Assembly: GCF_000166775.1 (NCBI RefSeq) | Contig: NC_014720.1 | Span: 707,501 to 771,500 of the forward strand | Direction: 5' to 3' | Length of the DNA stretch: 64,000 nucleotides | Source: Caldicellulosiruptor kronotskyensis 2002 | Lineage (GTDB): Bacteria; Bacillota; Thermoanaerobacteria; Caldicellulosiruptorales; Caldicellulosiruptoraceae | Shown: one piece after another, positions 1-64,000 of the stretch | Numbering within the stretch: the first letter of the stretch is position 1 | Layout: the number at the start of each line of letters is the position of its first letter | The notes under the pieces: model-generated | Databases searched by the model: none | Told to the model about the DNA's origin: nothing | What the model saw: the letters and a program-made list of their open reading frames with translations, nothing else | Translations under genes and position numbers: made by a program

Positions 1-684
1 AATCCCAAAATTTTGAAACTTACCAAAGATGAAGGTAGGACATATATGCCATTGCCGTATTTTAAATATAAGGGTAAGAATCCTCAGTTTGCAGGTGGTA
101 GAGGAGCAGGTTGGGTTGGTTCTATGGTTACAAAAAATGCTAAAAATCCGGGAAGGATAATACGATATTTTGAATATAGTTGGAGCGATGAAGGACAATT
201 GACAAATCTGTTTGGTAAAAAAGATGTGACATATTATATCGATAAAAATGGAATGCCGAGATACAAACCAGAAGTATTAAAAGAATTACAGGAAAAACCA
301 GAAACTTTAGATACTAAATATGGATTTGAGAGAAGATTGCTAATGTGGAGATCAAAATGGGCAGGATGGCAAAGAATAGCAATGGCACCCAAGGAATATG
401 AAGATTACTTAAGATCAGTTGCACGTTATGGTGTAGATATTTGGAATCTAGGTCTTGATAATCTTGACCCGGATCCAACTACTAAAGAAGGAGTTTTTTA
501 TGCGAAAATCAAAAACATATGGAACAAATATCTTGTACAGATGGTATTAGCTAAAGATGATAATACTTTTAAGAAGGCTTATGAAAGTGCATTGAAAGAA
601 ATGAAGAATGCAGGCTTAGAGCAGGTAAGAAAAGTTATGTACCAAAACCATTTAAAAGATTTGGCTAAGAAAAAAGGTATGTAA
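1..684 (+). CDS. ABC sugar transporter substrate-binding protein, C-terminal part (LplA-like)
   Basis: Partial gene: the reading frame is open from base 1, so the start and any signal peptide lie upstream. About 227 residues remain. The C-terminal helix region (residues from WNKYLVQMVLAKDD to the end) resembles the end of the LplA-type binding protein at 46667-48364 in this window, with the same pattern of a short Trp/Ala/Lys segment followed by an amphipathic FxKxxxxxLxxMxxxGLxxV helix. Proteins of this group bind oligosaccharides outside the cell for an LplB/YtcP-type permease. Being directly upstream of the glycosidase genes, it probably delivers their substrate. The family call is fairly safe; the ligand is unknown. 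Confidence 0.75.
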   Translation, partial: NPKILKLTKDEGRTYMPLPYFKYKGKNPQFAGGRGAGWVGSMVTKNAKNPGRIIRYFEYSWSDEGQLTNLFGKKDVTYYIDKNGMPRYKPEVLKELQEKPETLDTKYGFERRLLMWRSKWAGWQRIAMAPKEYEDYLRSVARYGVDIWNLGLDNLDPDPTTKEGVFYAKIKNIWNKYLVQMVLAKDDNTFKKAYESALKEMKNAGLEQVRKVMYQNHLKDLAKKKGM

Positions 685-689
685 TTTGT

Positions 690-724
690 AATTAAGCAGG
701 GGTTTAAAGCCCCTGCTTAATTTT
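690..724 (+). terminator. intrinsic terminator-like hairpin between binding-protein gene and GH31
   Basis: A perfect 13-bp stem (690-702 with 710-722), loop of 7, then only four Ts. Just 27 bases separate it from the GTG start of the next gene, and these hold only its ribosome site. It may therefore be a leaky terminator that lowers downstream expression relative to the binding protein. Confidence 0.75.
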
Positions 725-751
725 AAAAAATATCGAGGAGGCGTAGAAGAG

Positions 752-3031
752 GTGAAACAAAAAAATTCTTTTAAGTATGACATGTTAGATTTTGATTTAC
801 CTGAAGCCAAAAATGATATTTTATGGATTGCTGAAATGGCTGAAGAAGTATATGAGCAAAGTGATGGTTCTGTGATTATAAAAATACCTTTTCAAGCTCA
901 AAAGAAAGAAGTGTTTGTTCCAGACAATAGTAAAGAAAAGAAATATTATTATATGGAAGTAAAAGCATATGATGATGCAATTGTAAGGTGTTCTATTTCT
1001 TTTGGTGGAAAGTTTATGGAAGACAATAATAATCCTATGATAGAATGGGCCCCATCGTTAAAGCAAGAAAAACTTTATGTAATAAAAAATAAGAATGGAT
1101 GGGATATAGTAGATGATAATAAAGTTGTAAGAATGAAAGTAAATAATATTAAGAAACCAGTAAGAAAATGGAGTAATTTACATCCTGAACCACAATATTT
1201 TTTTAATGCAAAAATATTTCCTGACGGAATAATAGCTGTATCTTTTTTGGCTAACGATACATTTACGCCAGGTATTGTTGAATCTGTGAGTTTAGGATAT
1301 GTAGAACATGATGGAAAAGCAGATAGGTGTGTTTTTGCGCTTCACTCAGAATATAATGAAAAATTTGCTGGAACAGGGGAGCGATTTGCTCCTATGAATC
1401 TTGCAGGAAAAACAATAATTTTAGAAAATAATGATGCTTTAGGAGTTAATAATCGGAGAGCATATAAAAATGTTCCGTTTTATATATCGAGTAAAGGTTA
1501 TGGGTTACTTATAATGACCTCTGCTCATGTAAGACTTTCATTAGCTGATATATCAACAAGAGCAGTACAAGCCTTAATAGAGGATGATGTATTGGATTTA
1601 TTTTTTATAGGTGGAGGGGAACCAGAAAGAATTATTTACAATTATAGAAGAATTACTGGTTTTCCTCGAAAGGTTCCTGCTTGGTCTTATGGAATATGGA
1701 TGAGTAGAATGTCTTATTTTTCTGCTGAAGAGACTTTAGATGTTGCGAAAAAATTGAGAGAAAATGGATTTCCTTGTGATGTGATTCATTTAGATACTGG
1801 ATGGTTTAAGAAAGATTGGCAGTGTGATTGGGAATTTGATGAAGAGAGGTTTCCAAATCCTCAGGAGTATATTAAGAACATGCATAAAATGGGTTTCAAA
1901 ATTTCTGTTTGGCAGCTTCCTCAAGTTGCGGCTGAAACAAAACATTATAATGTAGCAATAGAAAATAAGTTTATTTCTCGAATAACAAAAATGTCTGAAG
2001 AGAGCACATCTAATTTTGGAGATGTAGAATATAGAGGAGTAATTGATTTTACAAATCCAAAAGCAGTTAAGTGGTATCAAAATTTATTGAAAAACTTATT
2101 TGATTTAGGTGTAGATGTTATTAAAACGGATTTTGGCGAAAATATAGATATGAATGCGGAATATTTTTCAATGGAACCAAAGAAGTTACATAATATTTAC
2201 TCGTTACTTTATCAAAAGGCAGCTTTTGAAATCACAGAAGAAGTTAAAGGAAAAGGACAAGCAATTATATGGGCAAGAGCAGGCTGGATAGGATGTCAAC
2301 GATATCCAGTTCATTGGGGTGGTGATAGTAGTAGTACATGGGATGGTTTGGCGGCTACAATTCGAGGTGGTTTACATCTTGGAGTATCAGGATTTGGTTT
2401 TTGGAGTCATGATGTTCCTGGATTTCACGGCCTTCCAGATTTTATGAATAATTGGCCGGATGATGATATTTATGTTCGCTGGACTCAGGTTGCAGTATTT
2501 ACTTCTCATATTCGATATCACGGGACTTCACCACGAGAACCCTATAATTATCCTAATGTATCAGATATTATTAGAGAATGGTGGAAATTACGTTATGCAT
2601 TAATACCATATTTTGTTGAGCAGGGAGAAAAAGTTACAAAGACAGGTTATCCATTTATAAGAGCGTTGCTTATTCATCATCCTGATGATGAATATTGTTG
2701 GTACATTGATGATGAATTTTATTGCGGTGATATTTTCTTAGTAGCGCCGATAATAAATTCTGCTGGAAAAAGAAACATTTATTTGCCCAAAGGAAATTGG
2801 ATAGATTTTTGGTCAGGAGAATTTATTAAAGGTCCTATTTTACTAAAAGATGTTTATTTCCCACTAGAAAGAATACCTATATATTGTGTTGCTGGTTCTG
2901 AACTTAAAGTATATCCATATGTAGTACAACATACGGGTGAAATAGAATTCGATAAAACAAAAATAATAGTTTTTGATCATACGTATAGAGGTTTTTCTAA
3001 ATCAATACTTGGAAAAATAATAAATTTATAA
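752..3031 (+). CDS. GH31 alpha-glycosidase, YicI-type alpha-xylosidase
   Basis: 759-residue cytoplasmic enzyme with no signal peptide. It starts at GTG, about 10 bases after GGAGG. The GH31 barrel carries the alpha-xylosidase type nucleophile motif KTDFGE (Asp460) and the acid/base motif HWGGD (Asp525). The spacing of 65 matches the E. coli YicI pair (Asp416/Asp482). The GFGFWSHD motif follows. The N-terminal beta-sandwich is less conserved than in the YicI-like enzyme at 38860. The expected reaction is release of alpha-1,6-xylose from xyloglucan-type oligosaccharides inside the cell. It sits 27 bases before the GH39 gene, so the two are cotranscribed. The family and catalytic residues are read directly; exact specificity is inferred from the KTDFGE signature. 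Confidence 0.88.
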   Translation: MKQKNSFKYDMLDFDLPEAKNDILWIAEMAEEVYEQSDGSVIIKIPFQAQKKEVFVPDNSKEKKYYYMEVKAYDDAIVRCSISFGGKFMEDNNNPMIEWAPSLKQEKLYVIKNKNGWDIVDDNKVVRMKVNNIKKPVRKWSNLHPEPQYFFNAKIFPDGIIAVSFLANDTFTPGIVESVSLGYVEHDGKADRCVFALHSEYNEKFAGTGERFAPMNLAGKTIILENNDALGVNNRRAYKNVPFYISSKGYGLLIMTSAHVRLSLADISTRAVQALIEDDVLDLFFIGGGEPERIIYNYRRITGFPRKVPAWSYGIWMSRMSYFSAEETLDVAKKLRENGFPCDVIHLDTGWFKKDWQCDWEFDEERFPNPQEYIKNMHKMGFKISVWQLPQVAAETKHYNVAIENKFISRITKMSEESTSNFGDVEYRGVIDFTNPKAVKWYQNLLKNLFDLGVDVIKTDFGENIDMNAEYFSMEPKKLHNIYSLLYQKAAFEITEEVKGKGQAIIWARAGWIGCQRYPVHWGGDSSSTWDGLAATIRGGLHLGVSGFGFWSHDVPGFHGLPDFMNNWPDDDIYVRWTQVAVFTSHIRYHGTSPREPYNYPNVSDIIREWWKLRYALIPYFVEQGEKVTKTGYPFIRALLIHHPDDEYCWYIDDEFYCGDIFLVAPIINSAGKRNIYLPKGNWIDFWSGEFIKGPILLKDVYFPLERIPIYCVAGSELKVYPYVVQHTGEIEFDKTKIIVFDHTYRGFSKSILGKIINL

Positions 3032-3058
3032 AACTAAATAAAAACAGGAGGGGAATAG

Positions 3059-4504
3059 ATGGAAATAACAATTTTCCTTCAGCAAAAACTAGGAAAAGTG
3101 AATAAATTCTGGACAAAATGTGTTGGGAGCTGTCACGCTGCAACTGCACTGAGAGAAGATTGGAGAAATCAGTTAAGAAAGTGCAGGCAGGAGATTGGGT
3201 TTGAATATGTTAGATTTCATGGCTGGCTTAATGATGATATGAGTGTTTGTTTTAGAAATGATGAAGGCAAGCTGTGGTTCTCATTTTTCAACATCGATTC
3301 TATAATTGACTTTTTATTGGATATTGGGATGAAACCTTTCATAGAACTGAGCTTTATGCCTGAAGCATTAGCGTCCGGGACAAAGACAGTTTTTCATTAC
3401 AAAGGCAATATAACTCCACCAAAATCATATGAAGAGTGGGGACAGCTTGTTGAGGAGCTTGCAAGACATCTTGTTAAAAGATACGGCAAAAATGAAGTAA
3501 GGGAATGGTTTTTTGAAGTATGGAATGAACCAAATTTAAAAGACTTTTTCTGGGCAGGGACAATGGAAGAGTATTTTGAGCTATACAAACATGCGGCATT
3601 TGCAATCAAGAAAGTGGATTCTGAACTAAAAGTGGGAGGACCGGCTTCAGCAATAGATGCATGGATACCAGAGCTTAAAGATTTTTGTGCAAAAAACGGT
3701 GTGCCGATAGATTTTATTTCTACGCACCAGTATCCGACAGATTTAGCATTCAGCACAAGTTCAAACATGGAAGAGGCTATGGCAAAGGCAAAGAGAGGAG
3801 AACTGGCTGACAGGGTAAAGAAAGCTTTGAGTGAGGCATCACCATTGCCTGTTTATTATACTGAATGGAACAACTCGCCAAGTCCGCGAGATCCATACCA
3901 TGACATTCCATATGATGCGGCATTTATTGTGAAGACCATAATAGATATTGTTGATTTGCCATTGGGCTGTTATTCATACTGGACGTTTACAGACATATTT
4001 GAGGAATGCGGGCAGAGTTCATTGCCTTTCCATGGAGGATTTGGACTTTTGAATATTCACGGTATACCAAAACCGTCATACAGAGCGTTTCAAATTTTGA
4101 ATAAGCTAAGTGGAGAGAGGATTGAAATAAAAACAAAGGATGAGAGTGAGACTATTGATTGTATTGCTACAAGTAATGATGAGGAAATAGTGTTAATAGT
4201 TTCGAATCATAATGTTCCACTATCACCTATAAAAACTGAAAATATAAAGGTAGTAGTTGAAGGTCTAAAAAATTGTAATACAGTAATATTAGAAAGGATA
4301 GATGAATATAATGCAAATCCCAAGAGAAAGTGGGTTGAGATGGGCAGCCCCGGATATCTTACAAAAGAACAAATAGAAGAATTAATAAAAGTTTCAGAAA
4401 TTAAAAAAGAACAAATTTCTTGTGAAAAAATAAGTGAAAAAGCAGTTAAATTTGAATTTGATATACTTCCACATTCAGTGGTGGCTATAACAATTAACTA
4501 TTAA
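3059..4504 (+). CDS. GH39 beta-xylosidase-like glycosidase
   Basis: 481 residues, ATG start after AGGAGGGG, no signal peptide. It is a clan GH-A barrel with the acid/base motif EVWNEPNL (Glu157) and the nucleophile motif YTEWNNS (Glu269). The spacing and the surrounding LASGTKTVF, GGPA and SYWTF-D-FEE motifs match GH39 beta-xylosidases of Thermoanaerobacterium. A small beta-sandwich follows the barrel. GH39 enzymes remove beta-xylose, and some act on alpha-L-arabinofuranose or other pentoses, so activity on decorated oligosaccharides rather than plain xylobiose is possible. It lies between GH31 and GH95 genes in the same direction with short gaps, which suggests joint action on one imported glycan. 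Confidence 0.9.
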   Translation: MEITIFLQQKLGKVNKFWTKCVGSCHAATALREDWRNQLRKCRQEIGFEYVRFHGWLNDDMSVCFRNDEGKLWFSFFNIDSIIDFLLDIGMKPFIELSFMPEALASGTKTVFHYKGNITPPKSYEEWGQLVEELARHLVKRYGKNEVREWFFEVWNEPNLKDFFWAGTMEEYFELYKHAAFAIKKVDSELKVGGPASAIDAWIPELKDFCAKNGVPIDFISTHQYPTDLAFSTSSNMEEAMAKAKRGELADRVKKALSEASPLPVYYTEWNNSPSPRDPYHDIPYDAAFIVKTIIDIVDLPLGCYSYWTFTDIFEECGQSSLPFHGGFGLLNIHGIPKPSYRAFQILNKLSGERIEIKTKDESETIDCIATSNDEEIVLIVSNHNVPLSPIKTENIKVVVEGLKNCNTVILERIDEYNANPKRKWVEMGSPGYLTKEQIEELIKVSEIKKEQISCEKISEKAVKFEFDILPHSVVAITINY

Positions 4505-4553
4505 GTAAAAAATATACCGAATAGGTTCAAAAAATTTTTAAAGAGGTGTCATT

Positions 4554-6812
4554 ATGAATTCGCAAAGCTTAAAAATAATTTTCGATAAACCTGCAAGCTG
4601 TTGGGAAGAGGCACTTCCAATAGGTAATGGAAGCTTGGGTGCTATGATTTATGGTGGAGTTGAATATGAAACCATCCAATTAAATGAAGAAAGTATTTGG
4701 TCATGTGGTCCTCGAAGAAGAGAAAATCCTGATGCTATAAAATATTTACCTGAGATACGAAAAAGCATTTTAGAAGGCAATATAAAAAGAGCTGAAGAGC
4801 TTTCTGTTTTTGCTCTTTCTGGGACACCTCATAGCCAAGGAAATTATGAACCGTTAGGGTACCTTGATATATATTTTGAAGGGATTGAGGCAGATAAAGT
4901 TGAAAGATATACCAGATATCTTGATATTTCAAATGCTACTTGTAAAGTTGAATTTGATGTAGATGATATCAGATATGAAAAGATTTACTTTTCTTCTTAT
5001 CCAGATAAGGTAATTGTAGTAAAGATATGCTGTAACAAAAAAGGAGCACTCTTCTTGAGAGCAAAATTTAGACGTGAGTATCAAGAAGACATAGATAGGT
5101 GTGGAAGAGTAGATAATGATAAAATATTTATAGAATGCTCAGCTGGTAGTGGGAGAGGAGTTTCTTTTTCTGCTGTATTAAAGGCAGTGTCGAAAGATGG
5201 AGATGTTTATACAATTGGTGATAATTTGTTTGTAAAAGATGCAACTGAGGTTGTACTTTTAATTACTTCAACAACCAGCTACAAAGCGAAAGATTATTTT
5301 AACTGGTGTGTGAAAACGCTAGAACAAGCATCTAAACATGATTTTGAAGAACTATATAAGAGGCATACAGAAGATTACAAATCATTGTTTGACAGAGTTG
5401 AGTTTTATATCGATACAGAAAATACTAACAAACGTACTGAATTGACAACTCCAGAGAGGATTAACTTGTTAAAAGAAAGATATAAAGATGAAGAATTAAT
5501 TGTACTTCTTTTTCAATTTGGAAGATATTTGCTAATATCAAGTAGCCGCCCAGGGTGTCTGCCACCAAATTTGCAGGGAATTTGGAATAAAGAGATGAAG
5601 CCACCTTGGGGCAGTAAGTATACAATAAATATTAATCTACAGATGAACTATTGGCCTGCTGAGGTTTGTAATCTTTCAGAATGTCATATGCCTTTATTTG
5701 ATTTACTAGAGAAAATGTATGAAAACGGTAAGATTACTGCCCAGAGAATGTATGGATGTAGAGGATTCTGTGCGCATCATAACACAGATATTTGGGGAGA
5801 TACTGCACCGCAGGATATTTACATCCCTGCAACATATTGGCCGATGGGGGCTGCCTGGCTTTGTCTTCATATATTGGATCATTATGAATACACAGGAGAT
5901 TTAGATTTTCTAAAAAAATACTACTATTTAATGAGGGAAGCAGCGCTGTTTTTATTAGATTATCTCATTGAAGATAAAAACGGCTATCTTGTAACATGTC
6001 CTTCATGTTCACCAGAGAATAGCTATAAACTGAATGGCGATGTATATAGTATGACATATATGCCGACTATGGATATTCAAATAATTACCGCACTTTTTGA
6101 TAAGATAAAAAAAGCCAATGATGTATTAAAATTGAATGATGAGATAGTTGAAAAAATAGAATATGCACTAAATAAACTTCCGCCGTTAAAAATAGGTAAA
6201 TATGGGCAAATTCAAGAGTGGATAGAAGATTACGAAGAAGCAGAGCCGGGGCACAGGCACATTTCTCATTTGTTTGGACTCTATCCTGAGAATCAAATAA
6301 CTTTTGAAAAAACACCACAGCTTTTTGAAGCTGCAAAGAAAACGCTGCAAAGGAGACTTGAACATGGTTCTGGACATACTGGTTGGAGCAGGGCTTGGAT
6401 TATATGTTTCTGGGCAAGGCTTAAAGAAGGGAATAAAGCTTATGAAAATATTTTAGAACTTCTCAAAAAATCAACTTTGCCCAATTTGCTTGACAACCAT
6501 CCACCGTTTCAAATTGATGGAAATTTTGGAACAACTGCTGGTATTGCAGAGATGATTATGCAGTCATGTGACGACACGATTGAACTTTTACCTGCACTTC
6601 CAAGTGATTGGAAAAGCGGATATATAAAAGGATTAAGAGCAAGAGGGGGACATATAATTGACATTTATTGGGAGAATGGCGTATTAAAGAAGGCAGAAAT
6701 TATTCTGGGGTTTAGAGAAACTGTTGTTCTAAAATATAAGGGCAGTTATATTGAAATAAAAGGAAATATAGGAGAAGAAAAAGTTATCTCTTGTGATAAT
6801 TTCTCTAAGTAA
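4554..6812 (+). CDS. GH95 alpha-L-fucosidase (first of two tandem)
   Basis: 752 residues, cytoplasmic, ATG start. The N-terminal domain opens with [19 protein letters not shown], typical of GH95. The (alpha/alpha)6 barrel holds [10 protein letters not shown] (Asn359/Asn361), CPSCSPEN (Glu488) and QIDGNFG (Asp655). These fit the Asn-Asn/Glu/Asp catalytic set known from Bifidobacterium AfcA, an inverting 1,2-alpha-L-fucosidase. Some GH95 members act on alpha-L-galactose instead, so L-galactosidase activity cannot be excluded. Arginine codons are mainly AGA, as in most neighbours and unlike the next gene. It is followed by a paralogous GH95 after 115 bases. Confidence 0.9.
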
Positions 6813-6927
6813 AGTAGCCAAAGTGGCAACTCAAAAATCTTTTAATAGTAAAAATAGTAAATGCTTGATTTAGTGCAGCTTTTGAAAAACAAAAATAAAA
6901 ATAATGTATTGAGGAGGAACAATTTTA

Positions 6928-9288
6928 ATGAAGCACCCTTATCATCTTTCCTTTTACAAACCGGCTAGTACATGGTACGAAGCACTTCCGCTGGGTAACG
7001 GTAGACTTGGTGCAATGGTTTATGGTCACACAGCTGTTGAGCGCATTCAACTAAATGATGACTCATTATGGTCTGGTACATTTATCGATCGCAACAACCC
7101 TTCGTTGAAAGAAAAGCTTCCAGAAATTCGAAGATTAGTGCTTGTAGGTGATTTGTATCACGCCGAGGAACTTATTATGCAATATATGGTAGGTACACCT
7201 GCTTCTATGAGACACTATACAACGTTAGGCGAATTGGACATTGCATTGAATCAACATTTGCCGTTTGCTACGGGATGGATTCCAAATAGCAATGGCTGTG
7301 AGGATTATTATTGTGATCTTGACCTTATGAATGGGATACTTAGTATCACTCATAGGCAGGCAGGTGTACGTTACTGTAGAGAAATGTTTGTTAGCTATCC
7401 TGCACAAGTTATGTGTATTCGTTTTGTAAGCGAAAAGCCGGGAACAATTAATATGGATATTATGTTAGACCGTACAGTTATATCTGATGAGACAGTTCCA
7501 GACGAACGTAGACCTGGACAACGAGTAAGAAGAGGGTGGCCGACAGTCAATGTCGATTTTATCCGTACTATGGATGAACGTACAATACTTATGCGTGGGA
7601 ATGAAAGTGGAGTAGAGTTTGCTACTGCAGTACGGGTTGTATGTGATGGCAAACTTCAAAATCCTGTTTCTCAGCTGCTTGCACGGAATTGTGGAGAAGT
7701 GATATTGTATTTGGCATCATCAACTACTAATCGCTCAGAAGATCCTGTTTCAGAAGTATTCAGACTTCTTGACGCAGCAGAGAAGAAAGGTTATGTGGCT
7801 TTACGCGAGGAACATATAAATGATTTTTCAAATTTGATGTGGCGATGTGTACTGGATCTAGGCCCGTCACCAGATAAACCGACTGATGAAAGAATCGCAG
7901 CGCTTCGGGCGGGGGATAACGACCCTGCACTGGCAGCATTGTATTTCCAACTTGGTCGCTACCTTATTGTATCTGGTAGTCGCGAGGGAAGCGCACCGCT
8001 AAATTTGCAGGGAATATGGAATGCCGATTTCATGCCGATATGGGATAGCAAATATACTTTAAATATCAACTTGCAAATGAATTATTGGCCTGTGGAGATT
8101 TGTAACCTTTCTGAACTGCATATGCCTCTTATGGAATTGTTGGGAAAGATGCACGAAAAAGGACGAGAGACGGCACGTGTTATGTATGGTATGCGCGGTA
8201 TGGTCTGTCACCATAACACAGATTTTTATGGTGACTGTGCACCGCAGGATCGATATATGGCTGCTACACCTTGGGTGATCGGTGGGGCATGGCTCGGTTT
8301 ACATGTATGGGAACACTACTTGTTCACGAAAGATTTAAATTTTCTGCGAGAAATGTATCCAATTTTACGCGATATTGCAATGTTCTATGAAGATTTCTTG
8401 ATCGAAGTAGATGGAAAGCTTGTGACATGTCCTTCAGTATCACCTGAAAATCGTTACATCTTACCAGATGGATATGATACGCCTATGTGCGTAAGTCCTG
8501 CAATGGACAATCAGATATTGCGCGAACTTTTTGCAGCTTGTATTGAGGCAGCAAATCTTTTAGGTGTGGACCAAGAATTAACCGAAAAATGGTTAGAAAT
8601 TAGTCAGCGGTTACCTAAGGATAAAATTGGTTCGAAAGGTCAGTTACTTGAGTGGGATCAGGAATATCCTGAGCTCACACCGGGTATGGGTCATGTTTCT
8701 CACTTATTCGCTTGTTATCCTGGTAAGGGAATCAATTGGAGGGATACACCAGAATTAATGAATGCTGTAAGAAAATCGCTGGAACTTCGAATGGAACATG
8801 GTGCTGGCAAAAAGGGTTGGCCGTTGGCATGGTATATTAATATTTTTGCCCGGCTTTTGGATGGTGAAATGACAGATAAACTTATTCGTAGAATGCTTAT
8901 TGATTCAACTGCTCGTAATTTACTGAATGCTACTCCAATCTTTCAGATAGACGGTAACCTGGGTGCTACAGCAGGTATAGCAGAATGTTTGTTACAAAGT
9001 CATATTGCGGTACATTTTCTTCCTGCATTGCCAGTTTCTTGGCAGGAAGGTAGTGTCAAAGGCTTACGCGCGCGTGGGGGACATGAAGTTGATATAAAAT
9101 GGAAAGGGGGAAAACTTGTTGAGGCTGTTGTTACACCACAGTTTACTGGACCTATTGAAGTGGTTGGTGAATTACTGAAAGTAGAATGTGAGGGTTCATC
9201 AGTCCCGATAGTAAAAACACAAATTGGTTTTATGTTTTTTGCTGAAGGCGGTAAAGCGTATAAATTGACGCCAGTAAGTAACACTTAA
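6928..9288 (+). CDS. GH95 alpha-L-fucosidase/alpha-L-galactosidase (second tandem copy, foreign-looking)
   Basis: 786 residues, no signal peptide. ATG start about 10 bases after GAGGAGG. It has the same architecture as the preceding gene, with the catalytic motifs [10 protein letters not shown] (Asn379/Asn381), CPSVSPEN (Glu507) and QIDGNLG (Asp675). Despite similar motifs it is clearly divergent. Many arginines use CGT, CGC, CGA or CGG, and codons such as GGC and GCG are common, whereas flanking genes favour AGA and AT-rich codons. This suggests acquisition from another lineage rather than a recent local duplication. The pair may split work between L-fucose and L-galactose or between linkage contexts; that is inference. 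Confidence 0.9.
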   Translation: MKHPYHLSFYKPASTWYEALPLGNGRLGAMVYGHTAVERIQLNDDSLWSGTFIDRNNPSLKEKLPEIRRLVLVGDLYHAEELIMQYMVGTPASMRHYTTLGELDIALNQHLPFATGWIPNSNGCEDYYCDLDLMNGILSITHRQAGVRYCREMFVSYPAQVMCIRFVSEKPGTINMDIMLDRTVISDETVPDERRPGQRVRRGWPTVNVDFIRTMDERTILMRGNESGVEFATAVRVVCDGKLQNPVSQLLARNCGEVILYLASSTTNRSEDPVSEVFRLLDAAEKKGYVALREEHINDFSNLMWRCVLDLGPSPDKPTDERIAALRAGDNDPALAALYFQLGRYLIVSGSREGSAPLNLQGIWNADFMPIWDSKYTLNINLQMNYWPVEICNLSELHMPLMELLGKMHEKGRETARVMYGMRGMVCHHNTDFYGDCAPQDRYMAATPWVIGGAWLGLHVWEHYLFTKDLNFLREMYPILRDIAMFYEDFLIEVDGKLVTCPSVSPENRYILPDGYDTPMCVSPAMDNQILRELFAACIEAANLLGVDQELTEKWLEISQRLPKDKIGSKGQLLEWDQEYPELTPGMGHVSHLFACYPGKGINWRDTPELMNAVRKSLELRMEHGAGKKGWPLAWYINIFARLLDGEMTDKLIRRMLIDSTARNLLNATPIFQIDGNLGATAGIAECLLQSHIAVHFLPALPVSWQEGSVKGLRARGGHEVDIKWKGGKLVEAVVTPQFTGPIEVVGELLKVECEGSSVPIVKTQIGFMFFAEGGKAYKLTPVSNT

Positions 9289-9590
9289 TAATAACTTATG
9301 AAAAGATAGAGCCATATCATCTATTCTTTACCACAACATAAAAAAGTAGAGTGGAATTAATATCTGCATTATATTAAAAAGTGGAAAATGATAGTAATAA
9401 AAAATTAAAAAAATAAAAAAAACACTTCTGTACATATATTTGTTAATTGATAGGCACCTGCCGCGATGTGGTAGAGCGAAACGATAGGAGTAATATAAAG
9501 AACTACATTGTTTATATTTCGATAATAAAATTTAAAGAAAACAAGAAATATTTTGAGAAAATCAAAAAAAGATGAAAAGGGGAGAAAGTT
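9289..9590 (+). other. 302-base intergenic stretch, no gene seen
   Basis: Very AT-rich with runs of A, except for a short GC-richer patch around 9456-9485. I see no convincing coding frame, clear terminator or consensus promoter. It may hold the downstream flank of the transferred GH95 segment and a weak promoter for the GH127 gene. Confidence 0.5.
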
Positions 9591-11357
9591 ATGAAGGGAC
9601 ATGGTCAAATTTTAATTCCTTTAAAAGCATCTCTTCTCAATGAGAGTGAATTTTACAGAAGATTTGAGATAAATAGGAACTACATGCTTTCTCTAAAAAC
9701 TGAAAACTTACTTCAGAATTTCTACTTGGAATCTGGATTAGTAAGCTGGAGTTTTTTGCCACAAGATATTCATGGTGGTTGGGAGTCACCAACATGCCAA
9801 TTAAGAGGGCATTTTTTGGGACATTGGTTATCAGCAGCAGCAAAAATATATGCAAATTTTGGAGATGAAGAGATAAAAGGAAAGGCAGATTATATTATTA
9901 ATGAATTAGAGAAATGCCAAAGAGAAAATGGTGGAGAATGGGTAGGTTCCATTCCAGAAAAATATTTTGAGTGGATGGCACGCGGAAAGTATGTATGGGC
10001 ACCACACTATACTGTCCATAAAACCTTTATGGGACTTGTAGATATGTATAAGTATGCGTCAAATCAAAAAGCATTAGAAATAGCAGATAAATGGGCTAAT
10101 TGGTTTTATAGATGGAGTGGACAATTTTCACGGGAAAAGATGGACGATATTCTCGATTATGAAACTGGTGGTATGCTTGAGATTTGGGCAGAACTATATG
10201 ATATAACAAAAGACAGTAAATATAAAGATTTAATGGAACGTTATTACAGAGGTCGCTTATTTGACAGATTATTAATGGGTGAAGATGTATTAACAGGTAA
10301 ACATGCAAATACTACTATACCAGAGATACATGGAGCGGCGAGAGTATGGGAAATTACAGGAGAAGAAAAGTTTAGAAAAATAGTTGAATCTTATTGGAAG
10401 GAAGCAGTGGATGAACGGGGGTATTTTTGCACGGGTGGGCAGACATTAGGAGAAGTTTGGACACCTAAGCAAAAAATAAAAAATTATCTTGGAACAACAA
10501 ATCAAGAGCATTGTGTAGTTTATAATATGATACGCTTGGCTGAATTTCTGTTTAGATGGACAGGGGATAAGAGATATAGCGATTATATAGAAAGAAATAT
10601 TTATAATGGATTGTTTGCTCAACAGAGGCTAAAAGATGGAATGGTCACATATTATCTTCCGCTAATGCCAGGTAGTCAAAAGAGATGGGGAACACCAACA
10701 AATGATTTTTGGTGTTGTCATGGGACGTTGGTGCAAGCACATACTATTTACAATGATCTAATCTATTACAAGAGCCAAAATGGGATAGTAATAAGCCAGT
10801 TTATACCTTCTTCTGTAACTTGGAAAGATGACAAAGGAAACGACATTACAATAACTCAATACTTTGAAAGAAAACATGGAAGTTTTGCCTATACAGCAGA
10901 AAAGGATGAAATATATATAGAGATTCAATGTAAGAGTCCTGTAGAATTTGAGCTTGCAATAAGAAAACCTTGGTGGGCTAAGAAAGTAGAAATAGAAATA
11001 AACGGAAACTCATATTATGCTGCTGACGATTCTCCATACATCCAATTAACGCAAAGATGGAACAATGAGAAGATAAAGATTACTTTCTACAAAGCAGTTG
11101 AGACTTGTTCGATGCCAGATGATCCGCAGCAAGTAGCTTTCATGATAGGTCCTGTTGTATTAGCAGGACTTTGTGAAAGGAGAAGGAAGATCTATATTGG
11201 TGAAAGAAAGATAGAAGAGATAATTGTACCAATTGATAAAAGAGGTTATGGACCGTTATTATATACAACTCAAGGTCAGATTGAGGATATATTCTTTTTA
11301 CCACTTTGTTACATTGATCAAGAAAAATATACCGTATACTTTTTAATTGATGAATAG
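9591..11357 (+). CDS. GH127 beta-L-arabinofuranosidase-like glycosidase
   Basis: 588 residues, cytoplasmic, ATG start after AGGGGAG. The N-terminal (alpha/alpha)6 barrel has QLRGHFLGHWLSA and the substrate-site YTVHKTFMGL region. The zinc/cysteine catalytic set of GH127 (formerly DUF1680) is visible: Glu306 and Cys308 in NQEHC, and the Cys375-Cys376 pair in FWCCHGT. These correspond to Glu338, Cys340, Cys417 (nucleophile) and Cys418 of Bifidobacterium HypBA1. GH127 enzymes release beta-L-arabinofuranose from hydroxyproline arabinans or plant side chains; one known branch acts on a branched acidic sugar of rhamnogalacturonan II. Which of these applies here cannot be told. Downstream lies the transposon scar that separates it from GH51. 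Confidence 0.88.
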   Translation: MKGHGQILIPLKASLLNESEFYRRFEINRNYMLSLKTENLLQNFYLESGLVSWSFLPQDIHGGWESPTCQLRGHFLGHWLSAAAKIYANFGDEEIKGKADYIINELEKCQRENGGEWVGSIPEKYFEWMARGKYVWAPHYTVHKTFMGLVDMYKYASNQKALEIADKWANWFYRWSGQFSREKMDDILDYETGGMLEIWAELYDITKDSKYKDLMERYYRGRLFDRLLMGEDVLTGKHANTTIPEIHGAARVWEITGEEKFRKIVESYWKEAVDERGYFCTGGQTLGEVWTPKQKIKNYLGTTNQEHCVVYNMIRLAEFLFRWTGDKRYSDYIERNIYNGLFAQQRLKDGMVTYYLPLMPGSQKRWGTPTNDFWCCHGTLVQAHTIYNDLIYYKSQNGIVISQFIPSSVTWKDDKGNDITITQYFERKHGSFAYTAEKDEIYIEIQCKSPVEFELAIRKPWWAKKVEIEINGNSYYAADDSPYIQLTQRWNNEKIKITFYKAVETCSMPDDPQQVAFMIGPVVLAGLCERRRKIYIGERKIEEIIVPIDKRGYGPLLYTTQGQIEDIFFLPLCYIDQEKYTVYFLIDE

Positions 11358-11401
11358 GCCAAACACAACATGAATACTGTGCTTAGGATTTTGTCAAAAG
11401 A

Positions 11402-11565
11402 AAGTTCAGGATTAGCTTTTTGATGTATTTTTCAAGAAAGATTGAATGAATTTAGGGTTGTTTTCACGGACCTGTGGGGCGATGCCAGTTGTATCAAAGA
11501 TTAAGGTTGAAGCAAGTTCAGGAGATTGTTAGAGAAAAATATTGTGTACATGGATTGAGATATTA
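11402..11565 (-). pseudogene. fragment of a DDE transposase related to the one at 11898-13307
   Basis: This stretch matches roughly 12766-12926, the middle of the neighbouring transposase gene, at about three quarters identity by eye. It has small gaps and no open frame. It is a remnant of a second, related element. It stops exactly where the first copy of a 38-bp direct repeat begins. Confidence 0.65.
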
Positions 11566-11603
11566 TTGAGCGTTTCTGCAAAAGGCTAATAAAACAATTC
11601 TAA
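11566..11603 (+). repeat. 38-bp direct repeat, copy 1
   Basis: Begins TTGAGCGTTTCTGCAAAAGG and matches 13421-13458 at 37 of 38 positions, in the same orientation. It abuts the transposase fragment on its left. The pair brackets the transposase pseudogene. Confidence 0.9.
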
Positions 11604-11897
11604 TAGGCGTTTGCAAAATGGGTGGTGATTGAAGGTAAGAGATGCCAATACTAACATGAAATACAATCAAGATACAAAAAGAAAAGCAAAATGATAACCA
11701 AATATTATCAATACCAACAAGATTAATCAGCAACAAACATATGACGAAAATTAACAACTTTAAAAAAGACAATAGTACCCTAAACCTTCTAAACTTCTTG
11801 ATTTTAGAAGGCTAAATAAAAAACAAAACCATAAATTTTTTGTAGGTCAATTATTCAATAAAAATAGTGGTTTTAAGCGATAAGTTTTTTGAGTTTG

Positions 11898-13307
11898 TTA
11901 AGCTTTTTGATAGTCAATAAAGAAGCAATAAAGCTTAATGTTGTGAGCGAGGATAAACAAGAGCGAAAAAGTAATGGCAGATAGCAAGAAATCAGAGAAA
12001 ATAGAAATATGGTCATAAGTAGAGATAGTATCAGAACCCATGTAGGATTTTAAGTGGTAAATAGTCTGCTCTACAGCGACACGTTTTTTGTAGAGGTCTA
12101 AAAACTCTTGAGAATTTCTGTTTATACCTGGGAAAGAGCGAAAATCGTCAGGGTAAGTGTAGAACATTCTACCTGATTTAGAGGTAGTACAAGGTTGAGG
12201 GCAAGAGCAGACACGTTTGCCATCTTTGTATTGTGACATAGGGCAAGTCCATTTAAGGCGCAAAGAGCGATTTTTACCCTGACATTTGCCTTCAGGTTTA
12301 AAAGGTTGATTGAACTTTTTACAAGAAGAAGCACCATCCTCAGAAATAACGATATTGGGGTCTGATGTAGGTGTAGTATTTTTAGAAGCTCTTGTATTTA
12401 GAGGGATAACGATTTTGGAGAAGTTAAAAGTATTTTTTAAAGTGGAGTATATGTTGTGGGAATCCAAAGCACTGTCAGCGATTGATGGTAGAGAAATTAT
12501 TGGGGATGTAGGAGAATAGAGTTTCGAGCGAAGGAATTAAAGCGGCAGAAGTCGGAGATAGCTTTTTCTTGATGTGGGTCAGAGGAAGTAGAATCATAGT
12601 TAAATAGGGGAACTAAAGCTAAAGGGATACCAGAAGCATTTGTAATGACAGCAAATTTCAAAGCCCAGCAGAAATGGCAATTTGTGAACATAAGACGGAT
12701 ATTGGAATTGGCAGCAGCAGTTTTGGGCAGAGAAGAATAAACAGCAGAAGTAGACTTTTTCAGAGGGAAGTTCAGGGTTAGCTTTTGAGGTATTTTTCAG
12801 CAGTAGATGAATGAATTTAGGATTGTTTTCACGAACCTTTGGGACAATACCTGTTGTGTCGAAGATTAAGATTGAAGAATCTTGAGGGTATTGTTGGATG
12901 GCAAGATTGTGTGCATGGATAGAGATATTTTGAAAAAGTTTGTGGATTTCACTGTTAAATAGTTTTCTGAAGCGAGAGAAAGTAGAAATAGAGGGGACAT
13001 TGCCATTTAAGTTACAAAATAAACGGAGTTCATAGGAGTTAAGAAGAACAGCGCGAAGCTGTGTAAGGGTATTTAGTTTGAGTAATTTTTGGACAAGGAA
13101 GCACAGAAGCATAGATTCTAAGGAGAAGTATCTATGCTTGCCAAAGTGTTTATAGTAAGCATTGTAGAAAGAAGAAGGTATGTAGTTTGACAAGTCGATG
13201 AATTTATTGAACAAGCCCAAGAGGCTTTCAGGCTTGTAGAAAGCCAAAGCCTTTAGGTGGGAGAATAAATCTAAAAATGAAAGTTGTTTAGGTTTGGTGT
13301 TGAACAT
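11898..13307 (-). pseudogene. DDE transposase pseudogene with two frameshifts
   Basis: Reading leftward from ATG at 13307 (ribosome site GAGGAGGG), the frame encodes an N-terminal domain and the first catalytic Asp region (LIFDTTGIVPKVREN). Homology leaves this frame near 12750, continues in a second frame (CHFCWALKFAVITNASGIPL) to about 12530, then returns to the original frame for ADSALDSHNIYS, a Cys-rich segment, and LYKKRVAVEQTIYHLKSYMG, which carries the final Glu. The two shifts are opposite in sign, and the original frame has a stop inside the out-of-frame section, so full-length protein is not expected. About 470 residues would be intact. It belongs to the IS4/IS5/IS1182-like DDE group; I cannot name the family with certainty. 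Confidence 0.85.
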
Positions 13308-13313
13308 TTTGGA

Positions 13314-13376
13314 ACCCTCCTCATAGTAGAAGATTTGTTTTATATAATCATATTTTACTACAATTATGAGGAGGGT
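13314..13376 (-). repeat. 12-bp perfect inverted repeat overlapping the transposase ribosome site
   Basis: ACCCTCCTCATA (13314-13325) is exactly complementary to TATGAGGAGGGT (13365-13376), with 39 bases between. The inner arm holds the transposase Shine-Dalgarno on the minus strand. A transcript entering from outside would fold and hide the ribosome site, a known device for limiting transposase made by read-through. Part of an element end is another possibility. Confidence 0.7.
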
Positions 13377-13410
13377 GACCAGACTTTTTTTATTCTATGT
13401 AAAGCTTGAT

Positions 13411-14996
<1,586 letters not shown>

Positions 14997-15014
14997 TTGC
15001 ATTGCAAAGCTAAG

Positions 15015-15066
15015 CAAGACAGCTTCTTAAAGAGTATAAAATTTAAGAAGCTGTCTTGTTTGTTTT
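15015..15066 (+). terminator. intrinsic terminator after GH51
   Basis: A 17-bp perfect stem (15015-15031 with 15042-15058), 10-base loop, then the T-rich tail TTTGTTTT. It cleanly separates GH51 from the GH4 operon. Confidence 0.9.
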
Positions 15067-15160
15067 ATAAAATCTGATAGAAGTTTCAAAATTATAAGAA
15101 TTTAAATACAGCGGCCGAAAGGTTAAAATAAAAGATATATTTATGGAAGGAGATGAGGGT

Positions 15161-16477
15161 ATGCTCAAAATAGCTATCATAGGGGCGGGAAGTGGAGTTT
15201 TCACAAGGAACTTAGTAAGAGACATTTTGTCATATCCAGAGCTAAGAGACTCTACAATAGCGCTTATGGACATTGACAGTATAAGGCTTGAATTTATGAG
15301 AAAAGCTCTGCAAAAGCTCATTGAACAGGAAAAGTATCCTACTAAACTTGAAGCTACAACTGATAGAAAAGAGGCTTTAAAAGGTGCAAAATATGTTATT
15401 GTCACAATACAGGTTGGAGGTTTAAAACCTTTCGAGTATGACATTTACATTCCTCTAAAATACGGTGTAAAACAGGCAGTTGGCGATACAATAGGTCCAG
15501 GTGGAGTTTTCAGAGCTCTTAGAACAATACCGGTTTTGCTTGATATTGCAAAGGACATGGAAGAGCTGTGTCCTGACGCACTTTTGCTCAATTATGTAAA
15601 TCCAATGGCAATGAATTGCTGGGCGTTAAACAAGGCTACGAATATAAAAAATGTAGGACTTTGTCATAGTGTTCATGGAACTGCTGAATTTTTAGCAAAG
15701 ATTATTGGGGCGAAAATGGAAGAGGTTTCATACTTATGCGCAGGTATAAACCACATGGCGTGGTTTTTAAAATTTGAGTGGAATGGAAAAGATGCATATC
15801 CTCTTATAAGAGAAAAAGCAAATGACCCCGAAATCTATACACAGGATGTTACAAAATTCGAGATACTAAAACATTTTGGATATTATGTTTCAGAGTCAAG
15901 TTTTCACATGTCTGAATATGTTCCCTATTTTAGGAAGAGCGACGATTGGATAAATAAAATCCATAGAACACATTCATGGCACAAAGAACATTACAATGGT
16001 ATGTATTTGCATTGCTGCTTAGATGCTGCGAAAACTTTGCTTGAGGACCTAAAAAAAATGGCAGAGGCAGACTACATCGACCCGAAAAGAAGTAACGAAT
16101 ATTGTGCAACTATCATCCATTCTATAGAGACAAATACTCCAAGTGTGATAAATGGTAATGTTGAGAACAAGGGTTTGATAAAAAATTTGCCTGAAGGATG
16201 CTGTGTTGAAGTGCCATGCTTGGTTGACAAAAATGGTATTCAGCCAACTTATGTGGGAGATCTACCACCACAGCTTGCAGCTTTGAATAGAACAAATATA
16301 AACGTTCAAGAGCTAACTGTTCTTGCTGCTTTGACAGGTGATAGGGAAGCAGTTTATCATGCAATTATGATGGACCCTCTCACAAGCGCTGTTTTAGATT
16401 TGGATGAAATACGCAAGATGGTAGATGAGATGTTTGAAGCTGAAAAAGAATGGTTACCAGAAAAGTTTTACAAATAA
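15161..16477 (+). CDS. GH4 NAD-dependent alpha-galactosidase-like glycosidase (MelA type)
   Basis: 438 residues from ATG 15161, preferred over ATG 15143 because AAGGAG lies 7 bases before it. The N-terminal Rossmann fold (IAIIGAGSGVFTRNLVRDIL) binds NAD. GH4 metal ligands appear as Cys168 in CHSVHGT and His198 in GINHM. GDTIGPGGVFRALRTIP, LNYVNPMAMN and GCCVEVPCLVDKNGIQPT resemble E. coli MelA far more than the Bacillus alpha-galacturonidase LplD. The enzyme uses NAD, Mn2+ and reducing conditions in a redox-elimination mechanism, so it must act in the cytoplasm. It leads the second half of the island, 21 bases before a GH31 gene. Alpha-galactosidase is likely; alpha-glucosidase or galacturonidase is possible. 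Confidence 0.87.
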   Translation: MLKIAIIGAGSGVFTRNLVRDILSYPELRDSTIALMDIDSIRLEFMRKALQKLIEQEKYPTKLEATTDRKEALKGAKYVIVTIQVGGLKPFEYDIYIPLKYGVKQAVGDTIGPGGVFRALRTIPVLLDIAKDMEELCPDALLLNYVNPMAMNCWALNKATNIKNVGLCHSVHGTAEFLAKIIGAKMEEVSYLCAGINHMAWFLKFEWNGKDAYPLIREKANDPEIYTQDVTKFEILKHFGYYVSESSFHMSEYVPYFRKSDDWINKIHRTHSWHKEHYNGMYLHCCLDAAKTLLEDLKKMAEADYIDPKRSNEYCATIIHSIETNTPSVINGNVENKGLIKNLPEGCCVEVPCLVDKNGIQPTYVGDLPPQLAALNRTNINVQELTVLAALTGDREAVYHAIMMDPLTSAVLDLDEIRKMVDEMFEAEKEWLPEKFYK

Positions 16478-16498
16478 AGGGGAATGAGGTGAAAACAA

Positions 16499-18484
16499 AT
16501 GGCAAGGATTTTCTTGGTTCATGGAGATAGATTGATAAGTAAATACGATAAGGAAATACTGTGGATTGAAGCATGGGGCAAAAACAGTTTGCGAGTTCGT
16601 GCAACACACGAAGGAAGTATGCCAGAAAATGATTGGGCTTTGTCACCAAAAACCAAAATTGGTGGTAATAATATAGAAATCAAAATTTTGGACAATAGAG
16701 GAATAATAAAAAACGGTAATATATATGCTGTAATTGAGCCAAGTGGGGATATTAAGTTTTACAACAACGAAAACAAAATTATATTGCAAGAATATACTTC
16801 AAAATTCGCTGCAGGACTGCGCAAAAGAGGACGTGAATTTCAGCCCATATTAGGGGGCAGTTATCGATTAACTGTTCGTTTTGAATCAGAGCCTAATGAA
16901 AAGCTTTATGGAATGGGACAATATCAGCAACCATTTTTAAATTTAAAAGGCTGCGCATTAGAACTTGCACATAGGAATTCTCAATCAAGTGTTCCATTTT
17001 TAGTTTCAAACATTGGATATGGTTTTTTATGGAACAATCCAGCAATTGGAAAGGTCGTATTTGGCAAGAACATAACTGAGTGGGAAGCATATGTAACCAA
17101 AATTATGGATTATTGGATAACAGCAGGAAATACTCCTGCTGAAATTTTAGAACAATACATGGAAGTAACAGGAACACCTCCAATGATGCCCGACTATGCA
17201 ATGGGGTTTTGGCAAAGTAAACTAAGATATAGAAATGCTCAAGAGTTAATGGATATAGCATATGAATACAAAAAGCGAAATCTTCCTCTTGATGTAATAG
17301 TAATTGATTTTTTCCATTGGCCACATCAGGGAGATTGGAAATTTGATGAAGATTACTGGCCTTATCCAGAAAAAATGGTTGAAGAGCTCAGAAAAATGGG
17401 TATTGAAGTAATGGTATCTATATGGCCGACTGTTGAAAAAGAAAGCGAAAATTATGAAGAGATGTTTTCTAAGGGCTTACTTATAAGTACTGACCGAGGA
17501 CCGCGAGTAACTATGCAGTTTGTCAATGACACTCTTTTTGTTGATATGACTAATCCCGAAGCACGTGAATTTATGTGGGGAAAAGTCAAAGAAAATTATT
17601 TTTCAAAAGGTATTAAAATGTACTGGCTTGATGAAGCCGAACCAGAATTCCATAAATATGAATTTGATAATTATCGATATTATTTGGGACCATGTTTAGA
17701 AATAGGAAATATTTATCCTCTATTGTATGCAAAAACTTTTTATGATGGATTGAAAAAGGAAGGTATAGAAAACATAATTAACTTAATTCGTTGTGCTTGG
17801 GCTGGTTCCCAACGCTATGGAGTGGTTGTGTGGTCGGGGGATATTGCATCTACATTTGAGTCATTGAGAAATCAAGTTGCATGTGGCTTAAATATGGCAA
17901 TGGCGGGAATACCCTGGTGGACAAGTGACATAGGAGGTTTCTATGGTGGCGATCCAGAGGATCCTTCTTTCAGAGAGTTGATAATCAGATGGTTTCAATT
18001 TGGAGCATTTTGTCCTGTATTTCGGCTGCATGGTGATAGAAAGCCTTATATTCCACCGACGAGTAATAAAGGTGGTGGGAGAATGGGTTCTGGAGGGCCC
18101 AATGAGGTTTGGAGCTATGGAGAAGAAGCTTACGAAATTTTCAAGAAGTATCTCACTATACGTGAAAAACTTAAACCGTATATTAAAAGACAAATGTTAC
18201 TCACACATAAAAAAGGAACACCAATTATGCGACCTCTGTTTTATGATTTCCCCTTTGATACAAAATCATGGGAAATAGAAGATGAATTTATGTTTGGTCC
18301 AGATATATTGTTAGCTCCTGTGTTATATGAAGGCATGAGAGAAAGAACTGTTTATCTACCTGAAGGTGCTTACTGGAGAGAGTGGGAAACAGGAAAAGTA
18401 TATGAAGGTGGAAAAGAAATTATTTGCCAAGCTCCTTTAACTACAATACCAATTTTTATACGGGATGGAGTTGTGTTGTTCTAA
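16499..18484 (+). CDS. GH31 alpha-xylosidase-like enzyme (Xyl31A/WLDEAEPE subgroup)
   Basis: 661 residues, no signal peptide, ATG start. The GH31 barrel has the nucleophile in MYWLDEAEPE (Asp378) and the acid/base in VVWSGD (Asp448), followed by GIPWWTSDIGGF. The CAWAGSQRYG motif before the acid/base is typical of xyloglucan alpha-xylosidases such as Cellvibrio Xyl31A. This is a different GH31 subgroup from the KTDFGE enzymes at 752 and 38860. It lacks the PA14-like insert often found in secreted homologues, which fits a cytoplasmic enzyme. It is tightly coupled to GH4. The family is certain; the substrate is inferred from the motif similarity. Confidence 0.87.
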   Translation: MARIFLVHGDRLISKYDKEILWIEAWGKNSLRVRATHEGSMPENDWALSPKTKIGGNNIEIKILDNRGIIKNGNIYAVIEPSGDIKFYNNENKIILQEYTSKFAAGLRKRGREFQPILGGSYRLTVRFESEPNEKLYGMGQYQQPFLNLKGCALELAHRNSQSSVPFLVSNIGYGFLWNNPAIGKVVFGKNITEWEAYVTKIMDYWITAGNTPAEILEQYMEVTGTPPMMPDYAMGFWQSKLRYRNAQELMDIAYEYKKRNLPLDVIVIDFFHWPHQGDWKFDEDYWPYPEKMVEELRKMGIEVMVSIWPTVEKESENYEEMFSKGLLISTDRGPRVTMQFVNDTLFVDMTNPEAREFMWGKVKENYFSKGIKMYWLDEAEPEFHKYEFDNYRYYLGPCLEIGNIYPLLYAKTFYDGLKKEGIENIINLIRCAWAGSQRYGVVVWSGDIASTFESLRNQVACGLNMAMAGIPWWTSDIGGFYGGDPEDPSFRELIIRWFQFGAFCPVFRLHGDRKPYIPPTSNKGGGRMGSGGPNEVWSYGEEAYEIFKKYLTIREKLKPYIKRQMLLTHKKGTPIMRPLFYDFPFDTKSWEIEDEFMFGPDILLAPVLYEGMRERTVYLPEGAYWREWETGKVYEGGKEIICQAPLTTIPIFIRDGVVLF

Positions 18485-18714
18485 ATTATAAACAGTTGGA
18501 TTTGTAAACAAAAAAAGGTTTTGCATAAACAAAATATTTTGAGGTAATGTACAAAGCCTTTTAATTTTCTTCGTCATACTCTTTTCATAAAAATATTTAA
18601 TCTGAAGCCATAGCTTTAAGCTGGGTATGATAATTAGTTGTATAGTCAAAACCATACACTAGGATGTTTGGAGCTATGGTCTACAATAATCATACTACAA
18701 AGAGAGGGATTTAT

Positions 18715-20229
18715 ATGTTAAGAAGAGCAGTTACAGAAAATGGAATAGTAGAAGGGCTTCCTGCATCTGACCCGAGGATAACAGTGTTCAAAGGAATTCC
18801 TTTTGCAGCGCCTCCTGTGGGCAAATTAAGATGGAAGCCACCGCAGCCATGTAAGAATTGGGAGGGTGTTTACAAAGCTTATACTTTTGCACCCATTTCA
18901 ATTCAAGCTACACCAGGATTAGATCCAAATAATATTTACACAAAAGAGTGGCACGTTGATCCTAATGTACCTATGAGTGAAGATTGTTTGTATTTAAATG
19001 TATGGACACCTGCAAAACACCCTGATGAAAAATTACCAGTAATGATTTGGTTTTTTGGTGGAGGCTTACAGGTTGGTTACACTTCAGAGATGGAGTTTGA
19101 TGGTGAACGCATAGCAAGGAGAGGAATTGTGTTTGTAAGTGTAAATTATCGATTAAATGTATTTGGCTTTTTTGCGCATCCTGAGATTTCAGAAGAGAAC
19201 AAGGATGGGCCGAAAGCTAATTTTGGATTATTAGATCAGTTGGCAGGAATAGAATGGGTAAGACGAAATATTTCGGCTTTTGGAGGTGATCCAAACAATA
19301 TCACTATATTTGGACAATCTGCAGGTGGAGGCTGTGTTACTGCACATGTTACATCACCTGTTAGCAGAGGGTTATTTCAGAGAGCCATTATACAAAGTGG
19401 AGGTGGGTTTGCACCGCGTTTCAATCAGGGGTATCCCACATTAAGTGAAGCTGAGAAGATGGGAGAAGAATTCTTCAAGTTTTTAGGAGTTAAGAACCTG
19501 GATGAGGCAAGGAGCATAGATGCAAGGGTTATTTTTGAGAAATCCGAAGAATTTGGTTATAGATGGGGATTTGTAAAAGATGGGGTTTATATAGTTGATG
19601 ATCCTGTAAGGCTTATTGTAAAAGGAAATTGGCATAAAATACCTTTGATAATGGGACATACGGCAAATGAGTTTATAGAGAAACCAAATGTTGAAACAAT
19701 AGAAGAATTCAAAGAGTATGCATACAAGAAATTTGGTGAAGATGCCGATGAATATATTAGACTATGTACTGAAGGAAGCGATGATATTGCTCAAATAAGG
19801 GAAAAAGGTACAATTAATATGTTTGAGATTGGGAATCTAATGTGGTGTGAACATAATGCAAAAACCAAAGATACAACCATTTATTGTTATTGCTTTGATC
19901 CAGAGGTACCAGGTGATGATGCAGGTGCATTTCATTCATCTGAACTATGGTTTGTTTTTGAAACCTTAGCAAAATGTTGGAGACCTTTTGTGGGTAAACA
20001 TTATGATTTAGCAAGGCAGATGTGTAACTATTGGACAAATTTTGCTAAAAAGGGTGATCCTAATGGAAATGATGCAGATGGCACTCCAATGCCAGAGTGG
20101 AGACCTTATACTGAAGAGGAACCATTTGTAATGTTGTTTGGGGACAAACCATGTAAAGATCCAAACAGGCCCACTGAACTTATGAAGATTATGGTGAGAC
20201 ATCTTTTTAAAAAGTTAAAAATAGATTAA
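18715..20229 (+). CDS. type B carboxylesterase
   Basis: 504 residues from ATG 18715, which has AGAGAGG about 7 bases before it; an ATG at 18664 lacks a ribosome site. The alpha/beta-hydrolase shows EDCLYLNVWTP, the oxyanion-hole segment FFGGG, and the nucleophile elbow FGQSAGG (Ser202). Glu319 in HTANEF and His407 in AFHSSELWF are the likely remaining triad members. The family usually has GESAGG; here Gln replaces Glu. No signal peptide is present, so it works inside the cell. Its place among glycosidases suggests removal of acetyl or other acyl esters from imported oligosaccharides, which would otherwise block the exo-glycosidases. That role is inference. Confidence 0.85.
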   Translation: MLRRAVTENGIVEGLPASDPRITVFKGIPFAAPPVGKLRWKPPQPCKNWEGVYKAYTFAPISIQATPGLDPNNIYTKEWHVDPNVPMSEDCLYLNVWTPAKHPDEKLPVMIWFFGGGLQVGYTSEMEFDGERIARRGIVFVSVNYRLNVFGFFAHPEISEENKDGPKANFGLLDQLAGIEWVRRNISAFGGDPNNITIFGQSAGGGCVTAHVTSPVSRGLFQRAIIQSGGGFAPRFNQGYPTLSEAEKMGEEFFKFLGVKNLDEARSIDARVIFEKSEEFGYRWGFVKDGVYIVDDPVRLIVKGNWHKIPLIMGHTANEFIEKPNVETIEEFKEYAYKKFGEDADEYIRLCTEGSDDIAQIREKGTINMFEIGNLMWCEHNAKTKDTTIYCYCFDPEVPGDDAGAFHSSELWFVFETLAKCWRPFVGKHYDLARQMCNYWTNFAKKGDPNGNDADGTPMPEWRPYTEEEPFVMLFGDKPCKDPNRPTELMKIMVRHLFKKLKID

Positions 20230-20266
20230 TTTTGTTGAACCATTAAATGAGGAAGGAGTGGTGTGT

Positions 20267-21433
20267 ATGGCAAAGTTTGATGATTTATCAAGGTTATTAA
20301 ATAGCTTTGTGGAAAGTGGTTTGCCGGGTTGTGCATGTGCTATAGCAAAGAATGGAGAAATTCTGTGGGAAGGATATTTTGGTTATGCAGATTTAGAAAG
20401 GAAAATACCCATGAATGAAAATAGTGTTTTCAGATTAGCCTCAATGACCAAAATTATAATTTGTACTGCTGCTTTGATACTTTATGAAAGAGGGAAGTAT
20501 CTTTTAAGTGATCCGGTTTATGAGTATATACCGGAATATAAAGAAACATATGTATATGTAAGGGATAAAAAAGGTAATGTACAAATAGAAAAAACAAAAA
20601 ATCCTATACTCATAAAACATGCTTTTACTATGACGGTAGGGTTACCATATCCTTTCAGAGACTCTCCTACAGCAATTGAAATGAGAAAAGTAAAAGAAGA
20701 GTTGACAAAAAAATATGGGAAATATGATATAGTTACTGAAGCAAAGGCTATGGCTACAGTACCTCTTGAATTTGAACCTGGAACACGATGGTTGTATGGA
20801 TATGGGCATGATATAGTAGCAGCATTAATACAAGTAATATCTGGCAAAAAAGTAAGTAAGTTTTTGCGTGAGGAGATTTTTGAACCTTTAGGAATGAATG
20901 ATACTGGATATCGTTATTTTGGTGATATAGAAAATAGAATGGTTTCATGCTATAAAAGAAATGAAGATGGAACGTTTGAAAGAGTTAAAGGGATGTTAGA
21001 TGAATTTCATCAACCTGATGCAATATATGAAGCAGGAGGAGCAGGTCTTTTTTCCACGGTAAGGGATTATTTAAAATTTTCGCAAATGCTTGCTAACGGA
21101 GGAGTTTATAAAGGCCAAAAGATAATTGGTAGAAAAACTATAGATTTAATGAGGACCAATCAATTAAATAGGAGACAGTTGTTAGACTTTAATAAAAACA
21201 ATATTTACTTATCAGGATATGGATATGGGTTAGGCGTAAGAACTCTCATGAGTATTAATGAGAGTAATTTTAACAGTTCTATTGGTGAGTTTGGATGGAC
21301 AGGTGCACTTGGAACTTATGTTTCAATTGATCCGAGTGAAGGTTTTTCTTTAGTATATATGCATCAGATGGTACCGAATATGGAGGAATACTATCATTTA
21401 AGAGTAAGGTCAGTTGCTTATGGTTGTTTGTAA
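20267..21433 (+). CDS. serine beta-lactamase-like hydrolase (class C / EstB family)
   Basis: 388 residues from ATG 20267, 8 bases after GGAAGGAG; the in-frame GTG at 20258 overlaps that site. The Ser-x-x-Lys motif SMTK (Ser59/Lys62) and a Tyr-x-x motif YGY (Tyr177) are present, as is FGWTGALGTYVSIDP near the C-terminus, where the third family motif lies. There is no signal peptide, so a role in beta-lactam resistance or peptidoglycan work is unlikely. Enzymes of this fold include esterases of the EstB type. Between a carboxylesterase and a sugar dehydrogenase, 37 and 51 bases away, it may be a second deacylase for decorated oligosaccharides. Function is not proven. Confidence 0.8.
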   Translation: MAKFDDLSRLLNSFVESGLPGCACAIAKNGEILWEGYFGYADLERKIPMNENSVFRLASMTKIIICTAALILYERGKYLLSDPVYEYIPEYKETYVYVRDKKGNVQIEKTKNPILIKHAFTMTVGLPYPFRDSPTAIEMRKVKEELTKKYGKYDIVTEAKAMATVPLEFEPGTRWLYGYGHDIVAALIQVISGKKVSKFLREEIFEPLGMNDTGYRYFGDIENRMVSCYKRNEDGTFERVKGMLDEFHQPDAIYEAGGAGLFSTVRDYLKFSQMLANGGVYKGQKIIGRKTIDLMRTNQLNRRQLLDFNKNNIYLSGYGYGLGVRTLMSINESNFNSSIGEFGWTGALGTYVSIDPSEGFSLVYMHQMVPNMEEYYHLRVRSVAYGCL

Positions 21434-21484
21434 ATAATTTTTAAAAGGTCTTGAGAGCAAAAGTAATAGAAGGGGGGCTCTTTT

Positions 21485-22525
21485 GTGAAAACAATGAAGG
21501 CTATTGTTTTGGAAAAACCAAAAGTTTTAAAAACGGAAATAAGGAATAGACCTGTGATTATGGAGGATGAAGTATTAGTCGCTGTCAAGTGTGTAGGGAT
21601 TTGTGGTTCTGATATTCATTATTACGAACATGGGAAAATAGGTAATTATGTAGTGGAAAAACCATTGATTTTAGGTCATGAGGCAAGTGGAGAAGTTATT
21701 AGTATAGGGAGGAATGTGAAAAAATTTAATGTTGGAGATAAAGTAGTTATCGAACCTGGGGCGACTTGCGGAAAATGTGAATATTGTAAGAGTGGACGAT
21801 ATAATCTATGTCCTGATGTTAAGTTTTTGGCTACACCACCTGTTGATGGAGCATTATGTGAATATTTAGCGGTAAAAGAAGATTATTTATTTAAAATTCC
21901 TGATAACATCGAATATGATGTTGCAACTTTAGTTGAACCTTTGTCAGTTGGTATTCATGGTGCTATAAGAGGTAATGTAAAACTTGGAGATAAAGTTTTA
22001 ATTTTAGGCTTAGGGCCAGTTGGACTGCTGACTATTTTAGCAGTGAAAGCTTTTGGAGCGAGTCAAATAATTGCTGTAGATGTCCAACCTCTAAGATTGA
22101 ATGCTGCAAAAGAATTGGGTGCTACTCATATAATAAATGCTAAAGACAGCAATTATAAACAATTAATACTTGAAGCAACACAAAATGTAGGCCCAGATGT
22201 AACTTTTGAAACAGCTGGTTCTAAAGAAACAAGCATATTAGCATTTGAAATAACTAAACGAGGTGGAAGAATAGTGTTAATAGGATTGTTGCCAGACAAC
22301 GAAGTGTCAGTTAATATAAATTCTATAGTTGATAACGAGTATAACGTTTATGGTGTTTTTAGATACGCTAATACTTACAGAAAGGCAATTGAGGTTTTGT
22401 CAAATAATTTAGACAAGGTTAAAAAGTTGATAACTCATAGATTTAAGTTTGATGAGGCAATTCAGGCTTTTGAATTTGTAAGAGGGAATAAAGACAAATG
22501 TATAAAAGCGGTGATTGTCATATAA
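21485..22525 (+). CDS. zinc-dependent alcohol/polyol dehydrogenase (MDR family)
   Basis: 346 residues, GTG start after AGGGGGG. It is a medium-chain dehydrogenase with the catalytic-zinc motif CGSDIHYYEHG and GHEASGEV, the four-Cys structural zinc lobe CGKCEYCKSGRYNLC, and the Rossmann motif GLGPVGLL. It most resembles sorbitol/xylitol dehydrogenases, with NAD as the likely cofactor. In a fucose/xylose/arabinose locus it could oxidise a sugar or sugar alcohol released by the upstream enzymes. If the adjacent fucose isomerase is dead, an oxidative route for L-fucose or L-galactose is conceivable. Substrate cannot be read from the sequence. Confidence 0.88.
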   Translation: MKTMKAIVLEKPKVLKTEIRNRPVIMEDEVLVAVKCVGICGSDIHYYEHGKIGNYVVEKPLILGHEASGEVISIGRNVKKFNVGDKVVIEPGATCGKCEYCKSGRYNLCPDVKFLATPPVDGALCEYLAVKEDYLFKIPDNIEYDVATLVEPLSVGIHGAIRGNVKLGDKVLILGLGPVGLLTILAVKAFGASQIIAVDVQPLRLNAAKELGATHIINAKDSNYKQLILEATQNVGPDVTFETAGSKETSILAFEITKRGGRIVLIGLLPDNEVSVNINSIVDNEYNVYGVFRYANTYRKAIEVLSNNLDKVKKLITHRFKFDEAIQAFEFVRGNKDKCIKAVIVI

Positions 22526-22732
22526 TTTCCCTGACTTTGTCAATTTATATTAAAAATTTTGGGGGAACTGGAACTGACAATAGATTGATGACATTTTGTC
22601 ACTACATCATTTGTTAATACCAATAAACTCTAATCTTTTCTTCATATGTAGAAAGTTTTTGATATCTTTATTTTCATAAAATTTAATATCTTTCCAGTTC
22701 CTCTGTATAATTAGTAAAATAATCATCAAAAG
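22526..22732 (+). promoter_or_regulatory. AT-rich intergenic region before truncated fucI, with a small palindrome
   Basis: 207 bases without coding frame. TGACA-TTT-TGTCA (around 22589-22601) is a perfect short dyad, and a TATAAT occurs at 22706-22711 without a good -35. No trace of the missing fucI 5' half was found here by eye. Confidence 0.35.
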
Positions 22733-23791
22733 GTGTTCACGTTTATCAAGAAAATGAGATTTTTGAGACTACTAAAAAATAAGAATGAAGTATGGGAATT
22801 TGTAGTCAATATGGCTATAATAACAAGAGATTTAATGGTTGGTAACAAAAAACTTGAAGCATTAGGTTATCCCGAAGAAACACCTGGACATAATGCAATT
22901 TTAGCAGGATTTCAAGGACAGCAGCAGTGGACAGATCATTTTCCAAACGGTGACTTTATGGAAACAATTCTCAATTCCTCATTTGACTGGAATGGACTGA
23001 GACAGACCTACATACTTGCAACTGAAAATGACAGCTTAAACGGTGTATGTATGTTATTTGGGCATTTACTTACAAATACAGCTCAGATTTTTGCAGATGT
23101 TAGAACATATTGGAGTCCGGATGCTATTTACAGAGTAACCGGATGGAAACCAGAAGGACTTGCTCAAAATGGGGTTATTCATCTTATAAATTCTGGTTCT
23201 GCAGCATTGGATGGAACAGGTCAGCAAGAGATTGACGGCAAGCCTGCTATAAAGCCTTTCTGGGAAATTACCGAGCAAGAAGTTAAAAAATGCTTAGATG
23301 CAACAAGATTTTGTTATGCCAATTTGGGATATTTTAGAGGCGGTGGATTTTCGACTAAGTTTGTAACAAGAGGCGGCATGCCTGTTACAATCTCAAGATT
23401 AAATATTGTTAAAGGTTTAGGGCCAGTCCTTCAAATTGCAGAAGGCTGGACAGTAGAACTTCCTGCAAATGTTCATGAGATCCTTGATAGAAGAACAGAC
23501 CCAACATGGCCAACCACATGGTTTGTACCAAAACTAACTGGCAAGGGAGCATTTAAGAGCCTATACTCTGTGATGGAAAACTGGGGAGCAAATCATTGTG
23601 CAATAACCTATGGGCATGTGGGTGATTTATTTATCACATTGGCTTCTATGTTAAGGATTCCTGTATGTATTCACAATGTTGAAGAAGAGAGAATCTTCAG
23701 ACCAAGTGCCTGGAGTGCATTTGGGACAGAAGATTTGGAAGGTGCAGATTTTAGAGCGTGCAAAAATTTTGGCCCACTTTATAAAAAATAA
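22733..23791 (+). pseudogene. fucI: L-fucose isomerase, 5'-truncated
   Basis: 352 codons aligning with about residues 240-591 of E. coli FucI; homology starts near [19 protein letters not shown]. The GTG at 22733 and the internal ATGs at 22754 and 22811 all lack a ribosome site. The retained part includes the equivalents of the manganese ligands Glu337, Asp361 and His528 (here Glu98 in ATENDS, Asp122 in FADVRTYW, His288 in NWGANH) and the end GPLYKK. The missing half forms the N1 domain and part of N2, needed for the hexamer and substrate binding. The remaining frame is undamaged, so truncation may be recent, or the fragment may still be made. I favour a deletion-truncated gene. Confidence 0.8.
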
Positions 23792-23818
23792 TTTTTGTAC
23801 AAGGAGGTCTCTCTTTAA

Positions 23819-25285
23819 ATGGATGAGTATTTTAAAACTATCCAAAAAGGTCCCTTTGAAGCAACTTGGGAATCTTTAAGACAATTCAAATGTCCTCAGT
23901 GGTTTTTGGATGCAAAATTTGGTATTTGGGCGCACTGGGGACCACAGTCTGTACCGATGTATGGGGACTGGTATGCAAGAAATATCTACAGAGAAGGAGA
24001 GCCACAGTATTATTATCACTGGCGAAAGTATGGTCATCCTTCAAAGGTTGGTTACAAAGACATAGTTCAGATGTGGAAAGCCGAAAGGTTTAACCCAGAG
24101 GAACTAATTGATCTGTATATCAAAGCAGGTGCAAAATATTTTGTTGCTCAGGCTGTTCACCACGATAACTTTGATAACTGGAATTCTCGATACCATAGGT
24201 GGAATGCAGTAAATATGGGCCCTAAGAAAGATATTGTTGGAATGTGGTGCAGAGCTGCAAGAGAAAGAGGACTTCCGTTTGGTGTATCAGAACATTTGGC
24301 TGCAAGCTTTTCGTGGTTTGCACCAAGCAAGGGACATGATACCAAAGGACCATATAAAGGTGTACCGTATGATGGAAATGATCCAGCTTATGAAGATTTT
24401 TATCATGCAAATAAAGAGGAATATGAATTAGAAAAAAAACATGGGAAGATTGTCAATTGGTACTCACCTAATCCTGAGTGGCACAAGAAATGGTTTTTAA
24501 GAATCAAAGATCTAATCGACCAATATGAGCCAGACCTTTTGTATTCAGATGGGGGTGTACCATTTGGAGAAGTAGGACTTCATATTGTTGCACATCTTTA
24601 CAACACAAGTGCGAAGAACCATAGTGGTATAAATCAAGCTGTCTATACTCAAAAAGATACAAGACCTGAGGTTTATACAGTAGGTGTTTTGGACATTGAA
24701 CGTGGAGCAGCCGAAGATATTCTGTCTCATCCATGGCAGACGGATACATGTTTAGGTGGCTGGTTTTATGATGTAAGAGCTGTATATAAAACTCCACAAC
24801 AGGTAATTGAAATGCTTATTGATATTGTCAGCAAAGGTGGAAACCTTCTTTTAAATATTCCGCAAAAACCAGATGGCACGCTGGATGATGAATGTCTCTA
24901 TATTCTTGATGAGATTGCAAAATGGATGAGAGTAAACGGAGAAGGTATATATGCAACACGTCCATGGATAAGATATGGAGAAGGTCCGACAAAAGGACAA
25001 GGTGGAGCTTTTCAGGAGAAAAAACTTGAGTGGACGCAAGAGGATTTTAGATTTACCCAAAAAGATGGGAAAATTTTTGCCTTTCAAATGAAGTATCCAG
25101 GGGATCACAAGGCAATCATCAAAAGTTTGGGACTATCAAGTGGTATTTTTGTAAAAAAGATAAAACTTTTAGGATTTGAAGATGAGCTTGAATTTGACCA
25201 GTTAGAAAACGCTTTGGTTATCAAATTGCCAGAAAAGTGGTATGACACAGGATATCCACATTGTTTTTGCATAGAGCAAAACTAA
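23819..25285 (+). CDS. GH29 alpha-L-fucosidase
   Basis: 488 residues, ATG start 10 bases after AAGGAGGT, no signal peptide. The N-terminal barrel opens with WFLDAKFGIWAHWGPQSVP, a GH29 hallmark. VAQAVHHDNFDNWNS forms the fucose pocket, and the nucleophile Asp244 lies in LLYSDGGVPFG. A C-terminal beta-sandwich follows. It is a retaining alpha-L-fucosidase of the broad-specificity type, complementing the inverting GH95 enzymes. It is only 27 bases after the truncated fucose isomerase, so the two were an operon for fucose release and use. It is the last gene of the island and is followed by a terminator. Confidence 0.92.
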   Translation: MDEYFKTIQKGPFEATWESLRQFKCPQWFLDAKFGIWAHWGPQSVPMYGDWYARNIYREGEPQYYYHWRKYGHPSKVGYKDIVQMWKAERFNPEELIDLYIKAGAKYFVAQAVHHDNFDNWNSRYHRWNAVNMGPKKDIVGMWCRAARERGLPFGVSEHLAASFSWFAPSKGHDTKGPYKGVPYDGNDPAYEDFYHANKEEYELEKKHGKIVNWYSPNPEWHKKWFLRIKDLIDQYEPDLLYSDGGVPFGEVGLHIVAHLYNTSAKNHSGINQAVYTQKDTRPEVYTVGVLDIERGAAEDILSHPWQTDTCLGGWFYDVRAVYKTPQQVIEMLIDIVSKGGNLLLNIPQKPDGTLDDECLYILDEIAKWMRVNGEGIYATRPWIRYGEGPTKGQGGAFQEKKLEWTQEDFRFTQKDGKIFAFQMKYPGDHKAIIKSLGLSSGIFVKKIKLLGFEDELEFDQLENALVIKLPEKWYDTGYPHCFCIEQN

Positions 25286-25290
25286 CTGTT

Positions 25291-25333
25291 CAGGGCTATT
25301 CCGTAAAGAAAGAGGAATAGCCCTGATGATTTT
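25291..25333. terminator. terminator between convergent GH29 and glycerate kinase genes
   Basis: A 12-bp perfect stem (25291-25302 with 25314-25325) with an 11-base loop and a T-rich stretch after it. It probably serves both strands. Confidence 0.8.
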
Positions 25334-25343
25334 ATCTGCTTTT

Positions 25344-26477
25344 TTAAAACCTTTTTAATCTTAAAATCAAATTCACAATGCTCTTTGTAGTTTCTTTAAG
25401 CAGCCGTGGTGCCTCCTTTAGGCATCTGTCGAACGATGATGCCATATCAACAATAGAGAAAATTGAGGTTATACCTTCTTTTGTGTATTCTTCAAAAGGA
25501 CAATCAATTGACCCTGAAATAACAATTACCATTTTGCCAAACTTTGCACCAAGTCTTGCAATTCCAATTGTAGATTTTCCAGATAAGCTTTGCCTGTCAA
25601 ATCTTCCTTCACCAGTGATGATAATGTCTGCCCATTTGACGTGTTCTTCAGCGTTCGAAGCGCTTAGTATATAGTCTATTCCTGATACATACTGAGCGTT
25701 CAAAAAAGCCAAAAGTGCAAATCCTAATCCCCCTGCAGCACCAGCTCCGCTTGACAGTGACAAGTCTTTTCCAAGATATTCTTTGGCAACATTTGCAAAA
25801 TTTCTAAGTCCCATATCAAGAAGCTTTACAGCATTTTCGTTTGCTCCTTTTTGAGGTGCAAACACATACGCTGCACCGTTTTCACCGTACAATGGATTAG
25901 TAACATCACACAGAACTGTAAATTTTACTTTGCGAACATCTTTCAAAAATTCTGAATCATCAATCTTTTTTATTTTTATCAGATTTTCTCCGGTTGGTTT
26001 TAATTCCTCTCCATTTTCATCTAAAAATTTCATACCAAGGCTATTTAGCATCCCTACTCCTGCGTCATTTGTTGCAGAGCCGCCAATGCCAATGATGATT
26101 TCTTTAACTCCTTTTGAAATTGCGTATTTGATGAGCTCGCCAACACCGTATGTTGTTGTGTAAAGAGGATTTCTTTCTTCATCTTTTAGAAGAAGAAGAC
26201 CTGAACATTCTGCCATTTCAATGATTGCTTTGTCTTCAAAAAATCCTATTCTGCTTTTGATCTTCCTAAAAAGAGGGTCATTTACCTCAACCTCTTCTAT
26301 TTTGGCACCAAAAATTTTAGATAGAGCTGTCAAGGTTCCTTCTCCACCGTCGGCAAGCGGAAGCTGAAAAACTTCTGCACTTTTGTCAACCTCAATAATA
26401 GCTTCTTTTATTATCTCAGATGCAACAAAAGCGTCAAATGACCCTTTATATTTATCCGGTGCAACCAAATATTTCAA
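25344..26477 (-). CDS. glxK: glycerate kinase
   Basis: 377 residues, leftward. The start is TTG at 26477 (MKYLVAPDKYKGSF), 8 bases after GAGGGGGA; no ATG fits. The GlxK/GarK family fold is clear: APDKYKGSFDA at the N-terminus, LPLADGGEGT, IGIGGSATNDAGVGML and GAGAAGGLGFALLAF. It phosphorylates D-glycerate with ATP to 2- or 3-phosphoglycerate, in glycerate or serine metabolism. It is transcribed alone, convergent with the GH29 gene and divergent from rplM. Confidence 0.93.
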   Translation of the reverse strand: MKYLVAPDKYKGSFDAFVASEIIKEAIIEVDKSAEVFQLPLADGGEGTLTALSKIFGAKIEEVEVNDPLFRKIKSRIGFFEDKAIIEMAECSGLLLLKDEERNPLYTTTYGVGELIKYAISKGVKEIIIGIGGSATNDAGVGMLNSLGMKFLDENGEELKPTGENLIKIKKIDDSEFLKDVRKVKFTVLCDVTNPLYGENGAAYVFAPQKGANENAVKLLDMGLRNFANVAKEYLGKDLSLSSGAGAAGGLGFALLAFLNAQYVSGIDYILSASNAEEHVKWADIIITGEGRFDRQSLSGKSTIGIARLGAKFGKMVIVISGSIDCPFEEYTKEGITSIFSIVDMASSFDRCLKEAPRLLKETTKSIVNLILRLKRF

Positions 26478-26602
26478 TAAGATTTCCCCCTCTCTTTAAT
26501 GCAGAGTTTACATTTATATTTTACCAAAATTCTTGTCAGATGCTTTGTATTTTTAAAATGAAAATATACTTGGAGTTTATTCAAAAATCCTTGTCCAAGC
26601 AA

Positions 26603-26631
26603 TTGACATTGACACTATAATATATTAGAAT
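26603..26631 (+). promoter_or_regulatory. sigma-A type promoter for rplM-rpsI
   Basis: TTGACA at 26603-26608 and TAGAAT at 26626-26631, with 17 bases between. A leader of about 80 bases follows, containing ATGAGGCCCCGAGTATGAG, which could be a ribosomal-protein L13 leader; that part is uncertain. Confidence 0.75.
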
Positions 26632-26721
26632 ATTTTATGTTTTAAAATGAGGCCCCGAGTATGAGTTGATAATATAGATTTTTCAGAAAACAAAATTTCA
26701 GAAGGAGTGAAGAAGAAAGCG

Positions 26722-27150
26722 ATGAAGACATACCTTGCAAAGCCAAATGAAGTTCCAAAGAAGTGGTATGTGATAGATGCAACAGGAAAACCGCTGGGAA
26801 GGCTTGCAGCTAAAATTGCTGTGATATTGAGAGGTAAGCACAAACCTCAGTTTACTCCGAATGTTGACACTGGCGACTATGTTATTGTAATCAATGCTGA
26901 AAAGGTTGTGTTGACTGGCAAAAAGCTTGACAAGGATGGATACAGATATCATACAAAGTATCCTGGGGGACTTAAGTTCATACCATATCGCAGACTTCTT
27001 GAAAAACATCCCGAAAAGGCAATTGAAATTGCTGTGCGCGGAATGCTTCCTAAAAATAGGCTGAGAGATAGGTTCATGAGGAAGCTCAAAGTTTACAGAG
27101 GACCAAATCACCCACATGCAGCACAAAAGCCAGAAGTGCTGGAAATTTAG
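26722..27150 (+). CDS. rplM: 50S ribosomal protein L13
   Basis: 142 residues from ATG 26722 ([20 protein letters not shown]). An in-frame GTG at 26707 overlaps the GAAGGAG ribosome site, while the ATG has a longer than usual spacing of 14, so the exact start is not certain. Family motifs [22 protein letters not shown] and [22 protein letters not shown] are all present. L13 is an early-assembly protein of the large subunit binding 23S rRNA, and it typically pairs with S9 in an operon, as here. Confidence 0.96.
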
Positions 27151-27174
27151 TTTTAGTTAGGGGAGGATATGAAA

Positions 27175-27567
27175 GTGGCACAGGTAAAATACTATGCAAC
27201 AGGAAGAAGAAAGACATCGGTTGCAAAAGTTTGGATTTCGCCTGGTAGCGGAAAAATTGTTGTAAATGATAAGCCTATGGAAGAGTATTTTCCTCTTGAG
27301 ACATTGAGAATTATTGTAAAGCAGCCATTGACACTTACTGAAACTCTCGGTAAATTTGATGTAATTGCAAAGGTTAAAGGCGGCGGTCTTTCTGGTCAAG
27401 CAGGTGCTGTAAGACATGGAATTGCAAGAGCACTTGTGCTTGCTGACCCAACTTTAAGACCAGCTTTGAAAAAAGCAGGATTTCTTACAAGAGACCCGCG
27501 TATGGTGGAAAGAAAGAAATACGGTCTCAAGAAAGCAAGAAGAGCACCTCAGTTCTCAAAAAGATAA
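27175..27567 (+). CDS. rpsI: 30S ribosomal protein S9
   Basis: 130 residues. GTG 27175 ([20 protein letters not shown]) is chosen because GGGGAGG lies 8 bases before it, while the in-frame ATG at 27169 is only 2 bases from that site. The basic C-terminal tail ending in [12 protein letters not shown] reaches the P-site tRNA in bacterial ribosomes. The gene is 24 bases after rplM and shares its promoter. Confidence 0.96.
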
Positions 27568-27579
27568 AGAAGTTTTGGC

Positions 27580-27608
27580 AGCTCCTGTTGGTAGGAGCTT
27601 TTATTTTT
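27580..27608 (+). terminator. intrinsic terminator after rpsI
   Basis: AGCTCCT (27580-27586) pairs with AGGAGCT (27593-27599), 6-base loop, then TTTATTTTT. Confidence 0.88.
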
Positions 27609-27637
27609 GCGATTTCACCAATTTAAAATTTCACCTA

Positions 27638-27666
27638 TTGACATCATCTCAAAAGCTGGATATAAT
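27638..27666 (+). promoter_or_regulatory. near-consensus promoter for amt
   Basis: TTGACA at 27638-27643 and TATAAT at 27661-27666 with 17-base spacing, a full consensus sigma-A promoter. About 95 bases of leader follow, containing a strong hairpin. Confidence 0.85.
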
Positions 27667-27681
27667 AAAATTGTAATTGCC

Positions 27682-27724
27682 AATGGGGGCATACCAAAAA
27701 AGGTATGTCCCCATTTTGCATTTT
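27682..27724 (+). terminator. leader hairpin before amt, possible attenuator
   Basis: A 14-bp stem (27682-27695 with 27702-27715, one G-T pair), 6-base loop, then TTTTGCATTTT. It lies between promoter and gene, so it could stop transcription early or shield the message. No competing antiterminator stem was obvious. Confidence 0.65.
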
Positions 27725-27767
27725 GGGCGGATATAGACTTTCAAAATAAGATTTGGGGGTGTTTTGG

Positions 27768-28988
27768 ATGAACTATGCAGACATTGTATGGGTTTTAATT
27801 TCAACTGCTTTGGTTATGCTGATGACACCAGCAGTAGGTCTTTTTTATGGTGGTATGGTCAGAAGAAAAAACCTTCTTTCCACAATTACCATGTCAGCAC
27901 TGACTCTGGGACTTATCAGCATTGAATGGGTTTTGATCGGTTATAGCATGGCTTTTGGACCTGACAGATTTGGATTGATTGGGAGCTTTGAGTGGGCAGG
28001 GTTAAAAAATGTTGGATATAAGCCTAACCCTGACTATGCGGGTAGCATTCCACACCTTTTGTTTATGGCATTTCAGATGATGTTTGCAGCAATTACTCCT
28101 GCACTTATTGTAGGTGCTTATGTTGAGAGAATAAAATTTAGCAGTTATATACTTTTTACATTACTATGGTCAATATTTGTTTACAATCCAGTTGCGCATT
28201 GGGTGTGGGCAAAAGGTGGATGGCTCAAAAACTTAGGAGCTTTAGACTTTGCAGGAGGTACTGTTGTGCATATTACTGCAGGTAGCACAGCTTTGGCACT
28301 GTCGCTTGTGCTAAGAAAAAGAAAGGACTTTGGCAAAGTTCAGATGGAGCCAAATAATATTCCTTTAACACTTGTTGGTGCGTTTTTACTTTGGTTTGGA
28401 TGGTTCGGGTTCAATGGAGGTAGCAGCCTTGCTGCAAACGAGATTGGGGTCAACGCATTTGTTGTCACAAATGTTGCGGCAGCCTCTGCTGCAATTTCCT
28501 GGATGATTATAAGCTGGCTTTACAAAAAACCAAGCGCAATTGGAATTGCAACAGGTGCAGTTGTTGGGCTTGTTGCAATAACACCTGCATCAGGTTATGT
28601 AAACTCCCTTTCAGCAATTGTGATTGGTGCAGTTGCTTCCATAATATCATTTTACTGTATTAGACTCAGAGAAAGATTAGAACTTGATGAGACTTTAGAT
28701 GTTTGGGCTTGCCACGGAATGGGTGGAACTTGGGGGGCGCTTGCAACAGGAATATTTGCAAGCAAGGCTGTAAATCCTGCAGGAAACGATGGGCTCTTAT
28801 TTGGTAACTACAAGCTGTTTTTTGTTCAGCTTATCTCGGTGTTAGTTGTTTGGGCATTTTCGTTTATTATGACCATAATAATTTCAAAATTGCTTGACAA
28901 AAGCATGGGTTTGGCTGTGACATATGAAGAGGAGACTGTTGGTCTTGACATATCTCAGCATGGCGAAGAGGCTTATGGCGGAATTTAA
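27768..28988 (+). CDS. amt: ammonium transporter
   Basis: 406 residues from ATG 27768, about 7 bases after GGGGGTG. A polytopic membrane protein with about 11 helices. The Amt signature GGTVVHITAGSTAL contains His168, and the second pore histidine is His316 in ACHGMGG; together they form the twin-His conduction path of AmtB. It imports ammonium/ammonia. The P-II gene follows after 18 bases, the usual pairing in which P-II blocks the channel under nitrogen excess. The cytoplasmic C-tail ends in TVGLDISQHGEEAYG, the P-II contact region. Confidence 0.95.
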   Translation: MNYADIVWVLISTALVMLMTPAVGLFYGGMVRRKNLLSTITMSALTLGLISIEWVLIGYSMAFGPDRFGLIGSFEWAGLKNVGYKPNPDYAGSIPHLLFMAFQMMFAAITPALIVGAYVERIKFSSYILFTLLWSIFVYNPVAHWVWAKGGWLKNLGALDFAGGTVVHITAGSTALALSLVLRKRKDFGKVQMEPNNIPLTLVGAFLLWFGWFGFNGGSSLAANEIGVNAFVVTNVAAASAAISWMIISWLYKKPSAIGIATGAVVGLVAITPASGYVNSLSAIVIGAVASIISFYCIRLRERLELDETLDVWACHGMGGTWGALATGIFASKAVNPAGNDGLLFGNYKLFFVQLISVLVVWAFSFIMTIIISKLLDKSMGLAVTYEEETVGLDISQHGEEAYGGI

Positions 28989-29006
28989 TTTTGGGGGTGT
29001 TTTGAG

Positions 29007-29342
29007 ATGAAAAAAATAGAAGCTATCATAAGAGAAGAAAAGCTCAACGACCTCAAAGAGTGCCTTGAAAAAGAGGGTATATACGGAATTACAGTTATGA
29101 GAGTTAAAGGAAGAGGTATCCAGCGCGGTATTACCTTGCAGTGGAGAGCTGGAAGCTATACCGTGGATCTTCTTCCTAAGGTTCTGGTAATGATTGTTGT
29201 GAGTGATGAGAAGTTTGAAAAGGTGATTGACATTATTTTGGAGTGCTGTTCAACAGGAAATCCAGGTGATGGTAAGATTTTTGTATCAGAGGTAAGTGAA
29301 GTTATAAGGATTAGTAGCAAGGAAAGAAACGTAAAGCTGTAG
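29007..29342 (+). CDS. glnK: nitrogen regulatory P-II protein
   Basis: 111 residues, ATG start after GGGGGTG. A small trimeric signal protein with KKIEAIIREEKL at the start, a T-loop region VKGRGIQRGITLQWRAGSY, and STGNPGDGKIFV of the B-loop. The T-loop tyrosine at position 51 is kept, but position 46, usually Tyr, is Trp, and the loop sequence departs from the enterobacterial type. It senses ATP/ADP and 2-oxoglutarate and gates the adjacent Amt. No uridylyltransferase gene is nearby. GlnK versus GlnB naming rests on the link to amt. Confidence 0.92.
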   Translation: MKKIEAIIREEKLNDLKECLEKEGIYGITVMRVKGRGIQRGITLQWRAGSYTVDLLPKVLVMIVVSDEKFEKVIDIILECCSTGNPGDGKIFVSEVSEVIRISSKERNVKL

Positions 29343-29364
29343 AGTTATTTTAGATTTAAAAATC

Positions 29365-29430
29365 AAAAGGGCTATCTTGCTAATAAGTTTAAAAATAAGA
29401 CTTTTAAAGCAAGTAGCCCTTTTATTTTTT
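29365..29430. terminator. bidirectional terminator between P-II and glycosyltransferase genes
   Basis: AAAAGGGCTA-T-CTTGCT (29365-29381) pairs with AGCAAG-TAGCCCTTTT (29408-29423), with a small inner stem AAGT/ACTT. T and A runs flank both sides. It overlaps the end of the leftward gene. Confidence 0.8.
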
Positions 29431-30549
29431 CGAAAGTATGCTTTTATAAATCTCAAATTGCATCCTTGCCATATTTTCTGCAGAAAACTTTTCTTTTGCT
29501 TTTTTAGAAAGAAGCTGTCCAAATTCTTTGATAAGGTCTTTATTTTGCAAAAGAATTTCTATCTTTTGAGCAAGTCCTTTATAATCTCCAACCTCAAATA
29601 AAAAACCATTTTTCCCATCTTCAATTAGGTCTGGCACGGAACCCACTTTGCTTGATATACAACACTTTTCAAGTGCTGTTGCTTCTAAAATTGAATATGG
29701 GAAGGTTTCGGAGTATGAACTTATGACGTTTATATCTATGCTATTAAAAAAGTCATATGGATTTTTTATACTGCCAAGTAGAAATACCCTGTCATTTAAA
29801 TTGTATTCACTTATCATTTGCTTCAAAAACTCCTTTTGAGGACCACTTCCACCGATTAAAAAAATGACCTCAGGATATTTTTTAGCTACCATATTAGCGG
29901 CTTTTATAAATACATCTAAACCTTTTACCTTGTATAACCTGCTCAAGTTTCCTATAACTATTTTGGAGTCAAATACTTTTCTATCAAAAAACTTTGATAA
30001 AAATTCATCCTTTTGCACATAATGTATCTCTTTTGAAAAGTCAAAACCATTGTACAAAAGAAAAATTCTATTTTCTTTCACCCCAAGTCCTTTTATTTTG
30101 TCAATCAATGCAGATCCTACAGAAATAAAATAGTCAAATCTTTTTAAAGAAAGTTTATTAAGAAATGAAAACACTACTCTTTTGTAAAAAACGTCCTGAA
30201 AATCTAAATCAAAGTCGCTATGTACTGTTGTGATAAATGGCTTGTTTTTGATTTTTCGTTTTAAAAACATTCCAATAAAATTTGCTCTTGCACCATGACA
30301 GTGAATTATATCATAATCTTCAGCTTTAACGATATGCGCAATTTTGTCAACCACACTCAAGTCAAATCGAGAGGATTGCTGAATAACATCTATATCAATT
30401 CCAGCATTTTTTACCTCTTCATAGAATTGCCCGTACATGAAACATATAATTTTAAGACTGACAAGATCTTTTAGTTTTGAACACAGGTTTATTATATGTG
30501 TCTTTGCTCCCCCTGTATCACCACCGCTTATAAGGTGCAAAACTTTCAT
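29422..30549 (-). CDS. GT4-family glycosyltransferase
   Basis: 375 residues, leftward, ATG at 30549 after GAGGAGG. A GT-B fold with an N-terminal GGDTGGAKTHI glycine-rich loop, IHCHGARANF, nucleotide-sugar site IGNLSRLYKVKG and IGGSGPQKEFL, and the EX7E motif ETFPYSILE. It transfers a sugar from a nucleotide donor to a cell-surface glycan or glycolipid. It is monocistronic and divergent from radA. The acceptor is unknown; exopolysaccharide or wall-polymer synthesis is the usual role. Confidence 0.9.
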   Translation of the reverse strand: MKVLHLISGGDTGGAKTHIINLCSKLKDLVSLKIICFMYGQFYEEVKNAGIDIDVIQQSSRFDLSVVDKIAHIVKAEDYDIIHCHGARANFIGMFLKRKIKNKPFITTVHSDFDLDFQDVFYKRVVFSFLNKLSLKRFDYFISVGSALIDKIKGLGVKENRIFLLYNGFDFSKEIHYVQKDEFLSKFFDRKVFDSKIVIGNLSRLYKVKGLDVFIKAANMVAKKYPEVIFLIGGSGPQKEFLKQMISEYNLNDRVFLLGSIKNPYDFFNSIDINVISSYSETFPYSILEATALEKCCISSKVGSVPDLIEDGKNGFLFEVGDYKGLAQKIEILLQNKDLIKEFGQLLSKKAKEKFSAENMARMQFEIYKSILSKK

Positions 30550-30677
30550 TTTTGAAAAACAGACCTCCTCAACTTAAGTACCTATCGATTAGATTATATC
30601 ATAACTCTTTATAAAAGGGTGAAAATATGATAAAAATATATCATGTGGATTTGAAATGATTTTAAGGAGAAACTAAA

Positions 30678-32018
30678 ATGAAAACAAAAAGCATTTATGT
30701 TTGCCAGGAGTGCGGCTTTAGAACCTCGAAATGGCTTGGAAGATGTCCAAACTGTTCAAGCTGGGACACCTTTGTGCTTGAAAGAATAGACCAAAACAAA
30801 AAAGAGACTATCTCTATTTCAAAAGAGAATTCAGCAGTATTAAAACTTTCTAATGTCAGCACAAAAGAAGAAAGATTTTTATCTGGTATAGAAGAGCTGG
30901 ATACTGTCCTTGGTGGCGGTTTTGTAAAGGGAGAGCTCATTTTGCTTGGTGGTGAGCCGGGTATTGGAAAGTCAACTTTGCTTTTGCAGGTTGCAAATAT
31001 ATTAAGCGAAAGAATGAAGGTTTTGTATGTATCAGGCGAGGAAGGAGCAAATCAGCTAAAACTTAGGGCTCAAAGGCTCAATATAGATGGAAATTTTGAT
31101 GTTGTGTGTGAAACCAATTTTGATTTGATAAAAAATATTATCTTGGAAACAAAACCAGAGTTTGTTATAATTGATTCTATACAAACCATGTATATACCAG
31201 AAAACCAGTCAGCACCGGGAAGCGTAACCCAGGTCAGAGATGTGACAATGCAGCTTTTGAAAATTGCAAAGACGTATAAAATAACAGCTGTAATTGTTGG
31301 GCATGTCACAAAAGATGGTCTTATTGCAGGACCAAGGGTTTTGGAACACATGGTTGACTGTGTTTTGTATTTTGAAGGAGAGAGGTTTAACACTTATAGA
31401 GTAATCAGAGCTTACAAAAATAGATTTGGTCCTACAAACCAGCTTGGAATTTTTGAGATGACAGATGGTGGGCTTGTTGAGGTAAAAAATCCTTCAAGTA
31501 TTTTTTTGGAAAGTAGCTACAATGTTGAGGGTGTTGCCATTTACTCTGCAATAGAAGGAACAAGGTCTATTCTTTTGGAGATACAGGCACTTGTAACTCC
31601 AACATCTTTTGGCACGCCAAGAAGGACAGTGACTGGAATTGATTATAACAGATGCGTGATGCTCTGTGCTGTGCTTGAAAAGAAGATGGGATTTGCGTTA
31701 AATGTTCAGGATATATATGTAAATGTAGCAGGCGGATTTAAGGTTTCAGAGCCGTCAGCAGACCTTGCTATTGTATGTGCCATAGCTTCAAGTTATAAAG
31801 GGGTTCCCATTGGAGATACTGTATTAATAGGTGAAGTGGGTTTGACAGGCGAAATTAGAGCTGTGGCGAATATAGAAAAAAGATTGAATGAAGCAAAAAA
31901 GCTGGGGTTTAAAAGAGCAATAATTCCAAAAAGAAATATGGAAGCGATCCAAAATGATGGTATGATTGAAGTCTTTGGTATGTCAAATATAGAGGAAGTT
32001 TTAAATTTCATTTTTTAG
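30678..32018 (+). CDS. radA: DNA repair protein RadA
   Basis: 446 residues, ATG start after AAGGAG. Domains in order: a four-cysteine zinc finger (CQECG ... CPNC), a RecA-like ATPase with Walker A GGEPGIGKST (Lys98), the RadA-specific KNRFG motif, and a Lon-like C-terminal domain (VNVAGGFKVSEPSADLAI, GEVGLTGEIR). It is a DnaB-like helicase aiding branch migration in recombination. Full length and intact. It is followed by a QueG-like gene after 17 bases. Confidence 0.96.
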   Translation: MKTKSIYVCQECGFRTSKWLGRCPNCSSWDTFVLERIDQNKKETISISKENSAVLKLSNVSTKEERFLSGIEELDTVLGGGFVKGELILLGGEPGIGKSTLLLQVANILSERMKVLYVSGEEGANQLKLRAQRLNIDGNFDVVCETNFDLIKNIILETKPEFVIIDSIQTMYIPENQSAPGSVTQVRDVTMQLLKIAKTYKITAVIVGHVTKDGLIAGPRVLEHMVDCVLYFEGERFNTYRVIRAYKNRFGPTNQLGIFEMTDGGLVEVKNPSSIFLESSYNVEGVAIYSAIEGTRSILLEIQALVTPTSFGTPRRTVTGIDYNRCVMLCAVLEKKMGFALNVQDIYVNVAGGFKVSEPSADLAIVCAIASSYKGVPIGDTVLIGEVGLTGEIRAVANIEKRLNEAKKLGFKRAIIPKRNMEAIQNDGMIEVFGMSNIEEVLNFIF

Positions 32019-32035
32019 AAGAGAGTGATTATAAA

Positions 32036-32725
32036 ATGCTTTTAGAAGAACTTAAAAAGATGCTACTTAATGAAGGTGCAAGTGATGTAGGGTTTTCTTT
32101 TATAAATCCATACCTTCCAGAAGAGCTAAAGATATTTAAAACATGTATAACAGTGGTTATAAAACTTTCAGATGCCATTGTAAACGAAATTATTGACTCA
32201 CCAACGTTTACATACTATCACCATTACAAAGCTGTAAATAACCTCATTGACCTTCTGACCTTAAAAGGCGTGCTGTTTTTAGAATCAAAAGGGTATTATG
32301 CTTATAGTATTGCTGCATCACAGAGTGTCCATGGTAAGGACAATGGATTTTCTGGAGTACTTTCACACAAAATAGGTGCTGTACTGTCGGGCATGGGTTT
32401 TATTGGGAAAAGCAATCTTTTTGTCCATGAAAGATTTGGACCACGCGTGCGACTGGGTACAATTTTAACAACATATGAACCAGAAAATGGAATTAGAAAT
32501 AATATTATTAAGCCAAAATGCGGTGATTGTAATCTTTGTGTTGTGAGCTGTCCTGCACAGGCAATCTACGGAAGGACATGGTATTTAGGTATTGAGAGAA
32601 ACGAGATGATAGACCCCCATGCATGCAGCAGTTACATGAAGGAAAAGTTTAAATTCATCGGTCGTGGTCAGGTGTGCGGCATATGCATGAGGGTCTGTCC
32701 TTATGGAAGTGAAGTAAAAAGATAG
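32036..32725 (+). CDS. short QueG-like 4Fe-4S double-cluster protein
   Basis: 229 residues, ATG start. The C-terminal third binds two [4Fe-4S] clusters, with CGDCNLCVVSCP and CGICMRVCP plus a Cys in HACSSY. The middle (SVHGKDNGFSGVLSHKIGAVLSGMGFIGKSNLFVH) resembles the cobalamin domain of epoxyqueuosine reductase. QueG is about 350 or more residues, so this is a shorter paralogue. It could be a corrinoid-linked electron carrier or reductase of unknown substrate. It is probably cotranscribed with radA. Confidence 0.75.
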   Translation: MLLEELKKMLLNEGASDVGFSFINPYLPEELKIFKTCITVVIKLSDAIVNEIIDSPTFTYYHHYKAVNNLIDLLTLKGVLFLESKGYYAYSIAASQSVHGKDNGFSGVLSHKIGAVLSGMGFIGKSNLFVHERFGPRVRLGTILTTYEPENGIRNNIIKPKCGDCNLCVVSCPAQAIYGRTWYLGIERNEMIDPHACSSYMKEKFKFIGRGQVCGICMRVCPYGSEVKR

Positions 32726-32728
32726 GTA

Positions 32729-32887
32729 CTATCTTCTGAGCTGGTATGTGTGGCAATTTGTTTTTTCTTTTGTTCCCTGAGCAGAAGACCCGCCGCCATC
32801 TACAGAGACTTCGATAGATGGAGCGGTGCATCTTTTGTTATCCCAGTACATGCAGTCTGATACATTGCATGTGATTCTGTCTGGCAT
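32729..32887 (-). CDS. DUF1540 small cysteine-rich protein
   Basis: 52 residues, leftward. ATG 32887 is preferred (MPDRITCNVSDCMYW) since GGAGGT lies 7 bases before it. The DUF1540 pattern is clear: CxVxxCxYWxxxxCTAxxIEV, then a Gly/Ser loop and CHTY. The four cysteines suggest a small metal-binding domain. Function is unknown in the family. It lies antisense between two rightward genes, ending 3 bases from the Fe-S gene stop. Confidence 0.85.
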   Translation of the reverse strand: MPDRITCNVSDCMYWDNKRCTAPSIEVSVDGGGSSAQGTKEKTNCHTYQLRR

Positions 32888-32990
32888 CTTCAATACCTCC
32901 ATTTTGATTTGAATTTGCAACTTTCAAGGTTTATTTTCTGCAATAAAACTTGAGTTTATTCAAAATAATAAATTTGGGTGAGAAAAGAGA

Positions 32991-34829
32991 ATGAAAAATA
33001 TTGTAATATCAGGATATTATGGACAATTGAATACTGGTGATGAAGCCATACTAAGGGTTTTGATAGATAGGCTGAGAGAATATGAAAGACAAGAAAATGA
33101 AGATTTAAATGTTGTTGTTCTTTCATCAAGACCGCAACTGACAAGCAAGATTTACAGTGTAGACTCTGTAAATAGAAAAAAGATTTGGGAAGTTGTAAAA
33201 GCCATAAAAAGATGTGATATATTTATTTCCGGTGGAGGAAGTCTTTTTCAAAATGAGACAAGCAACAGAAGTCTTTATTATTACCTCTTTCAAATTTTTC
33301 TTGCCAAGCTATTTGGCAAGAAGGTGTTTATTTTTTCTCAGGGGATAGGACCGATAAAAAAGTGGTATAATGTTTTGATTTTCAGGCATATAATCAAACT
33401 TGCTGATTATATTACAGTGAGAGATTACGATTCTTTTGACCTTTTACACAGACTGAAGCTTAAAAACAAAATAGACTTGTCAGCAGACCCTGCATTTTTA
33501 CTGAATCCTTGCTGCGAAAAAAGAGTAGAAAAATTATTGCAAACTTATAACATAGATTTGAGCAAAAAGACGATAGGAATAGTAGTAAGGAAATGGAAAA
33601 AGGAAAAGGATATGACCGACAAAATCGCTCAAATTGCTGACATTCTTATAGAAAATGAAGGATATAATGTAGTTTTCATTCCTTTTCAGGGTAAGTGGGA
33701 CATAATAAAGATAAATGAGATCATTTCAAAAATGAAGAATAAACCATATATTCTCTCTGAGAGTTTTCAGCCTCATGAACTTTTAGGTATTTTTAGATGT
33801 TTCGACCTAATAGTTGGTATGCGTCTTCATAGTCTCATATTTGCATCTAAAATGAACAAGAGGTTTGTTGGAATATCGTACGATCCCAAAATTGACAGTT
33901 TTCTTAAAATGTATGGTTTAAAACCGGCGGGATATGTTGATAGTTTTGATGTAAACAATGTTCTTTTAAATATCCAGTATATGCTTAATGAGTCAAAAAT
34001 TCAAAAGAAAATTGAACAGATAACAATCAATATGATTCAAAGAGCGGAAAAGTCTTTTGAGATTTTAAAAGAGGCTTTATCAACAACTAAAAAAAGAAAA
34101 AACATTAATATTTTGGGTGTGAGAATTGATTGTATTAATTTTAATAAGGCAAAGAAAAAATGTATTGACTTTTTATCTTCATCTTCACCCAAAGTAGTAT
34201 TTACACCCAATGTAGAGATGATAATGCTATCTCAAAGGGACGAGAAATTTAAAAAAATTTTGAATTCGAGTGATTTAAATGTACCTGACGGAATTGGTGT
34301 TGTTTGGGCATCTAAATATTTTGGAGAAAAACTGTATGAAAGGGTCACAGGTTTTGACCTGATGATGTCTTTGATGCCAGAGCTTGAGAAAAAAAGAGCA
34401 AGAGTATTCTTACTTGGTGCAAAACCAGGGATTGCTGAAAAAGCGAAAGAAAATCTTTTAAAACAGTTTAAAAATTTAGAAATTTGTGGGGTTCATCATG
34501 GATATTTTAGTGAAGAAGAGAATAACACGGTTGTGGAGATTATAAATTCCTCAAAAGCAGATGTTTTGTTTGTTGCAATGGGCATGAAAAAACAGGAAGA
34601 ATGGATTTACAAAAATAAAAAGAAACTCAAATGTAAGCTTATTATGGGTGTTGGTGGCAGCCTTGATGTTTTGTCAGGTGAGGTAAAAAGAGCACCCAAA
34701 ATGTTCCAAAGACTTGGGCTTGAATGGTTTTATAGACTTATAACCCAGCCGTGGAGGTTTAAAAGAATGCTTGCACTTCCTAAATTTGTACTTATTGTTT
34801 TGAAAATTAGGATATTTGGGGGAAGATAA
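32991..34829 (+). CDS. csaB: fusion: CsaB-like polysaccharide pyruvyltransferase + WecG/TagA/CpsF glycosyltransferase
   Basis: 612 residues in one unbroken frame. Residues 1 to about 360 are a pyruvyltransferase (VISGYYGQLNTGDEAIL, FISGGGSLFQNETS, FSQGIGPIKK, GMRLHSLIFASK), as in CsaB, which adds ketal pyruvate to wall polymers used as anchors by SLH-domain proteins. From about 370 to the end is a TagA/WecG domain (FTPNVEM, VPDGIGVVWA with likely base Asp433, GVGGSLDVLSGEVKRAP, FYRLITQPWRFKRM), which transfers ManNAc-type sugar to a lipid-linked acceptor. The fusion couples making and pyruvylating a secondary wall polymer. Both halves look intact, with membrane-proximal basic residues at the C-terminus. 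Confidence 0.9.
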   Translation: MKNIVISGYYGQLNTGDEAILRVLIDRLREYERQENEDLNVVVLSSRPQLTSKIYSVDSVNRKKIWEVVKAIKRCDIFISGGGSLFQNETSNRSLYYYLFQIFLAKLFGKKVFIFSQGIGPIKKWYNVLIFRHIIKLADYITVRDYDSFDLLHRLKLKNKIDLSADPAFLLNPCCEKRVEKLLQTYNIDLSKKTIGIVVRKWKKEKDMTDKIAQIADILIENEGYNVVFIPFQGKWDIIKINEIISKMKNKPYILSESFQPHELLGIFRCFDLIVGMRLHSLIFASKMNKRFVGISYDPKIDSFLKMYGLKPAGYVDSFDVNNVLLNIQYMLNESKIQKKIEQITINMIQRAEKSFEILKEALSTTKKRKNINILGVRIDCINFNKAKKKCIDFLSSSSPKVVFTPNVEMIMLSQRDEKFKKILNSSDLNVPDGIGVVWASKYFGEKLYERVTGFDLMMSLMPELEKKRARVFLLGAKPGIAEKAKENLLKQFKNLEICGVHHGYFSEEENNTVVEIINSSKADVLFVAMGMKKQEEWIYKNKKKLKCKLIMGVGGSLDVLSGEVKRAPKMFQRLGLEWFYRLITQPWRFKRMLALPKFVLIVLKIRIFGGR

Positions 34830-35681
34830 ATGCTAAAAAAAATTTTCAGAGTTCTATATGAATATGCGGCAATAACTTTTGGTTCGCTTTTGGTTGCACT
34901 GTCGTTAAATCTTTTTCTTGTTCCAAATAAGATTGCAGCTGGTGGTTTTTCGGGTATTGCAACAGTTGTGTATTATGTTTCTTACTACAAACTTCCTGTT
35001 GGTATGACCATGCTTGCATTAAATATTCCTGCCTTTATTCTTGGTGTTAAAACAATTGGCGTGGACTTTGGTGTAAAAAGCATTTATGGGACAGTAATAC
35101 TTTCAGTGCTCACAGACACTACAACATTTGTGCCATGCATTACATATGATAAGCTTTTGGCGTCGGTGTTTGGTGGAGCGCTAATGGGGATAGGTCTTGC
35201 CATTGTTTTACTTTTTGGTGCAACAACTGGTGGCACAGAGATGTTGGCAAAGATTATTCACAAATATATTTCGTTTATTTCTGTTGGTCAGATTCTTTTA
35301 GGGCTTGATGTAGCTGTTATTGTACTTGCATCGGTTGTGTTTAAAAGCTATGAACTTGGACTTTGGGCAATTTTAACTCTCTTTGCATGTTCAAAACTGA
35401 TTGATGCAATACTTGAAGGTGTTAACTTTGCAAAGGCGCTTATAATAATATCAGATAAATCTGACATAATTGCTGAAAAGATTTTAAAAGAGCTTGACAG
35501 AGGTGTGACAGGTCTTCATGGCATTGGCATGTGGACAAAAACAGAGAAAAATGTTCTGCTGTGCGTTGTAAAAAGACATGAAGTGAGTCGTGTGAAAAAC
35601 CTTGTAAAAAGTGTGGATAAGCGTGCATTTGTAATTCTGACAGATGTTCGTGAAGTCTTAGGTGAAGGTTTTTCTGTTTGA
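34830..35681 (+). CDS. YitT family membrane protein
   Basis: 283 residues, ATG directly after the csaB-tagA stop, so translationally coupled. About five to six membrane helices with the YitT signatures LVPNKIAAGGFSGIATV and LLFGATTGGTEMLAKI, then a cytoplasmic DUF2179 domain near residues 200-280 (KALIIISDKSD, LDRGVTGLHGIGMWTK). The transport or sensing role is unknown in this family. Coupling to wall-polymer synthesis may be incidental. Confidence 0.9.
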   Translation: MLKKIFRVLYEYAAITFGSLLVALSLNLFLVPNKIAAGGFSGIATVVYYVSYYKLPVGMTMLALNIPAFILGVKTIGVDFGVKSIYGTVILSVLTDTTTFVPCITYDKLLASVFGGALMGIGLAIVLLFGATTGGTEMLAKIIHKYISFISVGQILLGLDVAVIVLASVVFKSYELGLWAILTLFACSKLIDAILEGVNFAKALIIISDKSDIIAEKILKELDRGVTGLHGIGMWTKTEKNVLLCVVKRHEVSRVKNLVKSVDKRAFVILTDVREVLGEGFSV

Positions 35682-35726
35682 GTTAAAAATGATCAATATG
35701 ATATAATGGTCAATATGATATAATAT
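35678..35726 (+). promoter_or_regulatory. tandem 17-bp repeat carrying two -10 boxes before transketolase
   Basis: TCAATATGATATAATGG (35693-35709) is repeated immediately at 35710-35726 with 15 matching positions. Each copy contains TATAAT (35702-35707 and 35719-35724). TTGAGT at 35678-35683 could be a -35 for the first. The complementary 8-mers AAAATGAT (35686-35693) and ATCATTTT (35751-35758) bracket most of the region. Confidence 0.6.
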
Positions 35727-35814
35727 AAAGGAAAAAGATAGTTTGAAAAAATCATTTTAAAGGGAAAGTCCAAACCAAATATTGTATTTTTGCAAAGGAG
35801 GTTTAAGAAAGACA

Positions 35815-36663
35815 ATGGATAGAGCAAAAGAACTTGAACTCAAAAAAATAGCAACTGAGATAAGAAAGAGCATAATTATTCAAACTGCATCTGCAGGCTC
35901 TGGTCACCCTGGCGGTTCACTTTCTGGTGTTGAAATTTTGACATATCTTTACTTTGTTGAAATGAACATTGATCCTAAAAATCCAAAGGACCCTGACAGA
36001 GACAGGTTTGTTCTTTCCAAAGGACATGCATCGCCACTTTTGTACGCAGTTTTGGCTGAAAAGGGTTTCATAAGCAAGGAGGAGCTAAAAGGTTTTAGGC
36101 AGATTTATTCAAATCTCCAAGGGCATCCTGACATGAAGAAAGTGCCAGGGGTTGAGATGTCAACAGGGTCATTAGGTCAAGGGCTTTCTGTTGCAAATGG
36201 TATGGCACTTGCAGGAAAACTGGATGGGAAAAACTACAGAGTTTATGTTTTGCTTGGTGATGGAGAGATTCAGGAAGGTCAAATTTGGGAAGCTGCGATG
36301 ACAGCTGCACATTACAAGCTTGACAATCTGACAGCCTTTTTAGACCACAATGGGCTTCAGATAGATGGCAAAATCACAGAGGTTATGTCACCCGAGCCTG
36401 TTGATGAGAAGTTTAAGGCATTTGGCTGGCATGTTATAAAAATTGATGGGCATGATTTTAACCAGATTGAAAAAGCTGTAAATGAAGCAAAAACAATAAA
36501 AGGGAAACCAACAATCATAATTGCTGAAACAGTAAAAGGTAAGGGTGTATCATTTATGGAAAATGAAGTTGGCTGGCATGGAACAGCACCAAATAAAGAA
36601 CAGGCTCAAAAAGCTTTAGAGGAGCTACAAAAGCAGTTGGAAAGTTTGGAGGTGCAAGGATAA
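35815..36663 (+). CDS. transketolase, N-terminal subunit
   Basis: 282 residues from ATG 35815, 12 bases after AAAGGAGGT. It carries the thiamine-diphosphate domain: [37 protein letters not shown], and the TPP motif [17 protein letters not shown]. It acts with the next gene product as a split transketolase, moving two-carbon units between pentose and hexose phosphates. It is well suited to use xylose and arabinose released by the islands in this window. Confidence 0.95.
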
Positions 36664-36664
36664 G

Positions 36665-37606
36665 ATGGCAAAGATAGCAACAAGAGAAGCGTATGGTCAA
36701 GCACTGGCTGAGTTTGGTGAAGTATACAAAGACATTGTTGTACTTGATGCAGACCTTTCAAAATCAACAAGGACAGAGATTTTCAAAAAGAAATTTCCTG
36801 AAAGGTTTTTCAATATAGGAATTGCAGAACAGGACCTTATGGCAACAGCAGCAGGACTTGCAACATGTGGCAAGATTCCGTTTGCAAGCACATTTGCAAT
36901 CTTTGCCGCTGGAAGAGCTTATGACCAAGTGAGAAACTCAATAGGTTATCCGCATTTAAATGTTAAAATCGGTGCATCTCACGCTGGTGTGTCAATAGGT
37001 GAAGATGGTGCATCTCATCAGATGCTTGAAGATATAGCATTGATGAGAGTAATCCCTGGAATGGTTGTGCTTTCTCCTTCTGATGCCGCATCCACTTATG
37101 AGTGTGTAAGACTTGCAATTGAGCATGAAGGACCTGTTTATATTCGCTTGGGAAGACTTGGGGTTGAGGAGATTTACAAGAAAGGTGAACTAAAACTTGA
37201 GCTTGGCAAAGGCATTGTTCTTCAAAAAGGGACAGATGTTGGAATTTTAGCAACAGGGTTAATGGTTCATGAAGCAATAAAGGCTGCAAAAATGCTGCAG
37301 GATGAGGGATTTTCAGTATATCTTGTTGACATGCCGTGCATAAAACCAATTGACATTGATTTAATTTTAGATGTTGCAAAAGTCACTGGCTGTATTGTTA
37401 CAGCAGAAGAGCACAATATCTTAGGTGGTTTTGGAAGTGCTGTTTCTGAGGTTTTGATTCAAAACTATCCTGTACCGGTAAAAATGGTTGGAGTAAATGA
37501 CGAGTTTGGAAGGTCAGGAAAACCTGAAGATGTTTTGAAATATTATAAACTCACTGCTGATGAGATAGTAAATAAAGCAAAAGAGGTTATGAAGATGAAA
37601 AAGTAA
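36665..37606 (+). CDS. transketolase, C-terminal subunit
   Basis: 313 residues, ATG one base after the stop of the N-terminal subunit gene. The pyrimidine-binding domain has DADLSKSTRTEIF, FNIGIAEQDLMATAAGLA and GEDGASHQMLEDIALMR, and the C-terminal domain has TAEEHNILGGFGSAV. It completes the split enzyme. The operon ends in a strong terminator. Confidence 0.95.
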   Translation: MAKIATREAYGQALAEFGEVYKDIVVLDADLSKSTRTEIFKKKFPERFFNIGIAEQDLMATAAGLATCGKIPFASTFAIFAAGRAYDQVRNSIGYPHLNVKIGASHAGVSIGEDGASHQMLEDIALMRVIPGMVVLSPSDAASTYECVRLAIEHEGPVYIRLGRLGVEEIYKKGELKLELGKGIVLQKGTDVGILATGLMVHEAIKAAKMLQDEGFSVYLVDMPCIKPIDIDLILDVAKVTGCIVTAEEHNILGGFGSAVSEVLIQNYPVPVKMVGVNDEFGRSGKPEDVLKYYKLTADEIVNKAKEVMKMKK

Positions 37607-37622
37607 AATATTATTAATAGAT

Positions 37623-37666
37623 AAAAAGCTGCCGCAAGTTTTAGATTGCGGCAGCTTTTTATTTTG
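37623..37666 (+). terminator. intrinsic terminator after transketolase operon
   Basis: A 15-bp perfect stem (37623-37637 with 37646-37660), 8-base loop, run of five Ts then ATTTTG. Confidence 0.93.
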
Positions 37667-37743
37667 TTGTGGTTATGGTAAAATTTATTTGATATTACCC
37701 TATTGTTTTTATTGAAAACATACAATAAAGTGAGGAAATCACA

Positions 37744-38604
37744 ATGGATGAAAGGTTGAGGCTCAAAGAAAAGGTTCAACATGGCAGTGCGGTGTTTCCT
37801 ATAAATGTATATGAAAAAATATTTGTTCACGAAAACAATACTCTTCTACCTCACTGGCATGATGAATTTGAAATAGTATATCTTGAAAAAGGAACAGCAA
37901 GTTTTAGAGTTGATGGAAAAGAGTATTTTTTGGGTCCAAAACAGTTTTTATTTGTCAACTGTGGTTCAATTCACGGTGGAAAAGCAGAGGATAATCCCGA
38001 ACCTTATGCAATTGTATTTAATTTGAGCATGCTCTTTTCCGAAGGTCCGGATATATGTAAAAGTAAATATTTGCAATCTATTTTAGAAAGGAAACTGCTT
38101 GTTCAAAATAGTTTTGAGGACCATTATGTCGGAGAACTAATTTCGAGCATAATAACAGTGTGGAAAGAAAAGCCAAAAGGTTATGAACTTTTGGTAAAAG
38201 GCTATTTATTTGTTATATTTTATCATCTTTTTAATAAGGGATATATAACAGCCGATAGTACAGTCAGAGAGCTTGATTTGAGACTTGAAAAGATAAAATC
38301 CGCACTTGATTATATCAATTCTAACTATTCATCTGATCTCAATATTGACTTGCTTGCAAAGCTTACAAACCTGAGCAAATTCTATTTTTGTCGTCTTTTT
38401 AAGGAGATTACCCATCTCACACCTGTTGATTACATAAACAAGTTCAGGGTTGAAAAAGCAATAGAGCTTATCAAAAACACAAACATGAGTATTTCTGAAA
38501 TTGCCTTTGAAGTGGGCTTTAATAATGTGAGCTATTTTATAAAAGTATTTAAAGAGTATGTGGGTGTTACTCCATTCAGATACAAGAAAAATATATTGTG
38601 TTGA
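37744..38604 (+). CDS. AraC family transcriptional regulator
   Basis: 286 residues, ATG start after GTGAGG. The N-terminal cupin domain (LPHWHDEFEIVYLEKGTASFRVDGKEY) senses a ligand, and the C-terminal double helix-turn-helix ends with ISEIAFEVGFNNVSYFIKVFKEYVG-TP-RYK. It stands just before the GH31/YesM/YesN/ABC cluster in the same direction, so it probably regulates uptake or hydrolysis of xylosyl-oligosaccharides. The ligand and its sites are unknown. Confidence 0.9.
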   Translation: MDERLRLKEKVQHGSAVFPINVYEKIFVHENNTLLPHWHDEFEIVYLEKGTASFRVDGKEYFLGPKQFLFVNCGSIHGGKAEDNPEPYAIVFNLSMLFSEGPDICKSKYLQSILERKLLVQNSFEDHYVGELISSIITVWKEKPKGYELLVKGYLFVIFYHLFNKGYITADSTVRELDLRLEKIKSALDYINSNYSSDLNIDLLAKLTNLSKFYFCRLFKEITHLTPVDYINKFRVEKAIELIKNTNMSISEIAFEVGFNNVSYFIKVFKEYVGVTPFRYKKNILC

Positions 38605-38859
38605 TATAATTTTCATTTCGCTCTTCATATCGGCAGTTACATTTCTTTTATAGAAGCAATCATTTTTATTAGATTAGTTTTCTGAGTATTGAAAAATTTG
38701 ATTTTTATATTGATTATAGCAAAGTTTTTATACTTTTTTGCAAAAACGTATGAGAAGTAAGGAAGGAGGTTTTATATAATAAATTTGAGTGTTTTAGACC
38801 TCTTATAAATTTCTACGAATAGACAATTGGTTAAAAACAAGTAAGGGGGAATTAACAAA

Positions 38860-41178
38860 ATGAAATTTACAGACGGTTTTTGGCGTGTAAAAGATGGAAT
38901 AAGATTATATCATCCAGCCCATGTATATGATTACGAAATTTCGAAAGACTCAACCACAATTATTGCACCAGCTCAATTTATCACAAACAGAGGACAAACC
39001 TTACAAGGTCCTGTTTTCACTATACGTTTTTCTTCACCTTTTGAAGATGTTATAAGAGTGCAAATTTGGCACTACAAGGGTCAAAAAGATAAAAAGACAT
39101 ATTTTGAATTTTATAAAGAAGAAGGATATTGCCCTTTGATAGAAGTTTTTTCGGAGAGTATAGTAATAACAAGTGGAAAGCTAAAAGCTGTTATTAATAA
39201 AAAAGGTGAATGGAAAGTAGAATATTACTACGAAGATAAATATCTAACAAGAAATGGTTATAAATATCTTGGTTACGCAATCATGCCTGATAATACTACT
39301 TACATGAGGGAACAGCTTTCTTTGAGTGTTGGCGAGTGTGTTTACGGGCTGGGCGAGAGGTTTACTCCTTTTGTTAAAAACGGACAAGTGATTGATATGT
39401 GGAACGAAGATGGTGGTACGAACTCTGATCTTGCATACAAAAACATTCCTTTTTACATTACAAACCGTGGATATGGTGTTTTTGTAAATGACCCAGGACG
39501 AGTGTCATTTGAAGTAGCCACAGAGAATGTCGAGAGAGTTCAGTTTTCTGTGGAAGGTGAATATTTGGAATATTTCATAATTGGCGGTAGCAACATGAAA
39601 AATGTTTTAGAAAATTACACAAAACTCACAGGTCGGCCACAGCTTCCTCCAGCATGGTCTTTTGGACTTTGGCTCACAACCTCTTTTACAACAAGCTATG
39701 ATGAAAAGACTGTTACAAACTTTATAGATGGAATGATTGAAAAGGATATTCCACTTCATGTGTTTCATTTTGACTGTTTCTGGATGAAAGATATGCACTG
39801 GGTTGATTTTGAGTGGGACAGAAGGGTTTTTCCTGAACCATCGCAGATGCTAAAGCGTCTAAAAGAAAAGGGAGTAAAAATATGTGTTTGGATAAATCCT
39901 TACGTGTCTCAGTTTTCAAAACTTTTTGATGAGGGAAAAGAAAAAGGGTATTTTTTGAAAAAGCCAAATGGTGATGTATGGCAAACAGATGATTGGCAGC
40001 CTGGCATGGCAATTGTTGATTTTACAAACCCTGAGGCGTGCAGGTGGTATTCAGAAAAGCTCAAAGAGCTAATTAAAATGGGAGTTGACTGTTTTAAGAC
40101 AGATTTTGGTGAAAGAATTCCAACAGATGTTGTTTATTTTGATGGTTCAGACCCTCAAAAGATGCACAATTACTACACCTATCTTTACAACAAGACAGTA
40201 TATGAGACGCTTCAAGAAACGTTTGGCAAGGGAAATGCAGTTGTGTTTGCAAGGTCAGCGACAGCAGGAAGCCAGAAATTTCCTGTGCACTGGGGCGGAG
40301 ACTGTTTAGCTTCATATGAGTCCATGGCAGAGACACTCAGGGGTGGCCTTTCACTTTCACTTTGCGGGTTTGGTTTTTGGAGTCATGACATAGGGGGGTT
40401 TGAGAGTACAGCAACACCAGATCTTTACAAGAGATGGGTAGCATTTGGACTTTTATCTTCTCACAGCAGACTACATGGGAATTCTGCCTATAAAGTTCCT
40501 TGGCTTTATGACGAGGAAGCGGTTGATGTACTTAGATTCTTTACGAAATTAAAATGCAAACTTATGCCATACATCTTTTCAGCGGCTGTAGAGGCAACAG
40601 AAAGAGGGATTCCAGTTTTGAGGCCAATGGTCTTAGAGTTTCCGGACGATCCTGCTTGTGTTTATCTTGACAGGCAATATATGCTTGGAGACAGTCTTTT
40701 GGTTGCACCAATCTTTTCAGAAGATGGATATGTTGAGTATTATGTGCCAGAAGGAATTTGGACAAATATCCTGACAGGTGAGAAAGTTGAGGGTGGCAAG
40801 TGGAGAAAAGAAAAGCACGGCTATTTTAGCCTTCCACTTTTAGCAAGGCCAAATACTGTAATTCCAATAGGAAGTTGTGACACAAGGCCCGATTATGATT
40901 ATGCTGATAATGTGGCGATGAATATTTATCATATTGATAGTGGGGAGACATTGAAATCTCAGATAAGAAATGTAGAAGGTAAGGCAGAAATTGAAATTGA
41001 AGTGAGAAGACACGGAGATGTTATTTATGTCACAAATATAAGAGATTCAAAAAAAACATGGAGTCTATATTTTGATTCTCTAAGGATAGAAGTTATATCT
41101 GGAGCAAGTGTAAAGGTCGACAGTAATGGTAGTAAGATAAATGTATATTCTGACACAGCTGTGTTAAAAGTGATTTAA
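38860..41178 (+). CDS. yicI: GH31 alpha-xylosidase, YicI orthologue
   Basis: 772 residues, the same length as E. coli YicI, cytoplasmic, ATG start after AAGGGGG. Nucleophile Asp415 in KTDFGERIP and acid/base Asp481 in HWGGDC lie one position from the E. coli residues. FARSATAGSQKFPVHWGGD, RGGLSLSLCGFGFWSHDIGGFE and SSHSRLHGNS match closely. It releases alpha-xylose from the non-reducing end of isoprimeverose-type oligosaccharides. This is the most canonical of the three GH31 enzymes here. It precedes a YesM/YesN pair and a sugar importer, which suggests an induced xyloglucan-oligosaccharide locus. Confidence 0.94.
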   Translation: MKFTDGFWRVKDGIRLYHPAHVYDYEISKDSTTIIAPAQFITNRGQTLQGPVFTIRFSSPFEDVIRVQIWHYKGQKDKKTYFEFYKEEGYCPLIEVFSESIVITSGKLKAVINKKGEWKVEYYYEDKYLTRNGYKYLGYAIMPDNTTYMREQLSLSVGECVYGLGERFTPFVKNGQVIDMWNEDGGTNSDLAYKNIPFYITNRGYGVFVNDPGRVSFEVATENVERVQFSVEGEYLEYFIIGGSNMKNVLENYTKLTGRPQLPPAWSFGLWLTTSFTTSYDEKTVTNFIDGMIEKDIPLHVFHFDCFWMKDMHWVDFEWDRRVFPEPSQMLKRLKEKGVKICVWINPYVSQFSKLFDEGKEKGYFLKKPNGDVWQTDDWQPGMAIVDFTNPEACRWYSEKLKELIKMGVDCFKTDFGERIPTDVVYFDGSDPQKMHNYYTYLYNKTVYETLQETFGKGNAVVFARSATAGSQKFPVHWGGDCLASYESMAETLRGGLSLSLCGFGFWSHDIGGFESTATPDLYKRWVAFGLLSSHSRLHGNSAYKVPWLYDEEAVDVLRFFTKLKCKLMPYIFSAAVEATERGIPVLRPMVLEFPDDPACVYLDRQYMLGDSLLVAPIFSEDGYVEYYVPEGIWTNILTGEKVEGGKWRKEKHGYFSLPLLARPNTVIPIGSCDTRPDYDYADNVAMNIYHIDSGETLKSQIRNVEGKAEIEIEVRRHGDVIYVTNIRDSKKTWSLYFDSLRIEVISGASVKVDSNGSKINVYSDTAVLKVI

Positions 41179-41247
41179 TTTTCTATTGCTTATGTAAAAA
41201 TATTTAAGTTAAAATAAAAGTATAGTTAACTCCCATGTGGTGAAAAA

Positions 41248-43011
41248 ATGAAAATATGGCTGACAAACCTTAAAATGCGTAAGAAGTTCATATTAGCATT
41301 TATCATATCAGCTTTTATTCCCCAAATTGTTTTGGGGATTATTCTTTTTTTAAATCTTCATGCTATGGCACTGGAAAATGCTATAAATAATACAAAAAGA
41401 AATGTTCAAGACGTGAAGAAAAACCTTTTAGATGTTTTGCAAAATGCGGTAGATATTTCAAATAAGCTTTATCTTGACAAAAAACTTTTAGATATCCTTT
41501 CTACTGAATACAGTGATGTTTCAAAGTTATATGAAGATTATACATCGTATAAAGAGTTTTCGAATTTGCTTTCTATTTATAATAAAAATATTCATCTTAT
41601 AAAAGTTTACACTTTCAATCCAACATTACTTGACACAGGAGAATTTGTAAAGGTAGATAACTATATCAAGAAACAAAGTTGGTTTATCCACGCTTTAAAA
41701 GGGGACGGTAAAATATTATGGGAGCTTGTATTTGACAACAACCCATTCAGACCTCAGTATTATTTTAGTTTAGTGAGGTTACTTAAAAATTCTTATGGCG
41801 AAAAAGTCGGAGTGATGGTAATTTACATAAAAAAAGAGAAAATTGATGAGATTCTTTCTCAAAATGAAAATACAATTGTTGTTACAGATAAAGGAACTGT
41901 AGTTGCAGCAAAAGATGAAAGTTTGATTGGTAAAACAATAGATATCAAAGCTTTTGAGGATGGCGATAGACTAATAAGAAATGTAAAAATAAACCAGAGA
42001 AATCTTATGGCTCTTGTTGGAACTATTGCACCAAATGAGACGGGAGGGAATTATCTAAAGGTCATTTCTTTTTTCTCTAAGAAGGAGATTTTTAAAGTAC
42101 CAAATAAGGTTTCATTTTTTGCTTTTGTGGTGATTACAGTAAATTTATTAATTTCGTTATTTCTGATGCTTCTTTTTTCAAAGTTCATTACTGATAGACT
42201 AACTATATTAAACGAAAAGGTAAATCAAATTTCTCACGGAAAACTTGATACCAGCATAGAGATTTTGGGAAAAGACGAAATTGGACAACTTGCAGAAAAT
42301 GTCAAAGAAATGGCAAAAAATATCAAAAATCTTATTGAACAGGTTTATTTAGCTGAGATTCAAAAGCAGCAAATGATTACCAAACAGCGAGAGATTCAGT
42401 TTGAGATGCTTTGCAGCCAAATAAATCCACACTTTATATTCAATACCCTTGAAGCTATTAGGATGAAATCATTTTGTAACGGGCAAGAGGAAATTTCGCA
42501 CATTGTATATCTTCTAAGTAACTTATTAAGAAAAAGCATAACAGTAAATTCAGAGTTGATTTCACTAAAAGAGGAAATTGAGTTTGTTCAACAGTTTTTG
42601 GAGATTCAAAAATTCAGGTTTGGTGATAGGATAGATTTTGATATTCAGATAGATGAAGACCTTTTCAATCAAAAGATATTGCCTTTTATAATTCAGCCTC
42701 TTGTAGAGAATTCAATAAAACATGGGATCGAACCAAAAATTGGGAAAGGTTATATTAGCATTAGAATCTTCAAAAGAGATGAAAAAATTGTTATTAGAGT
42801 TGAGGATAATGGAATCGGAATGAAAAAAGAGGAATGTGATAACTTAATAACCTTACTCAAGTCAGACCAAAAAGATGCTCATGTAGGGCTTAGAAATGTA
42901 TACACAAGATTGAAACTATTTTATGGCAACGAATTTGAGTTTTTAATCAAGAGTGAGTATGGAAGTGGAACAGTGGTTGAAATAACTGTTCCAAGCAAGG
43001 GTGGTGAATAG
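41248..43011 (+). CDS. YesM-type sensor histidine kinase
   Basis: 587 residues. Membrane helix at about 14-40, extracellular sensor domain of about 245 residues, second helix at about 289-315, then HAMP (LNEKVNQISHGKLDTSI...GKDEIGQLAENV), a His_kinase domain with phosphorylated His395 in QINPHFIFNTLEAIRM, and a HATPase domain (PLVENSIKHGIEP, VEDNGIGM, HVGLRNVYTRLKL). It senses extracellular carbohydrate and phosphorylates the regulator encoded 3 bases downstream. The 10-mer AAAAGTATAG upstream (41216-41225) also occurs in the putative regulator site at 44641. Confidence 0.93.
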   Translation: MKIWLTNLKMRKKFILAFIISAFIPQIVLGIILFLNLHAMALENAINNTKRNVQDVKKNLLDVLQNAVDISNKLYLDKKLLDILSTEYSDVSKLYEDYTSYKEFSNLLSIYNKNIHLIKVYTFNPTLLDTGEFVKVDNYIKKQSWFIHALKGDGKILWELVFDNNPFRPQYYFSLVRLLKNSYGEKVGVMVIYIKKEKIDEILSQNENTIVVTDKGTVVAAKDESLIGKTIDIKAFEDGDRLIRNVKINQRNLMALVGTIAPNETGGNYLKVISFFSKKEIFKVPNKVSFFAFVVITVNLLISLFLMLLFSKFITDRLTILNEKVNQISHGKLDTSIEILGKDEIGQLAENVKEMAKNIKNLIEQVYLAEIQKQQMITKQREIQFEMLCSQINPHFIFNTLEAIRMKSFCNGQEEISHIVYLLSNLLRKSITVNSELISLKEEIEFVQQFLEIQKFRFGDRIDFDIQIDEDLFNQKILPFIIQPLVENSIKHGIEPKIGKGYISIRIFKRDEKIVIRVEDNGIGMKKEECDNLITLLKSDQKDAHVGLRNVYTRLKLFYGNEFEFLIKSEYGSGTVVEITVPSKGGE

Positions 43012-43014
43012 AAT

Positions 43015-44574
43015 TTGTTTAAGGTGGTTCTAATTGATGATGAGCCGATAATAATTGAAGGACTTAAAAAGATATTGGACTGGCATGCGCTTGGGTTTGA
43101 AATAGTTGCAGTTGCATATGATGGAGTAGATGGTTTTTCCAAATTGCTTGAACTAAATCCTGATGTTGCTCTTATTGACATACGTATACCTGGAATTGAT
43201 GGGCTTTTGTTAATCCAGAGATTGAGAGAAAAAAATATTTCAACAAAAATTATTATTCTTTCAGGTTACTCTGAGTTTGAATATGCCCGAAAAGCTGTGG
43301 AACTTGGAGTGGAGAGTTATCTTTTAAAACCTATTGACAAACAACTTCTTGAAGAGAAACTTATGGCAATCAGGGAAAAACTGGAGGAAGAATTTAAAAT
43401 AAACCGGGCATTTTCAACTGCTAAGAAACTCACAAGGGAAAAAGTAGTTGAAAAATTAGTATTGGGTACTTTGAAAGATACAGAGATAGAGTATATGAAT
43501 AAATTCTTTGAACTTCAACTTCCCTGGAAAAAGTATCAGGTTGCCATAATTCAGCTGCTAAATGAAAATAGGAATTCTTGTGAGATAAATCAAACAGTCT
43601 TGCAATTAAAAGAAAAGGTGGATTTGTTTTTGAATAAAAACTCTTGCGGTTTTTCGACAATTATAAACAACAATATCTGCATACTTTTCAAAGACTTTTG
43701 GTATCCATTTAATAGTAGAAGCATTAATATTTTAAAGGATATGCTCATGCAATATACGGACGGTCAGGTTATTATTTCAATTGGAAGTAAAGTAGAAGAT
43801 TATAGAAATATTAAAAAATCATTTGAAGAAGCCAATGAACTTTTAAAAAAAAGATTCTTATTGGGTTACAAAGGTTTAATCTTTATAAAAGAAGCTATTT
43901 TTCGATATGATAAAACTGAGAAAGAGTTTGATGATAATGTGAATGCTTATGCATTAGCAGTAGCGATTGAGTTTAACAATTTTGAGAAAATTAATAATAT
44001 ATTAGAAAATAAAGCAGATAACTTGATAAAGAAAAATGCATCTGAGGATGAAGCAAAAAGCAGTTTTTACAATTTCTTTGTTGATGTTTTGTATAAACTT
44101 TCTCAGAATCAAGAATACAAACAAATTGTCGAAAAGTATCTTACACAAGAAATCTTTAAAAACTTATTTACCCAGAAGACTTTAACTGAGTTAAAAGGAC
44201 TTATAAAGTATTATTTTACTTTAATTGCAGAACAAATAAAAAAACTTCATTCAGACAATTTCAAAGTTCAGGTTGAAGAGTTTATAAAAAGAAATTATTT
44301 TATTGACTTAAAGCTTGAAACATTGGCAGAAATATTTGGCTACAATTCATCCTATTTTAGTAAACTTTTCAAAAAAACATTTGGTGAGAACTTTTTATCT
44401 TATATCGAAAAAGTCAGAATTGAGAAAGCAAAAGAGCTATTAGAAAATGGGGAGAAAGTTTCAAAAGTTGCCAAAAAGGTTGGATATGAAGATATGGACT
44501 ACTTTTGTTTAAAATTTAAAAAGTATGTTGGATGTTCGCCTAAAGGCTATAAAGAAAGTTTAAAAAGAAAATAA
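43015..44574 (+). CDS. YesN-type response regulator with AraC DNA-binding domain
   Basis: 519 residues. The start is TTG (MFKVVLIDDEPIIIEGL), 3 bases after the kinase stop. The receiver domain has acidic residues in IDDEP, phospho-acceptor Asp55 in ALIDIRIPGIDG, and Lys in YLLKPID. A long linker region leads to an AraC-type double helix-turn-helix (LAEIFGYNSSYFSKLFKKTFGENF, KVAKKVGYEDMDYFCLKFKKYVGCSPKGYK). When phosphorylated it should activate the ABC importer genes just downstream, probably through the direct repeats at 44648-44680. Confidence 0.93.
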   Translation: MFKVVLIDDEPIIIEGLKKILDWHALGFEIVAVAYDGVDGFSKLLELNPDVALIDIRIPGIDGLLLIQRLREKNISTKIIILSGYSEFEYARKAVELGVESYLLKPIDKQLLEEKLMAIREKLEEEFKINRAFSTAKKLTREKVVEKLVLGTLKDTEIEYMNKFFELQLPWKKYQVAIIQLLNENRNSCEINQTVLQLKEKVDLFLNKNSCGFSTIINNNICILFKDFWYPFNSRSINILKDMLMQYTDGQVIISIGSKVEDYRNIKKSFEEANELLKKRFLLGYKGLIFIKEAIFRYDKTEKEFDDNVNAYALAVAIEFNNFEKINNILENKADNLIKKNASEDEAKSSFYNFFVDVLYKLSQNQEYKQIVEKYLTQEIFKNLFTQKTLTELKGLIKYYFTLIAEQIKKLHSDNFKVQVEEFIKRNYFIDLKLETLAEIFGYNSSYFSKLFKKTFGENFLSYIEKVRIEKAKELLENGEKVSKVAKKVGYEDMDYFCLKFKKYVGCSPKGYKESLKRK

Positions 44575-44597
44575 AAGAATTTATTAAATTTATCTAT

Positions 44598-44627
44598 AAG
44601 CCCAATTAATGGGCTTTTTATTTTTTT
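44598..44627 (+). terminator. intrinsic terminator after the response-regulator gene
   Basis: AAGCCCA (44598-44604) pairs with TGGGCTT (44610-44616), 5-base loop, then TTTATTTTTTT. Confidence 0.88.
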
Positions 44628-44647
44628 AAAAAACATGGACAAAAGTA

Positions 44648-44680
44648 TAGGGTATAACATGTCAAAATATTAGGGTATAA
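44648..44680 (+). promoter_or_regulatory. duplicated TAGGGTATAA element, candidate YesN operator
   Basis: TAGGGTATAA occurs at 44648-44657 and again at 44671-44680, the same orientation, 23 bases apart, about two helical turns. Direct repeats on one face of the helix are typical for AraC-type regulators. They lie between the regulator's terminator and the first permease gene. Confidence 0.6.
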
Positions 44681-44750
44681 ATTTTATAATTTTGATTTTA
44701 AAATTATCATTGAAAATCAAGCTCAAAAAAAAATACCGTGGAGGTTTATA

Positions 44751-45665
44751 ATGAATAAATCAAAATTGACCAAAACATTGTGGAAGCAAAGATATTTAAT
44801 CTTAATGATATTTCCATTTATTGTTTGGTTAATAATATTTAGATACATACCACTTTGGGGATGGATAATGGCATTTCAAGATTATAGACCCGGTAAGCCA
44901 ATTTGGCAACAAGAGTGGGTAGGTATAAGATGGTTTGCTGAGATGTTCCAGGATCCTGATTTTTATAGAGCTATGCGAAATACACTGATAATGAGCTTTA
45001 TGGGATTAGTATTTGGCTTTCCGCTGCCAATAATGTTAGCTTTACTTTTAAATGAAATAAAGAATATAGCTTTTAAAAGAACCATCCAAACAATATCATA
45101 TCTACCGCATTTTGTTTCATGGGTTGTTGTAGCAAGTTTAGTAAGCGAGATTTTATCACCAAGCGGTGTAATAAATCAAATTTTACAAAAATTTCATCTC
45201 ACAAAGTACCCGATTATGTTTATGGCAGAACCACGTTATTTCTGGTGGATAGTTACATTTTCTGACATTTGGAAAGAACTTGGTTGGAACACGATAATTT
45301 ATTTAGCAGCGATAACTTCAATAAATCCTGAACTTTACGAAGCAGCAACTGTTGATGGTGCAGGAAGATTCAGAAAAATGATAAGTATTACACTTCCTGG
45401 AATAATGCCAACTGTTATTGTTCTTCTTATTTTGAGCATAGGAAATATAATCAATATAGGTTTTGAAAGACAATTTCTTTTAAGAACAGCAGCAACAAGA
45501 GAGGTTGCAGATGTTATTGACCTTTACATTCTTTCGTATGGAATTGGTACAGGCAGATATTCTTTTGGCACAGCAGCTGGGGTATTCAAATCTGTATTAA
45601 GCCTTACGCTTTTAGTCTTTGCAAACTGGTTTTCAAAAAAGACAACTGGTTATAGGATGATGTGA
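44751..45665 (+). CDS. ABC sugar transporter permease, LplB type
   Basis: 304 residues, ATG start after TGGAGG. Six membrane helices and the permease loop motif EAATVDGAGRFRKMISITLPGI, which docks the ATPase. The IPLWGWIMAFQDY region marks the LplB subfamily paired with YtcP. No ATPase gene is present here, so it likely shares an MsmX-like ATPase encoded elsewhere. It is induced with the following permease and binding protein for oligosaccharide import. Confidence 0.93.
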   Translation: MNKSKLTKTLWKQRYLILMIFPFIVWLIIFRYIPLWGWIMAFQDYRPGKPIWQQEWVGIRWFAEMFQDPDFYRAMRNTLIMSFMGLVFGFPLPIMLALLLNEIKNIAFKRTIQTISYLPHFVSWVVVASLVSEILSPSGVINQILQKFHLTKYPIMFMAEPRYFWWIVTFSDIWKELGWNTIIYLAAITSINPELYEAATVDGAGRFRKMISITLPGIMPTVIVLLILSIGNIINIGFERQFLLRTAATREVADVIDLYILSYGIGTGRYSFGTAAGVFKSVLSLTLLVFANWFSKKTTGYRMM

Positions 45666-45701
45666 CAGAGTTTAAAGATTTTTTGAGGAGGAACTATTGA
45701 A

Positions 45702-46592
45702 ATGAGCAAGAAGACAGCAAGTGATATAGTATTTGAAGTTTTTAACTACACAATAATGATAATTTTGGCAATTATAACTTTGTACCCATTTTTGCATGTC
45801 CTTGCTGTATCATTAAATGACCCTTACGATGCAATAAAAGGTGGGATAACTATCTTTCCCAGAAAATTTACATTAGTAAATTACATAGAGACTTTAAATT
45901 ATCCTCAAATTCCATGGGCTGTATTTATAACTGTATTAAGAACAGTGGTTGGAACAGCATTAGGAGTACTTTCATCAGCAATGGTTGCCTATGTTATAAA
46001 TCGAAAGGATTTTATCGCAAGAAAAGCAGTTTCGGTAATGTTTATTATTACTATGTACGTTGGTGGGGGACTTATACCTGAATATATGCTCATGCGTGGT
46101 CTTGGACTTATGAACAATTTCCTTGTATACATCCTACCGGGGCTTATAAGTCCGTTTAATGTGGTTGTCATAAAATCTTATATGGAGGGCATTCCTGCCG
46201 ACGTTGAAGAGTCTGCAATGATAGATGGTGCTAATGATTTTTTGATATTCTGGAAGATAATATTGCCACTTTGTGCACCTGTAATTGCAACTATTAGTTT
46301 GTTTATTGCTGTTGGACATTGGAACTCATGGTTTGATACATACCTTTATTGCTCAAGTGAACCAAAGCTTACAACACTACAATATGAACTTCAAAAGATT
46401 TTATCAAATGCAGCAGCTTCATCTCAGGTAGATTACTACAGTAACCTTGACCCAAACAGAACAATGAAAGTAACTCCTCATTCTCTCAGAATGGCAATGA
46501 CTATAATTGTAACTATGCCAATATTGTTCGTTTATCCTTTTATTCAAAGATATTTTATTCATGGGATGACAATTGGTGCTGTAAAGAGCTAA
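45702..46592 (+). CDS. ABC sugar transporter permease, YtcP type
   Basis: 296 residues, ATG start after GAGGAGG, 36 bases downstream of its partner. Six membrane helices with the EESAMIDGANDFLIFWKIILPL coupling motif. The SLNDPYDAIKGGITIFPRKFTLVNY segment is characteristic of the YtcP/LplC group. It forms the heterodimeric channel with the LplB-type subunit. Confidence 0.93.
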   Translation: MSKKTASDIVFEVFNYTIMIILAIITLYPFLHVLAVSLNDPYDAIKGGITIFPRKFTLVNYIETLNYPQIPWAVFITVLRTVVGTALGVLSSAMVAYVINRKDFIARKAVSVMFIITMYVGGGLIPEYMLMRGLGLMNNFLVYILPGLISPFNVVVIKSYMEGIPADVEESAMIDGANDFLIFWKIILPLCAPVIATISLFIAVGHWNSWFDTYLYCSSEPKLTTLQYELQKILSNAAASSQVDYYSNLDPNRTMKVTPHSLRMAMTIIVTMPILFVYPFIQRYFIHGMTIGAVKS

Positions 46593-46610
46593 GAAAGATT
46601 AATGGCTTTT

Positions 46611-46633
46611 AGCTGGTAAAAACCAGCTTTTAG
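46611..46633 (+). terminator. short hairpin between permease and binding-protein genes
   Basis: AGCTGGT (46611-46617) pairs with ACCAGCT (46622-46628), 4-base loop, then TTTTAG. The T run is short, so read-through or RNA processing and protection of the binding-protein message is more likely than full termination. Confidence 0.45.
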
Positions 46634-46666
46634 CATAAAACAAAAAATAAGGAGGTTAAAAGAACT

Positions 46667-48364
46667 ATGAGGAGCTCAAAAAGGTTACTTTCGATTTTAT
46701 CAATTGTAGTGGTTATAAGTTTTATATTAGGAATCGGTATTATTGGAAATGCTGGAAGTTCAAAGCTTGTGAAGCCACTCAAACCAACACCCGAAGCAAA
46801 AAAGCCAATTACTCTCACTATGTACAGTGCTGAAACAAACCCAAATGACGATGGATTTAAGTCACCAGTTGCACAAAAGATAAAAGAACTTACAGGTGTT
46901 ACATTAAAGATTGAGTATGCCATAGCTCAAGGTGCTGGTCAACAAAAAATTCAGCTAATGGCTGCAAGTGGTGATTATCCAGACCTTGTGTATGCAAAAG
47001 GAGACTTACAACTTCTTAAAAATGCTGGTGGTATTGTACAGTTAGATAGTTTAATAGAAAAGTATGGTCCCAACATTAAAAAAGCATATGGAAAAAATCT
47101 CAAGAGGCTTAGATGGAGTCCTCAGGATCCGCATATATACTGTTTGGGGATAACAACAGATAATGATGCAACACTTGATGTAAATGGTGGATTTATGGTT
47201 CAGCACAGGGTAGTAATTGAACAAAATTATCCTAAGATTAGGACAATAAAAGATTTTGAAAATGTAATAGTAAATTACTGGAAAAAACATCCTACAACAG
47301 ACGGACTTCCAACCATTCCTTTGACACTTAGTGCTGACGATTGGCGAACGGTTATTTCTGTTACAAATCCAGCTTTCCAGGCAACAGGTGCACCTGACGA
47401 TGGAGAGTTTTATGTTGACCCAAAAACTTTGAAAGTGATAAGACATTATAAACGTCCAATTGAAAAAGAATATTTCAAATGGTTAAATCACTTATGGAAC
47501 GCAGGAATTCTTGATAGAGAGACATTTGTCCAGAAAGACGACCAGTATAAAGCTAAAATAGCATCTGGAAGAGTTCTTGCTTTAATTGACGCAGGTTGGG
47601 CAGTGGGTGAACCAATCACTGCTCTCAAAAAAGCAGGCAAATACGAATACACATACGGCTATTATCCTGTTACAGTTAATGAAAAGATAAAACAATGTCC
47701 GCCTGATGTAAAAGTTGGATACACAGGTGGCTGGGGTGTTGCTATAACAGTAAAGTGCAAAGATAAGGTGAGAGCAATTAAATTCCTTGACTGGATGTGC
47801 ACCGAAGATGCTAATATCTTAAGACAATGGGGTATTGAAGGTGTTCATCACACATATATAAATGGTAAGAGAGTATTTACACCAAAATATGACCAGATGA
47901 GAAAAACTGATCCTACATTTGCAAAAAAGACTGGGATAGGTCCTTACATTTACCCGTTCCCGAGACTGCCTAATACGTATATTGATTCAACAGGAAATCC
48001 AATTGCACCTGACACGAGAAAAGAAGATATAAGAAAGAACTATAGCGATGTTGAGAAGAAAGTATTGTCTGCATATAAAGCAGAGATTTGGAAAGACTTA
48101 TTCCCAAAATCAAATGAGTATCCAGAAAAAACATGGGGTTATCTCTGGATGATTTCAATTGATGATCCTAATATCAAAACAATTAACGATAAAATTTGGA
48201 ACTATACACTTTCGACCATTCCAAAAGTTGTAATGGCAAAAGAAAAAGACTTTGATAAGGTATGGAACGAATTTTTGGATGGTTTTGAGAAGCTTGGAAA
48301 CAGCAAGGTTGAAGAATATTATACAAAGAGAATCAAGCAAAACATTGAATTGTGGACAAAATAG
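46667..48364 (+). CDS. ABC transporter substrate-binding protein, LplA type
   Basis: 565 residues, ATG start after AAGGAGG. An N-terminal hydrophobic segment (about 7-27: LLSILSIVVVISFILGIGIIG) serves as signal. The mature domain has the family pattern PDLVYAKGD, a central WG-rich region and a helical C-terminus like the partial gene at the window start. Unusually, no cysteine follows the signal segment, so the usual lipid anchor seems absent; an uncleaved membrane anchor or free secretion is possible. It captures oligosaccharide for the two permeases upstream and should be the most abundant product of the operon. Confidence 0.92.
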   Translation: MRSSKRLLSILSIVVVISFILGIGIIGNAGSSKLVKPLKPTPEAKKPITLTMYSAETNPNDDGFKSPVAQKIKELTGVTLKIEYAIAQGAGQQKIQLMAASGDYPDLVYAKGDLQLLKNAGGIVQLDSLIEKYGPNIKKAYGKNLKRLRWSPQDPHIYCLGITTDNDATLDVNGGFMVQHRVVIEQNYPKIRTIKDFENVIVNYWKKHPTTDGLPTIPLTLSADDWRTVISVTNPAFQATGAPDDGEFYVDPKTLKVIRHYKRPIEKEYFKWLNHLWNAGILDRETFVQKDDQYKAKIASGRVLALIDAGWAVGEPITALKKAGKYEYTYGYYPVTVNEKIKQCPPDVKVGYTGGWGVAITVKCKDKVRAIKFLDWMCTEDANILRQWGIEGVHHTYINGKRVFTPKYDQMRKTDPTFAKKTGIGPYIYPFPRLPNTYIDSTGNPIAPDTRKEDIRKNYSDVEKKVLSAYKAEIWKDLFPKSNEYPEKTWGYLWMISIDDPNIKTINDKIWNYTLSTIPKVVMAKEKDFDKVWNEFLDGFEKLGNSKVEEYYTKRIKQNIELWTK

Positions 48365-48379
48365 TAAAGTTTACCACAG

Positions 48380-48433
48380 GAGGCTGCTTTTTCTGAAGTT
48401 AAAAAATGAAAAAGCAGCCTCTTTAATTTTTTT
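48380..48433 (+). terminator. intrinsic terminator after the ABC operon
   Basis: A 14-bp perfect stem (48380-48393 with 48408-48421), 14-base loop, then TTTAATTTTTTT. Confidence 0.92.
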
Positions 48434-48489
48434 ACGTTATGTATTATAAAATATAATTATAATCTCACATTCTAAAGAGGGAATTTTTA

Positions 48490-49140
48490 ATGCTGCAGGA
48501 TATATTAAAAATCATATTCGCAATCTTAGCAGGTGGAATTATTGGTATTGAACGTGAAAATGTCCACAGACCGGCAGGGTTCAGAACACACATTTTAGTC
48601 TGTGTTGGTTCAACACTTGTTATGATGACGTCTGAGTATATCTATGATATTTATTACAAAGGGCATGCAAACATAGATGTTGCAAGGCTTGGCGCTCAGG
48701 TCATCTCAGGAATTGGCTTTCTTGGTGCAGGTACAATAATAAAAGATGGCGCAACAGTAAAAGGTTTGACAACTGCAGCAACGCTGTGGGCTGTTGCTTG
48801 TATTGGGCTTGCAATTGGAATTGGTTATTATAAGGGTGCATTTTTAGCAACAGCAGCAGTGTATCTTACTTTGATTCTATTGAAAAAATTTGAAGTAAGA
48901 TTTGTATCAAAAGGAATTTTAAGGACAATTACTGTTGAGGGACAAAACTTGAAAAGTTCTATTCAAAAGATAGATTCAATTTTGACTGCACATTCAGTTA
49001 CAATTAAAGATATTAAATTTATGCATGAAGAGACTGAAAAAGTCTGTTATAAGGCTTTGGTTTTACCGGATACCAGCGTCAATCAGCTTATAACAGACCT
49101 ATATCTGATTGAAGGTGTGAGCCGCGTAACTTTTGAGTAA
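48490..49140 (+). CDS. MgtC/SapB family membrane protein
   Basis: 216 residues, ATG start. The N-terminal MgtC domain has four to five helices with GGIIGIERENVHRPAGFRTHILVCVGSTLVMM and QVISGIGFLGAGTIIKDG, both hallmarks. An ACT-like soluble tail (about 140-216, LRTITVEGQNLKSSIQKIDSIL) follows. In other bacteria it links to magnesium homeostasis or acid adaptation, not to transport itself. It is monocistronic between terminators. Confidence 0.9.
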   Translation: MLQDILKIIFAILAGGIIGIERENVHRPAGFRTHILVCVGSTLVMMTSEYIYDIYYKGHANIDVARLGAQVISGIGFLGAGTIIKDGATVKGLTTAATLWAVACIGLAIGIGYYKGAFLATAAVYLTLILLKKFEVRFVSKGILRTITVEGQNLKSSIQKIDSILTAHSVTIKDIKFMHEETEKVCYKALVLPDTSVNQLITDLYLIEGVSRVTFE

Positions 49141-49161
49141 AAAATACTTTTAAAAAAATTG

Positions 49162-49175
49162 TAGTGTGGTATAAT
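49162..49175 (+). promoter_or_regulatory. extended -10 promoter before the decarboxylase gene
   Basis: TATAAT at 49170-49175 is preceded by TGG, giving an extended -10; the -35 is weak. It lies about 37 bases before the ATG. Confidence 0.5.
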
Positions 49176-49211
49176 TATCAATCAGAAAATTAAAAAGTAT
49201 AAAGAAAAGAA

Positions 49212-50693
49212 ATGGGGGCAGGGCAGAATAAGGTGACAAAGGAGGACCAGAGCAAAACACCCTTATTTGATGCTGTAAAAAGACATATTGAAAAGAACAT
49301 AATACCGTTCCACGTTCCAGGGCACAAATATGGAAGAGGTCTTAAAGAGTTTACCGATTTTGTTGGGCAAAACGTCATGCTAATGGACTTAAACGGTATG
49401 GAAGACTTAGACAACGCAAATAACCCAATAGGAGTCATCTATGAAGCCGAAAAACTTTTTGCAAGCGCGTTTGGTGCCCAGTATGCATATTTTTTGGTAA
49501 ACGGTACAACATCGGGTGTTCAAACAATGATAATGTCGGCGTGCGAACCTGGAGATGAGATAATATTGCCTCGAAACGCACACAAAAGTGCATTTGGTGG
49601 GATAATTCTAAGCGGGGCTATACCTGTGTATGTGCAACCAGAGGTCAATGAAGAGCTTGGGATTACAATGGGTGTTACAATTGAGAATGTAAAAAAGGCG
49701 ATCCTGAAACACCCTCATGCCAAAGCAGTTTTTGTTATAAACCCCACATATTATGGAATTGCAAGTGATTTGAAGTCCATAACAAGGACAGCGCACAAGT
49801 TTGGAATGGCTGTTTTGGTAGATGAAGCGCATGGTGCACATATGGGATTTCATAACGATTTTCCGCTCACTGCAATGGAAGTTGGAGCAGATATGAGCGC
49901 AGTTTCAACACACAAAACAGGTGGGTCGCTAACGCAAAGTTCAGTACTTCTTCTTAGAGGGCATAGGATTCAACCAGAAACTGTAAAGCAAGTACTAAAT
50001 CTTACTATGACAACAAGTTCATCTTACATTTTGATGTGTTCTATAGACGTTGCGAGAAAACAGCTTGCAATGTATGGTGAAGAGATGTTAGAAGAAACTT
50101 TGCGACTTGCCAGAATGGCAAGAGAAGAGATTAACAAGATTGAAGGGCTTTATGCATTTGGTAAAGAGTTGATTGGAACACCGGGAGTTTATGATTTTGA
50201 CGAGACAAAACTTGGTATAAATGTCAGAAGACTTGGCATAACTGGATATGAAGCTGAGAGAATTTTGAGAGATGAATATAACATCCAAGTTGAGATGTCT
50301 GACCTTTACAATATACTGGCTATAATCTCTTTGGGAGATACACAGGAGAGTGTGGAAAAGCTAATTGAAGCTCTTCGCGATATGGCTAAAAAACTTGGTG
50401 TCAAGGATGTAAAGACACCAACAATAGTTTTGCACTCACCACAGGTGATTGTGTCGCCAAGAGATGCCTTTTACAGCTCTAAAAAGGTTGTTGATCTTGA
50501 CAATGCAGTTGGTGAAATTTCGGGTGAGATGGTCATGGCGTATCCGCCTGGAATACCACTTATTTTGCCAGGTGAGAGAATTACAAAGGACCTTGTTGAT
50601 TATATAAAGCTTTTGAAAGAAGAGGACTGTCAGCTGCAGGGTACAGCCGACCCTTATGTCAATACAATAAGAGTACTTGGAACAGCTGATTAA
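49212..50693 (+). CDS. Orn/Lys/Arg decarboxylase family protein
   Basis: 493 residues. The ATG at 49212 has only a weak ribosome site, and an in-frame GTG at 49233 is an alternative. A fold type I PLP enzyme of the short (about 490 residue) Gram-positive class: FHVPGHKYGRG at the N-terminus, VNGTTSGVQTMIM, VDEAHGAHMGF, and STHKTGGSLTQ with PLP-binding Lys235. The C-terminal domain contains QLQGTADPYVNTIRVL. Members decarboxylate arginine (SpeA) or lysine (Cad), supplying polyamines; thermophiles often need these. Arginine decarboxylase is the best guess. Confidence 0.9.
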   Translation: MGAGQNKVTKEDQSKTPLFDAVKRHIEKNIIPFHVPGHKYGRGLKEFTDFVGQNVMLMDLNGMEDLDNANNPIGVIYEAEKLFASAFGAQYAYFLVNGTTSGVQTMIMSACEPGDEIILPRNAHKSAFGGIILSGAIPVYVQPEVNEELGITMGVTIENVKKAILKHPHAKAVFVINPTYYGIASDLKSITRTAHKFGMAVLVDEAHGAHMGFHNDFPLTAMEVGADMSAVSTHKTGGSLTQSSVLLLRGHRIQPETVKQVLNLTMTTSSSYILMCSIDVARKQLAMYGEEMLEETLRLARMAREEINKIEGLYAFGKELIGTPGVYDFDETKLGINVRRLGITGYEAERILRDEYNIQVEMSDLYNILAIISLGDTQESVEKLIEALRDMAKKLGVKDVKTPTIVLHSPQVIVSPRDAFYSSKKVVDLDNAVGEISGEMVMAYPPGIPLILPGERITKDLVDYIKLLKEEDCQLQGTADPYVNTIRVLGTAD

Positions 50694-50708
50694 TAAAGAG
50701 AGCGCTTT

Positions 50709-51146
50709 TTGGATATTTTAAAAACATATTTGGAAGAGAGTGAGAACAGGTTGCTCAGTCCTTTAGTATATGCTTATATTGGAGATGCAGTATATGAGTT
50801 GTTTGTAAGAAACAAAATAATAGCTGAAAATCCAGATTTGCCCCCTTATCTATACTATCTTAGAACTACCATGTATGTGAAAGCTTCGAGTCAAGCAATG
50901 GCTATAAAAAAAATATATGAAGAGCTTGATGAAGATGAAAAAAGAATTGTAAAGAGAGGAAGAAATGCAAAACCAAAAACCATTCCTAAAAATGCTAAAT
51001 TGAGTGATTATAAATATGCTACAGCCCTTGAAGCTTTAATCGGTTATCTCTATCTAGAAAATAACATTGAGAGATTGAATTATATCCTTTCACAAACGTA
51101 TAATATAATAACTGAAGAATACAGCAATGCTAAAAATAATTATTGA
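50709..51146 (+). CDS. mrnC: mini-ribonuclease III
   Basis: 145 residues. The start is TTG 50709 after AAGAGAG, 15 bases past the previous stop. It has RNase III catalytic-domain motifs (YIGDAVYELFVR near residues 23-34; ATALEALIGYLYL near 115-127) but no double-stranded RNA binding domain, the defining feature of Mini-III. The basic segment KRGRNAKPKTIPK contacts substrate. It matures 23S rRNA ends in Firmicutes. Confidence 0.93.
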   Translation: MDILKTYLEESENRLLSPLVYAYIGDAVYELFVRNKIIAENPDLPPYLYYLRTTMYVKASSQAMAIKKIYEELDEDEKRIVKRGRNAKPKTIPKNAKLSDYKYATALEALIGYLYLENNIERLNYILSQTYNIITEEYSNAKNNY

Positions 51147-51170
51147 CAGTACAAGAAAGGAGTTTTTCAA

Positions 51171-52196
51171 ATGATTGCAGGATTAATAATTCTGCTATTG
51201 GTTATTTTATTTATACCTTTTTTAGTAAAAGCAGTTGAACACAATTTAGAATATTTCTTATTTGTAATGGGTATTATTGGTGTTATTATTTCTAAACAGA
51301 TGAATTTAAAGTTATTTGAGCACATACTTCAAAATAAATTACTCTACTATATAACTTTTGCAGTTTTAATAGCAGGAATGTTGTTTTTCTTCTTTAGAAA
51401 TAAAATTAACAGATTAATAGAGGTGCTGACTAATAAAATTTCAATTCAAATATTTACTTTTATTATAATTGTTATCTTGGGTTTAAGTTCAAGTTTTATT
51501 ACTGCGATAATTGCTTCATTATTATTAACCGAAATTATGCATCATACACCGCTTGACAGAAATACAAAATTAAAAGTTATTGTATTAGCATGTTTTGCAA
51601 TAGGATTTGGAGCAGCATTAACGCCAGTGGGTGAACCATTGGCGACTATTACTATTTCAAAGCTCAAAGCTGATTTTTTCTATTTAGCAAGGGCAATTGG
51701 ATTTGAAATTATTATCACAATATTACTTATGGCATTTTTGGCAGCCTTAATTGTTAAAAAGGCAAATAAAGTAGATAAAGATGAATATATAGAAAATACA
51801 GAAGATATTAAAGATGTTTTTTTGAGGGCATTTAAGGTTTTTGTATTTGTGTTTGCACTTGAGCTTTTAGGAACAGCTTTCAAACCATTGATAGATTTGT
51901 ACATTATAAAGTTGGATGCAAAAATTCTTTACTGGGTAAATATGATTTCTGCTATAGTGGACAACGCAACCTTGGCAGCAGCTGAAGTTTCTAAAGAAAT
52001 GACGAATGAACAGGTGAGGGCGATTATTCTTGGAATGATTATAAGCGGAGGAATGTTAATACCTGGTAATATCCCAAACATAATATCAGCAGGGAAATTT
52101 AAAATAAAAAGCAAAGAGTGGGCGAAAATTGGAGTTCCAATGGGTTTGATTTTAATGGTCATTTATTTTATTATGGTGTTTATAGTTAAGGTGTAA
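51171..52196 (+). CDS. DUF1646 family membrane transporter
   Basis: 341 residues, ATG start after AAGGAG. About ten membrane helices. The paired motifs GFGAALTPVGEPLATITISKL and IISGGMLIPGNIPNIISAGKF form the two inverted re-entrant regions of ion-transporter superfamily proteins. The family is a predicted cation or organic anion transporter; no substrate is established. It is cotranscribed with mrnC and fabZ, which gives no clear functional link. Confidence 0.85.
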   Translation: MIAGLIILLLVILFIPFLVKAVEHNLEYFLFVMGIIGVIISKQMNLKLFEHILQNKLLYYITFAVLIAGMLFFFFRNKINRLIEVLTNKISIQIFTFIIIVILGLSSSFITAIIASLLLTEIMHHTPLDRNTKLKVIVLACFAIGFGAALTPVGEPLATITISKLKADFFYLARAIGFEIIITILLMAFLAALIVKKANKVDKDEYIENTEDIKDVFLRAFKVFVFVFALELLGTAFKPLIDLYIIKLDAKILYWVNMISAIVDNATLAAAEVSKEMTNEQVRAIILGMIISGGMLIPGNIPNIISAGKFKIKSKEWAKIGVPMGLILMVIYFIMVFIVKV

Positions 52197-52241
52197 GAAT
52201 TTGAGTTTTTAGGATTTAAGATTAGAAAGGAAGATTTAGTT

Positions 52242-52664
52242 ATGTATAACATTGATAAAATACTGGAAATTATTCCTCATAGATACCCTTTTTTGCTTGT
52301 GGACAGAATCATAGAAGTTGAAGAAGGAAAGAGAGCAAAGGGAATTAAAAACGTTACAATTAACGAACCGTTTTTTCAAGGACATTTTCCTTCAAATCCT
52401 GTGATGCCGGGTGTGTTGATTGTTGAGGCAATGGCCCAGGTTGGAGCTGTTGCAATGCTTTTAAAAGAAGAGTTTAAAGGGAAAACTCCGTTTTTTGCAG
52501 GTATTGACAAGGTTAGATTCAAAAAAGTTGTAAAGCCCGGTGATGTTCTTGTGATTGAGACAGAGCTAATATCTCTCAAAGGTTCGATTGGCAAGGCAAA
52601 AGCAGTAGCAATGGTTGACGGCGAGGTTGTATGTGAGGGTGAGCTGCTTTTTGCCATAAAATAA
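52242..52664 (+). CDS. fabZ: 3-hydroxyacyl-ACP dehydratase FabZ
   Basis: 140 residues, ATG start after AAAGGAAG. A hot-dog fold enzyme with [11 protein letters not shown] near the start, catalytic His48 in [11 protein letters not shown] and Glu62 in VEAMAQ, the same 14-residue spacing as in E. coli. It dehydrates 3-hydroxyacyl-ACP in fatty acid elongation. It is apart from any fab cluster in this window. Confidence 0.96.
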
Positions 52665-52700
52665 AAAGGTAACCAGCATGATTTAAGGCTGGTTACCTTT
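52665..52700. terminator. bidirectional terminator between fabZ and dnaC
   Basis: A 13-bp perfect stem (52665-52677 with 52688-52700), 10-base loop; T-rich on the right and A-rich on the left, so it serves both convergent units. Confidence 0.9.
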
Positions 52701-52709
52701 ATCTTTTTA

Positions 52710-53747
52710 TTATGTTTCAGAAGTTTTCTTTTCAAGATGAAGTTTTGCTTTTATTACCCTCACATCTTCTCCGAACAGATGCAAAAACATAAAATATTCC
52801 TGAAGCCTACCCATTATGAACTGAGAATAAACTGTAACAAGTCCGTCAAGGCTATAGTTTGTGGTTATGATCATTTTTTTGCCTGACAAAAATCTTTTGT
52901 CCAGCAAACTTTGAAAGACGCCATGACAAAATTCAGCGTTTTTCCCTTCATTTCCAAGGTCATCAATAATCAAAAGGTCTACCTCTTCAAGGCTTTTGTA
53001 TTCTTCGTCACTTACCTCTTCATAGAGACGAAGCATTTTTGAATATTTATCTTTTAATATCTCAAAGAAAGAAATACTATCTAAAAATATTACTGTTTTA
53101 CCTTTGTCAATTACCTCTTTTGCAATACAGTGAGCGAGAAAAGTCTTACCAAGGCCTGTTGGACCATAAAACAACAGATTCTTCTGGTTTGGTTTATCAA
53201 AATTTTCTACAAACTCCTTCACCTTTTCAATTATCTTGACCATATTCTTGTAAGGTGACAATCCTTCTTTCAAATCAACTTCTTTTGAGTAATAGTCCAA
53301 GTTAAATTTGCTAAAGTTATGGTCTTTTAAGATTTCCTTTAGCTTACTTTGTTCATACAGAAGTTCAATGAAAAGCTGAGTTCTGCATTTGCAAACTTCA
53401 ACTCTGTCTTCTAAAACTACAAAACCTGTGTCCTGACAAGTTTTACATAAATAGTCTGGCTCTAAATAGTCGCTCGGGTATCCCATCTCAATTAAAAGTT
53501 TTGTCCTTTTTGAAATAAGCGTATCTAAAATTTTGGAGTATTTAGCTATTTGCTCTTTATTTTGCATAAGCGACGCTTTTGACAGCTTCAAGCCAGCTAA
53601 TTTTATCTTGTCACATATATCGGCAAACTCTTTTGATTTTGTATAAAGTTCGCTCATTTTTCTTTCTTTTGAAAGCTCAGCATTGTAGCGTCTTTGCTTG
53701 TATATTCTATCTATTGTCTCCAATATCTCTTTTTTATTGGTCATCAT
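52710..53747 (-). CDS. dnaC: DnaC/DnaI-like helicase loader ATPase
   Basis: 345 residues, leftward. Of the clustered ATGs, 53747 has the best spacing (8) to GAGG; the 53753 ATG is only 2 bases from it. An N-terminal helical region and a zinc-like cysteine group (CKTCQDTGFV ... CKC) precede the AAA+ domain with Walker A FYGPTGLGKT and Walker B LLIIDDLGNE. It loads the replicative helicase. The reading frame overlaps the end of the upstream dnaD-like gene, so the two are translationally coupled. The Arg finger region GRLQEYFMF is present. Confidence 0.92.
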   Translation of the reverse strand: MMTNKKEILETIDRIYKQRRYNAELSKERKMSELYTKSKEFADICDKIKLAGLKLSKASLMQNKEQIAKYSKILDTLISKRTKLLIEMGYPSDYLEPDYLCKTCQDTGFVVLEDRVEVCKCRTQLFIELLYEQSKLKEILKDHNFSKFNLDYYSKEVDLKEGLSPYKNMVKIIEKVKEFVENFDKPNQKNLLFYGPTGLGKTFLAHCIAKEVIDKGKTVIFLDSISFFEILKDKYSKMLRLYEEVSDEEYKSLEEVDLLIIDDLGNEGKNAEFCHGVFQSLLDKRFLSGKKMIITTNYSLDGLVTVYSQFIMGRLQEYFMFLHLFGEDVRVIKAKLHLEKKTSET

Positions 53748-54753
53748 CTGCATTACCTCTCAAAGCTTTTTTGTAAAGTTCTTCTAACGCAGTGTATGTA
53801 GATGGATCTCTTTCTTCACGTAGGCTTTTCTTATTTGAGGACTGTTTTTTGCTCTTTTCTTTCTTTTGAGCATTTTCAAGTTCAAACTTTTTGATTGATT
53901 CTAAATCTTTCAGACCTGCCTCATACCACCTTTTTATTATACCATTTACATAGCTTACTGTAGGATTGTTTACATTTTTCACAAGACTCAAAGCATACAT
54001 AATAACATCTTCTGGCACTTTCCAGTCGTTTATCCATACATTCATAATTTCATCTTCCACCTTGGTCGGAGCTCTGTTGTATATTCCAAGGTACTGAAGA
54101 ACAAGCCTTTTTATTCTGCTTGTATCTTCTTGTGACCTTATATATTCTTCAGCCTTTTCAATGCTATCAATGTTAAGTTCTTTCCATTTGATTGCCATTT
54201 GCTCAAGAAATTTCAGATTTTTGTTGTTCTTATTTATTGTAACATAGTTTATTAAAAGGTATATGACCTCAATAGGCAGTTTTAGCCAGTCATAAATTTC
54301 AAGCAAAACATCAATATCACTTTTGTTAAATGTCCTGCAGTACTGTTTTTGAGCAAATTCAAGGAGATTTCTAAACTTTTCGTCTGTCTCAAAAAATCTG
54401 GACAAATCCTCTGTTGTGTAAACTGGAGGTGAAATAGAGTTTTCGACCTTTTCATGTGCAAACATATCATCCAAAAAGTCAATAGAGAGATTTCCGTCAA
54501 CGTCTTTAGAAAGCCTAATTAAGTTTCTCTGTGCCCAAAATTCAAGTGCTTTTACAACATCACTCTCAAGAAGATTTAGTTCCTTTGCAATCCTATCTAT
54601 TTCAACTGCTTCAATTTTGTTCTGAAAAAGATATTTAAGGTATATGTATACTTTCACAAATTCACCGTCTGAAAAAGGCATGTGATTTTTAATAAAATCA
54701 AAGCCTATTAAAACAAAGTTTTGCTGTTTAGGCATAATAAATAGCATTCCCAT
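53734..54753 (-). CDS. DnaD domain primosomal protein
   Basis: 339 residues, leftward. ATG 54753 ([11 protein letters not shown]) is chosen for GGGGGC about 10 bases before it. The N-terminal winged-helix DnaD domain ([30 protein letters not shown]), a linker, and the C-terminal DnaD/DnaB_2 domain ([16 protein letters not shown]...[14 protein letters not shown]) are in order. A Lys/Ser-rich tail precedes the end. It acts with the downstream loader at replication initiation or restart. Confidence 0.9.
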
Positions 54754-54854
54754 ATATAAAATTGCCCCCTTTTTGTGATACAATAATTTTATCACAAAAC
54801 TTTATTTATTTTTATACCAGCAAAATGCAATTATTGTATATGGAGGAATTGGTT

Positions 54855-55646
54855 ATGAAGTTTAAGGTTGTTCTTTTGTCCCACACACCGGAGCCTGAAA
54901 AGGTTGTTGCAACTGCTGCAAAACTTTGTTATTCTAATACAACCATTGAAAACATCTTCGAAAGATTAGATGATGAAACAGTTAAAAACTTTCTGAATTT
55001 TTTGGTAGAGGTGGGGCATCAGTCACCTTTAGAACATGTAAGCTTTACATTTGGGATAGAAGGAGTTTCAAGGAGCTTTACACACCAGCTTGTCCGTCAC
55101 AGGATTGCTTCATATTCACAGCAGTCTCAGCGGTATGTCAAGATGGATGGATTTGATTATGTTATTCCGCCAAGCATAGAAGAAGATGAAGAGCTTAAAA
55201 ATATTTTTATAGATACTATGAATCAGATTGCCCAGGCTTATGCTGTTTTGTCCGAAAAACTCAAAAGAAAGCACACTGAAAAATTTAAGATATATGGGAT
55301 TTCAGAGAAAGAGGCTTTAAAGAAAGCAGAGAAAATGGCAATTGAGGACGCAAGATATGTTCTTCCGAATGCCTGTGAAACAAAGATTATCATGACAATG
55401 AACGCAAGAGAGCTTTTACATTTTTTTAGTGAAAGGTGCTGCAACAGAGCTCAGTGGGAGATAAGGGCAGTTGCTGACAAGATTTTAGAGCTTGTCAAAA
55501 ACGTTGCGCCAAACATATTCAAATTTGCAGGACCTAAATGCATAAAACTTGGCTATTGCCCGGAGGGGAAGTTCTCTTGTGGAGAGTTTGAAAAAGTGAG
55601 AGAAAAATATCTTGGGAAAATGAGGGAGGAACATGAGAACTATTGA
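54855..55646 (+). CDS. thyX: flavin-dependent thymidylate synthase
   Basis: 263 residues from ATG 54855, 8 bases after GGAGG; upstream in-frame codons overlap the divergent dnaD promoter region. The ThyX signature RHRxxSxxxxSxR is present as Arg81-Arg93 ([13 protein letters not shown]), with [12 protein letters not shown] before it and [21 protein letters not shown] after it. It converts dUMP to dTMP with FAD, NADPH and methylenetetrahydrofolate. Its last 14 bases overlap the next gene. Confidence 0.96.
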
Positions 55647-56394
55647 AGGCAAAAATCCTGTGAAAGAGGCGCTCAAAAGCGGTGCTAAAATAACAGAGGT
55701 GTATATTTCAACTTCAGCAAAAGATAAAGAAACTGCTAAGATTATAGACCTTTGCAGACAAAGTGGGGTTGTGGTAAAATTTGTTGATAAAAGCAAAATA
55801 GATAAAATGGCGCAGACAAAAAATCCACAAGGCGTCATTGCCATTGCACACGAGTTTGAATATTGCGACATAGATGACATCTTATTTGAAGCAAAGAAGA
55901 GTGGTGAGGAGCCTTTTTTAGTTTTACTTGATGGTATAACCGACCCACAGAACTTTGGGTCTATCATAAGGTCTGCGCATTTGTGTGGTGTACATGGAAT
56001 TGTAATTGAAACAAGAAATTCATGTCCTGTAACACCAGCTGTTGAAAAGGCTTCTGCAGGTGCTGTTGAGTATATGAAGATTGCACGGGTTGTTAACCTA
56101 AGAAGGACTATTGAAGAGCTGAAAGAGAAGGGTATATGGGTGTTTGCCGCAGATGCAAATGGTTCAAAACCTGTTTATGAGTGTGATTTTACTATTCCAA
56201 CATGTGTTGTGATAGGTTCTGAAGGAAAGGGCATTTCCAGACTTGTAAAAGAAGGTGCTGACTTTTTGATAAAAATCCCACAAAAAGGATATGTCAATTC
56301 GTTTAATGCGTCTGTTGCGGCCGGTATCATATTTTTTGAGGTTTTGAAACAAAGACTTAAAGAAGGAGAAATCAAAGGTGCACTTGATGGTTGA
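55633..56394 (+). CDS. rlmB: 23S rRNA (guanosine-2'-O-)-methyltransferase RlmB-like, TrmH family
   Basis: 253 residues, ATG start after GGGAGGA inside the thyX 3' end. It has an N-terminal L30e-like RNA binding domain ([21 protein letters not shown]) and a SPOUT methyltransferase domain with the knot motifs [30 protein letters not shown] and [22 protein letters not shown]. It methylates a ribose in rRNA using SAM. The gene overlaps its neighbours on both sides, an operon order common in Clostridia. Confidence 0.94.
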
Positions 56395-56884
56395 TGGATA
56401 CAACTTTATAAACGCATGGGATTACTTAAGGAAAATTGCTGAAGATGATTTGGACAGCGCACGAAAAAAGTTAATCGACATTTTGGCAGATTTTTCTGGT
56501 TACAAAGGGTATAAAATTACAATTGTGTTTGATTCGCACTTGGTTAAAGGGGCTATGCGTAAAAAAGAAACCTTTAGCAATGTGGAAATAGTATTTACAA
56601 AAGAGGGAGAAACAGCTGACAACTACATAGAACAGTATGTTTACAAGAATAGCAAAAACGAAAAGATTGGGGTTGTAACCTCAGACTATTTAGAACAGCT
56701 CATAATCCTTGGAGATGGTGCTTTGAGAATACCTCCAAGAGAACTTATATACGAGATTGAACATTACAGAAAAGAAATTGAGAAAAAGGAAAAAGAGAAG
56801 ATGCATAAAAGTAGCAAGTTAGAAGATACTTTAGAGGACGATATTATTCGCAAACTTGAGAAATTCAAAAAAAACCTGAAATGA
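56378..56884 (+). CDS. NYN-domain ribonuclease (YacP/Rae1-like)
   Basis: 168 residues. The start is GTG 56378, 9 bases after AAGGAG and inside rlmB; an ATG at 56387 is less likely. The PIN-like NYN fold has acidic residues in [26 protein letters not shown] and VVTSD. A highly charged helical tail (about 125-168) follows. Bacillus YacP (Rae1) enters the ribosome A site and cuts mRNA. The position between rlmB and sigH is conserved. Confidence 0.9.
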   Translation: MHLMVDGYNFINAWDYLRKIAEDDLDSARKKLIDILADFSGYKGYKITIVFDSHLVKGAMRKKETFSNVEIVFTKEGETADNYIEQYVYKNSKNEKIGVVTSDYLEQLIILGDGALRIPPRELIYEIEHYRKEIEKKEKEKMHKSSKLEDTLEDDIIRKLEKFKKNLK

Positions 56885-56979
56885 GCTTGAAAGAAGCTTT
56901 AGCAATAATATATAATTATTGTGATAGGTTTTTCTTTGAATTCTTAACAAGGCTTAAAAACTTAAGGAGGCATATTGCC

Positions 56980-57615
56980 TTGACATTACAAAAATGGCTT
57001 TTGAATTTTAAAGAATGTTCAGATGAAGAATTGGTTAAATATTCAAGAGAAGGAGTGAAAGAAGCTCTTGAGGAGCTTCTTTCAAGGTATCAAAACTTTG
57101 TGAAGGCAAAGTGCAGAATGTACTTTTTGATTGGAGCTGATAAGGAGGATATTTATCAAGAGGGCATGATAGGTCTATTTAAAGCTGTGCGTGATTTTGA
57201 TGAAACAAAATATCCTTCATTTAGATTGTTTGCAGAGATGTGCATAACACGTCAGATGATAACTGCAATCAAAACTGCCAGCAGGCAAAAACATATTCCT
57301 CTTAACACCTACATATCACTTAACAAGCCCGTGTACGAAGAAAATGACGAAAGGACGCTTATTGATACGTTAGCGGACGCGTTCATTTCTGACCCGGAAG
57401 AGGTTATGATTACAAAGGAGGAACTTGAAAACGCTATAAATGTTATTACTGAATGTCTTTCTCCTTTTGAGTTCAAGGTTTTAAGCCTTTACCTTGAAGG
57501 AAGGAGTTATCAAGAGATTGCTGATATGATTCACAAAGATGTAAAGTCAATTGACAATGCTCTTCAGCGTGTTAAGAAGAAGATTGAAAAGTATTTGGCT
57601 CCAGCTGATAAATGA
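56980..57615 (+). CDS. sigH: RNA polymerase sigma-H factor
   Basis: 211 residues from TTG 56980, 9 bases after AAGGAGG; an in-frame ATG at 56881 overlaps the previous stop but has no ribosome site and would add 33 residues not typical of SigH. Region 2 (FLIGADKEDIYQEGMIGLFKAVRDFDE, ITRQMITAIKTASRQKHIPLN) and region 4 (LEGRSYQEIADMIHKDVKSIDNALQRVKKKIEKYL) match Bacillus SigH closely. It directs transition-phase and competence or sporulation genes in relatives. The TTG start may limit its level. Confidence 0.94.
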   Translation: MTLQKWLLNFKECSDEELVKYSREGVKEALEELLSRYQNFVKAKCRMYFLIGADKEDIYQEGMIGLFKAVRDFDETKYPSFRLFAEMCITRQMITAIKTASRQKHIPLNTYISLNKPVYEENDERTLIDTLADAFISDPEEVMITKEELENAINVITECLSPFEFKVLSLYLEGRSYQEIADMIHKDVKSIDNALQRVKKKIEKYLAPADK

Positions 57616-57624
57616 ACAACTTAG

Positions 57625-57664
57625 GATGGCCGGCAGTTTATTTTTTGCCCGGTCATCTTTTTTT
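57625..57664 (+). terminator. intrinsic terminator after sigH
   Basis: GATGGCCGG (57625-57633) pairs with CCGGTCATC (57649-57657), one G-T pair, then a run of seven Ts. Confidence 0.87.
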
Positions 57665-57669
57665 GTTTA

Positions 57670-57697
57670 TTGTAAAAATTTCAAACTATATTATAAT
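57670..57697 (+). promoter_or_regulatory. candidate promoter for the phosphohexomutase gene
   Basis: TTGTAA at 57670-57675 and TATAAT at 57692-57697, 16 bases apart, 35 bases before the start codon. Confidence 0.6.
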
Positions 57698-57732
57698 ATA
57701 TTTGTCTAATTTTTTTGAAGGAGGGCAAAAGA

Positions 57733-59136
57733 ATGAAAAAAATCTCATTTGGGACAGATGGTTGGAGAGGAATTATAGCAGATGATTTTACTTTTGAGAA
57801 TGTAAGAATTGTGGCTCAGGCGATATCTGAATATGTTTTAGAAACCTACGAAAACCCGACAATAATAATTGGATATGACTATAGATTTCACTCAGAAAAT
57901 TTTGCAAAGGTATGTGCCGAGGTTCTAAGTAGCAATGCAATACATGTTCTTCTTTCAAAACAGCCAATTCCAACACCGGCATTAGCACATGCTGTTGTAA
58001 AAAAAGGTGTAAGCGGAGCGATAATGATAACAGCAAGTCACAACCCATATTGCTACAACGGAATAAAGTTTATTCCACACTATGGAGGTCCTGCCAACAC
58101 ACAGATTACAGATAAGATAGTAAAAAATGTGGAAAGAATACAGAAAGAAGGACTTGGTAGTTTAAATCCTGATGAGAAGCTTATTGAGTACTTTGACCAC
58201 AAGGAAGAGTATATAAATGATGTTTTGAACTTGATAGACAAAAAGGCATTTGAAGGGAAAACTTTAAAAATTCTTGTAAATCCTATGCATGGCTGTGGAA
58301 TAGGATATATTGATGAAGCGCTCAAGAGACTTGGATGTGAGGTAAAGATAATTAATAACTGGCGCGACCCACTTTTTGGCGGTCATTTGCCAGAACCAAA
58401 TTTGGAAAACATGAAAGACCTTTTAGAGGTGATAAAGAGCGAAAAATTTGACTTAGGTCTTGCAACAGATGGGGATGCAGACAGGTTTGGCGTTGTAAAT
58501 CCAGATGGAGAGTACATTTCAGCAAATGAGGTAATCTTTATGCTTGCAGACTATTTGATAAAAACCCGCGGGAAAGCATCGTCAATTGCAAGGACAGTTG
58601 CAACAACTTCTATGCTCGACAAAATTGCAGAGAAGCACAATATGCGTTGCATTGAAACACCTGTTGGGTTTAAATATATTGCAGAGTGTTTGATGAAAGA
58701 AGATAGCCTAATCGGTGGAGAGGAATCTGGAGGGCTTTCCATAAAAGGGCATGTGCCTGAAAAGGATGGGATTTTGGCTGACCTTTTGGTTGCAGAGGCA
58801 GTTGCAAAGTTTCAAAAATCTCCAAAAGAAATTTTAAGGAGCATTGAATCTGAGTATGGGAAGCTTTATAATAAAAGAATTGATGTGAGAACAACTTCTC
58901 AGAAGAAAGAAGAGGCTTTGGAAAGAATAAAAAATTTCGGCAAAAGTGAAGTTGCAGGGCTCAAATGTATTGAATACAGAACAAGAGATGGATTGAAGGT
59001 TATACTTGAAGATATGTCGTGGTTTTTGGTAAGACCTTCTGGGACAGAAGACCTTATAAGAATTTATGGTGAAAGCCCAGATGAGCAGAGATTAGAAGAA
59101 ATTTTGTTTGATGTGAAAGGTTATCTTGGACTGTAG
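57733..59136 (+). CDS. phosphoglucomutase/phosphomannomutase
   Basis: 467 residues from ATG 57733, 8 bases after AAGGAGGG (an in-frame TTG at 57715 overlaps it). Four-domain alpha-D-phosphohexomutase: FGTDGWRG at the start, phosphoserine Ser102 in TASHNPYCYNG, metal loop DGDADRFG (Asp246, 248, 250), sugar loop GGEESGGLSIKGH, and phosphate-binding RPSGTEDLIRIYGES near the end. It interconverts 1- and 6-phosphates of glucose or mannose for wall and storage polymers. Glucose versus mannose preference is open. Confidence 0.94.
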   Translation: MKKISFGTDGWRGIIADDFTFENVRIVAQAISEYVLETYENPTIIIGYDYRFHSENFAKVCAEVLSSNAIHVLLSKQPIPTPALAHAVVKKGVSGAIMITASHNPYCYNGIKFIPHYGGPANTQITDKIVKNVERIQKEGLGSLNPDEKLIEYFDHKEEYINDVLNLIDKKAFEGKTLKILVNPMHGCGIGYIDEALKRLGCEVKIINNWRDPLFGGHLPEPNLENMKDLLEVIKSEKFDLGLATDGDADRFGVVNPDGEYISANEVIFMLADYLIKTRGKASSIARTVATTSMLDKIAEKHNMRCIETPVGFKYIAECLMKEDSLIGGEESGGLSIKGHVPEKDGILADLLVAEAVAKFQKSPKEILRSIESEYGKLYNKRIDVRTTSQKKEEALERIKNFGKSEVAGLKCIEYRTRDGLKVILEDMSWFLVRPSGTEDLIRIYGESPDEQRLEEILFDVKGYLGL

Positions 59137-59222
59137 GAAATGCAACTTGAAATGTAATAAAATTGTCTGCTTGATGAATATATAAATTTACAAAAAGCAT
59201 ATTTTTGGAGGTAATTCTGATA

Positions 59223-60317
59223 ATGACTAAGTTAAAAGTTGCTGTTTTGTTTGGAGGAGTTTCAACAGAACACGAAATATCCATAGTTTCGGCAAAATCA
59301 ATTATGCAAAATATGGACAAGGAAAAATACGAAATAATTCCAATAGGTATAACAAAGGAAGGAAAATGGCTCTTGTACACAGGCAAAATTGAAGATTTGG
59401 ATAGCAAGTGGACTCAGTTTTCTATAGAATGTTTTATCTCTCCTGATAGAACCAAAAAGGCACTTGTAAAAATAAAAGATAACGAGGCTACTTTCATCGA
59501 CATTGATGTGGTATTTCCGGTTTTGCATGGACTGAATGGTGAGGACGGAACAGTTCAAGGACTTTTAGAGCTCTCTGGCATACCATATGTAGGGTGCGGT
59601 GTTCTTTCGTCAGCTATATGCATGGACAAAGCATTTGCTAAAAAGCTTGCGCTTTTAGAAGGAATACCACAGGGTCATTTTTTGGTTGTATACAAAAACG
59701 AATATTCAGCTAAAAAGGATTATTTCATAAGAAGAATAGAGAGTGAGTTTTCGTATCCTGTTTTTGTAAAGCCTGCAAACTCAGGTTCGTCTGTGGGTAT
59801 ATCAAAAGCGAAAGATAGAGAAGACCTTGTTTTGGCAATACATGAGGCTTTTTTGTACGATACAAAGATTTTGATTGAACAGGCTATAAACGCTCGGGAG
59901 ATAGAATGTGCAGTTTTAGGAAATGATGAGGTATTTGTGTCTGAGCCGGGAGAAATAATTCCATCAAGAGAGTTTTATTCGTATGAGGCAAAGTATATTG
60001 ATAATTCATCAGAGCTTATTATTCCTGCAAGACTTCCAAAGGAAGTTACTGAAGAGATAAAAGATTTGGCAGCAAGGATTTACAAAATTTTTGAGTGCTG
60101 CGGAATGGCAAGAGTGGACTTTTTTGTTGATAAAGATACGAACAAAGTGTATTTCAACGAGATAAACACAATACCTGGCTTTACAAGTATTTCGATGTAT
60201 CCAAAGCTTATGGAGTTTAGTAGTATTCCATATTCTCAGCTCATTGATAAACTAATTTCTCTTGCCATTGAGAAAAATAGACAGAAAAAAAGCATAAAAT
60301 ACAGTAAAGAGGGCTGA
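59223..60317 (+). CDS. ddl: D-alanine--D-alanine ligase
   Basis: 364 residues from ATG 59223, 11 bases after GGAGG. An ATP-grasp ligase: [47 protein letters not shown], and C-terminal [27 protein letters not shown] with the magnesium ligands. It makes the D-Ala-D-Ala dipeptide for peptidoglycan. It lies 7 bases before murI, another D-amino acid gene, giving a short wall-precursor operon. Confidence 0.95.
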
Positions 60318-60324
60318 AATAGCT

Positions 60325-61128
60325 ATGGATTTACGACCAATTGGTATATTTGATTCTGGTTTAGGTGGTCTTACTGTTTTCAAAGAGATTGTAAGTCTTA
60401 TGCCAAATGAGAGTATTGTGTATTTTGGCGATACGGCAAGAATTCCCTATGGTTCTAAGTCTAAAGAGACAGTTACAAAGTTTGCAATGCAAAACACAAG
60501 GTTTTTGCTATCAAAAAATGTCAAAATTGTTGTTGTGGCATGTAACACTGCATCTGCATATGCATATGAAGCTTTGAAAGCAAAATTTGACGTTCCCATT
60601 GTTGCAGTAATTGAACCTGGAGCTGAGGCAGCGGTAAAAGCTACTAAAAATAAAAGAATAGGAGTGATTGGAACAGAAGGAACAATATCAAGCGGTGCTT
60701 TCGAAAAAAAGATATTAGAGCTTGATAATAGCATAAAGGTTTTTTCAAAGCCGTGTCCTCTTTTTGTTCCGCTTGTAGAAGAAGGATGGACAGATAAAGA
60801 GGTAACTTATCTTATTGCGAAAGAGTATTTAGAAGAGTTTAATGAAAAAGCAATAGATACTCTTGTTCTGGGATGTACACACTACCCTTTTTTACAGGAT
60901 GTTATAAGAAAGGTATTGCCTAACGTTATGCTAATAAATCCTGCACTTGAGACAGCCAAGCAAGTGTTTGAACTATTAAAAATGAATGATATGTTAAACA
61001 ATTCCAGCGAAGAACCAACATATTATTTTTATGCAAGTGACAATCTAAAAAAATTTGAGTCTGTAGCTTCAATATTTTTGAATGAAAAAATAAAATGTGA
61101 AGAGAAAATAGACATAGAGAGATACTAA
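60325..61128 (+). CDS. murI: glutamate racemase
   Basis: 267 residues, ATG start. It has the two catalytic cysteines, Cys73 in VVACNTASA and Cys184 in LGCTHYPF, with FDSGLGGLTVFKEI at the N-terminus and FGDTARIPYG. It supplies D-glutamate for peptidoglycan. The gene is coupled to ddl upstream and to the DUF1934 gene downstream. Confidence 0.96.
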   Translation: MDLRPIGIFDSGLGGLTVFKEIVSLMPNESIVYFGDTARIPYGSKSKETVTKFAMQNTRFLLSKNVKIVVVACNTASAYAYEALKAKFDVPIVAVIEPGAEAAVKATKNKRIGVIGTEGTISSGAFEKKILELDNSIKVFSKPCPLFVPLVEEGWTDKEVTYLIAKEYLEEFNEKAIDTLVLGCTHYPFLQDVIRKVLPNVMLINPALETAKQVFELLKMNDMLNNSSEEPTYYFYASDNLKKFESVASIFLNEKIKCEEKIDIERY

Positions 61129-61155
61129 AAATAGCCATTTTTGGGGTGTGGAAGT

Positions 61156-61593
61156 ATGAAAAAAGACGTCCTGATTTACGTAAAAGGAACGCAGGAATAC
61201 CCCGTAAACAGCTTTGAAAATAGCATAGAGTTTTTCACAGAAGGAAAGTTTTATAAAAAAGGTGAAAGTTATTTTGTGACATATAAGGAAAGTGAACTGA
61301 CCGGGCTTGAAGGTACCACAACAACTTTTAAGATTCAACCCGACCTTATAACTTTAATCCGCTGGGGTGATGTTACATCAACCTTTATATTTGAACCTGG
61401 CAAAAGACACATCTCCACATATATAACCGACCAGGGAGTTATAATGATTGGGATTTATACAAAGAAGATGAAAGTTGATTTGGATGATAGTGGTGGAGAA
61501 GTTTTGGTAGAGTATGCTATAGATTTAGATTCGCATATGATGTCTGAAAATGACTTTTTACTTAAAATCAAAGAGGCAGGTGTAAAAAATTGA
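61156..61593 (+). CDS. DUF1934 protein (YwiB-like beta-barrel)
   Basis: 145 residues from ATG 61156 (MKKDVLIYVKGTQEY); an in-frame TTG at 61141 is too close to the ribosome site GGGGTGTGG. Predicted small calycin-like beta-barrel with alternating beta strands (FVTYKESELTGLEGTTTTFKI, ISTYITDQGVIMIGIYTKKM). Function unknown, but its place directly before argS, as in Bacillus subtilis ywiB-argS, is conserved. The stop overlaps the argS start. Confidence 0.88.
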   Translation: MKKDVLIYVKGTQEYPVNSFENSIEFFTEGKFYKKGESYFVTYKESELTGLEGTTTTFKIQPDLITLIRWGDVTSTFIFEPGKRHISTYITDQGVIMIGIYTKKMKVDLDDSGGEVLVEYAIDLDSHMMSENDFLLKIKEAGVKN

Positions 61594-63275
61594 ATTTAGT
61601 AAAACTTGCAAAACAGCAAATTCAAGATGTAGTTCAAAATGCCATAAAAAACTGTATTGACAAAGGAGTATTTGAGCTTGACAGCATTCCAGGTATAATG
61701 ATTGAAAAGCCGAAGGAGAAATCTCACGGCGATTTTGCAACAAACATAGCAATGGAGCTTACAAGAAAACTTAAGAAAAATCCAAGAGAGATTGCAAATG
61801 GCATTGTTAGCGCAATTGATTTATCAAATACTTTCATTGAAAAGGTTGAAGTTGCAGGTCCAGGATTTATAAATTTCTTTTTCAGGAAAGATTGGCTTTA
61901 CAAAGTTGTGGATGTGATTTTGACTGAAGGTGACGACTATGGAAAAGTAAATATTGGAAATGGCAAAAAAGTGATGGTTGAGTTTGTCTCGGCAAATCCG
62001 ACTGGTCCCATGCACATGGGGAATGCCCGCGGAGGTGCGCTGGGGGACTGCCTTGCAAACCTTTTAAAATGGGCAGGATACAATGTCACAAAGGAGTTTT
62101 ATGTCAATGATGCTGGAAACCAGATAGAAAAGTTTGGACAGAGCCTTGAGATTAGATACAGACAGCTGAAGGGTGAAAATATAGATCTTCCTGAAGATTG
62201 CTATCATGGTGAGGATATAATCGAAAGGGTAAAAGAATATTTAGATGAGCACGGGGATGATTTGGAGAATTTGTCTTCGGATGAGAGAAGAAAAAAGCTT
62301 GTTGACTTTGCCCTAAAGAGAAATATTTTGCTTATGAAAGAGCACTTGAGAAAATATGGCATAGAATATGATGTATGGTTTCATGAAAGTAGCCTTTATG
62401 AGAGTGGAGAAGTTTTTGAGACAATTGAGGATTTAAAATCAAGAGGATACACGTACGAAAAAGATGGGGCACTGTGGTTTGCAGCATCAAAGATAGATGA
62501 GAGCTTGAAAGATGAGGTTTTGATAAGAGCAAATGGGATTCCAACCTATTTTGCAGCTGATATTGCTTATCACAGAAACAAGTTTGAAAAAAGAGGCTTT
62601 GATATTGTAATAGATATTTGGGGTGCTGACCATCACGGGCATGTTGCAAGAATGAAAGCTGCAATGAAAGCGCTTGGGATTGACCCAGAAAAGCTTATAG
62701 TTATCCTTATGCAACTTGTAAGGCTGGTAAGAGGCAAGGAAGTTGTCAGAATGTCAAAGAGAACTGGCAAGGCAATAACCCTTATTGACCTAATTGACGA
62801 AATAGGCAAAGACGCTGCAAGGTTTATGTTCAATACAAAATCAGCAGATACTCACATTGAGATAGATTTAGACCTTGTGACCCAGCAGACACTTGACAAC
62901 CCTGTATTTTATGTCCAGTATGCTCATGCAAGAACATGCGGAATCATTAGAGCTCTGTCAGAAGAGGGAATAGTGTTAGATAAAAGTAGAATAAAAGTAG
63001 AGCTTTTGCAGCAAGAAGAAGAACTTGAACTTTTGAGAAAGCTTTTAGAACTTCCTGAAGAAATTGAGATAGCAGCAAGGAACTTAGACGTTAGCAGAGT
63101 GACAAAGTATCTTTTAGACTTAGCATCTATGTTTCACGCCTTTTATAACGCGTGCAGAGTTAAAAATGAAAATGAAGAACTGATGTTTACAAGGCTTTCT
63201 CTTGTTGAGTGTGTAAGAATTGTCATAAATAATATGCTAAGACTGCTTGGAGTTGAGGCTCCAGAGAAGATGTAA
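61590..63275 (+). CDS. argS: arginyl-tRNA synthetase
   Basis: 561 residues. The start is TTG 61590, overlapping the DUF1934 stop (TTGA). N-terminal Arg_tRNA_synt_N domain, then the class I catalytic core with HMGN (142-145, in place of HIGH) within SANPTGPMHMGNARGGALGD, and MSKR (388-391) as the KMSKS loop. The C-terminal DALR anticodon domain ends the protein (TRLSLVECVRIVINNMLRLLGVEAPE). Essential for charging tRNA-Arg. Full length. Confidence 0.96.
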   Translation: MNLVKLAKQQIQDVVQNAIKNCIDKGVFELDSIPGIMIEKPKEKSHGDFATNIAMELTRKLKKNPREIANGIVSAIDLSNTFIEKVEVAGPGFINFFFRKDWLYKVVDVILTEGDDYGKVNIGNGKKVMVEFVSANPTGPMHMGNARGGALGDCLANLLKWAGYNVTKEFYVNDAGNQIEKFGQSLEIRYRQLKGENIDLPEDCYHGEDIIERVKEYLDEHGDDLENLSSDERRKKLVDFALKRNILLMKEHLRKYGIEYDVWFHESSLYESGEVFETIEDLKSRGYTYEKDGALWFAASKIDESLKDEVLIRANGIPTYFAADIAYHRNKFEKRGFDIVIDIWGADHHGHVARMKAAMKALGIDPEKLIVILMQLVRLVRGKEVVRMSKRTGKAITLIDLIDEIGKDAARFMFNTKSADTHIEIDLDLVTQQTLDNPVFYVQYAHARTCGIIRALSEEGIVLDKSRIKVELLQQEEELELLRKLLELPEEIEIAARNLDVSRVTKYLLDLASMFHAFYNACRVKNENEELMFTRLSLVECVRIVINNMLRLLGVEAPEKM

Positions 63276-63284
63276 TTGCTTTCG

Positions 63285-63335
63285 ATGTCTCTTGTCCATT
63301 TTTTATAAAATGGCAAGAGACATATTTATTTATCT
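63285..63335 (+). terminator. intrinsic terminator after argS
   Basis: ATGTCTCTTG-T-CCATTTT (63285-63302) pairs with AAAATGGCAAGAGACAT (63307-63323) with one bulged T; the tail ATTTATTTATCTTT is T-rich but interrupted. Confidence 0.78.
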
Positions 63336-63368
63336 TTAATAAAAATCAAATTAGAATTGTTTAATCTA

Positions 63369-63398
63369 TTGTTTGTTTTTTAAAGTATATGGTATAAT
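63369..63398 (+). promoter_or_regulatory. candidate promoter for the capK-like gene
   Basis: TTGTTT at 63369-63374 and TATAAT at 63393-63398, 18 bases apart, with TGG before the -10. The start codon is about 38 bases downstream. Confidence 0.6.
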
Positions 63399-63436
63399 TT
63401 GAATATGAAATAAAAAACCCAGTCAGGAGTTTGGAT

Positions 63437-64000
63437 ATGGATGTTATTGGCTATTTGATAAGAAATGTTTTCTTTTCTCTGATGGAAACTTTTAAAGGGA
63501 ACACGATAAGAAAGAAACTAAAAATTTTAGCTCAAAATAGTAGAGCTTCTCAAGAAAAAATTAAAGATATTCAGAGAGAAGAACTAAAAAAATTGTTGTT
63601 GTATTGTATTGAACATGTCCCAGCATATAAAAAGTACGACTATCTCAAAAAAGATATAGAATCTTGTCCAGAAAAGGCTTTAAAAGAATTTCCCATCTTG
63701 GAGAAAAAAGAGTTTTCAGAAAACAGAGATTTTTTCTTGTCAGAAAAAGCAGATCTTTCAAAGTGCATCTTAAATAGAACAGGCGGGTCTACAGGAGAGC
63801 CTGTGAAGTTTTATATGGATAGAGAAACTGTTGAGTGGTATGAAGCAGCAAGGTATTTGGGGCTTTCGTGGTGGGGAATAAATATTGGTGACAGGTGTCT
63901 GATGCTTTGGGCATCAAGAAATGACATTGGTAGTGTTAGGAATTTAAAAAGTAGGATTAAAGAACGAATTCTAAAAAATAGACTTATTATTTCTTCATGG
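63437..64000 (+). CDS. CapK/PaaK-like adenylate-forming enzyme, N-terminal part
   Basis: The frame runs from ATG 63437 (7 bases after AGGAG) through 188 codons to the window end, so the gene is partial. The early part (LKKLLLYCIEHVPAYKKYDYL, then FPILEKKEF) and the phosphate-binding loop NRTGGSTGEPVKFYMDRETVEWYEAARYLGLSWWGI match the CapK branch of the phenylacetate-CoA ligase-like family. CapK members occur in polysaccharide capsule clusters and are thought to activate an acyl group for transfer to a glycan. With the GT4 and CsaB-TagA genes earlier, it points to surface polysaccharide synthesis beyond the edge of the window. Confidence 0.85.
   Translation, partial: MDVIGYLIRNVFFSLMETFKGNTIRKKLKILAQNSRASQEKIKDIQREELKKLLLYCIEHVPAYKKYDYLKKDIESCPEKALKEFPILEKKEFSENRDFFLSEKADLSKCILNRTGGSTGEPVKFYMDRETVEWYEAARYLGLSWWGINIGDRCLMLWASRNDIGSVRNLKSRIKERILKNRLIISSW

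Follow-up and report, generated by a model that had tools for sequence, protein, structure and literature searches.

Probable lateral acquisition of a GH95 gene by the hemicellulose island of Caldicellulosiruptor kronotskyensis 2002

Two adjacent genes for GH95 proteins, copy 1 and copy 2, lie in a 64,000-nt stretch of the Caldicellulosiruptor kronotskyensis 2002 genome (the window, in which coordinates are given unless stated otherwise; the genome is a single contig of 2,843,785 bases), raising the question of whether the second is a duplicate of the first or arrived from elsewhere. An earlier note on this DNA had favored lateral transfer over duplication, a view now sustained by gene trees with AU tests, by the absence of copy 2 from all 36 other genomes of the class, 11 of them congeners, by an empty site in the congener G010, and by the retention of CpG within the gene. 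Very probably, copy 2 is a single GH95 gene that this lineage acquired from a bacterium related to the Clostridia of its clade but not itself sampled, and that was inserted between copy 1 and the GH127 gene of a resident island for hemicellulose side chains.

A carbohydrate-active enzyme gene that has moved singly into a resident cluster by lateral transfer is recognized by a foreign phylogeny, patchy presence, an empty site and atypical composition. Copy 2 resembles the general case in all four respects, and differs from it in that CpG is retained while GC3 is native and in that a relic of an IS110-family element lies at one edge. Events of this type are ordinary; of mild interest are the CpG test and the IS110-family relic.

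The first genes of the window constitute the hemicellulose island, in which a gene without a Pfam match, located behind a permease gene, is followed by GH31, GH39, the two GH95 copies and GH127 (Table 1). Beyond GH127 lie IS1182 remains, an arabinofuranosidase-like gene, an alpha-galactosidase-like gene and a second GH31 gene. The gene at the window start might be guessed to encode a binding protein from its position next to the permease gene, which is the sole part of the supposed transporter with a Pfam match. An Rfam scan of 6700-13600 gave no match, and a promoter and terminator scan gave fewer matches than shuffled sequence. The order of the island differs in the congeners G009 (L139) and G003 (L142), where the end of GH31 is followed by GH127 and GH95, and then by the arabinofuranosidase region in G009 or the second GH31 in G003, with neither GH39 nor copy 2 at that location in either genome. 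Judged by gene order, the island has been reshuffled within the genus.

Table 1. Features at and around copy 2, in window coordinates
Feature	Coordinates	Strand	Basis or remark
C-terminal part of 560-aa gene (genome 706502-708184)	1..684	+	Without Pfam match; downstream of permease gene
GH31 of the same island as copy 2	752..3031	+	Pfam
GH39, resident	3059..4504	+	Pfam; 94% in G010
Copy 1, resident GH95	4554..6812	+	Protein 93% to G010; groups with congeners
Left flank, native	6813..6907	+	Orthologous to GH95/GH127 spacer of G010, 82% over flank bases 1-95
Left junction interval, including copy 2 ribosome-binding-site region	6908..6927	+	Sequence comparison with G010
Copy 2, probably laterally acquired GH95, 786 aa, intact	6928..9288	+	ORF, Pfam, codon/CpG statistics, trees
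Insert DNA	9289..9467	+	No genus match among up to 40 candidates scored per genome
Decayed tail end of IS110-family element	9468..9582	+	Start about 9465-9469; right junction about 9567-9582
GH127, native side of right junction	9591..11357	+	Pfam; 98.3% to G010

Arginine codons, CpG and base composition

Composition was compared with a reference set of 315 ORFs of 150 aa or more, called mechanically in twenty 20-kb stretches and the window, with subsets of 125 ORFs having 15 or more Arg codons and 106 ORFs of at least 400 aa. The earlier observation that arginine is written mostly with CGN in copy 2, unlike the flanking genes, was confirmed. CGN was used for 34 of its 47 Arg codons, versus 5/32 in copy 1, 6/29 in GH127 and 853/4740 (0.18) when the 315 ORFs were pooled, and this share ranked second among the 125 ORFs (beta-binomial tail 1.2e-4). 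Ranks 1 and 3 were occupied by transposase-like genes ~15.4 and ~10.5 kb upstream of copy 2, which we take to be IS30-like because of their HTH_38 and rve domains (rve being below the Pfam cut-off). Of the window's ORFs with 15 or more Arg codons, the second GH31 gene (16499-18484) has the next highest share, 17 of its 34 Arg codons being CGN, and is a candidate for another acquired gene.

G/C-ending codons had also been described as commoner in copy 2, which is true relative to the two adjacent genes (third-position GC of 0.319 versus 0.251 and 0.260) but not genome-wide, where its synonymous GC3 of 0.273 ranked 162 of 315 (mean 0.276). Because GC3 is within the normal range of the genome, an outcome that the earlier note had named as contrary to transfer, it was rejected as evidence of transfer. 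When Arg was left out, the codon divergence of copy 2 ranked 59 of 106. The composition of the gene is atypical in CGN and CpG and not in GC3 or non-Arg codon use. Its overall GC content was 0.420 (rank 5 of the 106 longer ORFs), the extra GC being located in codon positions 1 and 2 (rank 2/106).

The genome avoids CpG, the median observed/expected ratio being 0.48 in the 106 longer ORFs, among which copy 2 ranked second with a ratio of 0.89. To remove the effect of protein sequence and codon choice, synonymous codons were shuffled within each gene and the CpG formed across codon boundaries was counted. Copy 2 contained 29 such dinucleotides where 27 were expected, while copy 1 contained 10 where 19 were expected. 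Copy 2 was the only one of the 106 ORFs with a positive z for this measure (median -3.1), and its ratio ranked third among the 285 ORFs with at least 5 expected, after two shorter ORFs with small counts. Because CpG is retained across codon boundaries, CGN use in copy 2 accompanies CpG retention, and the foreign signal is CpG with CGN, not GC3. It is codon-boundary CpG that reveals the foreign gene in this CpG-poor genome, and the test could be run genome-wide.

Distribution and insertion site

One of the 12 genomes of the genus, that of the source strain, carries copy 2. No orthologue was found in the 11 congeners or in the 36 other genomes of the class, which include these congeners and in which the best match was 48% identical. 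Among 398 genomes sampled from the phylum, relatives at 70% were present in G168 and G269, two of the nine genomes in their family, and GH95 matches in 83 plasmid records were all below 60% identity.

G010 aligned to window positions 1-6933 (92.5% identity) and 9552-11386, and the two segments are adjacent in G010, where a 112-base spacer between GH95 and GH127 represents the empty site. This spacer has its match in the left flank of copy 2 up to about position 6907, so that most of the 115 bases there are native. The flanks of 115 and 302 bases had been put forward as likely junctions; their lengths are correct, but only their ends are junctions, the right flank being composed of insert DNA and the IS110-family relic. 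Within the insert DNA (9289 to ~9467), only chance-level matches were obtained in donor-type loci, and none in the genus among the candidates scored.

Copy 2 was probably gained in this lineage rather than lost in G010. An older gain of the same lateral origin, preceding the split from G010 and followed in that genome by a clean deletion between two ribosome-binding-site regions, would fit with native GC3 as a sign of longer residence and with the similar purine-rich sequences on both sides. It is nevertheless rather unlikely, as it requires one extra event, leaves 11 congeners without the gene, and has to accommodate both a G010 spacer that contains no remnant of copy 2 and a CpG content in copy 2 that has not been depleted as in most genes.

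Apart from the empty site, the right edge bears a trace of a mobile element. The tail of the right flank is homologous to the terminus of an element present in multiple copies: nine of the 12 genomes of the genus, the source genome included, contain matches of 73-87% identity across 38-118 bases. The extent of this IS110-family element was taken from a 2003-base block common to L159 and L162; fuller copies in congeners are ~2 kb long, and the copy in G003 (L162:2857-3987) includes a transposase with DEDD_Tnp_IS110 and Transposase_20 domains. Because only the last ~115 bases remain in the right flank of the window, where no such transposase was found, this sequence is referred to as a relic rather than an element. 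It adjoins the ribosome-binding site of GH127. The element appears to have taken part in the insertion or to have sat at its edge, and it could also have been inserted later. More specifically, copy 2 might have come into the genus from AT-rich Clostridia, lain next to an IS110-family (RNA-guided) element in a different Caldicellulosiruptor and then been brought as cargo, in a single step, to the start of GH127, the relic being the mark of its vehicle, a sequence of events that we consider improbable.

Two further interpretations of the site were tried and rejected. The two G010 alignments overlap by 50 bases, which was considered as a direct repeat, but the overlap consists only of similar purine-rich ribosome-binding-site regions, so that no target duplication is claimed. 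Import of copy 2, GH127 and an IS1182 piece as one block, a possibility raised by the high identity of GH127 to G010, was tested by sliding identity and set aside, the IS1182 piece (11387-11603) proving to be an old relic that G010 has as well. A second IS1182 copy, with its ORF split, then extends to about 13391, and over the 878 bases queried it is 96-97% identical to two copies elsewhere in the same genome; no match to IS1182 was found in the plasmid records. The GH127 stretch from 9552 to 11386 is 98.3% identical to G010, versus the 92.5% average to the left of copy 2, where the last bins are at 85-88%. It is possibly a recent recombination tract. Upstream of the window, at about 697936-703972 of the genome (L018:7936-13972), a P-type cation ATPase gene is located between two transposase-bearing repeats in the same direction (99.4% identical over 1210 columns); this 6-kb stretch has no counterpart in G010 and has the appearance of a composite transposon.

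Relatives of copy 2 and its likely donor

The statement that the tandem GH95 genes share only family motifs was too strong, as their proteins are 41-44% identical over nearly their full length, although each is no closer to the other than to GH95 proteins of other lineages. A scan of genome contigs, from which the best 80 of 298 relatives of copy 2 were kept, gave 76% identity in L061, followed by 65-75% in MAGs titled Clostridiales, Clostridiaceae, Oscillospiraceae and Bacillota, and lower values of 59% in L065 and 57% in Treponema MAGs; none of these 80 exceeded 76%. From their names, the MAGs presumably derive from digesters and guts. Two of these MAGs are the same DNA as G168 and G269, which belong to the phylum of the source but to another class.

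In a 59-row tree, for which 28 of the 80 genome-contig loci were used (the other 52 being at most 42% identical) and 4 of 33 further GH95 loci were left out (L033 and L034, duplicates of L062 and L064, along with L045 and L049), copy 2 fell into a 12-row clade with Clostridia MAGs (100/100), itself inside an 18-row clade (100/100). Copy 1 fell into a 9-row clade (100/100) with seven congener rows and one row from the class. The gene tree is thus in conflict with species relations for copy 2. A 30-row mixture-model tree agreed on the placement of both copies; the nearest sister of copy 2 within the 12-row clade was not resolved. Both trees carried warnings of uneven composition for copy 1 and for several congener rows, and the 59-row tree also flagged long branches meeting.

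CGN shares in 17 homologues of copy 2 ranged from 0.47 to 0.96, and GC3 was 0.45-0.82 in 10 of the 11 clade relatives. Amelioration is a doubtful cause of the native GC3, because the dS of only 0.19 between copy 1 and its G010 counterpart is probably too little to bring such values down to 0.27, and because AT pressure should also have removed CpG. Copy 2 would therefore have come from a donor with AT-rich GC3 and normal CpG, or else have been gained earlier and lost in G010; the former is preferred because its CpG has not been worn down. The one AT-rich clade relative, L056 (GC3 0.31), is CpG-poor (0.41), unlike copy 2, so that no sampled genome fits the donor.

In L056, L057 and L059, the relative of copy 2 is preceded by a homologue of the 560-aa gene at the window start, and in the latter two it stands between this homologue and a GH39 homologue (101 aa at the contig end in L057), with permease homologues before them (64-75% identity). 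Because the versions of these neighbor genes in the window have native Arg codons and are present in G010, they were not part of the copy 2 event. As a separate observation, the L057 and L059 MAGs contain GH31, regulators, a histidine kinase, permease, GH95 and GH39 in one run, at 52-75% identity to parts of the island.

These shared neighborhoods suggest gene movement between lineages in some direction, and passage from this genus to Clostridia has to be considered. Such a reversal is very unlikely given that copy 2 is present in one of the 12 genomes of the genus compared and has CpG unlike that genome, whereas the Clostridia clade is diverse and lies within the wider 18-row clade. Descent of both copies from one GH95 gene of the genus by ancient duplication, with subsequent divergence of copy 2, would agree with their tandem position, common family and degree of identity, but is hardly credible: AU tests on the 30-row subset rejected a clade of both copies with six congener rows (p 8e-30), the grouping that the earlier note had named as contrary to transfer, and a clade of the two copies alone (p 3e-58), unless alignment or model misleads. 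In addition, the identity of copy 2 is 59-76% to its clade relatives and 41% to copy 1. Selection of CGN codons for expression, without transfer, would account for a codon use that departs clearly in Arg alone, but can practically be dismissed, since CpG kept across codon boundaries is not explained by choice within codons and the tree placement and empty site also oppose it. With lateral acquisition from the Clostridia side as the preferred origin, the hemicellulose island would have been put together stepwise, in part with material from distant Clostridia.

Predicted function of copy 2

Copy 2 has the three-domain architecture of the GH95 enzymes BACOVA_03438 (PDB 4UFC), XacAfc95 (7KMQ) and BH0842 (2RDY), with Pfam matches above cut-off to the N-terminal (PF14498, 170.7 bits), catalytic (PF22124, 518.8 bits) and C-terminal (PF21307, 65.5 bits) domains. 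Alignment to 4UFC and 7KMQ revealed that the catalytic residues are kept, namely N379 and N381 in TLNIN, E507 in SVSPE and D675 in QIDGN, and thus that the Asn pair, Glu and Asp are conserved as in these structures. Glu was named as the GH95 general acid in one study (PMC4491172) and Asp in another (PMC8245568), and copy 2 contains both. Comparison with four homologues indicated constraint (pN 0.14-0.16 versus pS 0.77-0.86). The N-terminus, MKHPYHLSFYKPASTWYEALPLGNG, has no obvious signal peptide as judged by eye, and the protein seems to be cytoplasmic.

Because the catalytic residues are kept and the protein is seemingly cytoplasmic, copy 2 should be an exo-acting inverting alpha-L-fucosidase or alpha-L-galactosidase. 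In view of the permease gene upstream, its likeliest role would be to remove, inside the cell, the terminal alpha-L-fucose or L-galactose of hemicellulose oligosaccharides; once imported, these would lose their terminal L-sugar to copy 2 and then become substrates for the island's GH31, GH39, arabinofuranosidase and GH127 enzymes. Sequence does not decide between fucose and galactose. A Thr or His at the -1 subsite was considered as a substrate marker and dropped: BACOVA_03438 is described as an alpha-L-galactosidase with T370, N372, N374 and E501 (PMC4491172), and XacAfc95 as a fucosidase with the same Thr (PMC8245568), so that this Thr, formerly suggested as a mark of L-galactosidases, is uninformative.

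GH95 alpha-L-galactosidases of strain LL1355 act with a GH31 alpha-xylosidase and arabinofuranosidases on corn glucuronoarabinoxylan, according to PMC7176698; no mention of GH95 was found in PMC7142884. The island resembles the LL1355 system in gene content, with its GH31, GH39, GH127 and arabinofuranosidase-like genes. Two unrelated GH95 enzymes encoded side by side would be natural candidates for acting on two L-sugar caps, fucose and galactose.
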